NCBI RefSeq assembly: GCF_014874095.1
Contig: NZ_JADBEB010000001.1
Span: 1,860,001-1,924,000 of the forward strand
Origin: Plantactinospora soyae
Lineage (GTDB): Bacteria; Actinomycetota; Actinomycetes; Mycobacteriales; Micromonosporaceae
Length of the DNA: 64,000 bases
Direction of reading: 5' to 3'
Both the position numbers and the translations under genes were made by a program. Positions 1 through 64,000 of the stretch are shown piece by piece. Under the pieces are notes generated by a model. It searched no databases. It saw only the letters and a list, made by a program, of their open reading frames with translations, and was not told the DNA's origin. Numbering within the stretch: position 1 is the stretch's first letter; every line of letters begins with the position of its first letter.

Positions 1-222
1 CGGCAGCGCCGGCTTGTCCACCCCGCCCATCCGGCGCCCGGCCCCACCCGCCAGCACCACCGCCGCGAAGGCCGCCGGTACGACGGCAACGGCGCTGTCC
101 TCGCCGGCCGCCGTCGCGGCTCCGATGGCGCCGAACTCGGTCGGGGTGTGCTCGGCCGGGATGTACTCGGGCGAGGTGCGTCCGGTCGTGGTGTGCTCGG
201 CCGATGGTCCAGACCCGGTCAT
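1..222 (-). CDS. mobA: Molybdenum cofactor guanylyltransferase MobA, N-terminal part, cut by the window edge
   Basis: The first 74 codons of a minus-strand gene that runs off the left edge. After about 50 residues of poorly conserved extension the frame reads VVLAGGAGRRMGGVDKPAL, the nucleotide-binding signature of MobA (LAGG, then RRMGG, then DKP), which transfers GMP from GTP to molybdopterin to give the guanine-dinucleotide cofactor. The ATG at 220-222 is the first start in frame; the long N-terminal extension means a later start is possible. It is divergent from fdhD with 60 bp between the two starts, which suggests shared control of cofactor synthesis and delivery. The catalytic core lies outside the window. 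Confidence 0.85.
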   Translation of the reverse strand, partial: MTGSGPSAEHTTTGRTSPEYIPAEHTPTEFGAIGAATAAGEDSAVAVVPAAFAAVVLAGGAGRRMGGVDKPALP

Positions 223-282
223 CCGGTAACGGTAGCCGGGGCTTCCACCCGTACGCCGCGCGCGGCGAGAGAGGATGGCGGA

Positions 283-1140
283 ATGGGACGAGCCAGTGAG
301 CGACGGACGGTGCTGCGGATAGACCTGGAATCCGGTGCCGCGAATGGGCGAACTGCGGTACGCCGGCCGGACAACCTGGCCGCCGAGGAACCGCTGGAGA
401 TCCGGGTGGGACCGGCCGGACCGGGCCGACGCGCTCCGCTCGCGGTCACCATGCGTACCCCGGGCGACGATCTCGACCTGGCGATCGGTTTCCTGCTCAC
501 CGAGGGTGTCATCCGGTCCACCGATGACGTGCGTACCGCCCAGTTGTGTGCCGGCACCGACACTCCGAACACCTACAACGTGGTCGACGTCGTGCTCGCC
601 GACGACGTACCCGCGCCGGCCACCGACCCGTCCCGCAACTTCTACACCACCAGCTCGTGCGGGGTGTGTGGCAAGGCCAGCATCGACGCGATCCGGACCC
701 GTTCCCAGTACGACGTCGCGACCGACCCGGTCACCGTGCCGGCGCGTACCCTCGCCGACCTGCCGGACCGGCTGCGTGCCGCCCAGCGTGGCTTCGACCG
801 CACGGGCGGACTGCACGCCGCCGGGCTCTTCACCTCCGACGGGGAGCTTGTGGTGCTCCGCGAGGACGTCGGCCGGCACAACGCGGTGGACAAGGTGATC
901 GGCTGGGCGGTCCGGGAGCGGCGGCTGCCCCTGGCCGGGCACCTGCTGCTGGTCTCCGGACGGGCCAGTTTCGAGCTGACCCAGAAGGCGTGGATGGCCG
1001 GCATTCCGCTGCTCGCCGCCGTCTCCGCACCGAGCACGCTCGCCGCCGAACTCGCGACCGAGGCCGGGATGACCCTGGTCGGCTTCCTCCGGGGCGCCAC
1101 CATGAACGTCTACGCCGGAGACACCCGGATCAAGCTCTGA
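283..1140 (+). CDS. fdhD: Formate dehydrogenase accessory sulfurtransferase FdhD
   Basis: A 285-residue protein, the usual FdhD length. FdhD carries sulfur from a cysteine desulfurase to the molybdenum cofactor of formate dehydrogenase. The sulfur-relay cysteine pair is visible as SSCGVCGKASID (about residue 127), and other family blocks follow: PLAVTMRTPGDDLDLAIGFL, LVVLREDVGRHNAVDKVIG and VSGRASFELTQKA. The ATG at 283 is chosen because the family similarity begins shortly after it; the frame stays open upstream to about 148 but that stretch looks non-coding. It is divergent from mobA. No formate dehydrogenase structural gene lies in the window, so the partner enzyme must be elsewhere. Confidence 0.93.
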   Translation: MGRASERRTVLRIDLESGAANGRTAVRRPDNLAAEEPLEIRVGPAGPGRRAPLAVTMRTPGDDLDLAIGFLLTEGVIRSTDDVRTAQLCAGTDTPNTYNVVDVVLADDVPAPATDPSRNFYTTSSCGVCGKASIDAIRTRSQYDVATDPVTVPARTLADLPDRLRAAQRGFDRTGGLHAAGLFTSDGELVVLREDVGRHNAVDKVIGWAVRERRLPLAGHLLLVSGRASFELTQKAWMAGIPLLAAVSAPSTLAAELATEAGMTLVGFLRGATMNVYAGDTRIKL

Positions 1141-1252
1141 CGCCTCCGATGTCTGACGCCTCGGGTGCCGCTTTACCCGTCGGGTAATCGCCGGATCGCA
1201 TCTCGGCTGACAAGCTCGACAGGTGAACGCGACCAGCACCGGAAGGCCCGCC

Positions 1253-1684
1253 ATGGACACCAGAGCCACCGTCGAGGAGTTTCTGCGCCGAATCGGCGAG
1301 GGAGACCCGGAGCACACCGCCGCGCTCTACGCGGAGAAGATCGACTGGCAGGTCAACTGGCCGGAGCCGCGCCACGAGGCGGTGCCGTGGATTCGTCCCC
1401 GGTCCAGCCGGGCGGACGTCGTCGACCATCACCGGACCCTCGCCGCGAGCAGCGTTCCCGGGCAGGGGTCCGCGACGATCGACAGGATCCTGGTGGACGG
1501 TCCGGACGCGGTGGTGATCGGCGAGACCGCGCAGACCGTACGCGCCACCGGCAAGCGGTTCAGCACCCGGTTCGCGCTGCACCTCACCGTCGAGAACGGG
1601 CTGATCGTCCGGCACCACGTCTACGAGGACAGTCTCTCCGTCGCACTGGCCTGTGAGGCGGTCGCCCCTACGGGATCCGATTAA
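1253..1684 (+). CDS. SnoaL/NTF2-like polyketide-cyclase-type protein
   Basis: A 143-residue soluble protein with the small cone-shaped NTF2/SnoaL fold pattern: an N-terminal helix (TVEEFLRRIGEGDPEHTAALYAEKIDWQV), a central strand region, and the closing pair FALHLTVENGLIVRHHVYEDSLSVA. Members include polyketide cyclases, ketosteroid isomerases and uncharacterised binding proteins, so substrate cannot be assigned. The ATG at 1253 has GGAAGG 7 bases upstream; a GTG ten codons earlier (1223) is the alternative. It is followed by a secreted amidase on the same strand after 59 bp, with no evident functional link. Confidence 0.75.
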   Translation: MDTRATVEEFLRRIGEGDPEHTAALYAEKIDWQVNWPEPRHEAVPWIRPRSSRADVVDHHRTLAASSVPGQGSATIDRILVDGPDAVVIGETAQTVRATGKRFSTRFALHLTVENGLIVRHHVYEDSLSVALACEAVAPTGSD

Positions 1685-1743
1685 GGGATCTTGTAGGGCT
1701 GGCCGGATGTTCCACGGGTCAGGACGCGACCAGGCTCGATGTC

Positions 1744-3384
1744 ATGAACAGCTATCTCAGCGGCCGGGCCGGACGTCGTCGACTACTCCTACCGGCTCTA
1801 CTCGCGTTGGGTCTGGCCACGGGTGCGATGGTGGCCCCGAGTCCCTCGTCGGCGACTCCGTACTCCGCGACCCGGCCCGGCCTCTCCGCCGACGTGGTCA
1901 ACATGGGTGTCGACGAGCTGCGTCAACTGCTCCGGGACCGGCGGGTCAGCTCGACCGACCTGGTCCGGGAGTACCTGCGGCGCATCGCCGCCTACGAGAA
2001 CGCGTACGGCGACCAACCCGGGATCAACGCGATCATCGCGGTCAACCCCCGGGCTCTGGAGGAGGCCGGCCGGCTCGACGCCGAACGCCGAAGCGGCCGG
2101 GTACGCGGCCCACTGCACGGCATCCCGATCCTGGTCAAGGACAACTACGACACCCACGACCTGCCGACCACCAACGCCTCCGAGGCGCTCGCCGGGCTGC
2201 GCCCACCCGACGACGCCACCCAGATCGCGAAGCTCCGCGCCGCCGGGGCGATCATCATTGCCAAGACGAACCTGCACGAGTACGCCTCCGGCCTCACCAC
2301 CGTCAGCTCGCTCGGTGGCCAGACCCGCAACCCGTACGACCAGACCCGCAACCCGGGTGGCTCCAGCGGCGGTACCGGCGCCGGGATCGCGGCGAGTTTC
2401 GCCCCGGTCGGGATGGGCTCGGACACCTGTGGCTCGATCCGGATCCCCGCCGCGCACAACAGTCTGGTCGGGCTGCGGCCCAGCCTCGGCCTGTCCAGCC
2501 GGGACGGCATCGCGCCGATGTCGGCGACCCAGGACGTCGGCGGGCCGATCGGCCGGTCGGTCAGGGACGTGGCACTGGTGTTGGACGCCACCGTCGGCTA
2601 CGACTACAAAGACCAGGTCACCGCCGCTTCGATCGGCCAGATTCCGGGAAGCTACACCGCCGGCCTGAGCACCACCGCACTAACCGGTAAGCGGATCGGA
2701 ATCCTCACCGACACGCTGGGCACGAGCCCGGCGGAGCAGCCGGCCACAGACCTGATCCGGCAGGCCGCCACCGACCTGGCCGCGCAGGGCGCGACGATGA
2801 TCGAGATAGGTCACCAGGGACGAATCCTCGAACTCGTCGCCGGGTCCGACGTGGTCAACGACGAGTTCGAGCGGGACCTGAACCGCTACCTCGCCCAGCC
2901 CGGGATCAGGTTTCCGAAGGGCCTGGCCGCGCTGGAGGAGCCGAGGAACGTCGTCACCCTGGCCGACATCGTCACCTCCGGCAAGGTCACCCCGGCCGTG
3001 CTCGACTCGCTCCGGAACCGGCTCGGCCGCAGCCAGCCCACCGACGCGTACGTCCAACGGTTGGCGACGCGTACCGAGTTGCAGAACACGATGCGTGAGC
3101 TGATCACGGGCCTCGACCTCGACGCGGTGCTCTACCCGACCGTCTCGCAACAGGCCACCAGGATCCCCGACCCCCAGCCGGGAAGCACCTGTCCACTGGC
3201 CGCCAACACCGGCTTCCCGGCGTTGACCGTGCCGGCCGGCTTCACCCCCGACGGCATGCCGATCGGCGCCGAACTACTCGGCCTGCCGTTCACCGAACCC
3301 ACCCTGCTCGCGATGGGCTACGACTACGAACAGGCCACCCGACACCGCAGGCCGCCGACCAGTACCCCGCCGTTGGAGCACTGA
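1744..3384 (+). CDS. Secreted amidase (amidase signature family)
   Basis: A 546-residue enzyme of the Ser-cisSer-Lys amidase signature family. The N-terminus has an arginine-rich start and a hydrophobic stretch (LLLPALLALGLATGAMVA) ending in A-T-P, consistent with a cleaved export signal, possibly Tat given the RRR. The catalytic lysine is in PILVKDNYDT (about residue 137), the cis-serine in NPGGSSGGTGAG (about 212) and the nucleophilic serine in DTCGSIRIPA (about 236). Such enzymes hydrolyse amides or aryl acylamides; the secreted actinobacterial ones may act on peptides or wall-derived amides, but the substrate is unknown. The gene appears to be transcribed alone. Confidence 0.88.
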   Translation: MNSYLSGRAGRRRLLLPALLALGLATGAMVAPSPSSATPYSATRPGLSADVVNMGVDELRQLLRDRRVSSTDLVREYLRRIAAYENAYGDQPGINAIIAVNPRALEEAGRLDAERRSGRVRGPLHGIPILVKDNYDTHDLPTTNASEALAGLRPPDDATQIAKLRAAGAIIIAKTNLHEYASGLTTVSSLGGQTRNPYDQTRNPGGSSGGTGAGIAASFAPVGMGSDTCGSIRIPAAHNSLVGLRPSLGLSSRDGIAPMSATQDVGGPIGRSVRDVALVLDATVGYDYKDQVTAASIGQIPGSYTAGLSTTALTGKRIGILTDTLGTSPAEQPATDLIRQAATDLAAQGATMIEIGHQGRILELVAGSDVVNDEFERDLNRYLAQPGIRFPKGLAALEEPRNVVTLADIVTSGKVTPAVLDSLRNRLGRSQPTDAYVQRLATRTELQNTMRELITGLDLDAVLYPTVSQQATRIPDPQPGSTCPLAANTGFPALTVPAGFTPDGMPIGAELLGLPFTEPTLLAMGYDYEQATRHRRPPTSTPPLEH

Positions 3385-3446
3385 CTCCACCGGCAGCTCG
3401 ACCGCCGATTTCACGGGCGAACGGGGTCGGCTTGTCCCGCTCGGGA

Positions 3447-4526
3447 TCAGCGCCGTCGTCCTTCGCGGCGTGTCGGTCGACCGGGATCGGGCCAGTCGTC
3501 GAGCGCGGACGGCCCGATCCCGGCCTGTAACGCCTCGGTCAGGAGCAGCGCGAAGGAGTAGTCGGGCTGGGCTTCAAGGGCACGCTCCAGCGCCACGGTG
3601 GCCAGCGCGCCCTGCCCGGCCCGCCAGGCGGCGAATGCGAGCAGACTCGCCGGTGCGGGAAGCACGTCAGGTTCGGCCCGGCGCAGGACGTCCGTCCAGA
3701 GGGTGAGGTGCCAGTCCTCGCCGCCGGTCCGCTGCCAGGCGTCGTCCCGGATCGGCAGGTGCACCAGGAGCAGGCTGAGCCAGGCCAACTCGTCGTCGGT
3801 GAGCTGGCCACCCCGGCGGTACCGGTCGAACGCACCGCGTACCGCCGCGCGGCCGGCGCGTCGCAGTGCCCGGCGGCCGAGCAGATCCGTCACCGGGGCC
3901 TTGTCCAGCAACGCGCTCAGGCGTACCTCCGCTCGTCTGGTCGCCCACCGCATCGCGTCCCGGGCGGGACCCTGGACCGAGGCGATCTGCCGGACCAGGG
4001 CGTCCCGGTCCGGCAGGGCCACCTGGCCGGCGAAGGTGGCCGCCGCGGCGAGTTGGCTCGCCGAGGGGTCGAACGGGGTGCCTTCGGCCGGACAGCACTC
4101 CAGCTCGGTGCAGACGTACGACCAGTAGCGGTCGCCGGTCACCCGGATCGCGTCGACGACCGACAGGCCGACCCGGCCCAGGGCAGCGGTCACCACGTCG
4201 ACGATCGGGGTGACCCGCTCCGGTGGGCCGTACCCGATGATGGTCGTGGTCTCGACGTCCTGCCGGGCGACGACCGCCGCGAGGTATTCGGCGGCCTCGC
4301 CGGTCTCCGGAACGTTCTCGGCGCCGGGCAGGTCACCCCGGGCGACGAAGACGACCCGGTTGCCGCGCATCGCGATCACCACCACGCTGTCGGCGGGGTG
4401 GAACCCCAGCAGGTACGGAACGGCGGCGAGCAGGTCTGCGGTCGAACGCACGGTCAGGGTGGCCCGGTCGTTCGAGTTCCTGCCGGTCGAGTTCATGCCG
4501 GTCGAATTCCGGTCGGTCGAGTTCAT
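3447..4526 (-). CDS. DUF4192 domain protein
   Basis: A 359-residue actinobacterial protein of unknown function. The defining N-terminal block LTVRSTADLLAAVPYLLGFHP, followed by ADSVVVIAMRG, is present, as is a C-terminal tetratricopeptide-like region (LLAFAAWRAGQGALATVALERALEAQPDYSFALLLTEAL). The start is uncertain: the ATG at 4524-4526 is used, but another ATG lies 30 bp downstream (4494-4496) and an upstream GTG at 4610 keeps the frame. Between the two ATGs and the domain the codons form a short imperfect 15-bp repeat (N-S-T-D-R / N-S-T-G-M), probably slippage-derived. No operon partner. Function is not known. Confidence 0.85.
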   Translation of the reverse strand: MNSTDRNSTGMNSTGRNSNDRATLTVRSTADLLAAVPYLLGFHPADSVVVIAMRGNRVVFVARGDLPGAENVPETGEAAEYLAAVVARQDVETTTIIGYGPPERVTPIVDVVTAALGRVGLSVVDAIRVTGDRYWSYVCTELECCPAEGTPFDPSASQLAAAATFAGQVALPDRDALVRQIASVQGPARDAMRWATRRAEVRLSALLDKAPVTDLLGRRALRRAGRAAVRGAFDRYRRGGQLTDDELAWLSLLLVHLPIRDDAWQRTGGEDWHLTLWTDVLRRAEPDVLPAPASLLAFAAWRAGQGALATVALERALEAQPDYSFALLLTEALQAGIGPSALDDWPDPGRPTRREGRRR

Positions 4527-5007
4527 GCCGGCGAGCGTGGCCGGACGCGCCGATGATCGGAAGCGTCTCGTTACGGACTGTGGACGACACGCCGACTCAT
4601 CCACAGCCACTCTCCGTAGTTCTCCTGCTCAGCCGCGACCCGCGTTCCGCCGCCTTAGCGACAGCGCGCCACCGCAGACCGCAAGCCGCAAGCCGCAAGC
4701 CGAGTGCCGGCAGAGTCGACGCCAGTCCCGACGATGGCGGAGCGCTGTCCGGCGTCGCCATTTCATGTTGCCTCCATCCGCCGTCTTGACGTGGGACGGC
4801 GCCGAGGTCGTAGACTCCCGTGCCACCCACGAACATCCGCCCGCTCATCCGCCTCCACGCATGGATCCGGGCAAATGTGCTCGACTTCCACTCTGGACTC
4901 CCGATGGTCCGCCCCGGAAGATAGGCAAGGGACGGGTAGCCCGGTCGGACCAGACGTGTCCGGAAGTAGGAAATCTGCTGCCGCACGTAGAGAGACGGAG
5001 AACGAGA
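4527..5007. other. Intergenic region between divergent DUF4192 and HTH genes
   Basis: About 480 bp without a supported gene, presumably holding the promoters of the two divergent genes. It contains a 7-bp direct repeat, GCAAGCC three times at 4681-4701. No convincing sigma-70 promoter, terminator or RNA gene was recognised. Confidence 0.5.
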
Positions 5008-5793
5008 ATGGGGATGTCAGCGAGCGAGTTTCTGTTATGGGAGTTGCGCCGCCGACGGGAGGCTGAGGGGCTCAGCCAGGACGAGTGGGGTTCTCGCGTC
5101 TACTTCTCTCCGCAGCACGTCAGCGCCGTCGAGCGCGGCACCCGGCCAGCGAAGGCGGACTATCTCGGTGCCGTCGACAAAGAGTTCGGCACGTCGCTGG
5201 CGGTCTTCTACGAGACCTTCGTCAAGAACGAACTCGCACCAGCCTGGTTGCGCCCCTGGCTGGAGTACGAAGAGAAGGCCGTCGCCCTTCGGCTGTACGG
5301 CACCCTGGTCATCCCCGGACTGTTCCAGACCGAGCGGTACGCACGGATGGTCCTGTCGTCCGGGCCGCTCCAGCCCGACGAGGTGGAGCGCAGCGTACAA
5401 CTTCGAATGAGTCGCCAGTCTATTCTTGACCGGAAAGACCCACCGCAGTTCTCGTGTCTCGTCGAGGAACTGACACTCCGGCGCGGAGAGTCGGACGTTC
5501 TGCCGGAGCAACTGCGACACCTCGTCGCGCTGGCCGAACGACCGAACATCACCATCCAGGTCATTCCGGTGGACGCCCCGGCACACCTCGGCTGGGGCGG
5601 CCCTCTGGAACTCGCGAGTTTCATCGACGGTGAGGATGTCGGCTACCTGGACAACCATCTCGAAGGGCAGACGGTGACCAGTCCGAACCAGATCGCCACG
5701 CTGGGTACGGTCTGGGACAGTGTCGGCGCGGTCGCACTGCCCGCCCGCCAATCCCTGAACCTCATCAAGGAAGTGGCAAACTCATGGAGCTGA
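5008..5793 (+). CDS. Helix-turn-helix regulator with DUF5753 domain
   Basis: A 261-residue XRE-type regulator. The N-terminal helix-turn-helix covers residues 3-65 (LLWELRRRREAEGLSQDEWGSRVYFSPQHVSAVERG), and the rest is the DUF5753 domain (GTLVIPGLFQTERYARMVL, LRHLVALAERPNITIQVIP, near the end VWDSVGAVAL). This architecture is typical of the abundant actinobacterial regulators paired with DUF397 proteins. The ATG at 5008 has a GGAG 7 bases upstream. The 3' end overlaps the next gene by 10 bp. By family analogy the two proteins act together in developmental or stress control; the target is unknown. Confidence 0.92.
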   Translation: MGMSASEFLLWELRRRREAEGLSQDEWGSRVYFSPQHVSAVERGTRPAKADYLGAVDKEFGTSLAVFYETFVKNELAPAWLRPWLEYEEKAVALRLYGTLVIPGLFQTERYARMVLSSGPLQPDEVERSVQLRMSRQSILDRKDPPQFSCLVEELTLRRGESDVLPEQLRHLVALAERPNITIQVIPVDAPAHLGWGGPLELASFIDGEDVGYLDNHLEGQTVTSPNQIATLGTVWDSVGAVALPARQSLNLIKEVANSWS

Positions 5794-5975
5794 CCGACGC
5801 CGCCTGGCACAAGAGCACCCGTTCCACTCCGAATGGCGGAAGTTGTGTCGAGGTCGCGGGCAACCTGCCCGGCCGGGTGCTGGTCCGCGACACCAAGGAC
5901 CGCGACGGCGGCACCCTGACCTTCACCCCCACCGCCTGGCACACCTTCGTCACCGAGATCGGACAGCGGCCGTAA
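5784..5975 (+). CDS. DUF397 domain protein
   Basis: A 63-residue protein matching DUF397 over its full length: TDAAWHKSTRSTPNGGSCVEVA, then VLVRDTKDRDGGTLTFTPTAW and the ending FVTEIG. It overlaps the preceding DUF5753 regulator by 10 bp, so translation is likely coupled. DUF397 proteins usually sit beside such regulators and are thought to antagonise or modify them; that role here is inferred from context. Confidence 0.92.
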   Translation: MELTDAAWHKSTRSTPNGGSCVEVAGNLPGRVLVRDTKDRDGGTLTFTPTAWHTFVTEIGQRP

Positions 5976-6003
5976 CACCAATCGAGGACCCGACGGGTAC
6001 GAG

Positions 6004-6405
6004 CTACCAATCCCGCCAGTCGTCGGTGATCTCCGAGACGTGGATGCCCCGTCGAGAGGCGAGCGCGTCGACATCGACCCGGGCCTCCCGGAGCGAGGCT
6101 TCGATGTAGGCGCAGAGCATTTCCCGCTCATCGGTCTCGTACGCCGCGCCTTCGTACCTGTCGTTGACCTCGTTCAGCGCCAACACGGTCCGCTCGATGA
6201 CGCCGAACACCTCCTCGTCCACCGGTGGTTCGGCCCAGCGGATCTCGGCCTCGAAGGCGGCGAGGACCTCGTCCGTCTCCGAAAGCATCGGCTCCGGGAA
6301 CAGCTGGGTGGCGTACGCCTTCTCGGGATCGAGCCTCCCGGCGGCAAGCTCAGCCGCCTCCTCCGCGACTTGTTGCCGCCAGTTGTCAGATGGTCGCTCA
6401 GCCAT
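6004..6405 (-). CDS. Hypothetical acidic helical protein
   Basis: A 133-residue soluble protein rich in Glu, Asp and Ala with predicted helices ([61 protein letters not shown]). No catalytic motif or membrane segment is seen and no family was recognised. It ends in DWRDW. The start MAERPS at 6405 is preferred to one 11 codons upstream, whose leader looks unconserved. It is convergent with the DUF397 gene, 28 bp away. Confidence 0.6.
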   Translation of the reverse strand: MAERPSDNWRQQVAEEAAELAAGRLDPEKAYATQLFPEPMLSETDEVLAAFEAEIRWAEPPVDEEVFGVIERTVLALNEVNDRYEGAAYETDEREMLCAYIEASLREARVDVDALASRRGIHVSEITDDWRDW

Positions 6406-6465
6406 CGGGCGATGGTAGTTCGGCCCTCCGACACCCATCCCGACGGTTGTGTAACTGAACCAGCA

Positions 6466-6840
6466 CTAGTCGAGGCAGGGGCGGGCAAAGGCCGTGGCCT
6501 GCGGTCGTACCCGGAACAGGACGACGTGTCCGGCCGCGTCACGGAACTCCGCCTCGGTGGCCGAGACGGCCTGCATGGTGCCGATCTGATTGGGATTGCT
6601 CCAACCTGCCGGCGGGTTCCCCTGGCCGTCGGAAAGCGGCTTGAGCGCCTCGTAGTAGCGGCCCTCGAAGGTCGTCTCGTCGATTCCGCAGTGCGTGCGT
6701 AAGGAGAACGTCACGGCCTCGGATGTCCCGCCCTGGCCCGCCGTTGCCGCGGGCGCTCCGGCTGACTCGCCGGAAGGCGCGCATCCGGCCGTCGCCAACA
6801 ACATCACCACGGCCGTCACCAGCGCGCTGTCTCGTCTCAT
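6466..6840 (-). CDS. Putative lipoprotein of unknown function
   Basis: A 124-residue protein with a lipoprotein signal: MRRDSALVTAVVML followed by the lipobox L-A-T-A-G-C, so Cys20 would be lipidated and the protein anchored outside the membrane. A Ser/Ala/Gly-rich linker follows, then a small domain beginning near FSLRTHCGIDETTFEGRYYEAL and ending FRVRPQATAFARPCLD. The two remaining cysteines (CGIDE and PCLD) could form a disulfide. This arrangement is common in small actinobacterial lipoproteins of unknown function. Confidence 0.75.
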   Translation of the reverse strand: MRRDSALVTAVVMLLATAGCAPSGESAGAPAATAGQGGTSEAVTFSLRTHCGIDETTFEGRYYEALKPLSDGQGNPPAGWSNPNQIGTMQAVSATEAEFRDAAGHVVLFRVRPQATAFARPCLD

Positions 6841-6908
6841 CCCGCCCCCTTGGTCGAAGACCGATGGGACGCGGGCAGCCCGCCCCCGGTTCCTCCGTCT
6901 ACCCGCTC

Positions 6909-7418
6909 TCAGGTGTGGAACTGCTGTCCGTGCAGTTCGATGGGACCCTCGCGGGTGCCGGGCGAGGACCGGAGTTCGACGGTCAACTCGATCGCGGAGA
7001 GTACGTCGTAGCCGGCGCCGCGCAGGCAGCGCAGCGCCTCCACGTTGCGGGACTGCGGCTTGACGGTGAGCCGGGCGAGGCCGCGTCGGCGGGCCTGACC
7101 CGCGACCTCGTCGAGCAGTGCCCGGCCGATCCCCTGGCCCCGGAGGCGGGCGGTGACGACCACGGGTTCGATCCGGCCGACCCGACCATCCATGATCAGC
7201 CCGATCAGCCCGACCACTCCGGCGTCTGGCTGCTCGGCGACCCAGACTCCGGAGAGGTCGAGCCGGGTCAGGTACTCCTCGAATCCGGCACCGGGATCGG
7301 CACCGCCGAAGTTCGGGTCGTCGTACAGCTCGCGGTGCTGCTCGGCCAGTTCCACCCAGAGTTGCCGGCCGGCCCGATGGTCGGACGGCCGGTACGGTCG
7401 GATCGCCGTAGCGGTCAT
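6909..7418 (-). CDS. GNAT family N-acetyltransferase
   Basis: A 169-residue acetyltransferase of the GNAT fold. The acetyl-CoA binding motif A is clear: IEPVVVTARLRGQGIGRALLDEVAGQARRRG split around the R-G-Q-G-I-G loop, followed by motif B around NVEALRCLRGAGYDVL. The N-terminal part (MTATAIRPYRPSDHRAGRQLW) is the usual substrate-side region. Substrate is unknown. It is divergent from the fructosamine-kinase-like gene. Confidence 0.87.
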   Translation of the reverse strand: MTATAIRPYRPSDHRAGRQLWVELAEQHRELYDDPNFGGADPGAGFEEYLTRLDLSGVWVAEQPDAGVVGLIGLIMDGRVGRIEPVVVTARLRGQGIGRALLDEVAGQARRRGLARLTVKPQSRNVEALRCLRGAGYDVLSAIELTVELRSSPGTREGPIELHGQQFHT

Positions 7419-7486
7419 AGGCTCATATCTACTCCGGATCGCCTCCGCGCGACACCCGCTTGCCCAAGAACAGCTACCTTGCGCAG

Positions 7487-8377
7487 ATGGACCTGGCGTA
7501 TCTCCGGGCGCATCCCGCGCAGCTCCCCCTGTTTCTCACCCATCAGCGGATCCGGGAGACGCCGGTCTCGGGCGGGAACATCTGCACCGCCAGCCGGCTG
7601 ACCCTCGACGACGGCAACTCGGTGTTCGCCAAATCCTGGCCGGAAAAGGCCGCGAGCGGCGTACCCGAGAGTTTTTTCAGCACCGAGGCCGCCGGGCTGC
7701 GCTGGCTGCGGGAGGCGGACGCCGTTGCGGTCCCGGAGGTGATCGTGGCGCTGCCCGACCTGCTGGCGCTGGAGTGGGTGGAGCCGGGCGCGGCGACCCC
7801 GGAGGCGGCGCGGCGGTTCGGTACCGACCTGGCGGCGCTGCACCGGGCCGGTGCCCCGGCCTTCGGCGCGGACCGGCCGGGCTTCATCGGGATGCTGCCG
7901 CAGGACAACACCCCGTCCGACGGCCCCTGGCCGGGCTGGTTCGCGCAGCGCCGGCTCGCGCCCTACCTGCGGCGGTCGGTCGACGCCACCGCGCTCTCCG
8001 CGACCGAGGTCACCCTGGTGGAGCAGGTCATCGCCCGGATAGACGAGTACGGCGGTGCCGAGCCGCCGGCCCGGATCCACGGCGACCTGTGGCCGGGCAA
8101 CGTGCTCTGGGGCGCCGACGGACGGGCCTGGCTGGTCGACCCGGCGGCACACGGCGGACACCGGGAGACCGACCTCGCCCAGCTCGCCCTCTTCGGCGGC
8201 GCACCCCACCTGGCGGAGATCCTGGCGACGTACCAGGAGGTGTGGCCGCTCGCCGACGGATGGCGGGAGCGGGTCCCGGTACACCAGTTGCACCTGCTGC
8301 TCGTGCACACCGCGTTGTTCGGCGCCGGATATCGAGATGCGGTAGGTAGGGCGGCTCGCGCCGCACTGTCGGTGTGA
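7487..8377 (+). CDS. Fructosamine-kinase / aminoglycoside phosphotransferase-fold kinase
   Basis: A 296-residue protein kinase-fold small-molecule kinase. N-terminal ATP lobe: PVSGGNICTASRLTLDDGNSVFAKSW. Catalytic loop: ARIHGDLWPGNVLW; metal-binding loop: WLVDPAAHGGHRETDLA. The HGDLWPGN plus DPA-x-x-GHRE-x-D pattern matches the fructosamine-kinase/YniA family, which repairs glycated protein lysines, rather than antibiotic-modifying APH enzymes. The ATG at 7487 is preferred to a TTG nine codons upstream. The stop overlaps a possible GTG start of the following moaA reading frame, so the two genes are probably cotranscribed. Confidence 0.82.
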   Translation: MDLAYLRAHPAQLPLFLTHQRIRETPVSGGNICTASRLTLDDGNSVFAKSWPEKAASGVPESFFSTEAAGLRWLREADAVAVPEVIVALPDLLALEWVEPGAATPEAARRFGTDLAALHRAGAPAFGADRPGFIGMLPQDNTPSDGPWPGWFAQRRLAPYLRRSVDATALSATEVTLVEQVIARIDEYGGAEPPARIHGDLWPGNVLWGADGRAWLVDPAAHGGHRETDLAQLALFGGAPHLAEILATYQEVWPLADGWRERVPVHQLHLLLVHTALFGAGYRDAVGRAARAALSV

Positions 8378-8394
8378 CGCGCTACGGTCGAGCG

Positions 8395-9432
8395 ATGACC
8401 ATTCCGGCTTCCCGGCCGGACGTCGGAGGCCTGATCGACCGCTACGGTCGGGCGGCCACCGACCTCCGCGTCTCGCTCACCGACCGGTGCAACCTGCGGT
8501 GCACGTACTGCATGCCGGCCGAAGGGCTGCCCTGGCTGCCGAGTTCCGAGGTGCTCACCGACGACGAGATCGTCCGCCTGGTCGGCGTGGCGGTACGCCT
8601 GCTCGGGGTGCACGAGGTCCGGTTCACCGGCGGCGAGCCGCTGATCCGCCCCGGCCTGGTCGGGATCGTCGCCGCCGTCGCCGCACTCTCGCCACGGCCG
8701 GTGCTCTCGCTGACCACCAACGGCATCGGGCTCGACCGGCTCGCCGCGCCACTGCGGGCGGCCGGTCTGGACCGGGTCAACGTCTCGCTGGACACCCTCG
8801 ATCCGACCCGGTTCACCGAGCTGACCCGGCGTCCCCGGCTGCCCGCCGTACTGGCCGGGCTCCAGGGGGCGGTGGCGGCCGGGCTCACCCCGGTCAAAAT
8901 CAACTCGGTGCTGATGCGCGGGGTCAACGACGGCGAGGCACCGGCGCTGCTGCGCTTCGCGCTCGACCACGGCTACCAGCTGCGCTTCATCGAACAGATG
9001 CCGCTGGACGCCCAGCACGGCTGGGACCGGTCCACGATGATCACCGCCGAGGAGATCCTGGCCGCCCTGCAATCCGAGTTCGCCCTGCTGCCCGATCCGG
9101 TGGAGCGGGGCGGGGCGCCGGCCGAAACCTGGCTGGTGGACGGTTGGACCGATGCCGCCGGCCGGCCGGCCCGGGTCGGGGTGATCGGCAGCGTGACCCG
9201 GCCGTTCTGCGGCGACTGCGACCGGACCCGGCTCACCGCCGACGGTCAGGTCCGGGCCTGCCTGTTCGCGACGGAGGAGTCGGATCTGCGTACCGCGCTG
9301 CGGTCCGGCGCCGACGACGAGGAACTGGCCCGTCGGTGGCGGATCGCGATGTGGGGCAAGCGGGCCGGACACGGCATCGACGATCCCTCCTTCCTCCAGC
9401 CGGTACGCCCGATGTCGGCGATCGGCGGCTGA
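8395..9432 (+). CDS. moaA: GTP 3',8-cyclase MoaA
   Basis: A 345-residue radical-SAM enzyme catalysing the first step of molybdopterin synthesis from GTP. The N-terminal Fe4S4 motif is SLTDRCNLRCTYCMP (three cysteines) and the C-terminal cluster motif is FCGDCDRTRLTADGQ followed by VRACLF. GGEPL and the NGIGLD region are also present, and the protein ends in the conserved Gly-Gly (MSAIGG) that enters the active site. The ATG at 8395 is used; a GTG at 8374 overlapping the upstream stop is possible. It is one base from moaD, so the pair is an operon. Confidence 0.96.
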   Translation: MTIPASRPDVGGLIDRYGRAATDLRVSLTDRCNLRCTYCMPAEGLPWLPSSEVLTDDEIVRLVGVAVRLLGVHEVRFTGGEPLIRPGLVGIVAAVAALSPRPVLSLTTNGIGLDRLAAPLRAAGLDRVNVSLDTLDPTRFTELTRRPRLPAVLAGLQGAVAAGLTPVKINSVLMRGVNDGEAPALLRFALDHGYQLRFIEQMPLDAQHGWDRSTMITAEEILAALQSEFALLPDPVERGGAPAETWLVDGWTDAAGRPARVGVIGSVTRPFCGDCDRTRLTADGQVRACLFATEESDLRTALRSGADDEELARRWRIAMWGKRAGHGIDDPSFLQPVRPMSAIGG

Positions 9433-9433
9433 C

Positions 9434-9700
9434 ATGGACTCGACATCCACCGGAAGGCCCCTGGTCGTACGCTATTTCGCGGCCGCCCGCGCCGCCGCCG
9501 GAGTTCCCGAGGAGACGGCGCCCGGCGGGGGCAGCCTCGACCAGCTCGCCGAGGAGCTGGCCGGTCGGCACGGTGTCCGGCTGGCCACCGTGCTGGAGAT
9601 GGCGAGTTTCCTGGTCGACGGCGTCGCTTGGCATGATCGTCGGGCGCCGCTGCCGCCGGGGGCGACGGTCGACGTACTGCCGCCCTTCGCCGGCGGCTGA
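9434..9700 (+). CDS. moaD: Molybdopterin synthase small subunit MoaD (MoaD/ThiS family)
   Basis: An 88-residue beta-grasp protein ending in the required Gly-Gly (PPFAGG), the site of thiocarboxylation. The family pattern is visible: VVRYFAAARAAAGVPEET, a central VLEMASFLVDGVAW, and LPPGATVDVLPPFAGG. It donates sulfur to precursor Z together with MoaE, which is encoded at 22.1 kb. It lies directly after moaA. No MoeB-type activating enzyme is seen in the window. Confidence 0.93.
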   Translation: MDSTSTGRPLVVRYFAAARAAAGVPEETAPGGGSLDQLAEELAGRHGVRLATVLEMASFLVDGVAWHDRRAPLPPGATVDVLPPFAGG

Positions 9701-9711
9701 GAGGGGCGGAG

Positions 9712-11121
9712 TTGTCCGGGCTGCTGGGCTTCGCTGGCACGTTGGCGCTGGTCACCGGACTGATCCATCTCTACCTCTGGAAGCGACTGGTCCGGGACAC
9801 CACCCGCCCCGGGCGCTGGCGCCGGGCCGGCGGGGTGACGATCCTGGTGCTGGCCCTGCTCACCCCGGCCACCCTGGTCGGCACCCGGGAGGGCTTCTAC
9901 TGGCTGGCCTGGCCGGGCTACCTCTGGCTCGCCGTCATGTTCTACCTGCTCGTCCTGATGGTGACGCTGGAGCTGCCGATGCTGGTGGTCCGGCTGACGC
10001 TCGGCCGACGGACCCGGGCGGCCGTACCCGCCGTACCCGTGTTGGCGGCCCCGACCGGCACCGAGACCAGCGGCACGGAGACCGGCGGCACGCCGGCCAC
10101 GGCCGGCGAAGTGACGGGTGCGGCCGGCGAAGTGACGGGTGCGGCCGGCGAAGCGACGGTGGCGGGCCGCGACGCGACGGGTGCGGGCCGCGACGCGACG
10201 GTGGCGGCCGGCCCCGCGAGCGCGGCGGCGGCGGAGCCGCCGGTGCCGACCACGCCGGCCACGCCCGGGATGCCGGACCATGACCCCGGTCGACGGCTGC
10301 TGCTCGCCCGGGGAGCGGCGATCTTCTCCGGACTCACCGCCACCGGGCTCGTCGGGTACGGGGTCCGGACCGCGCTCGGCCCGCCACAGATCGACCGGGT
10401 CCAGATCCCGCTGGCCAAGCTCCCCCGGAGCATGGACGGGCTGCGGATCGCCACCGTCTCGGACATCCACATCGGACCACTGGCCGGTCGGGCGCACACC
10501 GAGCGGGTCGTGGCGACCATCAACCGGCTCGACGCCGACGTGGTGGCGGTGGTCGGTGACCTCGTCGACGGCACGGTGGGCGAACTCGGCGACGCCGCCG
10601 CACCCCTGCGCGACCTGCGCGCCCGGTACGGCAGTTTCTTCGTCACCGGCAACCACGAGTACTACTCCGGGGTCGAGGAGTGGGTGGTCGAGATCGACCG
10701 GCTCGGGCTGCGGGTGCTCCAGAACCGGCGCCAGGAGATCCTGGCCCGGGGCGGCGTCCTCGACCTGGCCGGCGTGAACGACCCGGCCGGCGAGGGCCTC
10801 GGCGTCGCGGCCGGCCCCGACTTCGACGCGGCGCTGGGCGGCCGGGATCCGGGGCGGCCGGTAGTGCTTCTCGCGCACCAGCCGATCAACGTGTACGAGG
10901 CGGCGAAGCACGGCGTCGACCTCCAGCTCTCCGGGCACACCCACGGCGGGCAGATCGTGCCGTTCAGTTACCTGGTCGGATTGCAGCAGCCGGTCGTCTC
11001 CGGGCACGCCACCATCGACGGCACCCAGCTCTACGTCACCAACGGCGCCGGCTTCTGGGGCCCACCGGTCCGGGTCGGCGCACCACCGCAGGTGACCCTG
11101 GTCGAGCTGCGCTCGGGGTAA
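9712..11121 (+). CDS. Membrane-anchored metallophosphoesterase
   Basis: A 469-residue protein with an N-terminal membrane domain (hydrophobic segments near residues 4-22, 40-58 and 68-92), a low-complexity linker, a further hydrophobic stretch near 195-218, and a C-terminal calcineurin-like phosphoesterase. The metal-binding motifs are in order: VSDIHIG, VVGDLVDG, GNHEYY, LAHQP and SGHTHGGQ. This matches the YkuE/YaeI-type phosphoesterases, some of which act on lipid substrates; that specificity is inferred. It starts at a TTG with a purine-rich GAGGGGCGGAG just upstream and follows moaD by 11 bp. The linker contains five 7-residue repeats (see repeat entry). Confidence 0.88.
   Translation: MSGLLGFAGTLALVTGLIHLYLWKRLVRDTTRPGRWRRAGGVTILVLALLTPATLVGTREGFYWLAWPGYLWLAVMFYLLVLMVTLELPMLVVRLTLGRRTRAAVPAVPVLAAPTGTETSGTETGGTPATAGEVTGAAGEVTGAAGEATVAGRDATGAGRDATVAAGPASAAAAEPPVPTTPATPGMPDHDPGRRLLLARGAAIFSGLTATGLVGYGVRTALGPPQIDRVQIPLAKLPRSMDGLRIATVSDIHIGPLAGRAHTERVVATINRLDADVVAVVGDLVDGTVGELGDAAAPLRDLRARYGSFFVTGNHEYYSGVEEWVVEIDRLGLRVLQNRRQEILARGGVLDLAGVNDPAGEGLGVAAGPDFDAALGGRDPGRPVVLLAHQPINVYEAAKHGVDLQLSGHTHGGQIVPFSYLVGLQQPVVSGHATIDGTQLYVTNGAGFWGPPVRVGAPPQVTLVELRSG
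10102..10206 (+). repeat. 21-bp tandem repeat inside the metallophosphoesterase linker
   Basis: Five units of 21 bp. The first two are identical (10102-10122, 10123-10143) and the rest diverge. They encode A-G-E-V-T-G-A twice, then A-G-E-A-T-V-A, G-R-D-A-T-G-A and G-R-D-A-T-V-A. They lie in the disordered linker between the membrane and catalytic domains; copy number is expected to vary among strains. Confidence 0.85.
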
Positions 11122-11165
11122 GGAAGGGCCCCTTCCTATCGCTTTCCGTATAGGAAGGGCCCCCT
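11121..11165. repeat. AGGAAGGGCCCC-type palindromic repeat
   Basis: A hairpin starting on the last base of the metallophosphoesterase stop codon. CCCTTCCTAT (11130-11139) pairs perfectly with ATAGGAAGGG (11150-11159) around a 10-base loop; the left flank AGGAAGGG repeats the same core. From general knowledge of Micromonosporaceae genomes, elements of this pattern are dispersed in many intergenic regions. It may act as a terminator for the upstream gene. Confidence 0.7.
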
Positions 11166-11186
11166 GTTAACACCCCAGGCCGGCGG

Positions 11187-14100
11187 GTGCGGAATCACAC
11201 TCTCGCGTGGCGACACGCGCTCGCGTACCGGCCCATGACAGGATGCGGCGTGTCTCCGTTGCGCGCCGCACCCGCTGACGGCTCCCTTTCCGGCGCCGTG
11301 CCCTTCGTCGCGGACCTGCACATCCACTCGAAATACTCGCGAGCCTGCAGCCGTGACCTCACGATGCCGAACCTCGCCTGGTGGGCCCGGCGCAAGGGGA
11401 TCAGCCTGCTCGGTACCGGTGACTTCACCCATCCCGCCTGGTACGAGCACCTGCGCGAGTCGCTGCGTCCGGCCGAGCCCGGCCTGTACCGGCTCGATCC
11501 GGAGGTCGAGCGGGACATCGCCCGCCGGCTGCCACCCCGGCTGGCCAGCGTGGCCGAGGCCAATCCGGTGCGGTACGCGCTCAGTGTGGAAATCTCCACC
11601 ATCTACAAGCGAGACGACCGGACCCGCAAGGTGCACCACCTGATCTACCTACCCGACCTGGACGCGGTGGCCCGGTTCAACGCCGTACTCGGCCGGATCG
11701 GCAACATCGGTTCCGACGGCCGGCCGATCCTCGGACTGGATTCCCGGGACCTGCTGGAAATCGTCCTGGAGGCGAGCCCGGACGGCTACCTGGTGCCGGC
11801 GCACATCTGGACCCCGTGGTTCTCCGCGCTCGGCTCGAAGTCCGGCTTCGACGCGATCGCGGACTGCTACGCCGACCTCGCCGAGCACATCTTCGCGGTC
11901 GAGACCGGGCTCTCCTCCGACCCCGCGATGAACTGGCGGGTATCCAGCCTGGACCGCTACCGGCTGGTCTCCAACTCCGACGCACACTCGCCGCCGGCAC
12001 TGGCCCGGGAGGCGACGGTCTTCGCCACCGAACTGGACTACTTCGCGGTACGGGAGGCGCTGCGTACCGGGGACGGGCTGCGGGGCACGATCGAGTTCTT
12101 CCCGGAGGAGGGCAAGTACCACGCCGACGGGCACCGGCTGTGCGGCGTCAACTGGGCGCCGGAGCGTACCCGGCAGGCGGGCGGGCGCTGCCCCGAGTGC
12201 GGCAAGCCGCTCACGGTCGGCGTACTGAGTCGGGTCGAGGACCTGGCCGACCGGCCGGACGGGCACGTGCCGACCGGCGCCCCCGGGGTGACCCACCTGA
12301 TCCAGCTCGCCGAGATCCTGGGCGAGATCAACAGCGTCGGGCCGAAGTCGAAGACGGTCGAGGGACAGCTCAACACCCTGGTCGCCGGGCTCGGCTCCGA
12401 GCTGGACATCCTCACCGTCACCCCGGTCGACGAGATCCGGCGGGTCGGCGGCGAACTGATCGCCGAGGCGGTCGAGCGGCTGCGTCGGGGACAGGTCCGC
12501 CGGACACCCGGCTACGACGGCGAGTACGGCGTGATCACCCTCTTCGAGCCCGGTGAGCTTCCCGGCTCGGGGGGCGGGCACCAGGCCGACACGCTCTTCG
12601 CCGACGCGCTGTTCGACGTACCGGTGCCCCGGCCGCGCGCGTCGACGGAGCCGAAGACGCCCGCGAAGGCGCGTACCGCCCCGGCGCCGGCCACCCCGCC
12701 GGAGCCTCGCCGCCGGTCCCGGGCCAGTGCACCGGCGGCCGAGCCCGCGCCGCCGCTCGCCCCGCCACCGTCGCCGCACGAGCCGTTCGAGCCGATGCTC
12801 GCCGGGATGGAGGAGGTCGGCACCGGGCTGCTCGACCGGCTCGACGCGATGCAGCGGGTCGCCGCCTCCGCGCCGGGCGGGCCGCTGCTGATCGTCGCCG
12901 GCCCGGGTACGGGCAAGACCCGCACCCTGACCCACCGGATCGCGTACCTCTGCGCCGAGCTGAACGTCTATCCGGAGCACTGCCTCGCGATTACCTTCAC
13001 CCGGCGGGCCGCCGAGGAGCTGCGTACCCGGTTGGACGGGCTGCTCGGGCCGGTCGCCGAGGACGTCACGGTCGGCACCTTCCACTCGCTCGGCCTTGGC
13101 ATCCTGCGGGAGAACACCCGCGCCGCCGGCCTGCCGGACGACTTCCGGATCGCCGACGACCTCGAACGGGCGACCGCCCGGGCGGAGGCCGGCGACGACG
13201 ACGCGACGTACGTCAAGCTGCTCCGCGCCGCCGACCTGGTCGACCTGGACGAGTTGGTGACCCTGCCGGTGGCGCTGCTGCGCGACGATCCGGCGCTGGT
13301 CGAGCGGTACCGGGACCGCTGGCGGTGGATCTTCGTCGACGAGTACCAGGACGTGGACGCCACCCAGTACGAACTGCTCCGGCTGCTCAGCCCGGCGGAC
13401 GGCAACCTCTGCGCGATCGGCGACCCGGACCAGGCGATCTACTCGTTCCGGGGCGCCGACGTCGCGTACTTCCTGCGCTTCTCGGCGGACTTCGTCGACG
13501 CCCGGCTGGTCCGACTGACCCGCAACTACCGGTCGTCCGCGCCGATCCTGGCCGCCGCCGTGCAGGCCATCGCGCCGACCACGCTGGTCCGCGGCCGGCG
13601 GCTCGACCCGGCCCGGCTGGACCCGGAGGCGCCGCTGGTCGGCCGCTATCCCGCCGCCTCCGTCGCGGACGAGGCCGACTTCGTGGTACGCACCGTCGAC
13701 GAACTCGTCGGCGGGTTGTCGCACCGGTCCCTGGACTCGGGGCGGATCGACGGCCGGTCGACCGAGGTGTCGTTCTCCGACATCGCGGTGCTGTACCGGA
13801 CCGACGCCCAGGCGGCGCCGATCCTGGACGCGCTGGCCCGGGCGAACATCCCGGTGCAGAAGCGCTCGCACAACCGGCTGCGGGACCGGCCCGGCGTATC
13901 GGTGATCACCCGGGAGCTCCGGCACGCCGACGGGCTCGGTGGCTCGGTCGCCGCCCGGGTACGGCTGGCCGGGCAGGTACTCGCCGAGCGGCACGCCGCG
14001 CCCACCCTGGACGCGACCGGCGGCGTCGGCCCGGACGACATCTGGGCGGCGGCGGAGGTGCTCACCCCGCTGGCCTGGCGCTGCGGCGACGACCTGACGC

Positions 14101-14492
14101 TGTTCCTCTCCCAGGTGTCGACCGGGGCCGAGGTCGACGCGCTCGACCCCCGGGCGGAGGCGGTCACCCTGCTCACCCTGCACGCCGCCAAGGGCCTGGA
14201 GTTCCCGGTGGTCTTCCTGCCGGGGTGCGAGGACGGGCTGCTGCCACTGCGGTTCCCCGGCTCGACCCCGAGCGAGGACGACGTGGCGGAGGAGCGCCGG
14301 CTGTTCTTCGTGGGGCTGACCCGGGCGCAGGACCGGCTCTATCTCAGCCACGTGGGCCGACGACTGCGGTACGGCCAGGAGCGGGACTGCGTACCGTCGC
14401 CGTTCCTGACCTCGATCGACGCCGGGCTGTTCGAGCGGCTCGGCGACACCGCCCCACGCCGTCCGAAGGACCGCCAGCTACGGCTGATGTGA
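11187..14492 (+). CDS. Endonuclease-Q-like PHP nuclease fused to a UvrD/Rep-type SF1 helicase
   Basis: An 1101-residue two-part protein. Residues about 40-455 match endonuclease Q, which nicks DNA 5' of deaminated bases and abasic sites. PHP metal ligands are all visible: ADLHIHSKYSR (44-47), GTGDFTHP (77-83), SVEIS, KVHHLIYLP, VPAHIWTPW and SNSDAHSP (262-269). Then come a cysteine-rich segment with C319, C335 and C338, and the family's closing GYDGEYGVITLF. A Pro/Ala linker (about 460-535) leads to a complete SF1A helicase: AGPGTGKT (571-578), FVDEYQDVDATQ, GDPDQAIYSFRGA, LTRNYRSS, LHAAKGLEFPVVFLPG and FFVGLTRAQDRLYLS. The GTG at 11187 is the longest start; ATG 11235 is likely too. Inferred role: recognition and unwinding of deaminated DNA in repair. 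Confidence 0.88.
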   Translation: MRNHTLAWRHALAYRPMTGCGVSPLRAAPADGSLSGAVPFVADLHIHSKYSRACSRDLTMPNLAWWARRKGISLLGTGDFTHPAWYEHLRESLRPAEPGLYRLDPEVERDIARRLPPRLASVAEANPVRYALSVEISTIYKRDDRTRKVHHLIYLPDLDAVARFNAVLGRIGNIGSDGRPILGLDSRDLLEIVLEASPDGYLVPAHIWTPWFSALGSKSGFDAIADCYADLAEHIFAVETGLSSDPAMNWRVSSLDRYRLVSNSDAHSPPALAREATVFATELDYFAVREALRTGDGLRGTIEFFPEEGKYHADGHRLCGVNWAPERTRQAGGRCPECGKPLTVGVLSRVEDLADRPDGHVPTGAPGVTHLIQLAEILGEINSVGPKSKTVEGQLNTLVAGLGSELDILTVTPVDEIRRVGGELIAEAVERLRRGQVRRTPGYDGEYGVITLFEPGELPGSGGGHQADTLFADALFDVPVPRPRASTEPKTPAKARTAPAPATPPEPRRRSRASAPAAEPAPPLAPPPSPHEPFEPMLAGMEEVGTGLLDRLDAMQRVAASAPGGPLLIVAGPGTGKTRTLTHRIAYLCAELNVYPEHCLAITFTRRAAEELRTRLDGLLGPVAEDVTVGTFHSLGLGILRENTRAAGLPDDFRIADDLERATARAEAGDDDATYVKLLRAADLVDLDELVTLPVALLRDDPALVERYRDRWRWIFVDEYQDVDATQYELLRLLSPADGNLCAIGDPDQAIYSFRGADVAYFLRFSADFVDARLVRLTRNYRSSAPILAAAVQAIAPTTLVRGRRLDPARLDPEAPLVGRYPAASVADEADFVVRTVDELVGGLSHRSLDSGRIDGRSTEVSFSDIAVLYRTDAQAAPILDALARANIPVQKRSHNRLRDRPGVSVITRELRHADGLGGSVAARVRLAGQVLAERHAAPTLDATGGVGPDDIWAAAEVLTPLAWRCGDDLTLFLSQVSTGAEVDALDPRAEAVTLLTLHAAKGLEFPVVFLPGCEDGLLPLRFPGSTPSEDDVAEERRLFFVGLTRAQDRLYLSHVGRRLRYGQERDCVPSPFLTSIDAGLFERLGDTAPRRPKDRQLRLM

Positions 14493-14577
14493 CCGGCCGG
14501 CTGCCGGTCGCTCGTTCATGACCGCCCGGCTACCGGTCGCTCGTTCATGACCGGGCGGCTCGCGGTCGCTCGGTCGA
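14491..14577. repeat. 29-bp tandem repeat, three copies
   Basis: Three imperfect 29-bp units beginning at 14491, 14520 and 14549 (core CCGGTCGCTCGTTCATGACC). They fill the short gap after the EndoQ-helicase stop and run into the last codons of the convergent DMT transporter gene, so part of its C-terminus (E-R-P-R-A-A-R-S) is repeat-encoded. Confidence 0.75.
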
Positions 14578-15555
14578 CACGACCAGCGCCACGCCGACCA
14601 CGATCACCGCTCCGCCGAGCAGCACCTGCCCGGAGACCGGCTCGGCGAGCAGCAACGCGCCGAGCGTGACCGCGACCACGGGGTTCACGTAGGCGTACGT
14701 CGCCACCAGCGAGATCGGCGCATGGTGCAGCAGCCAGACGTACGCGGTGAAGGCGACGAGTGAGCCGGCCACGGTGAGGTAGCCGAGCGCCAGCCACGAT
14801 CGGGTGGAGACGCCGGCCAGGTCGAGGCCGCGCGACTCGCCCCGGGCCACACCGAGTACGGCCAGCGCGGCGGAGCCGGCGAGCATCTCGTACACGGTGG
14901 CGACGAACGGGTCCGCCGGCATGCTGAGCCGGCCGGAGAGGAACGACCCGACGGACCAGGAGACGGACCCGCCGACCACGATCAGCGCCCCGACGATCGG
15001 CGCCGCACCGTCGCCACCGGTCGGCAGCACCAGCAGGACCAGCCCGACGAAGCCCACGCTGACGCCGAGCAGGGTGGGCAGGCGCGGCCGGTCGCCGGTG
15101 CCCGCCCGGAGCAGCACCACCAGGAGGGGCACGATGGCGACGAAGAGGGCCGCCACCCCGGAGGAGACCGCGATCGAGGGCGGTAGCGATTCGGCCAGCA
15201 CCACTCCGCCGTTACCACCGGCGAGCAGGAGGACTCCGACCAGCGCGGCCGAACCCAACTGGCGCCGGTTCACCCGCAGCCCGCCCGGACCACGCCGGAG
15301 TCGGAGCACCAGCGCGAGCAGCGCGGCGGCGACCGCGAACCGGGCCGCCGCCGAGAGCAGCGACGGAAGGGTCTCCACCGTGATCCGGATTCCGAGGTAG
15401 GTGGAGCCCCAGACGACGTACACGATGGCCAGGGCGACCCAGATCAGCGCCGCCCGGTTCGGCGCCCCGGCGACGGAACCGGTCGACCCCGCCGGCTGGC
15501 CGACCGGGGCGGCGCGAGCAGGCAGGATTGGCGCGGTTCCGGGAGGTGAGCTCAT
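14545..15555 (-). CDS. DMT superfamily transporter (EamA family)
   Basis: A 336-residue integral membrane protein with about ten hydrophobic segments arranged as two EamA halves, beginning IWVALAIVYVVWGSTYLGIRI (the family's first helix) and ending in a last helix around VLLGGAVIVVGVALVVS. EamA carriers export metabolites or amino acids; the substrate cannot be assigned. The start ATG lies at 15553-15555. It is divergent from the first LppU-like gene with 85 bp between starts, and convergent with the EndoQ-helicase gene. Confidence 0.9.
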   Translation of the reverse strand: MSSPPGTAPILPARAAPVGQPAGSTGSVAGAPNRAALIWVALAIVYVVWGSTYLGIRITVETLPSLLSAAARFAVAAALLALVLRLRRGPGGLRVNRRQLGSAALVGVLLLAGGNGGVVLAESLPPSIAVSSGVAALFVAIVPLLVVLLRAGTGDRPRLPTLLGVSVGFVGLVLLVLPTGGDGAAPIVGALIVVGGSVSWSVGSFLSGRLSMPADPFVATVYEMLAGSAALAVLGVARGESRGLDLAGVSTRSWLALGYLTVAGSLVAFTAYVWLLHHAPISLVATYAYVNPVVAVTLGALLLAEPVSGQVLLGGAVIVVGVALVVSTERPRAARS

Positions 15556-15640
15556 TGGGGGCTCAGGCTACGGTGGCCAGAGCAACCCCGTCGAAGGCGA
15601 GTGGCGAGCCTCTCACCGCTCTGTACCAGGAGGACAGTCG

Positions 15641-16447
15641 ATGGCCAACTACGGACCGCCCGGCGGGCCGTATCCCGGCCCTGGGTCGGAGCCGTGGCCG
15701 GACCGGAACCGACAGGCCGATGACGAGTACGGCCAGCCGGCCGACCCCTGGGGCGAGCACGACCAGCCTGGCGGCCACGGCCAGTGGGGTGGTGGGCAGC
15801 CGTCGGCACCGCCGGCAGGCTCCGGGTCCCCGGTCGGCTACCCCGCCGATCCGGCGGCACCGCACCATCCGGGTGGGTCCATCCCCTTCGCCGCGCCACC
15901 GGCGGGCTGGACGCCGCCGGTCGGTTCCGACCCGGTCTGGGCGCCCCCGGCTGGGGATCCGAACTGGTCCACCTCCGCGCCCGAACCGCCCCCCAAGGGT
16001 CGGGGAGGCCGGGTGTTCGTCGGAGTCGTCGTCGCGCTGGCCCTGCTGGTGGTCGGTGGCGCGGCCATCGGCGTCTACCTGTTCGGACCGGACCAGCCGA
16101 CTCCGGCCGCCGAGCCGACCAGCGGGCCGACCGCCGGACCGGCCGACCCGCCCACTGCGGCGACCCAGCCGGTACCGACCAGCGCGGCACCCAATCCGTC
16201 CACCGACGCCCGGTTCGTCAAGGCCGGGCAGTGTGTGGCGAACGAGGGCACCGAGGCCGCGCCCAAGCTGGCCATCACCATCTGCGCGCCGCAGACCTTC
16301 GAGGTGCTGGCCCGGTACAACGGCGCCACGACCGGCGCCACGGATGCCAAGGCCAAGTGCGCGAAGGTGCAGAACTACACGAACTTCTACTTCTTCAACA
16401 GCGAGTTGGACGAACTGGACTTCGTGCTCTGCCTCAGGAAGCGATAG
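15641..16447 (+). CDS. LppU/SCO3897-like membrane-anchored protein (first copy)
   Basis: A 268-residue protein with a Pro/Gly-rich cytoplasmic region (residues 1-125), one transmembrane helix (VFVGVVVALALLVVGGAAIGVYLF, about 128-151), a Pro/Thr-rich spacer, and an extracytoplasmic domain of about 80 residues starting FVKAGQCVANEG and ending LDFVLCLRKR. Four cysteines in that domain (GQC, TIC, AKC and LCL) could form two disulfides. ATG 15641 has AGGAGGA 6 bases upstream. The next gene encodes the same C-terminal domain, so they are tandem paralogues. Function is unknown. Confidence 0.8.
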   Translation: MANYGPPGGPYPGPGSEPWPDRNRQADDEYGQPADPWGEHDQPGGHGQWGGGQPSAPPAGSGSPVGYPADPAAPHHPGGSIPFAAPPAGWTPPVGSDPVWAPPAGDPNWSTSAPEPPPKGRGGRVFVGVVVALALLVVGGAAIGVYLFGPDQPTPAAEPTSGPTAGPADPPTAATQPVPTSAAPNPSTDARFVKAGQCVANEGTEAAPKLAITICAPQTFEVLARYNGATTGATDAKAKCAKVQNYTNFYFFNSELDELDFVLCLRKR

Positions 16448-16599
16448 CTTTCGAGGCGGTTCCGTCCGTTATCCCGAGAATGCAGCGGAGGTTCCACCAC
16501 CCGCCGCCGAGTACGACTCCGCGCCCACCCCGCGGCTGTGCCGGCCATCCCAGGTTCCGTACGACCACCCGGAACGCGCGGCCCCGACCCTGGAGAACG

Positions 16600-17661
16600 A
16601 TGTCGATCTACGGATCACCTGCTCCCCGTCAGCCCGACGAGCCCGACGAGACCCCCTCGTCCAGCCCACCCGCCAGCGGCTACCCGCCACCACCGGGGAG
16701 CCATCCACCGCCGCCGGATCCCGGCTATCCACCGTCGCCGGATCCCGGCTATCCACCGTCGCCGGATCCCGGCTATCCACCGCCGCCGGATCCCGGCTAC
16801 TCACCGCCGCCCAACACCGGCTATCCGCCGCCACCGCCGAACCCGGAGTGGGCCCAGCAGCAGCCGCCGCCGAACCCGTCGCCGAACCCCGAGTGGGGCC
16901 AGCCACAGCCACCACCGAATCCGCAGTGGGGCCAACAGCCGCAGTCATCGCCCCCGAGTCCGGAGTGGGGCCAGCAGCCGCAGTCATCGCCGCCGAATCC
17001 GGCCTGGGGCCAGCAGCCGCCACCGCCGAACCCCGAGTGGGGTCAGCCGCCGTCCAGTGGCGGACCGCAGCAGCCCGGGTACCCGGGCGTGCAGGACCAA
17101 CCGCAGTCCGGTGCGCCGGGCGCGCCGTACGGGCCGTACGGCACCCCGCAGGCGCAGTACGGTCCGCCCGGTGCCCCGTACGGCCCGCCGGGCGCTCCGC
17201 TCGGACCGCCGAGCGCCGCACCGAAGAAGAAGGGCGGCCTGAAGCTCGCTCTGATCATCGGCGGCGTGGTGCTGCTGCTGCTCTGCGCCTGCGTCGGTGG
17301 TGGCATCTGGTGGCTGGTCGACCAGGGGTCCGACGACTCCGGCACGACTCCGGTCGGCGGCGCGCCGAGTTCGACCGCCGGCCCGACGACGTCCAGCCCG
17401 CGTACCACTCCGTCGTCGAGTACGGACCGGTACGCCAAGGGCGACTGCCTGGTCAACGACGGTACGGACAGCGCGCCGAAGCTGCGCAAGGTGACCTGCG
17501 GGCCGGACACCTTCGAGGTGTTGTCCCGGATTCCGTTCACCACCGACCCGAAGCAGTGCAAGGAGGACGTCATCTTCGGCGCACCGGAGGCGGACGCCCA
17601 CTACGTGCAGGACGACCCGCTGGATCTCGGGGACTTCGTGCTCTGCCTGAAGTCGCGCTGA
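16600..17661 (+). CDS. LppU/SCO3897-like membrane-anchored protein (second copy)
   Basis: A 353-residue paralogue of the preceding gene. The cytoplasmic part is longer and extremely Pro-rich, built from repeats of Y-P-P-x-P-D-P-G and N-P-E-W-G-Q-Q motifs. A transmembrane helix (LALIIGGVVLLLLCACVGGGIWWLV, about residues 213-237) leads to the same C-terminal domain: YAKGDCLVNDGTDSAPKLRK, then TCGPDTFEVLSRI and DFVLCLKSR. ATG 16600 follows GGAGAA. The Pro-rich repeats resemble interaction modules of envelope proteins; no enzymatic motif is present. A strong terminator follows at 17759. Confidence 0.8.
   Translation: MSIYGSPAPRQPDEPDETPSSSPPASGYPPPPGSHPPPPDPGYPPSPDPGYPPSPDPGYPPPPDPGYSPPPNTGYPPPPPNPEWAQQQPPPNPSPNPEWGQPQPPPNPQWGQQPQSSPPSPEWGQQPQSSPPNPAWGQQPPPPNPEWGQPPSSGGPQQPGYPGVQDQPQSGAPGAPYGPYGTPQAQYGPPGAPYGPPGAPLGPPSAAPKKKGGLKLALIIGGVVLLLLCACVGGGIWWLVDQGSDDSGTTPVGGAPSSTAGPTTSSPRTTPSSSTDRYAKGDCLVNDGTDSAPKLRKVTCGPDTFEVLSRIPFTTDPKQCKEDVIFGAPEADAHYVQDDPLDLGDFVLCLKSR
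16685..17060 (+). repeat. Proline-rich coding repeats
   Basis: Within the second LppU-like gene, units of about 24 bp encode D-P-G-Y-P-P-S-P-type octapeptides (about 16715-16820), then longer units encode N-P-E-W-G-Q-Q-P variants (about 16840-17055). The first block includes near-identical consecutive units (CCGGATCCCGGCTATCCACC). Likely length-variable between strains. Confidence 0.8.
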
Positions 17662-17758
17662 CCCGACGCCGCGTCGACCCGCACCGGGGCCGTTGGAACG
17701 ACCGGCGACAGCACCGATAGCGCCGACAGCGGCGACAGCATCGATAGCGCCGATAGCC

Positions 17759-17802
17759 AAAACTAGGACCGTCTAGCACACACGCTAGACGGTCCTAGTT
17801 TT
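17759..17802 (+). terminator. Strong rho-independent terminator containing a CTAG palindrome
   Basis: A perfect 19-bp stem (17759-17777 with 17784-17802) and a 6-base loop ACACAC, closing in a T run. It terminates the LppU-like pair. Its inner seven base pairs, GTCTAGC and GCTAGAC, recur with the same 6-base spacing over the start codon of the next gene. Confidence 0.9.
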
Positions 17803-17859
17803 TCCTCGACCGCGCCGACGGCCGGTACGACGGCGCGACACGCCTACCCCGATCTACGT

Positions 17860-19173
17860 ATGTCTAGCGGTGCGGCTAGACGGCCCGATACCGTGCGATA
17901 CGTGGATCCGGTCCGCAACCCGTACGCGCCGGGCGCCGGCCAGCGCCCGCCCGAACTCGCCGGGCGGGGTCGGGAGCTCGAGGTCTTCGACATCGTGCTG
18001 GAACGCATAGCCCGAGGTCGCCCCGAACGCAGCCTGATGCTCACCGGCCTGCGTGGGGTCGGCAAGACCGTGCTGCTCAACACGCTCCGGTCCCAGGCCA
18101 TCAACCGGCTGTGGGGCACCGGCAAGATCGAGGCACGACCGGACCAGTCGATTCGCCGACCGGTGGCCGCCGCACTGCACATGGCGATCCGGGAACTGGC
18201 CCCCCGGCACCGTGCCCCGGACCGGATCGACGCGTTCCTCGGCGTACTCAAGGCCTTCGCGCTGCGCTCCGCACCCGCCGGACCGGGTACGGCCGCCCGG
18301 GGCGCCGCCGGCAGCCGGCTCCGTGACCGCTGGCAGCCGGGCATCGACGTACCGGCGACGAGTGGCCGGGCCGACTCCGGCGACATCGAGATCGACCTGG
18401 TCGAACTCTTCACCGACGCGGCCGACGTCGCCGCCGACGTCGGCACCGGCGTCGCGGTCTTCATCGACGAGATGCAGGACCTCGGTCCCGAGGACGTCTC
18501 TGGGCTCTGCGCCGCCTGCCACGAGCTGTCCCAACTCGGCGCCCCGCTGATCGTGGTCGGCGCCGGGCTGCCGCACCTGCCGGCGGTGCTCTCCGCGGCG
18601 AAGTCCTACTCGGAACGCCTCTTCCGGTACCAGCGGATCGACCGGCTCGACCGGATCGCCGCCGACCAGGCGCTCTGCGCACCGGCCGCCCGGGAGGAGG
18701 TCGAGTACGAGCAGAAGGCGCTCGACCTGCTCTACGAGAAGTCCGGCGGCTACCCGTACTTCGTCCAGGCGTACGGCAAGGCCACCTGGGACCACGCGCC
18801 CCGTACCCCGGTGACGGCGGCCGACGTCCGGGTCGCCGCCCCCGAGGCGGAGGCCGAACTCGCGGTCGGGTTCTTCGGCTCCCGGTTCGAGCGGGCGACT
18901 CCGGCGGAGCGCGAGTACATGCGGGCGATGGCCGGGCTCTCCCTGGTCGAGGGCGCGACCCCGCCCGACGTCGCCGACGGTGGACCCCGCGACGACATGG
19001 ACGCCGCCGTCTCGACCGCCGAGATCGCCCGGTCACTGGGGCGTAAGCCGGCCAGCCTGTCACCGGCCCGGGACGCTCTGATCAAGAAGGGGCTGATCTA
19101 CTCCGGTGAGCGCGGCACGGTGGCGTTCACGGTGCCGCACTTCGGCCGCTACCTGCGTACCCAGCCGGCCTGA
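17860..19173 (+). CDS. AAA-type ATPase, Orc1/Cdc6-like ATP-binding protein
   Basis: A 437-residue protein with an AAA ATPase core at its N-terminal half. Walker A is LTGLRGVGKTVLL (62-70), Walker B is VAVFIDEMQDLGPED (about 200-214), and a sensor-like IVVGAGLPHLP follows. The C-terminal third looks like a winged-helix domain (STAEIARSLGRKPASLSPARDALIKKGLIYSGERG ends in AFTVPHFGRYL). This architecture is common in actinobacteria under the general name ATP-binding protein; the process served is unknown. The ATG at 17860 overlaps the left arm of a CTAG palindrome; a GTG at 17893 is an alternative start after the palindrome. Confidence 0.82.
   Translation: MSSGAARRPDTVRYVDPVRNPYAPGAGQRPPELAGRGRELEVFDIVLERIARGRPERSLMLTGLRGVGKTVLLNTLRSQAINRLWGTGKIEARPDQSIRRPVAAALHMAIRELAPRHRAPDRIDAFLGVLKAFALRSAPAGPGTAARGAAGSRLRDRWQPGIDVPATSGRADSGDIEIDLVELFTDAADVAADVGTGVAVFIDEMQDLGPEDVSGLCAACHELSQLGAPLIVVGAGLPHLPAVLSAAKSYSERLFRYQRIDRLDRIAADQALCAPAAREEVEYEQKALDLLYEKSGGYPYFVQAYGKATWDHAPRTPVTAADVRVAAPEAEAELAVGFFGSRFERATPAEREYMRAMAGLSLVEGATPPDVADGGPRDDMDAAVSTAEIARSLGRKPASLSPARDALIKKGLIYSGERGTVAFTVPHFGRYLRTQPA
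17862..17881. promoter_or_regulatory. CTAG palindrome overlapping the AAA ATPase start
   Basis: GTCTAGC (17862-17868) and GCTAGAC (17875-17881) separated by six bases. The same half-sites with the same spacing occur in the terminator 91 bp upstream. It could be an operator, or a translational hairpin if the start is at 17860. CTAG is a rare tetramer in this DNA, which makes the pair unlikely to be random. Confidence 0.5.
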
Positions 19174-19199
19174 CGCCGCCGGCCAGGCCGGGTGGCGGG

Positions 19200-19751
19200 C
19201 TAGACCTGGGACCAGGGTGCCGGGAAGGTCACCTCGCCGCTGGGCACCGGCAACTGCGTCGACCCCGTCGCGCCGTCCATCGACGGCAGCACCAGTACCT
19301 GCCACGGATCGCCGAGCCCGGACCACGGACTGGTCAGCTTGAACCGGGCCGCCGGCTCGAATCCGAACCGGCGGTAGTAGGCCGGGTTCCCGAGGACCAG
19401 CACGAGTCGCTCGCCAAGTTCGGCGGCGGCGTCGAGCGCGGCCTGTACGACGTCCCGTCCGTAGCCCCGGCGCTGCCGGTCCGGGCGGACGGCCACCGGG
19501 CCGAGGGCCAGCGCGGGGGTGCCGCCCGGTTGCACCAGGACCCGGGTCAGCAGGGCGTAGCCGACCAGCTCCCCGTCGACCTCGGCCACCATGGACAGCT
19601 CGGGCAGCCAGGCGTCGCTGTCCCGCAACGCCTCCACGAGTTGCACCTCGGGGGGCCGTCGGGTGTCCGGGCTCGCGAACGCCTGGGCGACCAGTCGGCG
19701 GATCGGCGCGATGTCAGCCAGATCCTCGGGGCGCAGCCGCACAGTCGTCAC
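19200..19751 (-). CDS. GNAT family N-acetyltransferase (YhbS-like)
   Basis: A 183-residue acetyltransferase. Motif A is plain: ALALGPVAVRPDRQRRGYGRDVVQAALDAA, with the acetyl-CoA pyrophosphate loop Q-R-R-G-Y-G. The following LVLVLGNPAYYRRFGFEPA is diagnostic of the YhbS-type subgroup. The C-terminus is extended. The GTG at 19751 is chosen because V-T-T-V-R-L-R-P-E-D is the usual start of the fold; GTG 19772 is also open. Convergent with the AAA ATPase, 26 bp away. Confidence 0.85.
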   Translation of the reverse strand: MTTVRLRPEDLADIAPIRRLVAQAFASPDTRRPPEVQLVEALRDSDAWLPELSMVAEVDGELVGYALLTRVLVQPGGTPALALGPVAVRPDRQRRGYGRDVVQAALDAAAELGERLVLVLGNPAYYRRFGFEPAARFKLTSPWSGLGDPWQVLVLPSMDGATGSTQLPVPSGEVTFPAPWSQV

Positions 19752-19834
19752 AGCTCGCGACGGTACCGCCACAGCGCCGTCCAGTCTCCCACTTCGGCGG
19801 GTGAAACTCGGAGGGAACGGGTAAGACTTGACGC

Positions 19835-20380
19835 ATGAGACCCGTACGCACCGTGGCCCGTACCCTGTTGAGCACGATCTTCGTGGTCAGCGGCGCCCGC
19901 GCCGTGGCCAACCCCGGACCGCACCTGGACCGGGCGAAGACCGTGACGGACCGGGTGGCCCCGGTGCTGCGCGGCGTGCATCCGGGTATCCCGACCGATC
20001 CGACGAGCATGGTCCGGGCCAACGGCGCCGCCCAGGTCGTCGGCGGACTGCTGCTCGCCACCGGGCACCTCACCCGGCCGGCCGCCGCGCTGCTGGCCGG
20101 CACGCTGGTGCCGACCACGATCGCCGGGCACCCGTTCTGGAACCACGACGACCCGGCGGAACGACGGCTCCACCAGGTCCAGTTCATGAAGAACCTCGGC
20201 CTGTTCGGCGGGCTGCTGCTCGCGATGGCCGACACCCAGGGCCGGCCTGGCCTCGGCTGGCGGACCAGCCACGCCGTGGACGACGGGCGTCGACGGGTAC
20301 GCCGCGCGGTGCGTACGGCACGCCGGGACGCCCGGATCGCGGTACGGTCAGCGGCGGCGGCCCGAAGGTTCCCGGGCTGA
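19835..20380 (+). CDS. DoxX family membrane protein
   Basis: A 181-residue protein with the DoxX pattern: RTLLSTIFVVSGARAVANPGPHL (first helix), PTDPTSMVRANGAAQVVGGLLLATG (second), RPAAALLAGTLVPTTIAGHPFWN (third) and HQVQFMKNLGLFGGLLLAMAD (fourth). The last 50 residues are an Arg-rich cytoplasmic tail. DoxX-like proteins take part in membrane redox or sulfur metabolism in some bacteria; no specific role can be assigned here. Confidence 0.88.
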   Translation: MRPVRTVARTLLSTIFVVSGARAVANPGPHLDRAKTVTDRVAPVLRGVHPGIPTDPTSMVRANGAAQVVGGLLLATGHLTRPAAALLAGTLVPTTIAGHPFWNHDDPAERRLHQVQFMKNLGLFGGLLLAMADTQGRPGLGWRTSHAVDDGRRRVRRAVRTARRDARIAVRSAAAARRFPG

Positions 20381-20572
20381 CCCGCGCCCTCGTCATCGGG
20401 ATGCGGTCTGGTTGGATTGGCGATCGAGCCACGGTCCATGCCGGACATATGCTAGTTTCACCTGACTGAGCGGCCGTGAATCACCTGAACCGCACTCCCT
20501 GCGTTAACGCGGTGGAAATGTCGCGAACCAGTGTGGGATCGGACACGGTCGCATAACGCAGGAGGCATTCCA

Positions 20573-20671
20573 GTGACTCACCGTTCTAGGCTCCCTGGAG
20601 GACCTGGGCGGAACACCGACATCGGTACGGGGGTGGCCACGCCATGCCGGCGACCGTCGAAAGACGGCTAA
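20573..20671 (+). CDS. Possible 32-residue leader peptide before the GT87 gene
   Basis: A GTG at 20573 has a near-ideal AGGAGG (20560-20565) and opens a short frame, MTHRSRLPGGPGRNTDIGTG and 12 further residues, stopping at 20671, which is 28 bases inside the GT87 gene. The GT87 start at 20644 has a weak ribosome site, so the leader could couple or regulate its translation. Its reality rests only on the ribosome site and position. Confidence 0.35.
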   Translation: MTHRSRLPGGPGRNTDIGTGVATPCRRPSKDG

Positions 20672-22092
20672 GCCGCCTCGCCCCAGTCCGCCGCTTGGCT
20701 CGTGGAATCGACCGTCGGGCAGTCGTACGGATCGGCATCGTCGCCGTCGTCTGCTACGCCGCGTGGCTCGCCATTGTCACGTTCGGACGGTCGTACAACT
20801 TCTTCGACATGAAGATTTACCACGGCGCGGTGGTCTGGTGGGCGGGCGGCAATGAGCTCTACGACTTCATCGCACCCAGGACCACCCTCGGCTTCACCTA
20901 TCCACCCTTCGCGGGCCTGGTCATGCTGCCGATGGCGAAGATCCCACTCGGCCTGGCCGGCTGGCTCAACATCCTCGCCAGCGTCGGCACGCTCACGGTC
21001 GTGCTGGCCGCGCTGCTCAAGCCGATCGTGGACCGGCTGGGCTGGTCGCTCTGGTTCACCCTCGGCATCGCCGTACCGCTCGCGGTGGCGATCGAGCCGA
21101 CCCGGGAGACGCTGGGATTCGGGCAGGTCAACCTGCTGCTGTTCGGCCTCATCATGGCCGACCTGGTGGCGCTGCGCTGGCGGGCCCGGCGCGGGGCCCG
21201 GGTCAACCCGACCGACGGCCCGATGCGCCGGCTGTGGTTCAGCGGCGTCTGGGCCGGCGTCGGCATCGGGCTGGCCACCTCGATCAAGCTCACCCCGGCG
21301 CTGTTCATCGTCTACCTGCTGTTGACCCGGCAGTGGCGGGCCGCGATGACCGCCGTCGGCACCGCCATCGCCGTCACCGTCGGCACCTTCGCGGTCGCGG
21401 GCCGCGAGTCGACCAGCTACTGGATGTCGGTGCTCTGGCAGACCGAGCGGGTCGGCGCGGCGGACATGACGCCGAACCAGTCCCTGGCCGGGGTTCTGGC
21501 CCGGCTCTACGACTCGATCGAGACGCCGACCCTGCTCTGGCTCTCGTTCGCGCTGCTGGTCCTCGCGCTCGGCCTCTCCCGTGCCTCCAACTCGCACGCC
21601 GACGGTGACGAGCTGACCGCCTTCACCCTGATCGGGCTCACCACCAACGTGATCAGCCCGATCTCCTGGTCGCACCACCTGGTCTGGGTCATCCCGGCGA
21701 TGGTGGTACTCGGCGACGCCGCGATCCGGCGCCGGGCCGCCAGCCGGGGCCCGGCGTACCGGAGCACCCTGGCAGTGGCGGGTTCCGGACCGGCCGGGAT
21801 GAACGGGCTGCGGTCACCGATCTGGTTCCCCACCCTGACCGGACTCCGGCACGGGGTCGCCGCGCTCGGCCTCTACCTGCTGTTCCTGATCGCGCCCATC
21901 TGGCCGTACGAGCACCAGCTGCCCGAGGTCTCGCACTACCACGACGGCTTCTTCGGCGCCCTGATGGAGAACTCGCTGGCCCTCGCGTTGATCGTGCTCG
22001 TCGCGGCGCTGCCGTGGCGGCCGGGCGCGGAGCCCGCCTTCTACCCGGAGCACAGCCGGTTCGACCGGCGATCCACCACCAGCCACCGCTGA
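20644..22092 (+). CDS. GT87 (DUF2029) polyprenyl-phosphate-mannose-type mannosyltransferase
   Basis: A 482-residue integral membrane protein with about ten transmembrane helices. Typical GT87 features are an early loop with D-M-K-I-Y-H-G-A-V-V-W-W (the DxK/DhxxY region), FTYPPFAGLVMLPMAKIPL, a central GFGQVNLLLFGLIMADL, and TSIKLTPALFIVYLLLTRQWRAA. These enzymes transfer mannose from polyprenyl-phospho-mannose to envelope glycolipids (PimE, Rv2181-type). The acceptor is unknown. ATG 20644 is used, possibly coupled to an upstream leader. It is convergent with the molybdenum cofactor operon. Confidence 0.87.
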   Translation: MPATVERRLSRLAPVRRLARGIDRRAVVRIGIVAVVCYAAWLAIVTFGRSYNFFDMKIYHGAVVWWAGGNELYDFIAPRTTLGFTYPPFAGLVMLPMAKIPLGLAGWLNILASVGTLTVVLAALLKPIVDRLGWSLWFTLGIAVPLAVAIEPTRETLGFGQVNLLLFGLIMADLVALRWRARRGARVNPTDGPMRRLWFSGVWAGVGIGLATSIKLTPALFIVYLLLTRQWRAAMTAVGTAIAVTVGTFAVAGRESTSYWMSVLWQTERVGAADMTPNQSLAGVLARLYDSIETPTLLWLSFALLVLALGLSRASNSHADGDELTAFTLIGLTTNVISPISWSHHLVWVIPAMVVLGDAAIRRRAASRGPAYRSTLAVAGSGPAGMNGLRSPIWFPTLTGLRHGVAALGLYLLFLIAPIWPYEHQLPEVSHYHDGFFGALMENSLALALIVLVAALPWRPGAEPAFYPEHSRFDRRSTTSHR

Positions 22093-22117
22093 CCGCCACC
22101 GGTGGAGGGGAATCAGG

Positions 22118-22585
22118 TCACGGACAGTTGACCCATTCCTCGGTACCGTCGGCGAACACCTGCCGCTTCCACACCGGCAGCCGGGACTTGACCTCGTCGA
22201 CCAGCCGGGCGCAGGCCGCGAACGCCGCCGCCCGGTGCGCGGTGCTGACCGCCGCCACCAGGGCCACGTCGCCGATCGCCAACGGCCCGAGCCGGTGCGA
22301 GACCGCGATCGCGTGTACGGCCGGATCGGCGGCGATCTCGGCGGCCACCTCCCGCAACACGTCGGCGGCGCTCGGATGGCCCTCGTACTCCAGCCGGACG
22401 ACCGCACGCCCGTGATCGTGGTCGCGTACCACGCCCTGGAAGCAGACCACCGCTCCGGCGCCGGAGTCGGCGACCACGGCCTCGTGGAAGGCCGTGTCCA
22501 GCGGCTCCGCCCCGACCGAGGTGTGCACCGTCGGGCCGGGCGTCGCCGGCACCGTGTCGATGGCCGGCTCACTCGAAACGCTCAT
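22118..22585 (-). CDS. moaE: Molybdopterin synthase large subunit MoaE
   Basis: A 155-residue MoaE. Conserved blocks: GAVVCFQGVVRDHDHGRAV with YEGHP, HRLGPLAIGDVALVAAVSTAHR, and the catalytic lysines in VDEVKSRLPVWKRQ, ending TEEWVNCP. With MoaD it converts precursor Z to molybdopterin. It is the last gene of the minus-strand run moaC-mogA-moeA-moaE and overlaps moeA by 4 bp, implying coupled translation. MoaD itself is 13 kb away, so the synthase subunits are not co-encoded. Confidence 0.95.
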   Translation of the reverse strand: MSVSSEPAIDTVPATPGPTVHTSVGAEPLDTAFHEAVVADSGAGAVVCFQGVVRDHDHGRAVVRLEYEGHPSAADVLREVAAEIAADPAVHAIAVSHRLGPLAIGDVALVAAVSTAHRAAAFAACARLVDEVKSRLPVWKRQVFADGTEEWVNCP

Positions 22586-23835
22586 GCCGTTCCTCCCAGA
22601 ACACGTTCGCCCGGCAGCAGCGGTAGCGGTACGACCGGCACCCGGTCTCCCGGCTCGCCCCGGGTGCCGGGTGCGATCACGGCGAAGCCGTCCGCCTGGG
22701 CCAGCCCGCGCAGCATCGCCGAACCGACGTGCCGGACCGGATGGGCGGTGTTCCGGGCGGGGTCGACCCGGACCAGCGCCAGATGGGTGTGGTCGCCCCG
22801 GCCGGTTACCGGCTCGGCCAGGGTCACCTGGGGCAGCGTCGGCATGGCCCGGCCCTGGAGCCCGGCAAGCAGCGGTGCGACCAGCGACACGGTCGCGACG
22901 ATCGCCGACTGTGGATTGCCGGGCAGCCCGGCGACGAACCTGGCCCGGCCGTCCGCCCCGACGACCCGGGCGAGCAGCATCGGAAACCCGGGGCGTACGG
23001 CCACGGTGTTGACGACGTACTCCGCGCCGAGTTCACGCAGTGCCGGGTGCAGGTGGTCGACCGGCCCGTTCATGGTGCCGCCGGTGGTGCAGACCAGGTC
23101 GGCTTCGGCCAGACCCCGGCGGAGCGCGTCGACGTGCGCCTCCAGGGTGTCGGCCACCGGTCCGACGAGGTCGGTGGCGGTGATGGCGCAGCCGTACCGG
23201 CGTAGCCAGCCGGGGACGGCCGGACCGAGCGAGTCGCGTACCCGTCCGGCGCCCGGCCGTCCGGAGGTCAGCAGCTCGTCGCCGAAGATGATCAGAGCGG
23301 CCCGGGGTGCGCGGCGGACCGGCAGAGTGTCGTAGCCGCACGAGGCGGCCAGGCCGATCACCCCGGGGTCGACCGGGGTACCGGCCGGCAGGAGTTCCTC
23401 CCCGGCCCGCGCCTCCTCGCCCGGGGCGCGCCACTCCGGCGCCGGCCGTAACGTGCCGGCGACCAACCCCTCGGCGGTACGCGTCGACTCCTCGATCCGG
23501 AGCACCCCGGCCGCACCGTCCGGCAGCATCGCGCCGGTGGCGATCTCCACTGCGGTGTCGTCCCCGGTCAACGGCGGCGGCGTACCGCCGGCGAGGACCC
23601 GTCCGACGATCCGCCACGGCCCGGCACCGCGTACCGCCCAGCCGTCCACGCTCGACGTCGGAAAGGCCGGCAGGTCGGTGAGGGTACTCAGTGGTGCGGC
23701 GAGAGTCTGTCCGTCCGCCTCGGCCAACGGCAGGTCAACCGGCTCGGGCATGGCGGCCCGCCCAGCCTCGTAGACCCGGGAGCGCGCCTGCGCCCAGTCC
23801 AGCGTGGGCAGCGCGACAGCGGCCTCGGCGCTCAC
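22582..23835 (-). CDS. moeA: MoeA-type molybdopterin molybdenumtransferase with altered motifs
   Basis: A 417-residue MoeA-family protein that inserts molybdate into adenylylated molybdopterin. Family regions are recognisable: LPAFPTSSVDGWAVRG (56-70), EIATGAMLPDGA, FGDELLTSGR and GLPGNPQSA. Three signature positions differ from the classic enzyme: GGVSVG is GGTMNG (252-257), the GED of the molybdate site reads GEE (139-141), and PGKP is PGFP (282-285). This could be a divergent paralogue with altered activity, with a canonical copy elsewhere. It lies between mogA (123-bp gap) and moaE (4-bp overlap). Confidence 0.88.
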   Translation of the reverse strand: MSAEAAVALPTLDWAQARSRVYEAGRAAMPEPVDLPLAEADGQTLAAPLSTLTDLPAFPTSSVDGWAVRGAGPWRIVGRVLAGGTPPPLTGDDTAVEIATGAMLPDGAAGVLRIEESTRTAEGLVAGTLRPAPEWRAPGEEARAGEELLPAGTPVDPGVIGLAASCGYDTLPVRRAPRAALIIFGDELLTSGRPGAGRVRDSLGPAVPGWLRRYGCAITATDLVGPVADTLEAHVDALRRGLAEADLVCTTGGTMNGPVDHLHPALRELGAEYVVNTVAVRPGFPMLLARVVGADGRARFVAGLPGNPQSAIVATVSLVAPLLAGLQGRAMPTLPQVTLAEPVTGRGDHTHLALVRVDPARNTAHPVRHVGSAMLRGLAQADGFAVIAPGTRGEPGDRVPVVPLPLLPGERVLGGTA

Positions 23836-23958
23836 TCGGCCCTCTCCCGCCCGGTCTTCACGGTCACCCGGTCCTCACGTTCACCGTCCGAGCCTATCGC
23901 CGCCCGGTGACCGACCGCCGGAGAGTTCAGTCGGGCGTTGCGATCGATCGTCGGAAAG

Positions 23959-24441
23959 TCAGTCGGTACGCGGGTGGTCGCCGCCCCGGAGCTGGTCGAC
24001 CGCGTGCGCCAGGATCGGCCCGAGTACGGCGAGCCCGTCCCGGGCCCCACCGGTCGAGCCGGGCAGGTTGACCACGAGCATCCGGCCGATCACTCCGGCA
24101 AGCCCCCGGGACAGCGCCGCCGTCGGCACCTTGTCCCGGCTGTGTGCCCGGATCGCCTCGGCGATGCCGGGAATCTCGTAGTCGAGCATCGCCCGGGTCA
24201 CGTCCGGGGTCCGGTCGGTCGGGTTGATTCCGGTACCGCCACTGGTCAGTACCACGTCGACCCCGTCCGCAGCCGCGCGGCGCAACTCCTCGGCCACCGG
24301 ATCGCCGTCCGGCACCACGATCGGCTCGTCAACCTGGGCGCCGAGTTCGGTCAGGCCGTTGGCCAGCAGCGGGCCGCTGGTGTCCGCGTACACCCCGGAG
24401 GCCGCACGGTTGGAGGCGACCACGACCCGGGCCCGGATCAC
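23959..24441 (-). CDS. mogA: Molybdopterin adenylyltransferase MogA/MoaB
   Basis: A 160-residue protein of the MogA/MoaB family, which adenylylates molybdopterin before metal insertion. The active-site signature VVLTSGGTGINPTDRTPDV is complete, followed by the region GIAEAIRA and the end MLVVNLPGSTGGARDGLAVL. The actinobacterial forms are usually named MoaB2 or MogA; sequence alone does not separate them. Its start overlaps the moaC stop by 4 bp. Confidence 0.92.
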   Translation of the reverse strand: MIRARVVVASNRAASGVYADTSGPLLANGLTELGAQVDEPIVVPDGDPVAEELRRAAADGVDVVLTSGGTGINPTDRTPDVTRAMLDYEIPGIAEAIRAHSRDKVPTAALSRGLAGVIGRMLVVNLPGSTGGARDGLAVLGPILAHAVDQLRGGDHPRTD

Positions 24442-24929
24442 GGCCGGTCCACCGGTCGGGTCCAGTCGCCGGTCTTGCCGCCCTCCTTGCGCAGCACCCG
24501 TACCCCCTCGATCGAGGCGGCCGGGTCGACGGCCTTGACCATGTCGATCAGCGCGAGCCCGGCGGTGGCGACGGCGGTCAGCGCCTCCATCTCGACGCCG
24601 GTCCGGTCCGCGGTCCGGACCGTGGCGGTGATCTCCACGGTCTCCTCGCCGGGCTCCAGGTCGACCGTCACGCCGTGCAGCGCGATCGGATGGCAGAGCG
24701 GAATCAGGTCCGGGGTGCGCTTCGCGCCCATGATGCCGGCCAGCCGGCCGACCGCCAGCGCGTCGCCCTTGGGCAGGCCGTCCCGGCGCAGCAACTCGAT
24801 CACCTCGGCGGTGGTACGCAACCGGCCGGCGGCGACGGCACGGCGTACCGACACGTCCTTGGCGGAGACGTCGACCATCCGGGCCGCCCCGGCAGAGTCG
24901 ACGTGGGTCAGGTGCACGGGCTCGGTCAC
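24438..24929 (-). CDS. moaC: Cyclic pyranopterin monophosphate synthase MoaC
   Basis: A 163-residue MoaC, the enzyme that turns the MoaA product into precursor Z. Conserved stretches: ARMVDVSAKDVSVRRAVAAG, KGDALAVGRLAGIMGAKRT, DLIPLCHPIALHGV, DRTGVEMEALTAV and VRVLRKEGGKTG. The catalytic lysine region and CHPI are intact. The GTG at 24929 (VTEPVHLTHVDSAG) is preferred to the ATG 20 codons upstream because family similarity starts there. First gene of moaC-mogA-moeA-moaE. Confidence 0.95.
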   Translation of the reverse strand: MTEPVHLTHVDSAGAARMVDVSAKDVSVRRAVAAGRLRTTAEVIELLRRDGLPKGDALAVGRLAGIMGAKRTPDLIPLCHPIALHGVTVDLEPGEETVEITATVRTADRTGVEMEALTAVATAGLALIDMVKAVDPAASIEGVRVLRKEGGKTGDWTRPVDRP

Positions 24930-25005
24930 GTCCGCGAGCCTACCGAGGCGCGGCTCTCGATCAGGGCGCGGCTCTCGTTCAGCAGGCATGGGCGCCGCGG
25001 GGTGG

Positions 25006-25185
25006 TCAACTGGCCTCGCGCCCCTTCCGCCGCGACGAGATCACCCAGTCAGCGACCGCGATGGGAAGCATCGCAAGTACGCCGATAAGCAACCCGGTCC
25101 AGACCGGGATTTTAAACGCCAACCCGATTCCCAGCATCACGAAATATACGACGAGGTAGGCAATACGTAGCAACCTGGTAGCCAT
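25006..25185 (-). CDS. Small two-helix membrane protein
   Basis: A 59-residue protein: MATRLLRIAYLVVYFVMLGI begins the first hydrophobic helix (about 7-24), a short turn with K-I-P-V-W follows, a second helix is LLIGVLAMLPIAVADWVI (about 32-49), and the tail is basic (SSRRKGREAS). Length, composition and the positive tail fit a real small membrane protein of unknown function. The ATG at 25183-25185 is used; the frame is open further upstream but the added sequence does not look protein-like. Confidence 0.6.
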   Translation of the reverse strand: MATRLLRIAYLVVYFVMLGIGLAFKIPVWTGLLIGVLAMLPIAVADWVISSRRKGREAS

Positions 25186-25423
25186 ATAGATGATCGTAGA
25201 CGCGAGTGGCGCACATGTCGACCCTGGCAATCGAGCTCGCCCAGCCACACCTGGCACGGCCCCGGCGGAAGTGACTTGATCACCACACTCAATTCCTCGA
25301 TCATCATTTCGCTCATCGACGCCGTATCGAAATCTTGTCGACCAGGGCCTTAGGCTGCCGAATAGAGCCCAATCGATGAGCCCGGATAGATATCGGGCAA
25401 GTAGCGCCCCTAGGAGAGGATGT

Positions 25424-26392
25424 ATGAAAAGAACAACGGCAAGCCAGCAGCTCATACGTAGCGCCACAGTTGCCGTGGCTGCGGTCGCCATGTTGTCCAC
25501 CATGAATGCGAGCGCAACTGCTACCGAATCGGCGTCGCCTACGGAGCGAGTCGACCAGGCGTTAGCTCAGGCGGGGGTCTCTCGGGAAACTCCCGGTGCT
25601 CTCGTCAGCAGCGACGGGGCCATCGACATCAACCACGATCACCCGTCCGCGTCGATCGCGATCGGAGGCCGCCTCGCAGGTATCAGTCTAATAAAAGCTG
25701 GCGTCCACGTCACTAAAACTGAACATGCGCGATCAAACGACTCAGAACGTTCGTACGGTGACGTTGGGCCTAGTACCGATGCGCTCGTCCGCGCCAACGA
25801 TGGAGGGGTCCAGATAATCACGGTTATGCGCGGACCCAGGGCATCAAATATACAGCGATACGACCTCGAGCTGCCGGACGGCGCTCGACTGGTGCCCAAT
25901 GGACGTGGATTTGCGCTGGTCGAATCAGACGGAGCAGTCAGTGGCGCCATCGACGCTCCTTGGGCCAAAGATGCGACCGGACGAGAGCTACCTACTCGAT
26001 ACACCCTTGACGACAATGTTTTGATGCAGGAAACAGACATGACCGGCGCGCAATACCCTGTCGTGGCGGACCCGAGGATCACTTTTGGCCTCGGTGTTTA
26101 CCTCAACATGTGGGGTTGGGAGGTGAGATCCACGGCAGTCGCCGTCATCGCCTTATTTGGGACAGGAGTCGTGGTTTCGTGCACCCAAACAGGCAGCATC
26201 CCCAACGCGGCGCTGAGGACGCTTGCCGTACTTGTATGTGGAGCTGCAGCAGTCAACCTTCGATCCATTTTCCAGGCGGTTGTTGACGTTTATCGCAACG
26301 GAGTAAGCGATGGTCAATGTTACCAGGACAAGATCTTCGGTCCAGGCAATGCTGGCGGCTTCAGAACTGTCAGCGCCACAAATTGCGGCTAA
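25424..26392 (+). CDS. Secreted protein of unknown function
   Basis: A 322-residue exported protein. Signal peptide: MKRTTASQQLIRSATVAVAA plus VAMLSTMNASA, with cleavage expected near residue 32. The mature part includes a region ending GAQYPVVADPRIT, a phrase found at the end of the N-terminal domain in many secreted actinobacterial proteins, followed by two hydrophobic segments (TAVAVIALFGTGVVVSC and ALRTLAVLVCGAAAVNL) and a short cysteine-containing tail. ATG 25424 follows AGGAGAGGA. The hydrophobic C-terminal third is reminiscent of bacteriocin- or toxin-like tails but no family is recognised. Confidence 0.75.
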   Translation: MKRTTASQQLIRSATVAVAAVAMLSTMNASATATESASPTERVDQALAQAGVSRETPGALVSSDGAIDINHDHPSASIAIGGRLAGISLIKAGVHVTKTEHARSNDSERSYGDVGPSTDALVRANDGGVQIITVMRGPRASNIQRYDLELPDGARLVPNGRGFALVESDGAVSGAIDAPWAKDATGRELPTRYTLDDNVLMQETDMTGAQYPVVADPRITFGLGVYLNMWGWEVRSTAVAVIALFGTGVVVSCTQTGSIPNAALRTLAVLVCGAAAVNLRSIFQAVVDVYRNGVSDGQCYQDKIFGPGNAGGFRTVSATNCG

Positions 26393-26463
26393 CTCCATGC
26401 TCCCGATGAGATCTCATTTGGGCGGGGCGCAAGCTAATCAGTAAAAGGCCGGACTTCCACCCT

Positions 26464-26489
26464 GAGGTGACGAACTAAGTTCGGACCTC
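26464..26489. terminator. Hairpin downstream of the secreted protein gene
   Basis: GAGGT-GA-CGAAC-TAA-GTTCG-G-ACCTC: a two-part stem of 5 + 5 bp with a small internal loop and a TAA loop, 72 bases after the stop at 26392. Likely part of the termination region together with the larger hairpin at 26514. Confidence 0.5.
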
Positions 26490-26513
26490 ACTGGTTCATC
26501 ATGTAAGGAAGTT

Positions 26514-26544
26514 GACGGGGCAGGCCGAAAAGGCCTGCCCCGTC
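26514..26544 (+). terminator. Strong hairpin terminator
   Basis: A perfect 13-bp stem, GACGGGGCAGGCC (26514-26526) with GGCCTGCCCCGTC (26532-26544), and a 5-base loop GAAAA. No T run follows, as is common for actinobacterial terminators. It lies 122 bases after the secreted protein gene. Confidence 0.8.
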
Positions 26545-26667
26545 CTGTCGGGCTTAGTCAATATTGGATCGTTGGTTCGCGCTAACCGGTAGTGCGGCCG
26601 GAAGGATTCCAACCTTGCCTGTCCCTACTCAACAAGCCCCGACATAATAGACTGGATTCTCGACCGG

Positions 26668-26735
26668 GGAAACATCCGCCGCAGGTTCGCCGCACAGCTG
26701 CGCAGGTTCGCTACCGCCGACGGGCGAGCCACCCG
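26668..26735 (-). pseudogene. Fragment of a SARP regulator N-terminal domain
   Basis: On the minus strand this reads PSAVANLRSCAANLRRMF, close to PASAVANTRSYAANLRRML of the intact SARP regulator (residues 56-74) encoded at 27284-30412. The DNA is nearly identical over about 20 bases (26672-26692 against about 30193-30213) and similar over 50. No start, remaining domain or continued similarity exists on either side. It looks like the remnant of a second SARP gene or of a partial duplication. Confidence 0.6.
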
Positions 26736-26882
26736 TGGTTCAGCTAGGCGGCTACGACACCCATCGAGCGAGCAACCGGCAGCCAGATAAACCCAGAGAC
26801 CGAGCGCGTACCCGTCTTACTAACGGCGGAATCGGACGAGCCAGCCGTCCATAAGGTATCCCCGAGGATGTCCTGAGGGTTC

Positions 26883-27143
26883 CCACAAGCGGCGGTGGGC
26901 GGTGGGCGCTTGTGGCTGGTAGGGGATCCTGTCGCAGAGCAATGCGAAGTAGCCGCCGCAGTGGCGGCGGACGAGGCAGGGGCTGAGTCCACCAACGATA
27001 TTGGAGTTCGACGCGGGTGGGTGAGGAAGCGGTCGTCAAGTCCGTACGCCTTATCGTGGGTGCTGCACGATAGTTGTACGACGCCGCCCGCTTCCTCACC
27101 CCTGTCCCGTTGGCGATGATCGGGGGACGGTCATCGCCAACGG
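26883..27143. other. Chain of four strong hairpins, possible structured RNA or DNA element
   Basis: Four inverted repeats in 261 bp: A, 9 bp (26883-26891 with 26907-26915); B, 7 bp, loop of 4 (26953-26959 with 26964-26970); C, a 14-bp outer stem (27019-27032 with 27088-27101) enclosing a 7-bp hairpin TATCGTG/CACGATA (27052-27058 with 27066-27072) and a further paired region between; D, a 13-bp stem (27107-27119 with 27131-27143). D could terminate the SARP gene on the minus strand, but the whole exceeds a terminator. No known RNA family recognised. Confidence 0.5.
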
Positions 27144-27283
27144 CCCCCTGCCAACCGATCGAGCGATCCCCCCGTAGCTGACGAAGAGAACCTACGCCGA
27201 CGAGCGATAAGAGACCGATACGCGGTCGATATTTGTCGAACCCGCCAAGGCCGCGATCCCGATCAGTCGCGGATACCGGCGGA

Positions 27284-30200
27284 TCAGCGATCACCAACGG
27301 AGAACGTTCTCGCGGCTCTCGTGCCGTCATCCACCGATGGAGTGACCAACCTGGCCAGGCGACGCTCGACCTCGAAGCGCTCGGGCACGCCCATCCTGCG
27401 AAAGATGGCCAGCGCCCGCTCCCAGTGCCGATGGGCCTCGATCAGGTCAGTCGGCTCCAGGTGGCTGGCCATCGCAGCCAATGCCCGACCCTGCTCGTAT
27501 GGGTGACTGATTCGGGTTGCCAACTCAAGAGCTTGCCGATGCATCTCCATTGCGGATTTGTGATCTTCAAGCAGGTTCAGGGTGAGACCTAGACCGTTGA
27601 GGGCCCCCGATTCGGCGTGTCGCTCTCCTGCTTCCACGGCGAGACGCAACGCGACTCGGTCCTGCCCCTCAGCGTTATGCAGCTCGCCAAGTCGTCGGTA
27701 GGCCGTAGCCAGATCACTGCATACCTCCGCTTCACCGTAGTGAGTTCCTATCCGCTTTCTGAGCATGATTGACGCCTTGAGTAACCGAATCGCCTCTCGT
27801 TCGTACCCCATACGCAAACGGGCCCCGCCAATCATCCCCAACGAGTTTGCGATCTGAAACTGTTCCTTGTCTTCACATGCCTGCTGCAAGCCTAGCCGGT
27901 GAATTCGCAATGCCTCCGCGTACCGGCCAAGACGGATAAGAAATAGGCCATGATTGAAAGAGGCCGTGGTTATCGGTTTTTCGTCGGGACGCCCGAGGGA
28001 AATTGCCTGACGATTTTCATCGATTGCCTCATCTAGCCTGCCAAGCAACCAGTAGGCCACGGCAAGGTTACTCTTACTAACGGCTACGCCACCGGTGTCG
28101 CCTATCGTGTGGCGGATCTTGATCGCCATCTTTAGCTGCGCGACCGCCTTATGATAACTGCCAGTTCGCACGTAAGCAGACGCCAGATAGTTGTACATGG
28201 TGGCGATAGCCGAGGTGTCCTTCAGTCGCTCCGCCGCACGGAGCCCGTGTCCGTGAGTTTCTAGGATGTCGTCAAAATATCCACGCGTGTAGTAGAAGCG
28301 CCAGGCTGACCGGGCAAGCCGCCACGCATATCCGTCGTGACCCGAATCCTCAGCAAGGCGTACGAGCGATCGGATATTTGATCGCTGCTTTTCTATCCAA
28401 CTGCCGTCTATGGGCCGGAGTACGGCAATCAGATCTGAACGAAGCGCTTGTCGCAGCTTGACCGCGGTTGCCAACGAGATGGCCTCGAGGGGATCGGTCA
28501 CGGACGACGTGGCGTGGAGGTAGTGGTCCAGGACCCCATCGATCGCCGCCTGCCGTTGATCTGGAGGGTCGATGGTGGCGGCCAGACCGCCGGCGTACTG
28601 GCGTAGCAGGTCGTGGAGGCGAAACCTGTCCGCGACCGGCTCCTCGACCAGATGGGAGTCGACCAGCTCCCGGATGGCCATCTCGGCCTCTGACAGCGGT
28701 AGGCCGGTCAGCGCCGCAGCGGTGGTCCCCTGGAAGAACTCGCCCGGATAGAGGCCGAGCAGTCGGAAGACTCGCTGCACTGACTTTCTGAGCGGCTTGT
28801 ACGACAGGGCGAAGGCGCTGGCGATGTTCTGGTCCTCGGCGGAGATTTCGCCGAGCACCGTCGTGTCCCGGCCGAGCCGCCGGGCCAAATCCGCCACCCG
28901 CCAGCCGGTTCTGTGCGCGAGGCGGGCACCGACCAGCCGGATCGCTAGCGGAAGGTAGCCGCACCGCTCTACCACCGCGGCGGCGGCCTCCGGCTCGGCA
29001 TACACCCTGTCCCGGCCAGCAACCGTCGCCAGCATGTCGATCGCCTCGTCCCGGCCGAGGCCCGATAAGGAGTTGGGCGGGATGCCATCGCCAGCGAGCA
29101 GCCGACGACGGCTGGTCACCAGAACGAGCGTGCCCGGCGCGGACGGCAGCAATGGGCCTACCTGCTCACTACTGCCCGCGTTGTCCAGCAACAGGATCGA
29201 CCGCCGGGCAGCGAGTTCCGAGCGCCACAGGGCAACTCGATGGTCGAACTCGGGTGGAATCCGGCCCGCCGGTACTCCGAGTTGCCGGAGGAGTGTCACC
29301 AATGCCGTGGACGGCTCCACCTGGCCGTTCACGCTGTGGCCCCGCAAGTCGATGAATAGCTGCGCGTCGGGGTAACGGCTGGCCAGCCGGGTTGCCATGT
29401 GCACCGCCAGCGCGGTCTTTCCGATTCCGGCCATTCCGTCGATGACCTGCACCACCGCCGTGGTTGCCTCCACACCTTCCACTGCCTCTACTAACCGACG
29501 TACGGTCTCCGCGCGGCCTGTGAAGTCGGCGAGCGGTCGGGGCAGCCAGCATGGCGGAACCGATGCCGCTTCACCGCGACCGTCCGGATGGGCGGGTGCA
29601 ACGGCCGACGGCAACGGCCGGTCGGAAGCCTGCGGCCGGTCGGACTGATCAGCATTGTCCAGCGCGGGGTCGCGGTGGAGTATCGCCTGGTGTAGCCGCT
29701 GCAGCTCGGCACCGGGCTCAATCCCAAGATGCTTGACCAATGCCGACCGGGCGGTGGTGAAGGCGGTCAAAGCGCCGGACACGTCCCCTTTCTGGTACAG
29801 GGCTCGCATCAGTAGCGTGTGGCCGTGCTCCCGCAGTGGGTAGGTCCGAAGGTGCTCACGGAGGAGCGCGATGACGGGCTGAGGCTGCCGCAAGGCCAGG
29901 TACACCTCGGCCCGTTGATCGACCAGCCCGAGCCGTTGCTCCGCTACGGCGTCACGACGTGCCGAGAGCACTGGTCCGAGTGGCGCCCCAGCCAGCATCG
30001 GCCCCCGCCACAGCCCTTCCGTTCGGGCAAGCAGATCCTCGGCGGCGGGTAGGTCCCCACGCGCAAGCGCCTCGCCCGTGTGCCGGCAGCCGTCCGCGAA
30101 CCGGATCAGATCGACATCATCCGGTCGGATCCGAAACTCGTACCCGGATCCACGGCGGACGAGAAGTCCCCTGGTCGTGCCGATCCCGTCAAGCATCCGC

Positions 30201-30412
30201 CGCAGGTTCGCCGCGTAGCTGCGCGTGTTCGCGACCGCAGACGCCGGCGGGTCCTCGGGCCACAACTCGTCGACCAACTCCTCCAGTGCGACCAACCGAC
30301 CCGGTCGTACCGCCAACGTTGCCAGCACCGTCTGCTGCTTCGGCGTGCCGAGCGGCAGGGACACACCGTCGGCGACCACCTCCAACGGTCCGAGAAGCCG
30401 AACCTCGATCAT
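27284..30412 (-). CDS. SARP/AfsR-type regulator with NB-ARC and TPR domains
   Basis: A 1042-residue transcription factor of the large SARP class. Residues 1-95 form the OmpR-like DNA-binding domain (VRLLGPLEVVADGVSLPLG, AVRPGRLVALEELVDELWP, ANTRSYAANLRRMLDG), about 100-245 the bacterial transcriptional activator domain (RTYPLREHGHTLLMRALYQ, GIEPGAELQRLHQAIL), about 295-560 an NB-ARC ATPase with Walker A DGMAGIGKTALA (326-333) and SILLLDNAG, and about 690-1020 tetratricopeptide repeats. Family members activate antibiotic or morphogenesis genes. No biosynthetic cluster is adjacent. The C-terminal half is AT-richer than flanking genes. Confidence 0.92.
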   Translation of the reverse strand: MIEVRLLGPLEVVADGVSLPLGTPKQQTVLATLAVRPGRLVALEELVDELWPEDPPASAVANTRSYAANLRRMLDGIGTTRGLLVRRGSGYEFRIRPDDVDLIRFADGCRHTGEALARGDLPAAEDLLARTEGLWRGPMLAGAPLGPVLSARRDAVAEQRLGLVDQRAEVYLALRQPQPVIALLREHLRTYPLREHGHTLLMRALYQKGDVSGALTAFTTARSALVKHLGIEPGAELQRLHQAILHRDPALDNADQSDRPQASDRPLPSAVAPAHPDGRGEAASVPPCWLPRPLADFTGRAETVRRLVEAVEGVEATTAVVQVIDGMAGIGKTALAVHMATRLASRYPDAQLFIDLRGHSVNGQVEPSTALVTLLRQLGVPAGRIPPEFDHRVALWRSELAARRSILLLDNAGSSEQVGPLLPSAPGTLVLVTSRRRLLAGDGIPPNSLSGLGRDEAIDMLATVAGRDRVYAEPEAAAAVVERCGYLPLAIRLVGARLAHRTGWRVADLARRLGRDTTVLGEISAEDQNIASAFALSYKPLRKSVQRVFRLLGLYPGEFFQGTTAAALTGLPLSEAEMAIRELVDSHLVEEPVADRFRLHDLLRQYAGGLAATIDPPDQRQAAIDGVLDHYLHATSSVTDPLEAISLATAVKLRQALRSDLIAVLRPIDGSWIEKQRSNIRSLVRLAEDSGHDGYAWRLARSAWRFYYTRGYFDDILETHGHGLRAAERLKDTSAIATMYNYLASAYVRTGSYHKAVAQLKMAIKIRHTIGDTGGVAVSKSNLAVAYWLLGRLDEAIDENRQAISLGRPDEKPITTASFNHGLFLIRLGRYAEALRIHRLGLQQACEDKEQFQIANSLGMIGGARLRMGYEREAIRLLKASIMLRKRIGTHYGEAEVCSDLATAYRRLGELHNAEGQDRVALRLAVEAGERHAESGALNGLGLTLNLLEDHKSAMEMHRQALELATRISHPYEQGRALAAMASHLEPTDLIEAHRHWERALAIFRRMGVPERFEVERRLARLVTPSVDDGTRAARTFSVGDR

Positions 30413-31142
30413 CGCAGCCCCAAGTCAGGCAAAAAGGACGAGGTGAGTTGTCACCCGGTGCAGCCTATCGAACACCAGGGTCATACATTCACTAGCATCA
30501 TTTTCTTCACACGAGTGCTGGGCGTCGCTGATTTGCATGCATTGAGGGCATCCTCCGGAATAACGTATTTTGCCTCGCCATCCGCAGACACAGGGTCAGC
30601 GAGTGGACACGAAGCGAGTTCTACCAGGTCACCCGATGGAGGACGGCCCTCGCCGCGACGACACTCGACGCCAACCGAGTGGAGTCCACGACACCACAAG
30701 TCCCACCGCCACCCTAGGTATGGATCGAGCCGGAATCCTGTGACTCCGGCTTAGATCTTCCAATGCACCGGCAGAGCGGGTATCCCGGAGGGAAGCACCG
30801 GGCTACTCCCAGGCGGTAGCACAAGCAGGGCCGATCGGGCGCGCTGAGTTCCCATATATGGACAGAGCGTGACGAATGTGGTGCCACTTGACTAATACTG
30901 AGCATAGCGACATTTATTGTCGCTAACTATGCCCTACTCCCTTAAGCTTCGCTCATTGCTTGAGGACGTCTGCAACAGGGACCATTTCCGGCAATTCGGG
31001 GGTAGACGGATACCTTCCAACGAGGGGAGAAGCGGCCATGCGCGCGAACGACTGGCTGTAAGCACGACACGATCCGTCACAGGAGACGTTCGAGTTGCTA
31101 CCGTTACAGACCACAAGGGTTCGGTGACGTTCAGGAACCGGT
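30413..31142. other. Long intergenic region between divergent SARP and GGDEF-EAL genes
   Basis: About 730 bp with no convincing gene; short frames on both strands have unlikely codon use. It contains a hairpin AGCCGGA/TCCGGCT (30728-30734 with 30745-30751) and a TTGACT hexamer followed by a palindrome (30888-30932), described separately. It presumably carries promoters for both divergent genes. Confidence 0.5.
30888..30932 (+). promoter_or_regulatory. Candidate promoter with overlapping palindrome
   Basis: TTGACT at 30888-30893 resembles a -35 box; a T/A-rich stretch about 17 bases later (30911-30918) could be the -10. Overlapping it is an inverted repeat, AGCGACA (30906-30912) and TGTCGCT (30918-30924), extended by GCATAG (30902-30907) and CTATGC (30927-30932). 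The position, 220 bases before the GGDEF-EAL start, fits a regulated promoter for that operon. Confidence 0.4.
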
Positions 31143-33662
31143 GTGAGTCGAGGACAGCGAAACGACAACGGGACCGATCAGCGGCTGCTGCCGCTCCTCG
31201 GTCTCGTCGCTGTTTCCGCAGGTCTAGCGACGGTCCTGTCTCTGTTGGCTGCCCCCACGCCCCCCAGGTCCGTCAACGATCTGGTGATGGTTCTGGCGCT
31301 CATCCTAACGATCACGGTAAGCGCCAGCGTGAAGGCACCAGTTCGGATTCGCTCCACCACCCATGCCATCACCTGGAACGAAACAGCGATCGTGATCGGC
31401 GTCGCCGTAGCCCCAACCTCATGGGTGGTGCTGTGCACCGGAGTCAGCCTGATCATCTCAAGTCGCATTCATCGTTCACCCTTGGTTAAGGCGATTTTCA
31501 ACATCAGTAAGAACATGCTCGTAGCCGCCGCGGCCGGCACGACCCTGGCACTGATCCACTGGGAATGGTCCTCCACCGGTTTGGACCAGATGATCGTTCC
31601 GGTGGCTCTGGCGTACGCCGTCGCGGCACTCGTCGACGAGATTGTCGCCATGCCGGTGATCGCGCTCGCGACCCGGCGGAAGATCCTTCGGCAGTTCACC
31701 GCGAATTGGGATCTCAGACTCGTCGGCTACGCGGTGCGCTTCGTGGTCGCCCTGCTGACGCTGATACTCCTTCGGGCCGACGTTCGGCTGCTCGTCGCGG
31801 TACCACCGCTGGCCCTCAGTCTGCACCTCGCCTATTCGACGCGGGTTCGGTCCCGAGCCGAACGCCAGGCCTGGCAGCGGCTGGCCCATACCACCGACGC
31901 ACTCAACGTGGTCGACATCAACGCCGTACTGCACACCGCCGTCGCACAGGCCGCCAACCTCTTCTCCGCCGACGAGGTGGAGGTGGAGCTGCAGGCCGAT
32001 CAACGCACGGTACGGGGCAACAACGAGACGATCACGTACGACGGCTTCGGCACCCAGCCCTCGTTCATCAACGGGTCAGTCATCCCGATGGAGATGAAGG
32101 GGTACGACGGCAGCGCGGTCGGGATGCTGCGGCTGCGGTTCCACGGGCCGGTGAAGCTCTCCGAGCGGGAGCAGTACACCCTCCGTACCTTCGCCTCCGC
32201 GCTCTGCACGGCGGTACGCAACGCCTCGGCGTACGCCGAACTGAACCGGGTGGCCGAGGAGCACGCGCACGCAGCCGCCCACGACGCGCTGACCGGCCTG
32301 GCCAACCGCCGGCACCTGCTCGACCGTGGCGCGGAACAACTCGGCCAGCGCCGCTCCGAGGGGGTCATCGCGCTCCTGCTGATCGACCTGAACCACTTCA
32401 AGGAGGTCAACGACACGCTCGGGCACGCCGCCGGGGACCGGGTGTTGATCCAGGTCGCCGAGCGGTTGCGTACCGCCGTCCAGGGTGACGACCTGGTCGC
32501 CCGGCTGGGTGGGGACGAGTTCGCCGTACTCTTCCACGGCCTGCCCGCCCCGGCGGTCGCCGCGCACCGGGCCGAGTCCCTGCTCACCGCGCTGCACGAG
32601 CCGATCGAGCTGGACGGGATGCGGATCAGTGTCGAGGCCAGCGGCGGCATCGCGGTCGCACCCAGCACCGGCGGGATGACCGAACTGCTGCGCCGCGCCG
32701 ACGTGGCGATGTACCAGGCCAAGCGGGCCGGGCGACGAATCTCCACGTACGCCCCGGCCCGGGACACCGCCGACCTCGGCCGGCTCGCACTCGGCGGCGA
32801 CCTGCCCCGGGCGGTGGCCGACCACGAGTTCACCGTCAACTTCCAGCCGATCGTCGACCTCGGCAGCGGCGAGGTGGTGGCCGCCGAGGCGCTCGCCCGG
32901 TGGCGGCACCCGGCCCGGGGCACCATCGACCCGCTCCGGTTCCTGGAGACGGTGGAACGCTCCGGCCTGCTGCCGGCGTTCGCCGAAGCGGTCCTCGACC
33001 AGTCCCTGATCGCCGCCCAGTCCTGGCGGGAGGCCGGCTTCGACCTACCGGTGGCGGTCAACGTCTCGCCGCGCAGCCTGCTCGACGCCCGGTTCCCCGG
33101 CGCCGTGCTGGCCCGGCTACGGGCCCACGACCTGCCGCCCGACCGGCTGGTGCTGGAACTGACCGAGACGCTGACGCTCAGTCAACTGGAGGTGGTCGAC
33201 CAGGTCCTCGGCCAGCTCCGGGACGCCGGGATCCGGCTCGCCCTCGACGACTTCGGCACCGGCTACTCCTCACTGTCGATGCTGTCCCGGATCCCGGTGC
33301 ACGAGTTGAAGATCGACCGCGCGTTCGTCACCGCGATGGAGACCTCGGCCGAGGCCACCGCGGTGATCCGGTCCACCGTCGACCTCGGCCGCAGCCTCAA
33401 TCTGGTGGTTGTGGCGGAGGGCGTGGAGAGCGAGCCGCAACGGATGGCGCTCTGGGAACTGGGCTGCTCCGCCGGGCAGGGCCACCTCTTCGCCCGACCG
33501 ATGCCGGCCGCCCGACTCCTCGCCGCCCTGCACCAGGGCGCGGGTGGTCGCCCCGGCACGCTCGCGCCCGCGCTGCACGACGAGGGTGCCGTGGTCCGGC
33601 TGTCACCCGGCCGGCGATCCGGTCCACGCCGAGTGGAGCGTCTGCCACACTTGCCGGCGTGA
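31143..33662 (+). CDS. Membrane GGDEF-EAL cyclic-di-GMP signalling protein
   Basis: An 839-residue protein. Residues about 15-230 contain seven to eight hydrophobic segments (a MASE-like sensor), about 250-365 a GAF-like domain, then a diguanylate cyclase domain with intact RLGGDEF (454-460) and HDALTGLANRRHLL, and a phosphodiesterase domain with AAEALARWRHP (581-590) and DDFGTGYSSLSML. Both catalytic motifs are intact; the inhibitory RxxD site before GGDEF reads QGDD, so product inhibition may be lost. The GTG at 31143 is used. Its stop overlaps the next gene's GTG by 4 bp. Confidence 0.93.
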   Translation: MSRGQRNDNGTDQRLLPLLGLVAVSAGLATVLSLLAAPTPPRSVNDLVMVLALILTITVSASVKAPVRIRSTTHAITWNETAIVIGVAVAPTSWVVLCTGVSLIISSRIHRSPLVKAIFNISKNMLVAAAAGTTLALIHWEWSSTGLDQMIVPVALAYAVAALVDEIVAMPVIALATRRKILRQFTANWDLRLVGYAVRFVVALLTLILLRADVRLLVAVPPLALSLHLAYSTRVRSRAERQAWQRLAHTTDALNVVDINAVLHTAVAQAANLFSADEVEVELQADQRTVRGNNETITYDGFGTQPSFINGSVIPMEMKGYDGSAVGMLRLRFHGPVKLSEREQYTLRTFASALCTAVRNASAYAELNRVAEEHAHAAAHDALTGLANRRHLLDRGAEQLGQRRSEGVIALLLIDLNHFKEVNDTLGHAAGDRVLIQVAERLRTAVQGDDLVARLGGDEFAVLFHGLPAPAVAAHRAESLLTALHEPIELDGMRISVEASGGIAVAPSTGGMTELLRRADVAMYQAKRAGRRISTYAPARDTADLGRLALGGDLPRAVADHEFTVNFQPIVDLGSGEVVAAEALARWRHPARGTIDPLRFLETVERSGLLPAFAEAVLDQSLIAAQSWREAGFDLPVAVNVSPRSLLDARFPGAVLARLRAHDLPPDRLVLELTETLTLSQLEVVDQVLGQLRDAGIRLALDDFGTGYSSLSMLSRIPVHELKIDRAFVTAMETSAEATAVIRSTVDLGRSLNLVVVAEGVESEPQRMALWELGCSAGQGHLFARPMPAARLLAALHQGAGGRPGTLAPALHDEGAVVRLSPGRRSGPRRVERLPHLPA

Positions 33663-35086
33663 AAGCAGCGGACCATCAGGCGGACGGAACGGAGCTCCCG
33701 CCGCCGTCGTCGGACGGCCGCCGGTACTGGAACCGGGCCGACCGGGCTGCCGGAGGGCTCGCCGCCGACCTGGTGCTCTACGCCCTCTCGGCCGCCTTCG
33801 CCGCCGTCACCGCCGCCACCTCCACGCTGCTGCCGCACCGGGCCTGGGGCGCCGTGGCCGGGTTCGGCTACCTCGCCGCCACGCTCGCCGTCCTCGGCCA
33901 ACTCCTGGCCCGGCACCGGCATCCCGGCTCCCGGCTCGCCGGTACCGCCGCCAGGGGCGTACTGACCACGGTCGTCTGGACGGCGACCGCGCTGGTGCCG
34001 ATGGTCTGGCAGGCCGTCGAGCGGGCCGGTGGTCGGCCGGGCCGGGCCCAGGAGGAGGTGCTGGTGATCGAGCGCTCCGGCGCGCGGCTGCTCGACCACG
34101 GCACCCCGTACCTCGGGCGGGACGCGATCGCCGCGCTGCCGGGCGGGGACCAGCTACTCGGCTACACCCCGTACCAGCCCGGGATGGCGATCTTCGGCCT
34201 GCCCCGGGCTCTCGCCGGCGCCGCCTGGTGGACCGACGCGCGGATCTGGTTCGCCGTCGCCACCGCCGCCGCGCTCGGCGTCGCCGTGGCACTGCTGCGC
34301 CGCAAGGTCCGGACCATCGCCGCCGGACCGTCCGAGGCGTCGAGGACGGCGCATCCGGCCCGGTCCGCCGCCGCACCGGTACGCGCCGGGCTCCGCGATT
34401 CCGCCCTCGTCCGGGCGGTGCAGCTCGCGACCGTACTGCCGGTCTGCGCGTTGACCCTGGCGACCGGGGGCGACGACCTTCCGGTACTCGCGCTCTGCCT
34501 GCTCGCCCTGGCCTGTGCCGCCCGGGACCGGTACCTGGGCGCCGGGCTCGCGGTGGGGCTGGCCGCGGCGCTGAAGCTCTTCGCCTGGCCGGTCGCGCTG
34601 GTCCTGCTCGTGCACGCCGTGATCCGGAGCCGCCGGGCCGGTGCCCGGCTGGCGCTCGGCGCGATCGGGCTGCCGATCGCCGCACTCGTCCCGGCCCAAC
34701 TGGTCGACTCGGCGGCGCTGGTCGAGAACGTCCTGCGGTTTCCGCTCGGCCACGGCCTGGTGACCAGCCCCGCCCAGTCGCCCTTCCCCGGTTACCTGAT
34801 CGCCGAGGCGCTGCCCGGCGGCCGGGTGATCGCGGCCGGGCTGCTCGTCGGGGCCGGGCTGCTGATCGCCGTCCTGCTCGTCCGCCGCCCGCCCCGCACC
34901 GCCGCCTCCACCGCCCTGTTCTGCGGGTACGGCCTGCTCGCCGCGATCCTGCTGATGCCCTCGACCCGGTTCGGGTACCTGCTCTACCCGGTCGCCTTCC
35001 TGGCCTGGGTACCCGCGCTCCGGCTGGCCGCAACGCCGGCCGAGGCGTCCTCCGCCCCGACCCCCGTGGCGGCGTCCACGTCGTGA
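33659..35086 (+). CDS. GT87-like polytopic membrane glycosyltransferase
   Basis: A 475-residue membrane protein with about ten hydrophobic helices. GT87-like features are DHGTPYLG, GYTPYQPGMAIFGLPRAL, and GLAVGLAAALKLFAWPVALVLLVHAV (the helix with the conserved K following the catalytic loop). It most likely transfers a sugar from a polyprenyl carrier; donor and acceptor are unknown. The GTG start overlaps the preceding stop by 4 bp, and its own stop overlaps the next gene by 4 bp, so it is translationally coupled on both sides. Confidence 0.75.
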   Translation: MKAADHQADGTELPPPSSDGRRYWNRADRAAGGLAADLVLYALSAAFAAVTAATSTLLPHRAWGAVAGFGYLAATLAVLGQLLARHRHPGSRLAGTAARGVLTTVVWTATALVPMVWQAVERAGGRPGRAQEEVLVIERSGARLLDHGTPYLGRDAIAALPGGDQLLGYTPYQPGMAIFGLPRALAGAAWWTDARIWFAVATAAALGVAVALLRRKVRTIAAGPSEASRTAHPARSAAAPVRAGLRDSALVRAVQLATVLPVCALTLATGGDDLPVLALCLLALACAARDRYLGAGLAVGLAAALKLFAWPVALVLLVHAVIRSRRAGARLALGAIGLPIAALVPAQLVDSAALVENVLRFPLGHGLVTSPAQSPFPGYLIAEALPGGRVIAAGLLVGAGLLIAVLLVRRPPRTAASTALFCGYGLLAAILLMPSTRFGYLLYPVAFLAWVPALRLAATPAEASSAPTPVAASTS

Positions 35087-35580
35087 GTCCGTCCCGTCCC
35101 CGTCCCACCGAACCGACCGGAGCGACCGGAGCGGCCGAGCCCGACGTCCCGGACGAGCCGGTCCCGCCGCGCCGGCCCAGTCCACCGGTGGGTCGGCCCC
35201 GCTGGGACGTGATCGCCGTGGTCGCGCTCGGCGGGGCGCTGGGTTCGGCCGGCCGGTACGGGCTTCTCCTGCTCTGGCCGCACACCCCCGACGGCTTCCC
35301 CTGGGCGACCCTGGGTACCAACCTCTCCGGCTGCGCGCTGATCGGACTGCTGATGCGGCTGGTCAGCACCCAACTCGCCGCGCACCGGCTGGTTCAGCCG
35401 TTCTTCGTCACCGGGCTGCTCGGCGGGTTCACCACCTTCTCCACGTACGCGGTCGAGACTCGCGGCCTGTTCGCCGCGGACCGGCCCGGCCTCGCCCTCG
35501 GCTACCTGGTCGGAACGCTGGCCGGAGCGCTCGTCGCCGTACGCGTCGGAATCTGGGCGGCGGACCGGGTGCGGTCATGA
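35083..35580 (+). CDS. crcB: Fluoride channel subunit CrcB (first)
   Basis: A 165-residue protein with a 35-residue hydrophilic N-terminal extension and four transmembrane helices. The Fluc signature is clear: GGALGSAGRYGLLLLWP, WATLGTNLSGCALIGLLM (conserved Asn), and FFVTGLLGGFTTFSTYAVE (phenylalanine box and TTFST). Fluoride channels export F- passively. In high-GC Gram-positives two adjacent crcB genes usually form heterodimers, as here. The GTG start lies in a GTGA overlap with the previous gene. Confidence 0.92.
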   Translation: MSPSRPRPTEPTGATGAAEPDVPDEPVPPRRPSPPVGRPRWDVIAVVALGGALGSAGRYGLLLLWPHTPDGFPWATLGTNLSGCALIGLLMRLVSTQLAAHRLVQPFFVTGLLGGFTTFSTYAVETRGLFAADRPGLALGYLVGTLAGALVAVRVGIWAADRVRS

Positions 35581-35599
35581 GCGGGCGGGTGGGGCGCCC

Positions 35600-35968
35600 G
35601 TGCTGACCTGGGCGGCGGTGCTGCTCGGCGGCGCGGTCGGCGCGGTCGCCCGGTTCGGCGTCAACTGGCTGGCCGCGCGGGCGTCCCGACCGCCGCCCTG
35701 GGCCACCTTCACCGTCAACGTCGTCGGCTCGCTGGTGCTGGGCCTGCTGGCCGGTGTCGGAACCGCCCTTCCGGGCTGGGTCGGCGCACTCGTCGGCACC
35801 GGCTTCTGCGGCGCCCTGACCACCTACTCGACCTTCGGCTACGAGACGGTGCAACTTGCCGGCAGCGGACCGGCCGGCCGGGGTCGGGCCCTGCTGAACG
35901 TGGTGGCCACCCTCACGGTGGGACTCGGCGTCGCCGCCCTTGGCTGGTACCTCGGAAGCCGGCTCTGA
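35600..35968 (+). CDS. crcB: Fluoride channel subunit CrcB (second)
   Basis: A 122-residue Fluc subunit: GGAVGAVARFGVNWLAARA, FTVNVVGSLVLGLLAGV and VGTGFCGALTTYSTFGYE, with four helices in all. It starts with GTG at 35600, 19 bases after the first crcB. A nine-codon frame (ATG 35577) overlaps both genes and may couple translation. No fluoride riboswitch was recognised upstream of the pair. Confidence 0.92.
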   Translation: MLTWAAVLLGGAVGAVARFGVNWLAARASRPPPWATFTVNVVGSLVLGLLAGVGTALPGWVGALVGTGFCGALTTYSTFGYETVQLAGSGPAGRGRALLNVVATLTVGLGVAALGWYLGSRL

Positions 35969-36093
35969 CCCGTCCGGACCTGGGGCTGCCGGGCTGGACG
36001 GTCGACGGCCACTGGATCGACGATCGGCGCCCGGGGCCGGACTTTCTGTGCCGTCCGCCGGCAGGGCGCGCCGACGGGGCGTAGACCTGAGAC

Positions 36094-36729
36094 ATGAACG
36101 CGACCTATCGGGATCGGACGGCCGCCGGGACGGTACTGGCCGACCTGCTGGCCCCGGTCGCCGGCCAGCCGGACGTCGTCGTCCTCGGCCTGGTCCGGGG
36201 CGGCGTGCCGGTGGCGGCCGCCGTGGCGGAACGCCTCCGGGCGCCGCTCGACGTCCTGGTGGTCCGGAAGCTCGGGCTGCCGCAGGCGCCGGAGGTGGCC
36301 TTCGGCGCCGTCGGCCCAGGCGGGCTGCGGGTGCTCAACGAGGAGATCGCCGGCCGGCTGGACCCGGCGGAGATCGACACGGTGGTCCGGGTGGAGACGG
36401 CGGAACTGGAACGTCGCGAGCGGCGTTACCGGGCCGGCCGGCCCCCGCTGCGCCTCGACGACCGGATCGCGGTGATCGTCGACGACGGCCTGGCCACCGG
36501 CGCCACCGCCCGGGCGGCCGTGGGGGTGGCCCGGCAGCTCGGCGCCCGCCGGGTGGTGCTGGCGGTCCCGGTCGGCGCCCCGGAGGCGTACGCGGTGCTG
36601 AGCCGAACCGCCGACGAGCTGGTCTGCCCGGCACGCCCGGCGGACTTCGGCGCGGTCAGCCGCTATTACGCGGACTTTCACGAAGTGTCGGACGAGGAAG
36701 TGGTGGCGCTGCTGACGGGCTCTGGGTGA
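36094..36729 (+). CDS. Phosphoribosyltransferase-family protein
   Basis: A 211-residue protein with the PRPP-binding loop VAVIVDDGLATGATARAA (residues about 127-143) typical of type I phosphoribosyltransferases, and an N-terminal VLGLVRGGVPVAAAVAERL, VVRKLGLPQAPEVAFGAV. This subgroup, found as a stand-alone gene or fused to hydrolases in actinobacteria, has no established substrate. ATG 36094 is the start in frame. No operon partner. Confidence 0.87.
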   Translation: MNATYRDRTAAGTVLADLLAPVAGQPDVVVLGLVRGGVPVAAAVAERLRAPLDVLVVRKLGLPQAPEVAFGAVGPGGLRVLNEEIAGRLDPAEIDTVVRVETAELERRERRYRAGRPPLRLDDRIAVIVDDGLATGATARAAVGVARQLGARRVVLAVPVGAPEAYAVLSRTADELVCPARPADFGAVSRYYADFHEVSDEEVVALLTGSG

Positions 36730-36751
36730 TTCGACCGGGTACCGTCGAGTG

Positions 36752-37141
36752 ATGCAGATGACCTGTCCGAAGTGTCGTGGCGACATGCGTCAGTACGAGC
36801 GCAGCGGCGTCACGGTCGACCAGTGCACCGAATGTCGTGGACTCTTCCTTGACCGGGGCGAGTTGGAGAAGCTGTTCGAGGCCGAGGCCAACTGGAGCCA
36901 GAAGCAGGCGCCGGCGCCGCAGCAGCCGTCACACGCCCCTGGTGGTGCGTACCCGCCGCCGGCACCGCACCAGCCGGGTTACGCGGTGCCGAGCCACGTA
37001 CCGCCGCCACCACCGCCGGCTCACGGCTACCCGCAGGCCCCCGCTCCGGCCTACGGGCAGCACCAGCAGCAGCACCACGGCTACCACGGCCACTACAAGC
37101 ACAAGAAGCGTAAGGGCTTCCTCGACGACTTCTTCGGCTGA
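36752..37141 (+). CDS. TFIIB-type zinc-ribbon protein
   Basis: A 129-residue protein. Residues 1-45 form a zinc ribbon: MTCPKCRGDM and VDQCTECRGLFLDRGELEKL supply two CxxC pairs. The rest is Gln/Pro/His-rich low complexity (many H-Q-Q-Q-H-H-type runs) ending in a basic-then-acidic tail KKRKGFLDDFFG. The zf-TFIIB domain in bacteria is a small metal-binding module of unknown role. Start: ATG at 36752, with GTG 36749 immediately before. Confidence 0.85.
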   Translation: MQMTCPKCRGDMRQYERSGVTVDQCTECRGLFLDRGELEKLFEAEANWSQKQAPAPQQPSHAPGGAYPPPAPHQPGYAVPSHVPPPPPPAHGYPQAPAPAYGQHQQQHHGYHGHYKHKKRKGFLDDFFG

Positions 37142-37204
37142 CCGGCCCGCCGGCCGGCCGGATCCGATCCGGTCCCGCCGGCTGGCAGCCTCTGGGGATC
37201 CCCG

Positions 37205-37259
37205 TGCTCAGGTGTCAACTCCCGCGCGTCGCCGACGGGTGGGTGCACATCCCTGAGCA
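37205..37259. promoter_or_regulatory. Inverted repeat TGCTCAGG/CCTGAGCA
   Basis: An 8-bp inverted repeat (37205-37212 with 37252-37259) separated by 39 bases, flanked by further partial pairing (CCCCG and GGGGG). It lies between the zinc-ribbon gene and the DinB-like gene and could be part of a terminator or leader structure. Confidence 0.35.
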
Positions 37260-37377
37260 TGGGGGTCTTGTGCTTTAGGTCCGGTTCCGCGTCAGCGGCA
37301 CCGTGATTGGCTAGGCTCGACGGTTGACCGGGGCGGGCGGACCGGTCGGCCCTCCACCGAGGGAGAAACCGGGCGGG

Positions 37378-38094
37378 GTGAGCGCGCTGGACGGGTTGGC
37401 TGAGGGAGATACTTCGCGGTCGGCGGTTCCGGTGCCGAGCTGGTTCGCGCTCGCGACGGCGTACGACGGGATCACCGCGACGGTCGACGGCCTCGCCGAC
37501 CCGGACCTGCTCCGGCCGACACGCTGCCGGGGTTGGTTCGCCGTCGATCTGCTCTTCCATCTCGTCTGCGACGCCCAGCGGGCGCTGGTCGCGCTGGCGA
37601 GCCCGGCGGACGGACCGGCCGACGTCGACGGTGTCAGCTACTGGCGGTCCCCGGATGATCCGGACGAGGGCCGGCACGCCTCCTGGGTACGCCGGTGCGC
37701 CGCCGCGTTCGACCGACCACGCGGAGTGGTCCGGCTCTGGACGGACACCGCGCCGGCGGCGGTCCGGGCCGCCCGAGCTGCCGACCCGCGCGGGTACGTC
37801 GCCACCCAGGGACACGTGCTGGCGGTCCCGGAGTTCCTCGCCACCCTGGTCACCGAGGCGGTGGTGCACCACCTCGACCTGATACTGGATCTTCCTGACG
37901 CTCCGGAGCCGGATCCGGGCAGCGTCGCCGTCGCGGTCACGACCCTGGACGGACTGCTCAGCGACGAGGCCGTACGCCCCGCCGACTGGTCCGACGTCGA
38001 CTACGTCCTGAAGGCGACGGGGCGGGTTCCGCTCAGCGAGCACGACCGGTTGTTGCTGGGCGAGGCGGCCGGCTGGATTCCGCTGCTCGGCTGA
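37378..38094 (+). CDS. DinB/maleylpyruvate isomerase N-terminal domain protein (mycothiol-dependent type)
   Basis: A 238-residue protein with the four-helix DinB fold pattern of mycothiol-dependent maleylpyruvate isomerases. Likely metal ligands are H in LLFHLVCDAQRA and the pair in VTEAVVHHLDLIL. The block PTRCRGWFAVDL matches the usual start of the fold. Such proteins act as mycothiol S-transferases or isomerases; the substrate is unknown. GTG 37378 is used; TTG 37324 is open upstream. Confidence 0.82.
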   Translation: MSALDGLAEGDTSRSAVPVPSWFALATAYDGITATVDGLADPDLLRPTRCRGWFAVDLLFHLVCDAQRALVALASPADGPADVDGVSYWRSPDDPDEGRHASWVRRCAAAFDRPRGVVRLWTDTAPAAVRAARAADPRGYVATQGHVLAVPEFLATLVTEAVVHHLDLILDLPDAPEPDPGSVAVAVTTLDGLLSDEAVRPADWSDVDYVLKATGRVPLSEHDRLLLGEAAGWIPLLG

Positions 38095-38124
38095 GCCCGG
38101 CACGTCGCCCGGTGGACCGGCGGC

Positions 38125-39540
38125 TCAGACGATCGCCATGTCCACGAAACGCGAGAGGTGGAGCTGCGCCGCGACGGTGACGGTGTCGGTGGGCCCGTTC
38201 CGGTGCTTGGCGACGATGAAGTCGGCCTCGCCGGCCCGGGGCGACTCCTTGTCGTAGTAGTCGTCCCGGTGCAGCAGGATGACAACGTCGGCATCTTGCT
38301 CAATTGACCCAGATTCTCGCAAATCGGACAACTGCGGACGCTTGTCGGTACGCTGCTCCGGCCCACGGTTCAGCTGGCTGACCGCGATCACCGGGCACTC
38401 GACCTCCTTGGCCAGCAGCTTCAGTCCTCGGGACAGCTCCGCGACCTCCTGCTGACGACTCTCGGTGCGCTTGGGCGAACTCATCAGCTGGAGATAGTCG
38501 ACCACGATCATCTTGAGGTCGTTCCGCTGCTTGAGCCGCCGCGCCTTTGCCCGGATCTCCATCAGGTTCATGTTCGGGGTGTCGTCGACGAAGAGCGGCG
38601 CCTCGCTGATCTCGCCCATCCGGCGGGCCAGCTTGGTCCAGTCGTCGTCCGAGAGCTGCCCGCTCCGCAGTACGTGCAGCGGCACCCGCGCCTCGGCCGA
38701 GAGGAGTCGCATGACGATCTCGACCTTGCTCATTTCCAGCGAGAAGATGGCGCTGGCGCAGTTATGACGGATCGCCGCATTTCGGGCAAAATCCATCGAA
38801 GCGGTACTTTTGCCCAAGCCTGGACGGCCGGCCACAATGATCAACTGGCCGGGGTGCAACCCGTTGAGCAGCCGGTCAAGGTCGGTGAAGCCGGTCGGCA
38901 CCCCGGTCATCACGCCGCCCTGCGCACCGACCGCCTCGATCTCGTCGAGCGTCGGCTGGAGCATGTCGGCGAGCACCGCGAAGTCCTCGTTCACCCGCCG
39001 CTCGGTCACGTCGTAGACCGCCTGCTGGGCCAGGTCGACCACGTCGTCGACGTCGCGTCCGCCGCCGTTGGCGGACCCGTAGCCGAGCTGGACGATCCGG
39101 GTGCCGGCCTCGACCAGGCGCCGCAGCACCGCCCGCTCGCCGACGATCCGGGCGTAGTAGGCCGCGTTGGCGGCGGTCGGCACGCTGGCGATCAGCGTGT
39201 GCAGGTACGGGGCTCCGCCAACCCGGCCCAGGTCACCTGCGTCGGCGAGGGCGGCGGCAACCGTGATCGCGTCGGCCGGCTCACCACGGCCGTAGAGGTC
39301 CAGGACCGCGTCGAAGATGGTCGCGTGCACCGGTCGGTAGAAGTCGTTGGACTTGAGGATCTCGACGACGTCGGCGATGGCGTCCTTGGACAGCAGCATG
39401 CCGCCCAGTACGCACTGCTCGGCGGCGATGTCCTGCGGCGGTGTCTTGTCGAACTGCCCGTCGCGGGGGGCGGGACCGTCGGTCGACGGCATGGAGGACC
39501 TCGCCTCTCCACGCACGTCGTCGGTGACCGACACTGGCAT
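38125..39540 (-). CDS. dnaB: Replicative DNA helicase DnaB
   Basis: A 471-residue hexameric replicative helicase. N-terminal domain: PPQDIAAEQCVLGGMLLSKDAI; C-terminal RecA-like core: LNGLHPGQLIIVAGRPGLGK (Walker A around residues 235-242), FSLEMSKVEIVMRLLSAEA, KMIVVDYLQLM (Walker B), and QLNRGPEQRTDKRPQLSDLR with the arginine finger region. No intein is present, judging by the length. Two starts are possible: ATG 39540 and ATG 39492. It follows the rpsF-ssb-rpsR-rplI block on the same strand, but a 2.6-kb gene on the opposite strand lies between. Confidence 0.97.
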   Translation of the reverse strand: MPVSVTDDVRGEARSSMPSTDGPAPRDGQFDKTPPQDIAAEQCVLGGMLLSKDAIADVVEILKSNDFYRPVHATIFDAVLDLYGRGEPADAITVAAALADAGDLGRVGGAPYLHTLIASVPTAANAAYYARIVGERAVLRRLVEAGTRIVQLGYGSANGGGRDVDDVVDLAQQAVYDVTERRVNEDFAVLADMLQPTLDEIEAVGAQGGVMTGVPTGFTDLDRLLNGLHPGQLIIVAGRPGLGKSTASMDFARNAAIRHNCASAIFSLEMSKVEIVMRLLSAEARVPLHVLRSGQLSDDDWTKLARRMGEISEAPLFVDDTPNMNLMEIRAKARRLKQRNDLKMIVVDYLQLMSSPKRTESRQQEVAELSRGLKLLAKEVECPVIAVSQLNRGPEQRTDKRPQLSDLRESGSIEQDADVVILLHRDDYYDKESPRAGEADFIVAKHRNGPTDTVTVAAQLHLSRFVDMAIV

Positions 39541-39924
39541 CCCCCTCCGCCACCCCGGCTGTCCTAGCGAACCGCCGACGTACGACAGTTTTCCGACCGA
39601 CCCGTGGATCGGCCCCGCCTGTCCGGGCCGGTCCGGCCAGCCGGCACGACCGGGGGAAGTCGGTACGACGTGGCGAGGTCAGGGCGCAACCATACGGAAG
39701 ACGAGCTCAACGGCTCAACCACGTCGGTGGACGGACCTCGGGACAACCTGTGGACGGCTGGCTGCGGGGTGTGCGCAGCCCTGTGCACAGGCTGTGGAAA
39801 CTGACTGGGGAAGATAACCTGTACCGGCTCTGACCTGCACAGACTCGGTCCCCACCTTGTGGAGGAAAGAAACAGGTCGAATTAGGGTCAGCGGGACGGC
39901 GTATCATCGGGCGACGGCAATCTT
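39541..39924. other. Intergenic region with DnaA-box-like sequences
   Basis: About 380 bp between the divergent dnaB gene and the large disordered-protein gene. It contains TGTGGACGG (39749-39757), a perfect palindrome CTGTGCACAG (39781-39790), TGTGGAAAC (39793-39801) and TGTGGAGGA (39858-39866), all resembling reverse-oriented DnaA boxes (TTNTCCACA). Only one comes close to consensus, so this is not called an origin. It may instead link dnaB expression to DnaA. Confidence 0.4.
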
Positions 39925-42519
39925 GTGTACGACTCCTCGCGATCGATCTACCAGAAAGGTCACGCTCCGGCCGTGGACCATCGGGACCGGGGGCGGGGTG
40001 AGCTCGCCCCACACGAGCGGCAAGACAGCGACGGCTGGGGCGACCCAGCGAGCCCTTGGCCGGGGGATCCGTACTCGCGTCCGGACGGCAGCCACCGCAC
40101 CCCCAGCCGTCGGCGCGCCCGCCACCGTGGCGCACCGGATCCCGTCGACAGCTACACGCCGCCGTGGGCGCTGGAGTCCACCCCGCCTAGTCAGGCGGAC
40201 GCCGCAGCCGGCGGCGGGGACGGCGGACGGCACCATCAGCCGGATCCGGCGGGCGAACGCGGCGCCGGGCGGCGACGCGCCGAGCCGGACGTCGGCTGGG
40301 AGGGCATGGACGAGTACTGGCGTGCCCCGCGCCGTACGAGCGACGAGCCGGTCGCCGACGGCGCCACGGACAACCGCTGGCGCGGTACCGGCGAAACCGT
40401 CGGTTGGCGACGGGCGCCCGACACCGGGGCCGACGATGCCGGGACCGGCGACGTCGGGGCCACCGGCAGGCACGGTAGGAATCGCGAGGACGCCGGACGG
40501 CACGCGGACGACACGACCGGCGGCTGGCCAAGGTCCGCCCCGGTCTCCGGTGCCGCCCCGATCTCCGGAGCCGGCGAGCGCGGCAGTTATCCCGGTGAGT
40601 CCCCCGAGCGACCCGGCCGCGGCCGGCGGCGCCGGGCCGACCCGGAGGTGGACGGATCCGTCGCGCCCACGTCGGGCTGGGGCGGCGGGGCATCCGCCGG
40701 CTCCTGGACCGAACGTGGCGGCCTGGACGATTCGGTACGGAGCGACGACGGTCCCCGACGGCACCGGACCGGTACCCCCGGTGCTGGTTGGCGGGACAGC
40801 CCCGAGACCGACACCCGGGGCAGTTGGCACGGCCGCACGGGTGAGCCCGACGGTGGTTGGCGGGACCACACGATGGAACTCGGCGCGGGGAGCCGGGGGC
40901 GGGTCGAGCCGGATCGGACGGACGGCCGCCCTGCGGTAGGCCGGCGGCGGGCCCGACCCGAGAGCTGGGACCGCGACGACCCGAGCCTGCCGGACCGTCC
41001 CGCCGCCAGCGGCACCTATCCGCGCGACCGGGCCGGTGAGGATGCGCCCACGGCCGCCCCGCGTCCGGGCACCGCCGCGTCGGCCGAACCACCTCCGGCG
41101 GATCCGGCCCCGGAAGACGGCATGACGAAGCCGACCGCCCGCTGGGTGCGGTCGGCGACCGAGGCCGATCCCCGGGCCGGCACCGACGTCCCGCCCCGGC
41201 GCTCCGAACGTCGAGCGGGCCGGGCCGACGGCGGCGCCCGCCCGTGGGAGCGGGAGCCGGACGCCGAGCCGGTACGCCGGGATCGGGACACCGGGCCGGT
41301 ACGCCGGGGCCGGGACACCGGTGCCGCACGCCGGTCGGACGACGACCCCGGGGTAGCGGGTCGGCCGGGCGACGAGCGTGGCCTACCCCGGTGGCAGGGG
41401 CCGGCCGACAGCGGTGGTGGCTCGGGTCGGCACGCCAATCCCGCCCCGGATCGCCGCCGCCTCGACACCACCCGCCGGAGCCGGCACACCGACCCCGGTC
41501 CCTGGGACCAGTTCACCGACACCGGCATGCTGGAACCGGTGACCGACGCCGGACCGGTGAGCAGCCCCAGCGTCGGCCGACGACGCGACCGGAGCACCGA
41601 CAGCAGCCGGTGGGACCAGCTCACCGACACCGGCATGCTGGAACCGGTGACCGACGCCGGACCGGTGAGCAGCCCCAGCGTCGGCCGACGACGCGACCGG
41701 AGCACCGAGACCAGCCGGTGGGACCGGTTCACCGACACGACCGAATGGCGAAACGGCGAGCTCGCCGGACTGGCCGGCGACGCCCAGGCCGAGGAGGCCG
41801 GGCGTACCGGAGTCGATCGAGACGACGCCTTCTGGTCCGGTACCAGACTGGCCGGCGACGACCCGCGCTGGATGGGCATCCCCGACTCGGCGCCCCGGTC
41901 CCCGGCCGTCGCCTATCCTCCGCCGGCCCGGCCCGCGGCGCCGGCACGGCGGCGGCAGGACGAAGCCACGACACCGACACGGCGGCGGTCCGAGCCGGTG
42001 AGTAGTCGGGCCCGCGCCGGTACGGCAACCTCCCCGCGTCGCGCCGGTGGGCCAGACCCGGTGTCGACCGGGCGACGTTCGGCCACTGGCCGCCGGCCGA
42101 CGTCGAGCAGCGCTCGGCGTCAGGCCAGCCCGTTGAGTCGACGGCTCGAGGATGACCTGCTCGACCCTCGACCCAGCGGCCCACTGACCGCCGTCCTCTA
42201 CACCGCCGCCTGGTATGGCGTAGCGGTGCTGGCCGTGTTCGTCTGGGTGCTGACGCTCGACGCCAGCGTTCCGGTGGACTGCGTGCCCGGCGCGGTGGGC
42301 GGGTGTGAGTCCGAGCGGGGGCAGGCGACGGCCGCGCTGCTGGACGGGGTGCCCCGGTTCGCCGCCGCGCTGGCCACCGGTCTCGTGGTCGCCGCCCTGA
42401 TGCGCTGGTTGAACCGCACCTGGCGGGCCGTGACCGTGGGCCTCGCCGCCTCGGTCGTCGGCGGAGGTCTCTCCACGGTGCTGTTCAGCGTGATCAGCGG
42501 ACGGCCCCTCGGCGGCTGA
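39925..42519 (+). CDS. Very large disordered protein with C-terminal membrane domain
   Basis: An 864-residue protein of unknown function. Residues 1 to about 740 are low-complexity and strongly charged (Arg/Asp/Gly/Pro), with recurrent W-R-D and R-R-R-A motifs, and include two complete copies of a 36-residue repeat (see repeat entry). The last 115 residues contain three membrane helices: AVLYTAAWYGVAVLAVFVWV, AALATGLVVAALM and VTVGLAASVVGGGLSTVLF. Two cysteines (DCVPGAVGGC) lie in the external loop. GTG 39925 is used; GTG 39973 is also plausible. It sits where mycobacteria have the uncharacterised Rv0057. Confidence 0.75.
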   Translation: MYDSSRSIYQKGHAPAVDHRDRGRGELAPHERQDSDGWGDPASPWPGDPYSRPDGSHRTPSRRRARHRGAPDPVDSYTPPWALESTPPSQADAAAGGGDGGRHHQPDPAGERGAGRRRAEPDVGWEGMDEYWRAPRRTSDEPVADGATDNRWRGTGETVGWRRAPDTGADDAGTGDVGATGRHGRNREDAGRHADDTTGGWPRSAPVSGAAPISGAGERGSYPGESPERPGRGRRRRADPEVDGSVAPTSGWGGGASAGSWTERGGLDDSVRSDDGPRRHRTGTPGAGWRDSPETDTRGSWHGRTGEPDGGWRDHTMELGAGSRGRVEPDRTDGRPAVGRRRARPESWDRDDPSLPDRPAASGTYPRDRAGEDAPTAAPRPGTAASAEPPPADPAPEDGMTKPTARWVRSATEADPRAGTDVPPRRSERRAGRADGGARPWEREPDAEPVRRDRDTGPVRRGRDTGAARRSDDDPGVAGRPGDERGLPRWQGPADSGGGSGRHANPAPDRRRLDTTRRSRHTDPGPWDQFTDTGMLEPVTDAGPVSSPSVGRRRDRSTDSSRWDQLTDTGMLEPVTDAGPVSSPSVGRRRDRSTETSRWDRFTDTTEWRNGELAGLAGDAQAEEAGRTGVDRDDAFWSGTRLAGDDPRWMGIPDSAPRSPAVAYPPPARPAAPARRRQDEATTPTRRRSEPVSSRARAGTATSPRRAGGPDPVSTGRRSATGRRPTSSSARRQASPLSRRLEDDLLDPRPSGPLTAVLYTAAWYGVAVLAVFVWVLTLDASVPVDCVPGAVGGCESERGQATAALLDGVPRFAAALATGLVVAALMRWLNRTWRAVTVGLAASVVGGGLSTVLFSVISGRPLGG
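41503..41740 (+). repeat. 108-bp tandem repeat in the disordered-protein gene
   Basis: Two nearly identical 108-bp units (41503-41610, 41611-41718) and the start of a third (from 41719), encoding 36 residues that begin WDQFTDTGMLEPVTDAGPVS and end in R-R-R-D-R-S-T-D-S-S-R. DNA identity between units is almost complete, so the duplication is recent. Confidence 0.92.
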
Positions 42520-42738
42520 GTTGCCCCTCGGCGGCTGAGTTCGCCTCCGGCCATCGCCGGAACCCTCCGGCCATCGCCCCCAGACCCCTCGGGCCAACGC
42601 CCGGAACCCTCGGGTCACCGCCCGGCGGGGCCCCTGTTCGACTAAACCGGCACGCCCACCGTCCCAGCCAGCAGCCGGACCTCGCCCGGCCGGAACCGCG
42701 GATGGCGGCGGCCGGGCCGTCACCGGGCCGTGGAAACG

Positions 42739-42778
42739 GTTCAGGGGGTGCCGTCCGATCGGACGGCACCCCCTGAAC
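42739..42778. terminator. Perfect 40-bp palindromic terminator
   Basis: GTTCAGGGGGTGCCGTCCGA followed by its exact reverse complement, with no spacer (centre between 42758 and 42759). It lies 6 bases from the rplI stop and about 220 from the stop of the convergent disordered-protein gene, so it can terminate both directions. Confidence 0.92.
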
Positions 42779-42784
42779 GTGTCG

Positions 42785-43234
42785 TTACTTGCCCGGTACG
42801 ACCTTCAGGTCGAATCGAGCGGTCACCTCGGGGTGCAGTTTGACCCGCACCTGGTGGCTACCGATCGCCTTGATGGCGCCCGGCAACTCCAGCCGACGCC
42901 GGTCGAGGGACGGCCCACCGGCCGCCTTGACCGCGTCCACCACGTCGCCGGGGGTCACCGAACCGAAGAGCCGCCCGCCGTTGCCGGCACGCGCGGTCAG
43001 GTTGACCTTGAGGCCCTCAAGCTGGGCCTTGACCTCGTTGGCGTGGCCGAGGTCCCGGATCTCCCGAGCCGCGCGGGCCCGCTGAATAACCGTGACCTGC
43101 TTTTCCGCGCCCTTGGTCCAGGCGATCGCGAAGCCCTGCGGCAGCAGGTAGTTACGGCCGTAGCCGTCCTTAACCTCGACGATGTCGCCCGGGGCACCGA
43201 GACCGGATACCTCCTGGGTAAGGATGATCTTCAT
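42785..43234 (-). CDS. rplI: Large ribosomal subunit protein bL9
   Basis: A 149-residue L9 of standard length. It opens with [20 protein letters not shown] and [16 protein letters not shown] (the rRNA-binding N-domain), continues with the long connecting helix, and ends with the C-domain ([40 protein letters not shown]). Last gene of rpsF-ssb-rpsR-rplI, 14 bases after rpsR. Confidence 0.97.
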
Positions 43235-43248
43235 ATCGGCGCCTCCTC

Positions 43249-43488
43249 TCAGCGGGCCGTGGCCGTGTACGGCAGGAGCGCCATCTCGCGGGCGTTCTTG
43301 ACCGCACGGGCGATCTGCCGCTGCTGCTGCGAGGTAACCCCGGTCACCCGCCGAGCGCGGATCTTGCCGCGGTCGGAGATGAACTTGCGCAGCAGCGCGG
43401 TGTCCTTGTAGTCGATGTAGGTGATCCCGTCCTTGTCGAGCGGGTTCACCTTCTTCTTTGGCTTGCGCAGTGCCGCAGCCTTCGCCAT
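43249..43488 (-). CDS. rpsR: Small ribosomal subunit protein bS18, zinc-independent form
   Basis: A 79-residue S18. The conserved core [20 protein letters not shown] plus [20 protein letters not shown] and ALLPY is intact. The CxxC zinc motif present in many S18 proteins (for example after R-K-P) is replaced by [13 protein letters not shown], so this is a cysteine-free version. ATG 43488 is used; the in-frame start 13 codons earlier adds an unconserved leader. Confidence 0.96.
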
Positions 43489-43533
43489 TGCTCTTGCTCC
43501 TGGTTTGCGATCTCGAGTGTTAGGCACCCGATA

Positions 43534-44076
43534 TCAGAACGGGGGCTCGTCGTCGAAGTTTCCGCCGCCGCCCGAACCAGCAGGGCGCGAGGCAGAAGCA
43601 GCTGGTGCCGCCGTGGCCCACGGGTCGTCGAAGTTTCCTCCGCCGCCCTGGCCACCACCAGCACCGCCGCCACCACCGCCGCCGGAGGCGCCGAAGCCAC
43701 CACCGCCGGAGCGCGACATCTTCTGCACCTTCGCCGTGGCGTACCGCAGCGACGGGCCGATCTCGTCGACCTCCAGCTCGATGACGGTGCGCTTCTCACC
43801 CTCGCGGGTCTCGTAGGACCGCTGCCGCAGCCGGCCCGACACGATCACGCGAGCGCCACGCTGCAACGACTCGGCTACGTGCTCGGCGGCCTGCCGCCAG
43901 ACGGTGCACGCAAGGAACAGCGGCTCGCCGTCCTTCCACTCACCGGATGCCTTGTCCATGAACCGGGGCGTCGAGGCGACCCGGAACTTGGCAACCGCGG
44001 CACCAGACGGGGTGAAACGCAACTCGGGGTCGTCGGTCAGGTTGCCGATGACCGTGATGGTGGTATCTCCTGCCAT
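43534..44076 (-). CDS. ssb: Single-stranded DNA-binding protein
   Basis: A 180-residue SSB. The OB fold occupies residues 1-110 ([60 protein letters not shown]). A glycine-rich linker follows, and the acidic partner-binding tip ends in D-D-E-P-P-F. It protects single-stranded DNA in replication and repair. ATG 44076 follows GAGGAG on the minus strand. Part of the rpsF-ssb-rpsR-rplI operon. Confidence 0.96.
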
Positions 44077-44176
44077 GACCATCTCCTCGCGCACTCATCA
44101 GTCTCCGCCAGTGAAAGGCTGCCAGAGCAGTACGACAGGACTGATGAGGCTGATCCGGGCGTGCCGGGAAAACGCG

Positions 44177-44467
44177 TCAGCGCGTTTCCGGCCGGATGAC
44201 CTTGGTGCGTAGCACGGACTCGTTGAGTCGCAGCTGCCGATCCAGCTCGGCCACCGCCGCAGGCGACGCCTGCAGATCGATGACGGCGTAGATCCCCTCG
44301 GCCTTCTTGTCGATCTCGAACGCGAGGCGCCTACGGCCCCACACGTCGAGCTTCTCCACCGAGCCACCCGCGGTCCGGATCACGTTCAGGTACGTGTCGA
44401 GCGACGGGGCGACGGTGCGCTCCTCGAGGCTTGGATCGAGGATGACCATGATTTCGTAATGACGCAA
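44177..44467 (-). CDS. rpsF: Small ribosomal subunit protein bS6
   Basis: A 96-residue S6: [40 protein letters not shown] and [20 protein letters not shown] are typical. The start is a TTG at 44465-44467, because the family sequence M-R-H-Y-E begins there and an AGGAGG lies 10 bases upstream. First gene of the ribosomal/ssb operon. Confidence 0.96.
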
Positions 44468-44804
44468 GACGTTCCTACCTCCTCTGGGCTAGCGGCCACG
44501 GTCCATCCGTGGCAGGAGGTCATGCGTTTGTTGCCGCACGTGTCGGGAGGGATCCCGGAGCGTCACGGACAACCTGAGCAGAATACCCGGTGTGCCGGTA
44601 CCGGGCACCGCCGGTACCCCCGGTGGTCAGTGCCACCAGGGCGGCAGCAGGAACCCCTCCCGGTCGTGGTGACCCGGGAAGGGCTCTTCCGTGCAAAGCC
44701 GCGGGGCGCATCCCGTCCGCATTCTTTGGGTGGGACCTGGGGAGGAACGACCACACCGATGAGTTGGACGAGAGGCGCCCCGCGGAGCCTATTCTATTGT
44801 CATC
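44468..44804. other. Upstream region of the rpsF operon
   Basis: About 340 bp between rpsF and a hypothetical gene, both on the minus strand. It carries the rpsF ribosome site and presumably the operon promoter and any leader. No clear promoter hexamers or S6:S18-binding leader could be identified with confidence. Confidence 0.5.
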
Positions 44805-45464
44805 TTACGCGACAACAGTCCGTGTTGCACGTTGAGCGAGAATAGCCCGAATTGCGCCTGCTGAGACGCCGACCACACAGACGGTCGCGATGAGCGCCAG
44901 CAGGCCGACCGGCCCGGCTGGCCGTACCGGATCGACCGGGCGGACCAGTTCGGCCGGAGCCCCGCCGAGTCGGTCGGGCGGTGGGTGAGCGCCGGGCATC
45001 GCGTTCAGCGGCGCATCGGTGCTCATGAGGCCGGCCGCATCGGGACCATGCGACGGCGACCCCACCTCGACCCGTACGGCCGACTCGGCGGGGAAGACAC
45101 AGATCGGTCGCAGCGCCAGCGACACCGGACCGTGGTGGAAGAGCAGATCCGCCGACGATCCGGCGGGCAGTTCCCCACGCGCCACGCCGTCCAGCAGCAG
45201 CCGGGCACGCCGGCCCGTGTCGTTGACGACCCGCACCGTGCTCTCCGGCGGAACGGTGATGCTGGTCGCCTCCGACGAGGAGACGCAGCGCAGCGCACCC
45301 GGGCCCGAACTGCCGAACGTGACCACCCGATCGGTCTCCCGTACGCCCATGCCGGGCGGCGGGGCCGGTTCGGCCATCGCGACGCCAGACACCAGCGGTG
45401 GCGTACCCGCGACGAGCGCGGCGACCGCGACGGAGGCACGACGACGTCGGAGCGACAGGGTCAC
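44805..45464 (-). CDS. Hypothetical secreted, C-terminally membrane-anchored protein
   Basis: A 219-residue protein. The signal peptide contains RRRRASVAVAALVAGTPPLV and ends VAMAEPAPP. The exported part has two cysteines (ALRCVSS and RPICVFP) that could be bridged, with beta-rich sequence between them. A Pro-rich spacer leads to a C-terminal hydrophobic helix (PVGLLALIATVCVVGVSAGA) and a short basic tail, so the protein would be anchored with its body outside. No family is recognised. Confidence 0.7.
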   Translation of the reverse strand: MTLSLRRRRASVAVAALVAGTPPLVSGVAMAEPAPPPGMGVRETDRVVTFGSSGPGALRCVSSSEATSITVPPESTVRVVNDTGRRARLLLDGVARGELPAGSSADLLFHHGPVSLALRPICVFPAESAVRVEVGSPSHGPDAAGLMSTDAPLNAMPGAHPPPDRLGGAPAELVRPVDPVRPAGPVGLLALIATVCVVGVSAGAIRAILAQRATRTVVA

Positions 45465-45650
45465 GTCTTTCCTTTCTCGGCAACACGACCCGACCCGGCC
45501 GGAGTGCCGGGCGCATGGATCTCACCTGGAGAAACGATCCACCGATCGATAGGTGACGCGGGTTACGCCCTGCTTTTGGCAGACCCTGGCGAGGGGTGGT
45601 GGGGCCTGCCCCTCCCCGCCAGGTCACCGGCGCGACGTAGGCTCGCCTTC

Positions 45651-46427
45651 ATGCGTATCGGAGCCCATGTCGATGCCACGGATCCGTTGGACGAGGCGGC
45701 CCTCAGGAAGGCGGACGCGGTCCAGTTCTTCCTCGCCGATCCGCAGGGCTGGAAAGCCCCACAACCACGGGCGGACGCGGCACTGCTGCGCGGCTCCGAG
45801 GTGGACGTCTACATCCACGCGCCGTACGTCATCAACCTCGCCACCACCAACAACCGGATCCGGATCCCGAGCCGCAAGCTCCTGCTCGGCCACGCCGGTG
45901 CCGCCGCGGAGGTCGGCGCCAAGGGCCTGATCGTGCACGGCGGACACGTGAACGCCGGCGACGACCTCACGGTCGGGTTCGACAACTGGCGCAAGGCGTT
46001 CGCCCAGGTCGCGGAGTCCGGTGGACACGGCGTACCGGTGTTCATCGAGAACACCGCCGGTGGCGACAACGCCTGTGCCCGACGGTTCGACAACCTGGCC
46101 CGGCTCTGGGACGCCGTCGGCGAGTACGGCGTCGGTTTCTGCCTGGACACCTGCCACGCCCATGCCGGCGGGGAGGACCTGCTCGACATCGTCGACCGGG
46201 TCAAGGCCATCACCGGCCGGATCGACCTGATCCACGCCAACGGTTCGAAGGACTCCTTCGACTCCGGCCGGGACCGGCACGACAATCTCGCCAACGGCAC
46301 GATCGACCCCGACCTGGTGGTCGAGGTGGTCCGCACTGCCGGTGCCCCGGTCATCGTCGAGACGCCGGGCGGGGTCGACGGCCAGGCCACCGACATCGCC
46401 TACCTGCGCGACCGCGTGGGCCGGTAG
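45651..46427 (+). CDS. nfo: Endonuclease IV-family (Nfo) AP endonuclease
   Basis: A 258-residue TIM-barrel enzyme. Trinuclear zinc-site ligands are visible in order: H in VYIHAPYVIN, H in LIVHGGHVN, E in VFIENTAGG, D and H in FCLDTCHAHAGG, H in LIHANGSKD, D and H in SGRDRHDNLANG, and E in VIVETPGG. It incises abasic sites in base excision repair; the short length is within the actinobacterial range. ATG 45651 begins directly at the fold (MRIGAHV). It is ten bases from the next gene. Confidence 0.9.
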   Translation: MRIGAHVDATDPLDEAALRKADAVQFFLADPQGWKAPQPRADAALLRGSEVDVYIHAPYVINLATTNNRIRIPSRKLLLGHAGAAAEVGAKGLIVHGGHVNAGDDLTVGFDNWRKAFAQVAESGGHGVPVFIENTAGGDNACARRFDNLARLWDAVGEYGVGFCLDTCHAHAGGEDLLDIVDRVKAITGRIDLIHANGSKDSFDSGRDRHDNLANGTIDPDLVVEVVRTAGAPVIVETPGGVDGQATDIAYLRDRVGR

Positions 46428-46436
46428 GGCGGGCCG

Positions 46437-48905
46437 ATGTCGACGGACCAGTCCAACGTCGCCGACGGGACAACCGAGTCCACCGAGTTGCGCGGCACGG
46501 CCGGAGCCGGCACCGCCAGCGCCGGGACCTCGGCAGACAGCGCCACCACCTCCGGTATCGCCGAGACCCCGACCGAAGCCGGTACCGCCAAGGCCGCAGC
46601 CGCGCCCGGTACCACCGCCGAGGCATCGAACGCGGAGCCCGGCACGGACCCGGACGAGAAGCCCGGCACGGACCCCGACAGGAAGTCGGACCCGGACAAG
46701 AAGACGGAGCCGGGCGAGAAGACGGCGCCGGACGAGACCGAGCCAGGCGAGAAGGACGAGACCGAGCCAGGCGAGAAGGACGAGACCGAGCCAGGCGAGA
46801 AGGACGAGACCGAGCCAGGCGAGAAGGACGAGACCGAGCCAGGCGAGAAGGACGAGACCGAGCCAGGCGAGAAGGCCGAGACCGAGCCAGGCGAGAAGGC
46901 CGAGACCGAGCCAGGCGAGAAGGCCGAGACCGAGCCGGGCGAGAAGGCCGGGGCGGAAGCGGCGGAGAAGTCCGAGAAGGACGCCGGCACCCCGGCCGCC
47001 GAAACCGGGAAGAGCGCCGAGAAGGAGAAGTCGAGCAGCCCGGAGGAGAAGAAGCCGGAGGAGAAGAAGGACGGGAAGGCGGAGGAGAAGGACGGGACGA
47101 AGGCCGAGTCGGACAAGCCGGATAAGCCTGACGACCCGTTCACCGCGTTCGCGCCGGCCCCCGAGCTGGTACCGGGCCGGCTCCGACGGATCGGCCGTGG
47201 CATCGGCCGCCGACTCGTACACGAGTGGACCCTCGCCGGGCTCGGCGGACTGGCCCTGGCCGTCCTGATGACCTGGCCCACCCTGCGCTACCCGCGACAC
47301 ACCCTGCCGCAGGACTACTGGGATCCCACCCTGCAGGCGTGGCAGGTCGCCTGGTCCGGACACATCCTGCTGACCAAACCAGCGCAGCTCTGGCAGAGCA
47401 ACAGCTTCTTCCCGGAAAACTGGACCTTCGCCTTCTCGGACACCCTGCTCGGCTACGCGCCGGCCGGCATGATCGGCCAGGGTCCGGAGGCGGCGATCCT
47501 CCGCTACAACATCCTGTTCGTACTCGCCCACGCGCTCGCGGTGGTCGGGGCGTACGCGCTCGTCCGGCAGCTCGGCTCGGGACGGATCGGCGCCGCGGTG
47601 GCGGGCGTCGGTTTCGCGTACGCGCCCTGGCTGCTGTCGCAGGCCGGTCACCTGCACGTCATCTCCAACGGAGGAATCCCGCTGGCCCTGGCGATGCTGG
47701 CCCGGGGACACGGCTGGTCGCTGCGGCACGGTTACCGGCCCGAGCGTCGACGTTCCGGCTGGGCCTTCGCGGGTTGGCTGGTCGCCGCCTGGCAGCTCAG
47801 CCTCGGTTTCGGCATCGGCCTCGTCTTCGCGTACGTCCTGGGGCTGATCGCAGCCGTGGTGTTGCTGAGCTGGCTGGTACGCCGGGTCATGCGCCGGCCA
47901 CGGCAGCCGTTCGGGTTCCGGATGCTGCTGGCCGACTTCTGGGGTGGCGCGATCTTCGCCGCTACCGGTGCCCTGCTGGCGATCCCGTACTTCAAGGTTG
48001 CGCAGGAGCACCCGAACGCCCGGCGGACCGCCGAGGAACTGCACAACTACTCCCCGCCGCCGGGCGGGTTCCTGACCTCCCCGACCGAGTCCCTCGTCTG
48101 GGGTGACCTGCACGAGCGGGCCCGCGACGGGCTGCCCGGGCTTCCGGAAACCACCCTGCTGCCGGGGTACGTGCTCCTCGCGCTCGCCATCGCCGGCCTG
48201 TTCTTCTCGATCTGGACGGTACGGCAGCGACTGCTGCTGCTGGCCGCCCTGCTCGGCAGCGCGGTGCTGACGATGGGCAGCCGGTTCTTCGGCGGTACCT
48301 ATACCTACCTGCCCCTCTTCGAGCACCTGCCCGGCTGGGACGGCCTGCGTACGCCCGGTCGGCTGATGATCTGGACCACCCTGGTGCTGGGCGTCCTCGC
48401 GGCCGGCTCGGTCGGCGCCTTCGCCGAACGGGCACGGCAGATCTCGGCCGTGGAGCGGGTACCACCCCGACCCGGCCCGTTCCTGCGCCTGGTCACCCTG
48501 CTACCGCTGCTGCTCGTACTGGTCGAGGGGCTCAACGTCACGCCGCACCCGATCGTGCCGCAGCAGCCGGCGGCGATGCGGGTGTCGAACGGGCCGATCC
48601 TGGTGCTGCCGTCCGACCAGAAGACCGACCAGCACGTCATGCTCTGGTCGACCAGCCGGTTCCAGGACATCGTGAACGGCGGAAGCGGCTTCACCCCGGG
48701 CCGGCTGGAGGAGGTCCGCAAGGTGACGGCCAACTTCCCGGACTCGGCCAGCATCGACTATCTGCGTGAGCTGGGTGTGCGGACCGTCGTGGTACTGAAG
48801 GACCGGGTGGCCGGCACTCCGTTGCAGACGACGATCGACCTACCGGTCGACACCCTCGGCATCAGCCGGGAGGACGTCGGGGAGACCGTGGTCTACCGGC
48901 TCTGA
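46437..48905 (+). CDS. Large polytopic membrane protein with N-terminal Glu/Pro/Lys repeats
   Basis: An 822-residue protein. Residues 1-240 are disordered and charged and contain nine 8-residue repeats (see repeat entry). From about 265 on there are ten or more hydrophobic helices (WTLAGLGGLALAVLMTWPTL, RYNILFVLAHALAVVGAYAL, AVVLLSWLV, LLPGYVLLALAIAGLFFSIW). Loops with WDPTLQAWQVAW and PENWTFAFSD, and the large C-terminal soluble part, resemble uncharacterised GT-C-type glycosyltransferases or YfhO-like proteins. Substrate and function are unknown. ATG 46437 follows the nfo gene after 9 bases. Confidence 0.75.
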   Translation: MSTDQSNVADGTTESTELRGTAGAGTASAGTSADSATTSGIAETPTEAGTAKAAAAPGTTAEASNAEPGTDPDEKPGTDPDRKSDPDKKTEPGEKTAPDETEPGEKDETEPGEKDETEPGEKDETEPGEKDETEPGEKDETEPGEKAETEPGEKAETEPGEKAETEPGEKAGAEAAEKSEKDAGTPAAETGKSAEKEKSSSPEEKKPEEKKDGKAEEKDGTKAESDKPDKPDDPFTAFAPAPELVPGRLRRIGRGIGRRLVHEWTLAGLGGLALAVLMTWPTLRYPRHTLPQDYWDPTLQAWQVAWSGHILLTKPAQLWQSNSFFPENWTFAFSDTLLGYAPAGMIGQGPEAAILRYNILFVLAHALAVVGAYALVRQLGSGRIGAAVAGVGFAYAPWLLSQAGHLHVISNGGIPLALAMLARGHGWSLRHGYRPERRRSGWAFAGWLVAAWQLSLGFGIGLVFAYVLGLIAAVVLLSWLVRRVMRRPRQPFGFRMLLADFWGGAIFAATGALLAIPYFKVAQEHPNARRTAEELHNYSPPPGGFLTSPTESLVWGDLHERARDGLPGLPETTLLPGYVLLALAIAGLFFSIWTVRQRLLLLAALLGSAVLTMGSRFFGGTYTYLPLFEHLPGWDGLRTPGRLMIWTTLVLGVLAAGSVGAFAERARQISAVERVPPRPGPFLRLVTLLPLLLVLVEGLNVTPHPIVPQQPAAMRVSNGPILVLPSDQKTDQHVMLWSTSRFQDIVNGGSGFTPGRLEEVRKVTANFPDSASIDYLRELGVRTVVVLKDRVAGTPLQTTIDLPVDTLGISREDVGETVVYRL
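46731..46946 (+). repeat. 24-bp tandem repeat, nine units
   Basis: Nine 24-bp units encoding D-E-T-E-P-G-E-K six times and A-E-T-E-P-G-E-K three times. Most units are identical at the DNA level, so copy number is likely variable. This is coding sequence with no spacers, not a CRISPR array. Confidence 0.95.
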
Positions 48906-48965
48906 CGGTGCACGCCGAGGCCGGTTCCGGAGGCGACGCCCGTACACCGGCGGGGTTCTCTCGAA

Positions 48966-48997
48966 GACGCTCCCCACCGATTCCGGTGGGGAGCGTC
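48966..48997. terminator. Bidirectional terminator between convergent genes
   Basis: A perfect 14-bp stem (48966-48979 with 48984-48997) and a 4-base loop ATTC, between the stops of the large membrane protein and the GT87 gene. Confidence 0.88.
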
Positions 48998-49029
48998 GCC
49001 GGTCTCCGGGGGTCGGCCCGGCGGTGTCG

Positions 49030-50529
49030 TCAGGCCGGGGCCGGTTCGCGTTCCGGTTCGGGGACGCGGCGCAGCCGGCGCAGCCATCCCGCATCCGGTG
49101 CGCCGTCGTAGTCGCCGCCGTCGGGGTCGTCCGGATACGTGGCCCGGACCGGGTCGTGCTCCGGGTGCAGGATGTCCCGGATGATCAGTCCGCAGAGCAC
49201 GGCGACGGTGGTCAGCCGGAACGTGGCGGCGAGCACGAAGACGCCCTCCGGAAAGACCTGCTTGCCGGCGGCGCCGAGCAGTTCGCCGTAGAACGCGAGG
49301 AAGTAGCCGACCTCGGCAAGCTGCCACGCGAGGAAGGCTCCCCAACGCGGCCGGGCCAGCACCGCCAACGGCAGCAGCCAGAGCGTGAACTGCTGGGACC
49401 ACACCTTGCTGAAGATCAGGAACGCCGCCACCATCAGGAAGACCAGGGCTGCCAGCCGAGGACGCCGGGGCGCGAACAGCGCCAACGCGCCGATGCCCAG
49501 GAAGGCCAGGGTGATCAGGGCGTACGACAGGGTGTTCAGCGTCGGTATGTGTTCGCTGAGCCACTGGAAGGGACCCTGGTCGCCGGGGCTGCCGCTGTTC
49601 CACTTGCCGTCGAGGTAGCGACCGATGTACCACAGCGTGCCCCAGTCGATGGCACGCTCACTGTTCAACTGGAAGAAGCGGCTCCAGCCGTCGTGGTAGA
49701 GGACCGCCACCGGCAGGTTCACCGCCACGATGGTCGTGATCGCCGAGCCGATCGTCACCACCATCGCCCGGACCCGTGCCGTACGCAGGGCGAAGAGGAA
49801 CAGTGGCCAGAGTATGAACAGTGGCCAGAGCTTCGCGGAGGTGGCCAGGCCGAGCAGGATGCCGGCGGCCAGGGGTTGTCGTCTGGCCCAGGCGTACAGG
49901 CCGATGGCGGCGAGCCCGATCGCGAGCAGGTCCCAGTTCACGGTAGCGGTGACCAGTAACGCGGGGGAGAGCGCGAACATCGCGGCGTCCCAGGGCCGGC
50001 GCCGTCGTAGCGCGAGGATCATCGCAACGGTGGCCACCCCGAGGGCACCGAGCACCAGGGCGTTCAGGTTGTAGAACCACTCCGCCTGGTTGATCTCGGG
50101 CCGGTTCTCGCCGATGCTGTGCACCGGGAGGCCGAGCGCCCCCATGAAGAACCCGGTGACGACCGGGTACTCGACCGGGTGGTCCCGGTAGGGCACCTTG
50201 CCCTCGTTGAGGCCCTCGGCGTAGTAGAGCGCGAGCACGTCGGTGTAGCAGAACTTGGTGTACTGCGAGTTGTTCTGCCAGGCGCCGGTCTGGCAGGGCG
50301 ATTTCTGTACCCAGTGCAGGGCCAGGGTCAGGCAGGTCAACGCCAGCACGATCCGGGCCGCGGTCCAGAACCGGCCGCTCCACTGGGTGCCCCGCCGGTC
50401 GACGCCGCTCGCGTGCTCTCCGATCGGGCCACCGATGGCCTCGGAGAGCCCGCGGACGAACCCGTCGGACCGGGACGGGTGGTCAGCCTTTTCAGGTTCG
50501 TCGATGCCAGCCGGCGACTGCGCGCTCAT
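49030..50529 (-). CDS. GT87 polyprenyl-phosphate-mannose-type mannosyltransferase
   Basis: A 499-residue membrane protein of the GT87 family with about ten helices. Features: an external loop TKFCYTDVLALYYAEGLNEG with the D-x-x-x-x-Y catalytic region, YRDHPVEYPVVTGFFMGAL, and NWDLLAIGLAAIGLYAWARR, GILLGLATSAKLWPLFILWP. It corresponds by position and domain to Rv0051 of mycobacteria, next to ponA, and probably mannosylates an envelope molecule. It lies downstream of ponA on the same strand. Confidence 0.87.
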   Translation of the reverse strand: MSAQSPAGIDEPEKADHPSRSDGFVRGLSEAIGGPIGEHASGVDRRGTQWSGRFWTAARIVLALTCLTLALHWVQKSPCQTGAWQNNSQYTKFCYTDVLALYYAEGLNEGKVPYRDHPVEYPVVTGFFMGALGLPVHSIGENRPEINQAEWFYNLNALVLGALGVATVAMILALRRRRPWDAAMFALSPALLVTATVNWDLLAIGLAAIGLYAWARRQPLAAGILLGLATSAKLWPLFILWPLFLFALRTARVRAMVVTIGSAITTIVAVNLPVAVLYHDGWSRFFQLNSERAIDWGTLWYIGRYLDGKWNSGSPGDQGPFQWLSEHIPTLNTLSYALITLAFLGIGALALFAPRRPRLAALVFLMVAAFLIFSKVWSQQFTLWLLPLAVLARPRWGAFLAWQLAEVGYFLAFYGELLGAAGKQVFPEGVFVLAATFRLTTVAVLCGLIIRDILHPEHDPVRATYPDDPDGGDYDGAPDAGWLRRLRRVPEPEREPAPA

Positions 50530-50650
50530 GGGTAAGCATCCTGCCGTATCGGAGCCGCCGCCACGAGCAGGAGGGGCGTACGGAACCGAGCCGGCGAGGC
50601 GGGATGGGCGGCCATCGACAGATTCATCCGAATCGATGTGGAGAAAGGCG

Positions 50651-50688
50651 GACGGCCCCGACCACCTCGGCAGGTGGTCGGGGCCGTC
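50651..50688 (-). terminator. Terminator of ponA
   Basis: A perfect 17-bp stem (50651-50667 with 50672-50688) and a CGGC loop, 30 bases after the ponA stop in the direction of transcription and upstream of the GT87 start. It separates ponA from the GT87 gene. Confidence 0.9.
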
Positions 50689-50717
50689 ATCGTGATTGCC
50701 GGCGCGGTTCTTCGAAC

Positions 50718-53681
50718 TCAGTCGCGCAGACCGGTCGTCGTGTTGGGCAGGACCGCGACCCCGCCGCCACCGCCGCCGCCACCGCGACCGTCGTCAGGAT
50801 CGTCGCCATCGCCCGGATCGTCGCCGGGACCCGGAGGGTTACCAGGGTTCGGGTTGGTCGGGAAGAAGGGCGGGTTGGTGTTGTCGGGGTTCTGGTTCTG
50901 GTTCTGCGGCGGGCAGACCCCGTTCACCGGATTCGAGCACGGTGGTGGCGGCGGCGGTTTGACGCCGTTGCCCCGGTCAGGATCGCCGATGCCCTTGGAA
51001 TCCGGTAGCGGCTTCTTGGGATCGCCCTTGAGTGCGTCGCTCATGTACTGCTGCCAGATCTCGCCCGGCAGGCTGGCGCCGCTGACAGGGTTATTGTCAG
51101 ATTTGCGAATCTGAGGTTTCCTCGGATTGTCGCTGCCGACCCAGACCGCCGTGGCCAACTGCGGGGTGTAGCCGACCATCCAGGCGTGCGCGTTGTCCTT
51201 CGTGTTGCCGTACTGCCACGTGCCGGTCTTGCCGGCCGCGGCCCGGCCACCCTCCAGACTTCGACTGTTCGCGCCCGGGATCTTCTTCAGCACCGAGGTG
51301 ACCTCGTCGGCGACCTCCGGCTTGATCCGCTGCGAAGACTTGAGCTGCTCGCTGCCGGCGCTGATCTTCTTCCACGCGCCGGTCTGCTTGTCCTGCTGCT
51401 CGATCGTCAGGATGAAGTGCGGCTTGTTGTACTTGCCCCGGTTGGCGAGGGTCGCCAGCCCGGTCGCGTGGTCGAGAACGGTGATCGGGTACTGCCCGTA
51501 CGCGGCGACGTGGAAGAACGGCTCGGTGTCCTTGTCATCGATCTGCGTCTTGGCCAGGTTGATCGGCTTCGACGCACCCTTGGGAGGAGTGGTCCACATC
51601 GTGGTGATGCCGGCCTGCTTCGCCATGTTGACGATCTTGCCCGGGCCGATCTCCTCGCTGATGTGGTAGAAGGGCACGTTGTAGGACCTCACCGTCGATT
51701 GTTCGAGGGTGCAGTACTTGTGGCAGGTGGTCTTCTCCGCGCCGGCGTTGCCGATCTCGTCCTTGATGCCCTCGGCCTTGAACGGCTCGGAATTCCAGTG
51801 CGACTCGAGTGAGATGCCCGCGTCGATCGCGGCGGCCAGGGTGTAGACCTTGAACGACGAGCCCGGCGGGTGACCGCCGACCAGTTCGCCACCGAGGGTG
51901 TTCTTTCCGGCGTAGTCGATCCCGGTGCCGTCGTTGCCGCCGTAGTAGGCGAGCACCCGGCCGGTTGCCGGCTCGATCGAGACCAGCGCCGCCTGGAGGT
52001 TCTTCGGCTGGTCGTTCAGCGGGGATTCCTTCTTCTCCTGCTGAGCCGCCAACTCCGCCGCATTCTGCATCTTCATGTTGATGCTGGTCTTGATCTTGTA
52101 GCCATCCATGGCCAGCGTCGCCTGACAGGTCGGCTTCGTGCTGCCCGCCGGCACCGGGCCGTCGTGGCAGATCCCCTTCTCCGCCATCTCGGCCCGGACG
52201 TAGTTGACGACGTTGCCCTTGGGCGTCTTCACACCGCTGGACGCGCTGGCGTCTGTCCTATCCTTCACCGCCGGGTACTCGGTCGGTCGCTCGGCCTCGG
52301 TGATCCACTTCTCCTCGAGCATGCCGTTGATCACGTAGGTCCAGCGATCCTTGGCAAGCTCCGGGTTGTCCTCGGGATCGAAGCCCTTAACCCCGGTCTG
52401 GGGATCGTTGACCGGCTGCTTGATCACCCCGGCCAGCACCGCGGACTCGGCCACGGTCAGTTTGTCCGCGCCCTTGCCGAAGTACGTCCGCGCCGCCATC
52501 TCGATGCCGTACGCGCCCCGGCCGAAGTAGATGGTGTTCAGGTAGTGCTGCATGATCTCGGCTTTGGTGAACTCGTCGTTCAGCTTCGAGGCGAGGATCG
52601 CTTCCTTGACCTTGCGCTGGTAGCTGTCGTCGTTCAGGTTCTCGTAGGCGTTCCGGGCGTACTGCTGGGTGATCGTGGACGCACCCTGCTTCGTGCCGCC
52701 GGTGAAGTTGTTCCAGGCGGCACGGGCGATGCCGAGGTAGTCGACGCCCTTGTGCTTGTAGAACTTCCGGTCCTCGGCGGCGGCCACCGCCTTCTGCACG
52801 TAGTCCGGGATCTTGTCGAGCGACACGATCACCCGGGCCTCTTCGCCCAGCTTCACGATCTGGGACCGGTTGTCGTCCGCGAAGATGGTGGTCCCGACCG
52901 GCAGCGGAATCTCGTCCGGCAGCACCACGTTGGTGGAGTAGTAGGTCACTCCGACCACGCCGCCGCCGGTCAGCATGATCAGCACGGCGAAGGCGGCGAT
53001 GACCAGGTTCATCCGCTTGCGCTTCTTGGCCCGCTTCAGCGCCGCAGCGTCCGGCTCACCACCCCTGCGGCCACGACGGCCACCGGAACCCCCCGCGCCG
53101 CCGGGCCCGTCCGGATCGTCGGGTCCACCGGGACCCGCCGGAGAGACCGGAACGACCGCCCGGCCGACCCGGGCCCGACCGGCGGTGCCGTTCGCCCCCG
53201 CACCACTCACGGACGCGGCTCCGACACTCGCCCGTCCCGCGGACGCTCGGCCGGCCGCGGGGGCGTCGCCGTATCCGCCACCCGAGCCGGGTGCGCCGGG
53301 GACCGCCGCGCTGCCGACTCCGGCCCGGCCGACCCGGGCCCGACCCGGCGAGGCCGAACCGACGGACGCCGAACCGACGGACGCCGAACCGGAGGCCGGT
53401 GAGACCGGTGCGGCCCAGCCGCCGCCGGCCGGAGGCCGACCCGGTGGCGCGGCCCGGCCGGACGGGGCCCGCCCGCTGACGCTCGCCCGGGCCGACGCAC
53501 CGTCGGCCCGGCCGTTCGCGGGCCAGCCGCCGCGATCGCCCTCCGCCGAGCGCCGATCGGCGTCGGCCTGGTCGTCGCGGGACGTGCGGCGGTATGGATC
53601 GTCCGCTGGTCCGTGGTCGCCGTTCGCGCCCGGGAACTGCGCCCGACCGCGCGCGGAACTAGGATCGCCGTACGAGTTCAT
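50718..53681 (-). CDS. ponA: Bifunctional class A penicillin-binding protein
   Basis: A 987-residue peptidoglycan synthase. Residues 1-220 are a disordered cytoplasmic region with S-A-S-V-G-type repeats, and 224-248 a membrane helix. The GT51 glycosyltransferase has AAEDRKFYKHKGVDYLGIAR (E303) and TKQGASTITQQYARNAY. The transpeptidase has the nucleophile motif PGSSFKVY (608-611), SYN (666-668) and KTGT (818-821). The C-terminus (about 880-987) is Pro/Asn/Gly-rich. It polymerises and cross-links peptidoglycan. Gene order next to DUF5318 and GT87 matches ponA1 of mycobacteria. Confidence 0.95.
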   Translation of the reverse strand: MNSYGDPSSARGRAQFPGANGDHGPADDPYRRTSRDDQADADRRSAEGDRGGWPANGRADGASARASVSGRAPSGRAAPPGRPPAGGGWAAPVSPASGSASVGSASVGSASPGRARVGRAGVGSAAVPGAPGSGGGYGDAPAAGRASAGRASVGAASVSGAGANGTAGRARVGRAVVPVSPAGPGGPDDPDGPGGAGGSGGRRGRRGGEPDAAALKRAKKRKRMNLVIAAFAVLIMLTGGGVVGVTYYSTNVVLPDEIPLPVGTTIFADDNRSQIVKLGEEARVIVSLDKIPDYVQKAVAAAEDRKFYKHKGVDYLGIARAAWNNFTGGTKQGASTITQQYARNAYENLNDDSYQRKVKEAILASKLNDEFTKAEIMQHYLNTIYFGRGAYGIEMAARTYFGKGADKLTVAESAVLAGVIKQPVNDPQTGVKGFDPEDNPELAKDRWTYVINGMLEEKWITEAERPTEYPAVKDRTDASASSGVKTPKGNVVNYVRAEMAEKGICHDGPVPAGSTKPTCQATLAMDGYKIKTSINMKMQNAAELAAQQEKKESPLNDQPKNLQAALVSIEPATGRVLAYYGGNDGTGIDYAGKNTLGGELVGGHPPGSSFKVYTLAAAIDAGISLESHWNSEPFKAEGIKDEIGNAGAEKTTCHKYCTLEQSTVRSYNVPFYHISEEIGPGKIVNMAKQAGITTMWTTPPKGASKPINLAKTQIDDKDTEPFFHVAAYGQYPITVLDHATGLATLANRGKYNKPHFILTIEQQDKQTGAWKKISAGSEQLKSSQRIKPEVADEVTSVLKKIPGANSRSLEGGRAAAGKTGTWQYGNTKDNAHAWMVGYTPQLATAVWVGSDNPRKPQIRKSDNNPVSGASLPGEIWQQYMSDALKGDPKKPLPDSKGIGDPDRGNGVKPPPPPPCSNPVNGVCPPQNQNQNPDNTNPPFFPTNPNPGNPPGPGDDPGDGDDPDDGRGGGGGGGGVAVLPNTTTGLRD

Positions 53682-53801
53682 TCGTCACACCCTGCCGGTC
53701 GCGGTGATGGGCGTTCGCGCCACCACCGGGTTGCCGTGAGCTGGAACACGCCGCATCCAGAGTCGGACGCGCCGAGCTACAGATGCCGCAACATGGGAAA
53801 T

Positions 53802-53819
53802 AACCGGACTTATCCGGTT
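53802..53819 (-). terminator. Short hairpin between the DUF5318 and ponA genes
   Basis: AACCGGA-CTTA-TCCGGTT; read on the minus strand it is followed by TATTT, so it may attenuate transcription between the DUF5318 gene and ponA. Short stem (7 bp). Confidence 0.4.
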
Positions 53820-53881
53820 TGCTGAGTGATACTCGCCCCGCCAATGTCGGAAGATCCCCGAATCGGGAAGACGAGTCACGA

Positions 53882-54361
53882 TCACCGCCGCGCCTCGCGC
53901 CTTCGTCTGACCGCGGTGCCGTTCGCGGTCGCCGTCGCGGCCACCGCCGCTCCGCCGGACGACACGCCCGCACCATTGGCGGCATCGTCGCCGGACACGC
54001 CATCCCGGCCGAGCAGGTACTGCTCGACGAGATGGTTCCAGTCGCAAGCGCGGCACACCTCCACCACGTACACCTGGAACTCACGCAGGGTCATCGCCAG
54101 CACCGACAACTCCGCCTGGGTGCGGGCCTGTCCGGCCGACTGCTTGAGTTCATCGCCGTAAATGTAGTGGACGTGGGTCAGATTTTCCCGCCGGCAGACC
54201 GGACAGAGTGCCTCGGTCGGCTCGCCGTGGAAGCGGGCGGCGTTCTTCAGGTAGGGCGAGGCGTCGCAGACCTCATAGGTGCCGACCCGACCCGAATGCA
54301 CCTCACGCAGCACCGCTCGCTTCTGAAGCGAGTAGTCGACGACCTGGCGCTGCGAACGCAT
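53882..54361 (-). CDS. DUF5318 protein with zinc-binding cysteines
   Basis: A 159-residue actinobacterial protein of unknown function. Two CxxC pairs, ALCPVCRREN and VEVCRACDWN, probably bind one zinc. The region between (HVHYIYGDELKQSAGQARTQ) is the family hallmark, and the N-terminus is SQRQVVDYSLQKRAVLREVH. The C-terminal 35 residues are low complexity. It is the homologue of Rv0049 and precedes ponA on the same strand. The ATG at 54361 is chosen over a TTG two codons earlier. Confidence 0.88.
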   Translation of the reverse strand: MRSQRQVVDYSLQKRAVLREVHSGRVGTYEVCDASPYLKNAARFHGEPTEALCPVCRRENLTHVHYIYGDELKQSAGQARTQAELSVLAMTLREFQVYVVEVCRACDWNHLVEQYLLGRDGVSGDDAANGAGVSSGGAAVAATATANGTAVRRRREARR

Positions 54362-54469
54362 GCGCAAGAGAGTACGCGGTCCGGCCGGACGAGGCGACCA
54401 CCGTCACTGAGCGTAGTGGAATCTGTGCTCAGCGGGGGTTTGCCACGCCGAGCCGGAGGGTCTACGGTG

Positions 54470-54492
54470 CGATGTATCGGCCCGATACATCG
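54470..54492. promoter_or_regulatory. Probable PadR operator
   Basis: A perfect palindrome: CGATGTATCGG (54470-54480), one central C, and CCGATACATCG (54482-54492). It contains ATGT-N11-ACAT, close to the ATGT/ACAT half-sites known for PadR regulators. It lies 66 bases before the padR start and 108 bases before the divergent DUF5318 start, so it may control both directions. Confidence 0.75.
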
Positions 54493-54558
54493 AGTCGGTC
54501 ACGGGCTCCTGACAGGGAGGCCACGCCGGTCCTGACGGAGACGCGGAGAGGGGTGCTC

Positions 54559-55209
54559 ATGTTCGAGCTCGCCATCCTCGGCCTTCTTCAGGAGTCCCCG
54601 ATGCACGGCTACGAGCTCCGCAAGGAACTCACGGCCAAGCTCGGGGCGATCCGGGCGGCGATCAGTTACGGCTCGCTCTATCCGACCCTGCGTCGGCTAC
54701 AGGCGGCCGGCTGGATCACCGAGGCGGCCGAGACCCCGGCCACCGCCGAGGAGATCCCGGCCCTGACCAGCCGTCGCGGCCGAGTCGTCTACAAAATCAC
54801 CGCCGAGGGCAAGGAACGATTCGCCGAGCTGATCGCCCAGACCGGTCCGGAGACCTACGAGGACGCCGGGTTCGGTGTCCACTTCGCGTTCTTCTCCCGT
54901 ACCGACCGGGCCACCCGGCTCCGGATCCTGGAGGGCCGCCGGCGCAAGGTCGAGGAGCGTCGCGAGGGTCTGCGCGACGTGTTGAGCCGGGCAGCCGTTC
55001 GCCTCGACGCCTACACGCTCGAACTTCAACGCCATGGCCTGGACGCCTGCGAGCGCGAAGTCCGCTGGCTGGAGGAGCTCATCGCCAACGAGCGCTCCGG
55101 CCGGACCCCGGCGGGGTCCACCCCGGGCACCGTCCCGGACACCCCGGGCACCGCCCAGGGGCAGTCAGAAGAACACATTCCGCCTCCGCCTGGGCAAGTC
55201 CAGGAATGA
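54559..55209 (+). CDS. PadR family transcriptional regulator
   Basis: A 216-residue repressor-type regulator. N-terminal winged helix: [40 protein letters not shown] and [18 protein letters not shown]. The C-terminal Vir-type dimerisation helix spans [20 protein letters not shown] to [13 protein letters not shown]. The tail is Pro-rich. ATG 54559 follows GGAGAGG; GTG 54553 is close. It corresponds to Rv0047c beside ino1 in mycobacteria, is divergent from the DUF5318 gene, and has a matching palindrome in its upstream region. Confidence 0.92.
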
Positions 55210-55249
55210 GACCGGAGCGGCCGTGATGAACACAAAGGAGGCAAACGCG

Positions 55250-56329
55250 ATGGGCTCCGTCCGCGTCGCCATCGTCGGTGTGGGTAACTGCGCCTCGTCC
55301 CTGATCCAGGGCGTCGAGTACTACCGCAATGCCGACCCCAACGACCGCGTCCCGGGTCTCATGCACGTCACCTTCGGCGATTACCACGTCTCCGACGTGG
55401 AGTTCGTCGCGGCGTTCGACGTCGACGCCAAAAAGGTGGGCATGGACCTCGCAGAGGCGATCGTCGCCAGCGAGAACAACACCATCAAGCTGTGCGACGT
55501 GGCGCCGACCGGCGTACTCGTGCAGCGCGGTCCGACCATGGACGGGTTGGGTCAGTACTACCGGGAGATCGTCGAGGAATCCGACCGCCAGCCGGCCGAC
55601 GTCGTCGCGGCGCTGCGCGAGGCTCGGGTCGACGTGGTCGTCTGCTACCTCCCGGTCGGTTCCGAGCAGGCCGCCAAGTTCTACGCCACCGCGGCGATCG
55701 AGGCCGGTTGCGGCTTTGTGAACGCGCTGCCGGTCTTCATCGCCTCCGACCCGGAGTGGGCGCAGAAGTTCACCGACGCGGGGCTGCCGATCGTCGGCGA
55801 CGACATCAAGAGCCAGGTCGGCGCGACCATCGTGCACCGGGCGCTGGCCAAGCTCTTCGAGGACCGCGGTGTCGAGCTGCTGCGCACGTACCAGCTCAAC
55901 TTCGGCGGCAACATGGACTTCATGAACATGTTGGAGCGCACCCGACTGGTCTCGAAGAAGATCTCGAAGACCCAGTCGGTCACCTCCCAGATCCCGCACG
56001 AGATGACCAAGGGCGACGTGCACATCGGGCCGTCGGACCACGTGCCGTGGTTGGACGACCGCAAGTGGGCGTACATCCGGCTGGAGGGTCGCTCGTTCGG
56101 CGACACCCCGCTCAACGCCGAGCTGAAGCTCGAGGTCTGGGACTCGCCCAACTCGGCCGGCGTCATCATCGACGCGCTCCGGGCCGCGAAGATCGCCCTC
56201 GACCGGGGCATCGGTGGCCCGATCCTCTCCGCGTCGAGTTACTTCATGAAGTCTCCGCCCCAGCAGTACGCCGACCACGACGCCCACCAGGCCGTCGAGG
56301 ACTTCATCGCCGGCACGATCGAGCGCTGA
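55250..56329 (+). CDS. ino1: Inositol-3-phosphate synthase
   Basis: A 359-residue actinobacterial-type L-myo-inositol-1-phosphate synthase, converting glucose 6-phosphate to inositol phosphate for phosphatidylinositol and mycothiol. NAD-binding motif [18 protein letters not shown] (residues 4-21), [42 protein letters not shown] and the lysine-rich active site region are present. ATG 55250 follows AAGGAGG by 8 bases. It lies 40 bases after padR, and the two are probably cotranscribed. Confidence 0.96.
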
Positions 56330-56344
56330 GTGTGACGTACGACA

Positions 56345-56382
56345 GGAGCGGGGTCGGACCGAACATGGTCCGGCCCCGCTCC
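56345..56382 (+). terminator. Terminator of ino1
   Basis: A 16-bp stem (56345-56360 with 56367-56382, one G-T pair) and a 6-base loop, followed by TTATTCTCTC. It lies 15 bases after the ino1 stop. Confidence 0.92.
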
Positions 56383-56467
56383 TTATTCTCTCCTGTTGCC
56401 GTACCCGGCTCCTGAGGACGTACGGGTCGACACGGGTACCGCGGTCCACGGATCGAGCGGTCGAGGA

Positions 56468-56944
56468 TCAGGCCCAGGCGCGCTGGAACGCGACTCCGGC
56501 CTCCAGTTCGAGCAGGTGGCGCTTGCGCGGCAGGCCGCCACCGAACCCGACCAGCTTGCCGCCGGCCCCGATGATCCGGTGGCAGGGCACGATCACCGGG
56601 ATGGAATTCCGGTTGCAGGCCACCCCGACCGCGCGGGCCGCCCCGGGGTCGCCGACCGTCGCCGCCACCTCGCCGTAGGTTCGGGTCTCGCCGTACGGGA
56701 TCTTCGACATCTCGGCCCAGACGGCGCGCTCGAACTCCGACCCCCGGCGTACGTGCAGCGGCACCGTGAACTGGGTCAGTTCCCCGGCGAAGTACGCCCG
56801 CAGCTCGGCCACGGCCGGCGCCAGCCCCGGGTCGGGTGCCTCGGCAACCCCCTCGACCGGCCCGAAGCGCACGCCGCAGATGCCGACGTCGTCGATTCCG
56901 ACGGACAGCTCACCGATCGGGGTGTCGAGCACGGTCCAGCGCAT
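56468..56944 (-). CDS. ogt: Methylated-DNA-protein-cysteine methyltransferase
   Basis: A 158-residue O6-alkylguanine-DNA alkyltransferase. The acceptor cysteine lies in IPVIVPCHRIIGAGGK, preceded by GETRTYGEVAATVGDPGAAR and VGVACNRNS, and followed by the LVGFGGGLPRKRHLLELE helix. It repairs alkylated guanine by irreversible transfer to Cys. ATG 56944 (MRWTVLDTPIGEL) is the natural family start. It is divergent from the ArsR gene with 103 bp between. Confidence 0.93.
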   Translation of the reverse strand: MRWTVLDTPIGELSVGIDDVGICGVRFGPVEGVAEAPDPGLAPAVAELRAYFAGELTQFTVPLHVRRGSEFERAVWAEMSKIPYGETRTYGEVAATVGDPGAARAVGVACNRNSIPVIVPCHRIIGAGGKLVGFGGGLPRKRHLLELEAGVAFQRAWA

Positions 56945-57047
56945 CCGCCCATTGTTCACCCGGCCGCTGCGGTCGGTCCCGGACGAACCGACTGGCAAAG
57001 GATTGCCGGCACCTGCTAACTTCTGTTGGCATGTGCAGGGTTTCGTT

Positions 57048-57401
57048 ATGAGCAGGCCCGGCCCGACCGGCGACGAGCTGGTCCGGGTGCTGGCCACGCT
57101 GGCCAACCCACACCGGTTCCGGGTCGTCGCGGCACTGGTCCGGGAACGCAACTACGTCAGCCGGCTCGCCCGCCAGTTGGGGATCAGCCGGGCACTGCTC
57201 CAGGTCCATCTACGGAAGCTGGAGGCGGCCGGCCTGGTGTCGGCGCAACTAGAGGTGTCAGAGGACGGGAAGGCAATGAAGTTCTACGAGGTCAACCAGT
57301 TCGACTTCCGGCTGACGCCGGACGCCGTCGAGGCGGCGGCGCAGACGCTGAGCCTCCCGGACCCGGGCGACCAGGACGTCGAGAAGGGATCACGGTCATG
57401 A
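57048..57401 (+). CDS. ArsR-family winged-helix regulator
   Basis: A 117-residue regulator: TLANPHRFRVVAALVRERNY and VSRLARQLGISRALLQVHLR form the winged helix-turn-helix, followed by KLEAAGLVSAQLEVSEDGKA and the wing. No metal-binding cysteine motif (such as CxCC) is present, so it is not an arsenite sensor. Its stop overlaps the next gene in an ATGA, so the products are coupled. It is divergent from the MGMT gene. Confidence 0.87.
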   Translation: MSRPGPTGDELVRVLATLANPHRFRVVAALVRERNYVSRLARQLGISRALLQVHLRKLEAAGLVSAQLEVSEDGKAMKFYEVNQFDFRLTPDAVEAAAQTLSLPDPGDQDVEKGSRS

Positions 57402-57667
57402 GCGAGCACGACTGGACCGAAGTTGTCGGAGCCTTTGGGGTCTTCGTCCTGCTCACCACGGTGGTCACGACGATCATCGTGCAGCTGGCCCGGACCTTGC
57501 GGGCCAGGGCGATCCTCGCCCGCGAGGACAAGTACAAGACGCTCGCCGAGACGGCGGTGCGGACCCAGGAGGGCACCGAGCGCCAACTGGCCGAGCTTGG
57601 CAGCCGCCTCGCGGCGATGGAAACCAGGATGACGTCCCTGGAGCGGGTGCTCAAGGACGTCGAATAG
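57398..57667 (+). CDS. Small membrane protein with coiled coil, coupled to the ArsR gene
   Basis: An 89-residue protein with one hydrophobic helix (FGVFVLLTTVVTTIIVQLA, about 14-32) and a C-terminal coiled coil (YKTLAETAVRTQEGTERQLA, then ELGSRLAAMETRMTSLERVL). It starts inside the ArsR stop codon, which implies that the two work together; a membrane partner that sequesters or signals to the regulator is a plausible inference. No family was recognised. Confidence 0.75.
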   Translation: MSEHDWTEVVGAFGVFVLLTTVVTTIIVQLARTLRARAILAREDKYKTLAETAVRTQEGTERQLAELGSRLAAMETRMTSLERVLKDVE

Positions 57668-57876
57668 CCGACCGCGCGGACCCGGGCGAACCACGGACCG
57701 AGCGACCACGGATCGCGCAGACCCGGGGCAAACCTCCGACCGCACGAACCGCAAACCGGGCAGAACCGGACCCTGGGCCGCCGAGCGCCAACTCGGCGGC
57801 CCAGGAAGAAGCAGCACCACCTCGCCCATGGGCGAGTCCTCGACGCGACGCTCCTCCATCGAAAGGACAGCACTCC

Positions 57877-59388
57877 ATGCTATGGAAAGGCAACTCGACC
57901 TGGCGTCGAGTCACCACCTGGGGTACGGCCATCGCCGGCGCCACCGCGCTGCTCGGGGCCGGCGCCACCGGGCCGAGCGGGGCGGCGCCGCAGCGCACGG
58001 CGCCGACGATCATCTGGAGTTCGTGCGCCGAGGACGCCACGGCGCAGTGCGGCACCCTGTCGGTGCCGGTCGACTGGAACCACCCGACCGGACCGAGATT
58101 CGAACTGGCGCTGGCCCGGCGTACCGCCACCGAACCCGCCGCCCGGGTGGGCACGCTCGTGTTCGGTCCCGGCGGCCCCGGGGACTCCGGGGTGGAGCGG
58201 GTGGTGGAGGGCATCAGCCGATTCAGCGCCGACCTCCGGCGCCGGTTCGACATCGTCAGTTTCGACCCGCGGGGCGTGGGGCAGAGCAGCCCGGTGCGGT
58301 GCTCGACGGACCTGCTCAACCAGCGGCCCGCACCGGTGTTGACCAGCCAGGCCGACTTCGACGCCACGGTGGCGTACAACCGGCGGCTGTGGGCGGACTG
58401 CCGGAAGCAGACCGGACCGGTCTTCGACCACGCCGACACGCCCAGCATGGCCCGGGACCTGGACGCGATCCGGGCCGCGCTCGGCGAGGCGACGCTGACG
58501 TACCACGGCAGTTCGTACGGCACCCTGCTCGGTCAGGAGTACGCCGAGCAGTTCCCGCACCGGGTCCGGGCGATGGTGCTGGAGAGCGTCATGGACCACA
58601 GCCTGGACACCCGGGCCTTCCTGAACACCCAGACCGCCGCCGCCCAGGACTCGTTCGACGCGTTCGTGGCGTGGTGCGACCGTACCGAGAGTTGCGCCCT
58701 GCACGGGCAGGACGTCAGGGCGGTCTGGGCCGACCTGCTCGACCGGGCCGGTCGTGGGGAGGTGCCGGACCCGGAGAACCCGTCGGCGACGCTGAGCCCG
58801 TACGCCCTCAGCGGTTTCCTCGCACCACGGGCGTTCTACGAGCCCGACTACGCGACGTTCGCCCAGACGATCAGCGCGCTGAGCACGCGGACTCCCGGCA
58901 AGGCGGCCCCGGCGAAGGCCGGCGCGACCGAGGAGGCGGCGCCGACCAGCTCGAACTACCTGGCGATCTTCTGCCAGGACTGGAGTCTGCCGGTCCGGGA
59001 CTACCGGGAGTACGCCGCCCGGATCCGCCAGATGGCCCGGATCGGCACCGACCTGCCGTACCCGCAGGCGCTGGCGGTGCTGGAGTCCTGCCTCGGTACG
59101 CCACCGGTCGACAGCCCGCAGCACCGGTTGCGGGTAGGCACCGACCGGCCGCTCCTGCTGATCAACGCGCTGCACGATCCCGCCGCCGGCCACAACTGGG
59201 CCAGCAACGTGGCTCGGCAGCTCGGTGAGGATGGTGTGCTGCTCACCTACGAGGGCGCGGGGCACGGCAGCTACAACGCCGGTCCGTGCATGACCGGAGC
59301 CGTCGACCGGTACCTGATCTCGCTGACCCCGCCGGCCCGGGGCTCCCGTTGCCCGGCCGTCGACCCGGCACCGGCCGACGCCGGGTAG
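57877..59388 (+). CDS. Secreted alpha/beta hydrolase, tripeptidyl-aminopeptidase type
   Basis: A 503-residue exported serine hydrolase. Signal region: MLWKGNSTWRRVTTWGTAIA to GAAPQR. The catalytic triad is visible: the nucleophile in TYHGSSYGTLLGQEYA (Ser about 210), an aspartate in the C-terminal TAP-like domain (INALHDPAAG), and histidine in GAGHGSYNAG. FGPGGPGDSGV forms the oxyanion region and DPRGVGQSSPVRC follows. Such enzymes release tripeptides or dipeptides from peptide N-termini. It is apparently monocistronic. Confidence 0.88.
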   Translation: MLWKGNSTWRRVTTWGTAIAGATALLGAGATGPSGAAPQRTAPTIIWSSCAEDATAQCGTLSVPVDWNHPTGPRFELALARRTATEPAARVGTLVFGPGGPGDSGVERVVEGISRFSADLRRRFDIVSFDPRGVGQSSPVRCSTDLLNQRPAPVLTSQADFDATVAYNRRLWADCRKQTGPVFDHADTPSMARDLDAIRAALGEATLTYHGSSYGTLLGQEYAEQFPHRVRAMVLESVMDHSLDTRAFLNTQTAAAQDSFDAFVAWCDRTESCALHGQDVRAVWADLLDRAGRGEVPDPENPSATLSPYALSGFLAPRAFYEPDYATFAQTISALSTRTPGKAAPAKAGATEEAAPTSSNYLAIFCQDWSLPVRDYREYAARIRQMARIGTDLPYPQALAVLESCLGTPPVDSPQHRLRVGTDRPLLLINALHDPAAGHNWASNVARQLGEDGVLLTYEGAGHGSYNAGPCMTGAVDRYLISLTPPARGSRCPAVDPAPADAG

Positions 59389-59545
59389 TCAACGGACGCC
59401 GAAGCTGGTCGGGGCCTGAGCGCCCCGGCCAGCTTCTGGCGTTTCCGGGCGGCGCATCGACCCGCTCGGCCCGGCGCCGCCCGAACACGATGTTGGCCAG
59501 GACCTTCCGCAGTCCGGCACCACCTCACGTTAGCCAGCTCACATC

Positions 59546-59580
59546 CTGACCGATCGGCCAGCTTCTGACCGATCGGTCAG
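59546..59580. promoter_or_regulatory. Tandem TetR operators
   Basis: Two 16-bp boxes 19 bp apart: CTGACCGATCGGCCAG (59546-59561, one mismatch) and CTGACCGATCGGTCAG (59565-59580, perfect palindrome). They lie 30 bases before the TetR start. The core CTGACCGATCGGTCAG resembles boxes bound by many TetR regulators. Confidence 0.85.
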
Positions 59581-59610
59581 GCATGCTGGGTGGCCGGAGG
59601 TGATGGGGCG

Positions 59611-60147
59611 ATGGCGCGCAGCAAGACCCGGGACGAGATCCTGGCAGCGGCTGCCCGGCAGTTCGCCCGGGTGGGCTTCAAGGGCACGTCCCTGCACGAC
59701 ATCGCGGTCGAGGTGGGCTGTTCCAAGGCCACCCTGCTCTACCACTTCGACAGCAAGGAAGCGATCCTCCTGGCGCTGGTCGCCCCCGCCGCGCGGGACC
59801 TGGTCGACCTCGACGGCCGGATCGCCGGGCTCGACGCCGCCGCCGCCCAGGAAGCCGCGATCGAGGGCTTCGTCGACCTGGTCCTCGCGTACCGCCGGGA
59901 GATCGCGCTGATCTACGACGACCTTCCGCACCTGCTCGAACAGCCGGCGTTCGCGAGCCTGCAACCCGTCACCGCCCGGTTGATCGACACCTTCGCCGGG
60001 CGGTCGACGGACCCGGCGGCCCGGATCGCCGCCGAGGTGATGCTCGGCGGAATCGCCGCGATCGCCATCGACCACACCGAGGACAACGCCGCCGACCTCC
60101 GGCCGGCCCTGGTCCGGGTGGCCCGACGCGCCCTCCTGCCCGACTGA
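59611..60147 (+). CDS. TetR-family transcriptional regulator
   Basis: A 178-residue repressor. The N-terminal helix-turn-helix is [20 protein letters not shown], followed by [20 protein letters not shown] and [10 protein letters not shown]. The C-terminal part is an unconserved ligand-binding domain. Two palindromic boxes lie immediately upstream, suggesting autoregulation. The next gene, an MMPL exporter on the same strand, is probably under its control. ATG 59611 is used, with GGAGG 10 bases before. Confidence 0.92.
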
Positions 60148-60150
60148 GCA

Positions 60151-60236
60151 GACCCGCACCTGAACAACCCCCGCACCTGCACGACCCGCACCTGAACAAC
60201 CCCCGCACCTGCACGACCCTGCACCCGAACAACCCG
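60151..60236. repeat. 32-bp imperfect tandem repeat
   Basis: Two near-identical 32-bp units (from 60151 and 60183) and a partial third (from 60215), with GCACCTGAACAACCCCC as core. It lies between the TetR and MMPL genes and overlaps neither. Stop codons are absent in one frame but no gene is suggested. Confidence 0.8.
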
Positions 60237-60273
60237 GAAACGAACGCCCCACCCCTCGACCGAAGGAAGCGAC

Positions 60274-62481
60274 ATGGCGACCCTCCTCTACCGACTAGGC
60301 CGGGCCTCGTTCCGGCGCCGCCGGCTCGTGGTGGTCATCTGGCTCGTCCTGCTGGCCGCACTCGGCGGGGCGGCGGTGGCCTTCATGGGCCCGTCGTCGT
60401 CGAACTTCTCCATCCCCGGCACCGAATCGCAGCGCGCGATCGACGCGCTGGCCCGGGAGTTCCCCGAGGCTAGCGGCGCGACCGGCACCATCGTGGTGGC
60501 CGCCCCCGAGGGCCAGCAGCTCATCGCGCCGGACCGGCAGCCGGTCGTCGCCGACCTGGTACGGGAGGCGTCGGCGCTGCCCGGGGCGATCGGCGCACTG
60601 GACCCGTTCGCCACCGGCGCGGTGTCCCCGGACCGTCGGTACGCGCTGATCCAGGTCCAGTTCGCCGCGCAGGCTGACGACATCACCGAGGCGCAGCGGC
60701 ACGCGTACGAGAACAGTGGCTCGGCCGCGACGGCCGCCGGCCTACAGGTGGAGCACGGCGGCGAGGTGATGTCCGGCGTACCCGAGTTCGGCGGCACCGA
60801 GGCGATCGGCGTGGTCATCGCCCTGGTCGTGCTGATCGTGACGTTGGGTTCACTGGTCGCCGCCGGAATGACGATGCTCAACGCGCTGATCGGAGTCGGC
60901 GCCGGCATGGCCGGGCTGTACGCGCTGAGCAGCACCGTCGAGCTGACCAGCACCGCACCGGTACTCGCGCTGATGCTCGGACTGGCGGTCGGGATCGACT
61001 ACTCGCTCTTCATCACCTCGCGCCACCGGCAGAACCTGTTGGAGGGGCTGGCACCCGAGGAGGCGGCCGGCCGGGCGATCGGTACCGCCGGTTCCGCCGT
61101 CCTGTTCGCCGGGGTCACCGTCGTCATCGCGCTGGCCGGACTGGCCGTGGTCGACATCCCGTTCCTGACCGCCATGGGTCTGGCCGCCGCCGGCACCGTC
61201 GCGGTCGCCGTACTCGTGGCGTTGACGTTGCTTCCCGCGCTGCTCGGCTTCGCCGGCCGGCGCATCCTGCCGCGTCGGCTCCGCAACGCCGAGAACGGCG
61301 CCGCACAGGCCGGTACCGACGCGGTCCGGTCCGAGGGCTTCGGATTCCGCTGGGCGCGGATGGTCATCCGGCTGCGCGTACCGGTGATCCTGGTTGCCGT
61401 GCTCGGCCTGGGCGCGCTGGCGCTCCCGGCCGCCGACATGCGGGTCGCGCTCCCCGACCCCGGCGCCGGCCCGGCGGGTACGCCCGCCCGTGAGGCCGCC
61501 GACCTGATCACCGCCGGGTTCGGGCCCGGGTTCAACAACCGCCTGGTGCTGGTGGTGTCGGGCGATTCGGCGGAGCGCACCACCAACGCCGCCCAGCAGG
61601 TCACCGCGGCGGTGCAGGGTACGGAGAACCTGCTCGCGCTCAGCCCGCCGAACCCGAGCCGCGACCAGCGGACCGCCCTGCTGGCCGTCATTCCGACCAC
61701 CGGGCCGACGGACCCGGCGACGGAGACCCTGGTGCACGACCTCCGGGCGAAGGTCGCCGGCATCGACGGCACGGACGGCGTCGAGGTGGCGCTCACCGGC
61801 CAGACGGCGGTCGGGATCGACGTGTCGGAGAAGCTCGCCGACGCGATGCCCTGGTACCTGCTGCTCGTGGTGGGCCTGTCGGTACTGCTGCTGATGCTGG
61901 TCTTCCGGTCCGTGCTGGTGCCGCTGAAGGCGGCGCTCGGCTTCCTGCTCACCGTCGGCGCCACCTTCGGGCTCACCGTGCTGGTCTTCCAGCAGGGCCA
62001 CCTGAGCGGCCTGGTCGGGTTGGACACGGCCGGTCCGCTGGTCAGCTTCCTGCCGATCCTGCTGATCGGCATCCTGTTCGGGCTGGCGATGGACTACGAG
62101 GTGTTCCTGGTCTCCCGGATGCGGGAGGACTTCGTGCACGGCGACACCCCGACCCAGGCCACCATCAACGGCATGGGACACGGTGCCCGGGTGGTGACCG
62201 CCGCCGCGCTCATCATGACCTCGGTTTTCGCCGGCTTCGTCCTGCTCGACGATCCGGTGATCAAGTCGATGGGCTTCGCCCTGGCCATCGGGGTGGCGAT
62301 CGACGCGTTCGTGGTCCGGATGACGATCGTGCCGGCGGTCATCTCGCTGCTCGGCCGCAGTGCGTGGTGGCTGCCTGGCTGGCTGTCGAAGATCCTGCCC
62401 AATGTCGACATCGAGGGCGAGCGGCTGCGCCGGCATCTGGCCGAGGAGCCGGAGCCGGAGCGGGTACCCGCCGGAGTCTGA
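60274..62481 (+). CDS. MMPL-family RND transporter
   Basis: A 735-residue membrane exporter with the two-half MMPL arrangement of about 12 helices and two large exported loops. Features: MATLLYRLGRASFRRRRLVV with a first helix, LMLGLAVGIDYSLFITSRHR (proton-relay region, D about 248), the matching second-half segment LIGILFGLAMDYEVFLVSRM (about 610), and SMGFALAIGVAIDAFVVRM. Family members export lipids, siderophores or drugs. The upstream TetR gene with its operators suggests induction by the exported compound. Substrate unknown. Confidence 0.93.
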   Translation: MATLLYRLGRASFRRRRLVVVIWLVLLAALGGAAVAFMGPSSSNFSIPGTESQRAIDALAREFPEASGATGTIVVAAPEGQQLIAPDRQPVVADLVREASALPGAIGALDPFATGAVSPDRRYALIQVQFAAQADDITEAQRHAYENSGSAATAAGLQVEHGGEVMSGVPEFGGTEAIGVVIALVVLIVTLGSLVAAGMTMLNALIGVGAGMAGLYALSSTVELTSTAPVLALMLGLAVGIDYSLFITSRHRQNLLEGLAPEEAAGRAIGTAGSAVLFAGVTVVIALAGLAVVDIPFLTAMGLAAAGTVAVAVLVALTLLPALLGFAGRRILPRRLRNAENGAAQAGTDAVRSEGFGFRWARMVIRLRVPVILVAVLGLGALALPAADMRVALPDPGAGPAGTPAREAADLITAGFGPGFNNRLVLVVSGDSAERTTNAAQQVTAAVQGTENLLALSPPNPSRDQRTALLAVIPTTGPTDPATETLVHDLRAKVAGIDGTDGVEVALTGQTAVGIDVSEKLADAMPWYLLLVVGLSVLLLMLVFRSVLVPLKAALGFLLTVGATFGLTVLVFQQGHLSGLVGLDTAGPLVSFLPILLIGILFGLAMDYEVFLVSRMREDFVHGDTPTQATINGMGHGARVVTAAALIMTSVFAGFVLLDDPVIKSMGFALAIGVAIDAFVVRMTIVPAVISLLGRSAWWLPGWLSKILPNVDIEGERLRRHLAEEPEPERVPAGV

Positions 62482-62491
62482 GCAGCCCCAT

Positions 62492-62528
62492 CCGGACGCG
62501 CCCGACCATCGTGGTCGGGCGCGTCCGG
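62492..62528 (+). terminator. Terminator of the MMPL gene
   Basis: A perfect 17-bp stem (62492-62508 with 62512-62528) with a 3-base loop TCG, 10 bases after the MMPL stop. The tight loop and long GC stem make a strong terminator. Confidence 0.9.
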
Positions 62529-62605
62529 CGTTTGTCGGGTGATGCCGGCCACCCGGACCCGGTAATTTGCTGGCCGGAACCGGGCCCGGAGGTCAGGATC
62601 GCGGC

Positions 62606-63532
62606 ATGGCATCGACTTCCGCGGACGGCCGTGCCGGCATCGACACCGCCCTGGTACGCCGGCTGCTCGCCGCGCAGTTCCCACAGTGGAGCGCCCTGCC
62701 GGTGACGCCGGTGGAGGTCGACGGTTGGGACAACCGGACGTACCGGCTGGGCGAGAAGATGACCGTACGGCTGCCCACCGCCGCCGGCTACGTCCCCGCG
62801 ATAGCCAAGGAGAACGAGTGGCTGCCCCGACTCGCGCCGGCGCTGCCGGTCGCGGTGCCGCCGGTCCTGGCCATGGGCGCGCCGGACGCCGGGTACCCCT
62901 TCCCGTGGTCGGTGCGCGGCTGGTTGCCCGGCCAGCGGGCTGATCGGGGGCGCATCGACGACATGCCTGGGTTCGCGGTCTCGGTGGCCGGGTTTCTCCG
63001 TGCCCTCCAACGCTGCGACACCGCCGGTGGCCCGCCGGCCGGCGAGCACAGTTTCTACCGGGGAGCCTCGCCCGCCCACTACGACCAGGAGACTCGACGC
63101 TGCCTTGCCGCGCTGGCCGGCCGGGTCGACACCGCCCGCGCCGCCGCCGTCTGGGACGCCGCCCTGGCCGCCGAGTGGCGGGGCGAGGCCGTGTGGTTCC
63201 ACGGCGACGTCGCCTCGGGGAACCTTCTGGTCCGGGACGGCGAGCTGGCGGCGGTCATCGATTTCGGCACCTCGGGCGTCGGGGATCCGGCGTGCGATCT
63301 CGTGATCGCGTGGACGATGTTCTCCGGCGACAGCCGGGACGCCTTCCGACGGGCGGTCGGCCAGGACGAGGGCACCTGGGCCCGAGCCCGAGGCTGGGCC
63401 GTGTGGAAGGAACTCCTGGTCCTGTCCGGCCGCATCGACACCGATCCGGAGCAGGCCGCCGTCAACCAGCGCGTGATCGGCGAGATCCTCGCCGACCACG
63501 ACCGCTTCGGCCAGGCCACCGTTACGGCCTAG
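62606..63532 (+). CDS. Aminoglycoside-phosphotransferase-fold kinase
   Basis: A 308-residue kinase-fold protein. N-lobe: VDGWDNRTYRLGEKMTVRLP; catalytic loop: VWFHGDVASGNLLV; metal-binding loop: AVIDFGTSGVGDPACDLVIA; plus WSVRGWLPG, a typical family phrase. The family includes antibiotic kinases, but this type, common in actinobacteria as a stand-alone gene, is not known to confer resistance. ATG 62606 is used. It is convergent with the partial CPBP gene. Confidence 0.83.
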   Translation: MASTSADGRAGIDTALVRRLLAAQFPQWSALPVTPVEVDGWDNRTYRLGEKMTVRLPTAAGYVPAIAKENEWLPRLAPALPVAVPPVLAMGAPDAGYPFPWSVRGWLPGQRADRGRIDDMPGFAVSVAGFLRALQRCDTAGGPPAGEHSFYRGASPAHYDQETRRCLAALAGRVDTARAAAVWDAALAAEWRGEAVWFHGDVASGNLLVRDGELAAVIDFGTSGVGDPACDLVIAWTMFSGDSRDAFRRAVGQDEGTWARARGWAVWKELLVLSGRIDTDPEQAAVNQRVIGEILADHDRFGQATVTA

Positions 63533-63578
63533 CCGAAGCGTCCCGCTCCCGGCGGCCCGGTCAGGCCGCCCGAACCGA

Positions 63579-64000
63579 TCAACCGTGGGTTCGACCCATC
63601 CGGTACGTCGCGTCGGGGTCGACCTGGCCGGCGGGGCCGACCGGGTACGGATTGGCGTCCACCCGGTACGGGTCGGCGTCCACCTGAACCGGCAACTCCG
63701 GCCGGCGATCGCGGTACGACGCGAGCAGCGTGAGCGCGACGATGACCTGCACCGCCACGATGAATGCCAGCGTCATGGGCGACTTGACGCCCAACAGCGC
63801 GATCGTCGTGTTGACGCCGAAGTGGACCGCGATCGCCGCCAGCACCCCGGCCCGCTCGTAGGCGTACCCGATGAGCAGTGCCATCGGGATGACGTTGACC
63901 GAGAACAGCAGCCCGTTCCAGCTGATCAGACCGAACTCGGCGTGAATCGTTCCGGGGATGAAGAACAGCGGCAGGTGCCACACCGCCCAGGCGGCACCCA
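63579..64000 (-). CDS. CPBP intramembrane metalloprotease, C-terminal part, cut by the window edge
   Basis: The last 140 codons of a membrane protein entering from the right edge. GAAWAVWHLPLFF is the CPBP motif containing a metal-binding histidine, followed by hydrophobic helices with NVIPMALLIGYAYERAGVLA and AIAVHFGVNTTIALLG, the last holding the second conserved H and N. The EExxxR motif must lie upstream of the window. The C-terminal tail is hydrophilic, with D-P-Y-R-V-D-A-N-P-Y-type repeats. Bacterial CPBP proteases process prenylated or bacteriocin-related proteins; role unknown here. Confidence 0.83.
   Translation of the reverse strand, partial: GAAWAVWHLPLFFIPGTIHAEFGLISWNGLLFSVNVIPMALLIGYAYERAGVLAAIAVHFGVNTTIALLGVKSPMTLAFIVAVQVIVALTLLASYRDRRPELPVQVDADPYRVDANPYPVGPAGQVDPDATYRMGRTHG

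Follow-up and report, generated by a model that had tools for sequence, protein, structure and literature searches.

Work on endonuclease Q (EndoQ) repair has so far treated it as nicking by a single-domain, mainly archaeal enzyme, and the step that follows the nick has only been proposed. The catalytic, metal-binding, and pocket-gate residues of PfuEndoQ are assigned in PMC4357722 and PMC8307549; the gate, formed by H139, G169, and S171, excludes T and A (PMC8307549). According to PMC4858679, the C terminus of archaeal EndoQ binds PCNA—which stimulates the enzyme—and bacterial EndoQs carry β-clamp consensus sequences. The accessible portions of the open-access literature yielded no account of, or experiment on, an EndoQ–helicase fusion, which does not imply its absence from print.

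We analyzed a 64,000-nucleotide stretch of the Plantactinospora soyae genome (the window) that encodes such a fusion. The combination of a bacterial EndoQ, a PcrA/UvrD-type SF1A helicase, and a clamp-binding-like motif would make the product a clamp-tethered "nick, then unwind" repair enzyme, a reading to which we assign a probability of roughly 0.6.

The original prediction of an EndoQ-like nuclease and a UvrD-type helicase in one polypeptide is borne out: Both halves lie in a single frame (Table 1), and this arrangement is kept in 78 of 80 loci. These are the best 80 of 587 relatives among 590 stretches listed, 48 of them from Micromonosporaceae; all counts below marked "best 80" refer to this set. 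Two loci counted among the 78 (L048 and L063) have a fused frame that extends to the contig end. The exceptions are a frame change near residue 943 in L031 and a helicase half alone in L075. Because dN/dS of the two halves is 0.145 and 0.173 against L050, and 0.067 and 0.087 against L099, both halves are under purifying selection.

Table 1. Features of the fused gene (window coordinates; residues numbered on the 1101-residue frame)
Feature	Coordinates	Strand	Basis
Open reading frame of the original prediction, 1101 aa, GTG start	11187..14492	+	Open reading frame without internal stop
−10-like element CAGGAT, 5 bases upstream of GTG 11250	11239..11244	+	Putative leaderless promoter
Most likely true CDS, 1080 aa, GTG start at residue 22	11250..14492	+	In-frame GTG after −10-like element; L019/L020 frames
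EndoQ domain, residues 41–455: PHP catalytic part, zinc ribbon H316-C319-C335-C338, C-terminal part	11307..12551	+	Family matches, conservation, predicted fold
Pro/Ala-rich disordered linker, residues 456–546	12552..12824	+	Low pLDDT; P/A content
SF1A UvrD/PcrA-type helicase, residues 547–1092, all motifs, short 1B and 2B	12825..14462	+	Pfam, PcrA match, Foldseek, motif conservation
Insertion VGGxSxxSxDSGR, residues 841–853, in 2A ahead of motif IV	13707..13745	+	GGx[ST]xxS conservation
Clamp-binding-like pentapeptide QLRLM, residues 1097–1101	14475..14489	+	QLxL[FLMI] conservation

Comparison of 5′ ends suggests that translation probably begins at the leaderless GTG at 11250 rather than at 11187. 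AGGAT lies 5–7 bases 5′ of an in-frame GTG or ATG in 42 of 48 Micromonosporaceae rows (window included), with a variant in 5 and no such pattern in L033; among the 10 other Actinomycetota loci it is present in 3, variant in 3, and absent in 4 (all best 80). The open frames of L019 and L020 start only at about residue 13. A generic sigma-70 scan of 11000–14700 returned zero promoters, and neither Rfam nor tRNA searches gave a match anywhere in the window.

The N-terminal half resembles PfuEndoQ in sequence and in predicted fold. Residues 42–452 match PfuEndoQ (5zb8) with E values of 8e-45 for the whole protein and 4.7e-46 for the first 500 residues. The predicted model aligns with 5zb8 over the whole-length EndoQ fold (TM(target) 0.87–0.88, rmsd 2.6 Å, ~420 columns); Foldseek returned matches in both the EndoQ and PcrA/UvrD families, those to EndoQ at TM(target) 0.86–0.88 and rmsd 2.6–3.2 Å. 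PfuEndoQ D6, H8, H10, E76, H84, H139, E167, S191, D192, and H194 correspond to D43, H45, H47, E135, H150, H206, E239, S264, D265, and H267, the E76–E135 equivalence coming from the family alignment (the pairwise PfuEndoQ alignment, as printed, is without PfuEndoQ 67–77). These catalytic and metal-binding residues are identical in 80/80 EndoQ-bearing rows except for H45 (78/80; Gln in L065 and L076), and the pocket gate—H206, G241, and S243—is likewise invariant (80/80; all best 80). In the zinc ribbon, C319, C335, and C338 are present in 80/80 EndoQ-bearing rows and H316, where PfuEndoQ has Cys, in 79/80 (best 80). This Cys-to-His change is ruled out as a hallmark of the fusion, since the HCCC ligand set also occurs in 8 of 15 standalone EndoQs compared.

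The match of this region to TIGR00375 scores 155.6 bits, below the 326.6 cut-off but still significant; the cut-off is the curator's threshold, which we take as nondefining. It is reached in 0/246 Actinomycetota and 0/196 Planctomycetota genomes, and all 14 members of set A1 match the model. No Pfam model matched the N-terminal 500 residues at E ≤ 0.001. The original prediction had assigned residues 40–455 to EndoQ and set this against a match to generic PHP phosphatases only. Given the PfuEndoQ sequence match, the fold match, and the conserved gate and catalytic residues, the N-terminal half is, on sequence and model evidence, an EndoQ rather than a generic PHP phosphatase. The linker that follows has pLDDT < 50 across most of residues 462–545 in the predicted model, with Pro or Ala at 35 of the 78 positions in 468–545.

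Residues 547–1085 match PcrA/UvrD helicases (Pfam UvrD-helicase, E 4e-62; PcrA 1pjr, E 1.5e-78), in agreement with the C-terminal assignment of the original prediction. Its description of residues 550–1100 as a complete SF1A helicase holds for the motifs and not for the subdomains. Walker A and B, QxxR, VLYR, TLHxxKGLE, and VGxTRA are all intact, and the motif residues checked are conserved in 81/81 rows, or in 80 plus one gap (best 80); subdomains 1B and 2B are shorter than in PcrA by ~46 and 73 residues, respectively (1pjr alignment). The helicase half scores 367 bits against a PcrA equivalog cut-off of 911, and lies far below the PcrA, UvrD, and Rep cut-offs. Because 1B and 2B are shortened and the equivalog score is missed, we classify it from its sequence as PcrA/UvrD-type, neither PcrA nor UvrD proper. 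The insertion in 2A carries GGx[ST]xxS in 73/81 rows (best 80); the pattern is absent from the P. soyae helicase frames L082, L083, L087, and L088, of which the last two end at the locus edge.

The polypeptide ends in a short tag resembling β-clamp ligands. QLxL[FLMI] occurs within the last 25 residues in 73/81 rows (76/81 for a looser pattern) and within the last 10 in 72/81 rows, vs. 2/1780 flanking ORFs, a control of stop-to-stop frames that mixes real and spurious genes (best 80). The β-clamp binding consensus is QL[SD]LF. This stricter form is found in only 7/81 rows (best 80), and the Micromonosporaceae version, QLRL[ILM], is weaker than the consensus. Residues 1093–1101 have pLDDT < 50 in the predicted model. 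The P. soyae genome carries a β-clamp domain gene, and 4 of 15 standalone EndoQ loci end in QM[KRN][LM]F, the other 11 being without a QMxLF-type end. Judged by this conservation, the tag probably docks the fused protein on the replication clamp. The original prediction had overlooked the motif. QLSLF itself turns up in papers on clamp motifs.

EndoQ is more widely distributed than the original prediction's "Thermococcales and a few bacteria." Of 150 Micromonosporaceae genomes, 126 contain the EndoQ half, mostly within fused-size frames and with exactly one match in 124 of the 126, and the fusion occurs in about nine phyla (best 80). Contamination is possible for 20 of the 22 loci outside Actinomycetota, which are labeled MAGs (best 80); L048, labeled a "Proteobacteria" MAG, clusters near Actinomycetota on the tree. 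The EndoQ tree requires three changes of state (bootstrap range 3–5; starred branches force at least two), and so fits an old fusion with a single origin and two losses. Its root is unsure because PfuEndoQ and a divergent Planctomycetota clade sit on long branches. The suggestion that the system suits high-GC genomes is weakened: 4 of the 80 loci have GC below 50%, one of them 32% (best 80), and just 7 of 246 Actinomycetota genomes carry the gene.

Six window neighbors scanned against Pfam are Metallophos, Radical_SAM/Mob_synth_C, fructosamine kinase, EamA, and AAA_16 genes and one without a Pfam match; the neighbors are largely conserved across Micromonosporaceae, with the metallophosphoesterase gene in 43 of 46 such loci. 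We clustered ORFs of ≥150 aa around 36 loci (32 outside and 4 inside Micromonosporaceae) and viewed the 25 largest clusters. The largest look, from their representatives' coordinates, like frames overlapping the fused gene; next come an ABC-type ATPase in 6 loci and clusters in ≤4 loci each. No operon partner was therefore seen among these 25 clusters. The viral_contigs, plasmids, and phages collections yielded no relative, leaving a mobile or phage origin unsupported; in the viral scan, two peptide patterns matched 69 stretches, none of which was confirmed. The P. soyae genome encodes five UDG-superfamily matches and one EndoV, and UDG is present in 23 of 24 other genomes with the fused gene; replacement of a missing uracil pathway is thus ruled out. 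As for a cognate helicase in trans, 10 standalone-EndoQ genomes have only matches at the level of the PcrA-type paralogues of P. soyae, and G473 has none.

These features can be assembled into a sequence of steps. The C-terminal QLxL[FLMI] peptide, itself observed and conserved, would dock on the β clamp. The EndoQ half, with its conserved catalytic and gate residues, would then accommodate in its pocket a flipped-out uracil, hypoxanthine, xanthine, or abasic site and, as PfuEndoQ and Bacillus enzymes suggest, cut just 5′ of the lesion, leaving a 3′-OH and a 5′-phosphate. The flexible linker could let the helicase load at the nick, and 3′→5′ travel on the intact strand—the direction being that of the SF1A family, the strand our supposition—would displace the lesion-bearing 5′ strand. 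Polymerase could fill in from the 3′-OH, followed by flap removal and ligation. By analogy with Rep lacking 2B, the reduced 2B may yield a less autoinhibited motor, controlled by EndoQ or the clamp. With this architecture, incision could plausibly be coupled to unwinding. Alternatively, the shortened 1B and 2B might indicate a motor that unwinds poorly, and a bare nick offers an SF1A helicase little single strand for loading. Because UDG and EndoV occur in the same genome, a unique role is hard to see.

The motor might instead act first, moving on or opening single-stranded DNA near forks or transcription bubbles while EndoQ rides along to scan exposed strands and cut them at deaminated bases. 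Single-stranded DNA is a good substrate for PfuEndoQ at U and Hx (PMC11354406), it deaminates faster (PMC6202378), and SF1A monomers move along it in the 3′ to 5′ direction (PMC13238157); the clamp-like motif would also suit this order. A cut in ssDNA at a fork is, however, a break—dangerous without added control—and although the sequence holds nothing to tell the two orders apart, we consider this one unlikely. Somewhat less likely still is an EndoQ fold repurposed for another structure or lesion, such as AP sites or oxidized pyrimidines only, with no action on deaminated bases. EndoQ does also act on AP sites and oxidized pyrimidines (PMC8307549 and PMC11354406), fused-gene genomes contain UDGs, and the zinc site is unlike that of PfuEndoQ, but the U/Hx-selective gate is unchanged in every EndoQ-bearing row (best 80).

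A Gabija-like nuclease–helicase attacking phage or foreign DNA that contains uracil or other unusual bases seems improbable. GajB models are the best PADLOC matches for the whole protein (1e-68), and a review raises a possible antiviral role for Bacillus EndoQ (PMC8307549), but the GajB match is confined to the helicase part and no PADLOC model matches the EndoQ half. The presence in 126 of 150 Micromonosporaceae genomes, with a single match in 124 of them, window neighbors that are nondefense by Pfam and largely conserved in the family, the lack of any neighbor widely common across phyla (25 largest clusters, 36 loci), and zero copies in the phage, plasmid, and viral-contig collections also speak against defense; no partner nuclease gene, GajA included, was found among the six window neighbors by Pfam scan. 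Least credible of all is an ordinary fusion of co-expressed enzymes without joint action: The helicase-less descendants L112, L125, and L126 retain EndoQ in genomes whose helicases are only PcrA-level similar, and L075 keeps a helicase alone, but the fused form occurs in about nine phyla while the tree shows few losses, both halves retain intact motifs, and the clamp-like tag is placed at the distal end of the helicase.

Under the preferred reading, in which a clamp-docked EndoQ nicks before the helicase unwinds, the fusion suggests what follows EndoQ nicking and the clamp-like tag suggests when. More tentatively, and at slightly under even odds, it may represent a widespread bacterial repair pathway in which one clamp-docked polypeptide cuts on the 5′ side of deaminated or abasic nucleotides and strips away the damaged strand, linked to replication and working beside glycosylases, its motor released from 2B autoinhibition and regulated by the nuclease. 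The short 2B is a naturally occurring case on which to test the 2B-autoinhibition model for UvrD-family helicases. With a PCNA motif at the C terminus of archaeal EndoQ and a β-clamp-like one at that of the fusion, coupling to the clamp becomes a general property of EndoQ that can be tested.

Among known systems, Gabija GajA/GajB, AddAB, AdnAB, and RecBCD share with the fused protein the idea of a nuclease joined to an SF1A motor; helicase similarity is weak, and their nucleases are unrelated to EndoQ. PcrA, UvrD, and UvrD1 have all SF1A motifs in common with it at ~30% identity in Foldseek alignments, whereas its short 1B and 2B, GGxSxxS insertion, and equivalog scores below the PcrA, UvrD, and Rep cut-offs set it apart. 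Bacterial standalone EndoQs (Bacillus pumilus, B. subtilis, and Planctomycetota) share the EndoQ domain but have neither helicase nor linker, whereas the fusion's motif ends the helicase; the Planctomycetota proteins L100–L102 and L106 also share HCCC ligands and end in QM[KRN][LM]F. PfuEndoQ (PF1551) and archaeal EndoQ share the fold, metal ligands, SDAH motif, U/Hx pocket gate, and zinc ribbon—with CCCC ligands in PfuEndoQ—but stand alone at ~400 residues, and where their C terminus carries a PIP box for PCNA, the fused protein carries a helicase and a β-clamp-like motif.

A single polypeptide joins an endonuclease Q (EndoQ)-like nuclease to a UvrD-type helicase, as the original prediction had proposed: One uninterrupted frame matches the archaeal reference PfuEndoQ in its N-terminal half (E 4.7e-46) and PcrA/UvrD in its C-terminal half. 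The EndoQ region scored 155.6 bits against the EndoQ family model TIGR00375, below that model's cut-off, and a Pfam search matched no family there. AlphaFold2 (53 sequences in the input; mean pLDDT 83.6, pTM 0.56) modeled two confident halves separated by a disordered linker. With this predicted model, Foldseek ranked UvrD/PcrA structures highest (E 6e-42); it also matched PfuEndoQ, with TM(target) 0.87–0.88 and rmsd 2.6 Å. The gene is the sole full-length copy in the source genome (9.7 Mb, single contig). Among the best 80 of 587 relatives, the nearest is L050 of Plantactinospora endophytica (89% identity); dN/dS against it (0.145 for EndoQ, 0.162 for the linker, 0.173 for the helicase) indicates that the fused gene is under purifying selection.

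Coordinates of the fused gene and associated features (residues numbered from the 1101-codon frame)
Feature	Sequence	Position	Strand	Residues
Open frame, 1101 codons without stop	window	11187-14492	+	1-1101
In-frame GTG behind AGGAT	window	11250	+	
PfuEndoQ and TIGR00375 matches	window			42-452
Leu-Phe pair	window	12609-12614		L475-F476
PcrA/UvrD match	window			547-1085
Repeated palindrome-like stretch (aggaagggcccc...)	window	11122-11165		
Beta-clamp C-terminal domain match	source genome	G000:C1:1961296-1961667		
Helicase half only	L075, Micromonospora sp. 15K316	5743-7782		query 523-1101
DUF72 protein ending QLRLL	L070	1910-3241		

By residue conservation, the N-terminal half is an EndoQ, as predicted, rather than a generic PHP protein. 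Residues published for PfuEndoQ were transferred onto an alignment of the window protein with the best 80 of 587 relatives (81 rows, the basis of the 81-row counts below), leaving 80 rows for EndoQ counts because L075 lacks this half. All 80 rows share the equivalents of D6, H10, E76, H84, H139, and E167 as well as the SDAH motif; at the H8 position, 78 have His, and L065 and L076 have Gln. H139, G169, and S171—described in PMC8307549 as a pocket gate shutting out T and A—are kept in all 80. The zinc ribbon reads HxxC...CxxC in 79/80, with His as first ligand where PfuEndoQ has four Cys; these HCCC ligands were ruled out as a mark of the fusion, since 8 of the 15 standalone EndoQs compared share them. 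Seven Planctomycetota loci (L113–L119) form a divergent standalone EndoQ-like clade (28–32% identity), with Gln replacing H82 in four and a different zinc region.

The helicase, predicted to be complete, is so in its motifs but not in its subdomains. Every SF1A motif residue checked is conserved throughout (81/81 rows, or 80 plus one gap), whereas pairwise alignment gives 15 residues for 1B and 60 for 2B, against 61 and 133 in PcrA. Beyond Micromonosporaceae, 1B is longer (median 75 versus 45; columns 644–688), and 2A carries a GGx[ST]xxS insertion in 73/81 rows. PMC13238157 describes 2B as an autoinhibitory element of Rep and as the mediator of UvrD dimers, so a reduced 2B suggests another mode of motor control.

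The original prediction missed a conserved tail, RQLRLM in the window protein. QLxL[FLMI] lies within the final 25 residues in 73/81 rows and a looser pattern in 76/81; the other five comprise a frame change (L031), two contig ends (L048 and L063), and tails reading QETLF (L060) and QRTLF (L064). Controls gave 110/16,200 for shuffled tails and 0/3,364 for 25-residue windows taken elsewhere in these proteins. Within the final 10 residues, the motif occurs in 72/81 rows versus 2/1,780 flanking ORFs of at least 200 aa, and it is absent from the two source-genome helicase paralogues with C-termini fully in view (L082 and L083). The beta-clamp binding consensus is QL[SD]LF, found exactly in only 7/81 rows. 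Four of 15 standalone EndoQ loci end in QM[KRN][LM]F (L120, L121, L122, and L124, which correspond to L100, L101, L102, and L106), and 11 do not. According to PMC4858679, PCNA is bound by archaeal EndoQ via its C-terminus and stimulates it, and beta-clamp consensus sequences occur in bacterial EndoQ. We read the tail as a putative clamp tag.

A Leu-Phe pair at most ~45 residues past the EndoQ core recurs in 77/81 fused rows, a count without a chance control, and is column-invariant in a 14-row family alignment. Certain standalone EndoQs terminate in QMxLF near its equivalent; the pair may be a remnant or a second docking site. The DUF72 protein of L070 lies close to the fused gene.

The predicted open frame stands, but its start probably does not. 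Counting the window but not L075, which yielded no data, there are 48 Micromonosporaceae rows: 42 have AGGAT 5–7 bases upstream of an in-frame GTG/ATG, five have a variant of it, and L033 has neither; among ten other Actinomycetota loci in this set, three have it, three have variants, and four lack it. The frames of L019 and L020 open only at about residue 13 of the predicted frame. Because the AGGAT-linked GTG of the window lies at 11250, the protein is probably 1080 aa, translated from a leaderless mRNA. The palindrome-like stretch, between a metallophosphoesterase gene and the fused gene, was not seen in L050 in an alignment that included it.

The EndoQ half occurs in 126/150 genomes and 37/42 genera of Micromonosporaceae, as a single match in 124 of the 126; best hits there include four short open frames (464–750 aa, G309 among them), and genomes G309 and G325 have EndoQ without the helicase half. 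Actinomycetota gave 7/246 genomes (two weak) and Planctomycetota 21/196 (seven open frames of at least 1,058 aa, 13 standalone-sized, one weak). About nine phyla are represented among the best 80 of 587 relatives, where MAGs supply 20 of 22 loci outside Actinomycetota; no relatives were found in the viral_contigs, plasmids, and phages collections. A metallophosphoesterase gene shares the locus in 43 of the 46 Micromonosporaceae loci in this set with >3 kb upstream, and no partner common across phyla was seen among the largest neighbour clusters listed.

On a 66-row EndoQ tree with PfuEndoQ as a long-branched outgroup, the fused/alone label changes three times (bootstrap range 3–5), consistent with a single gain and two losses, one for L112 and another shared by L125 and L126. 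L112 and the pair L125 and L126 (same family, group g179) are EndoQ alone, nested among fused forms and ending shortly past the EndoQ core, an apparent helicase loss. In nine of ten standalone-EndoQ genomes, the helicase matches are only of PcrA level; the tenth has none. L075 has no EndoQ match in ~6 kb upstream, reflecting deletion or misassembly.

In the source genome, the UDG superfamily is matched five times and EndoV once; UDG occurs in 23/24 other fused genomes (the exception is a Gastranaerophilales MAG), and locus GC spans 32% to 76% among the best 80 of 587 relatives, with four below 50%. Because the sole beta-clamp C-terminal domain match lies ~87 kb downstream, the fused gene may be near the origin.

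Both domains, the conserved catalytic residues, the C-terminal motif, and the distribution are observed; what we infer, in the scheme that follows, is every activity, the binding to the clamp, and the sequence of steps. The protein would dock on the sliding clamp, and its EndoQ half would nick 5' of a nucleotide that is deaminated or abasic. Its tethered SF1A motor would then track along the intact strand in the 3' to 5' direction and displace the lesion-bearing strand, leaving a polymerase to fill in. No matching NCBIfam or Pfam model covers the fused architecture, and no description of it was found in the open-access literature searched, which includes neither the EndoQ structure papers nor most subscription journals. 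Taken singly, EndoQ, SF1A helicases, and clamp motifs are familiar; their conserved three-part combination appears to be new.
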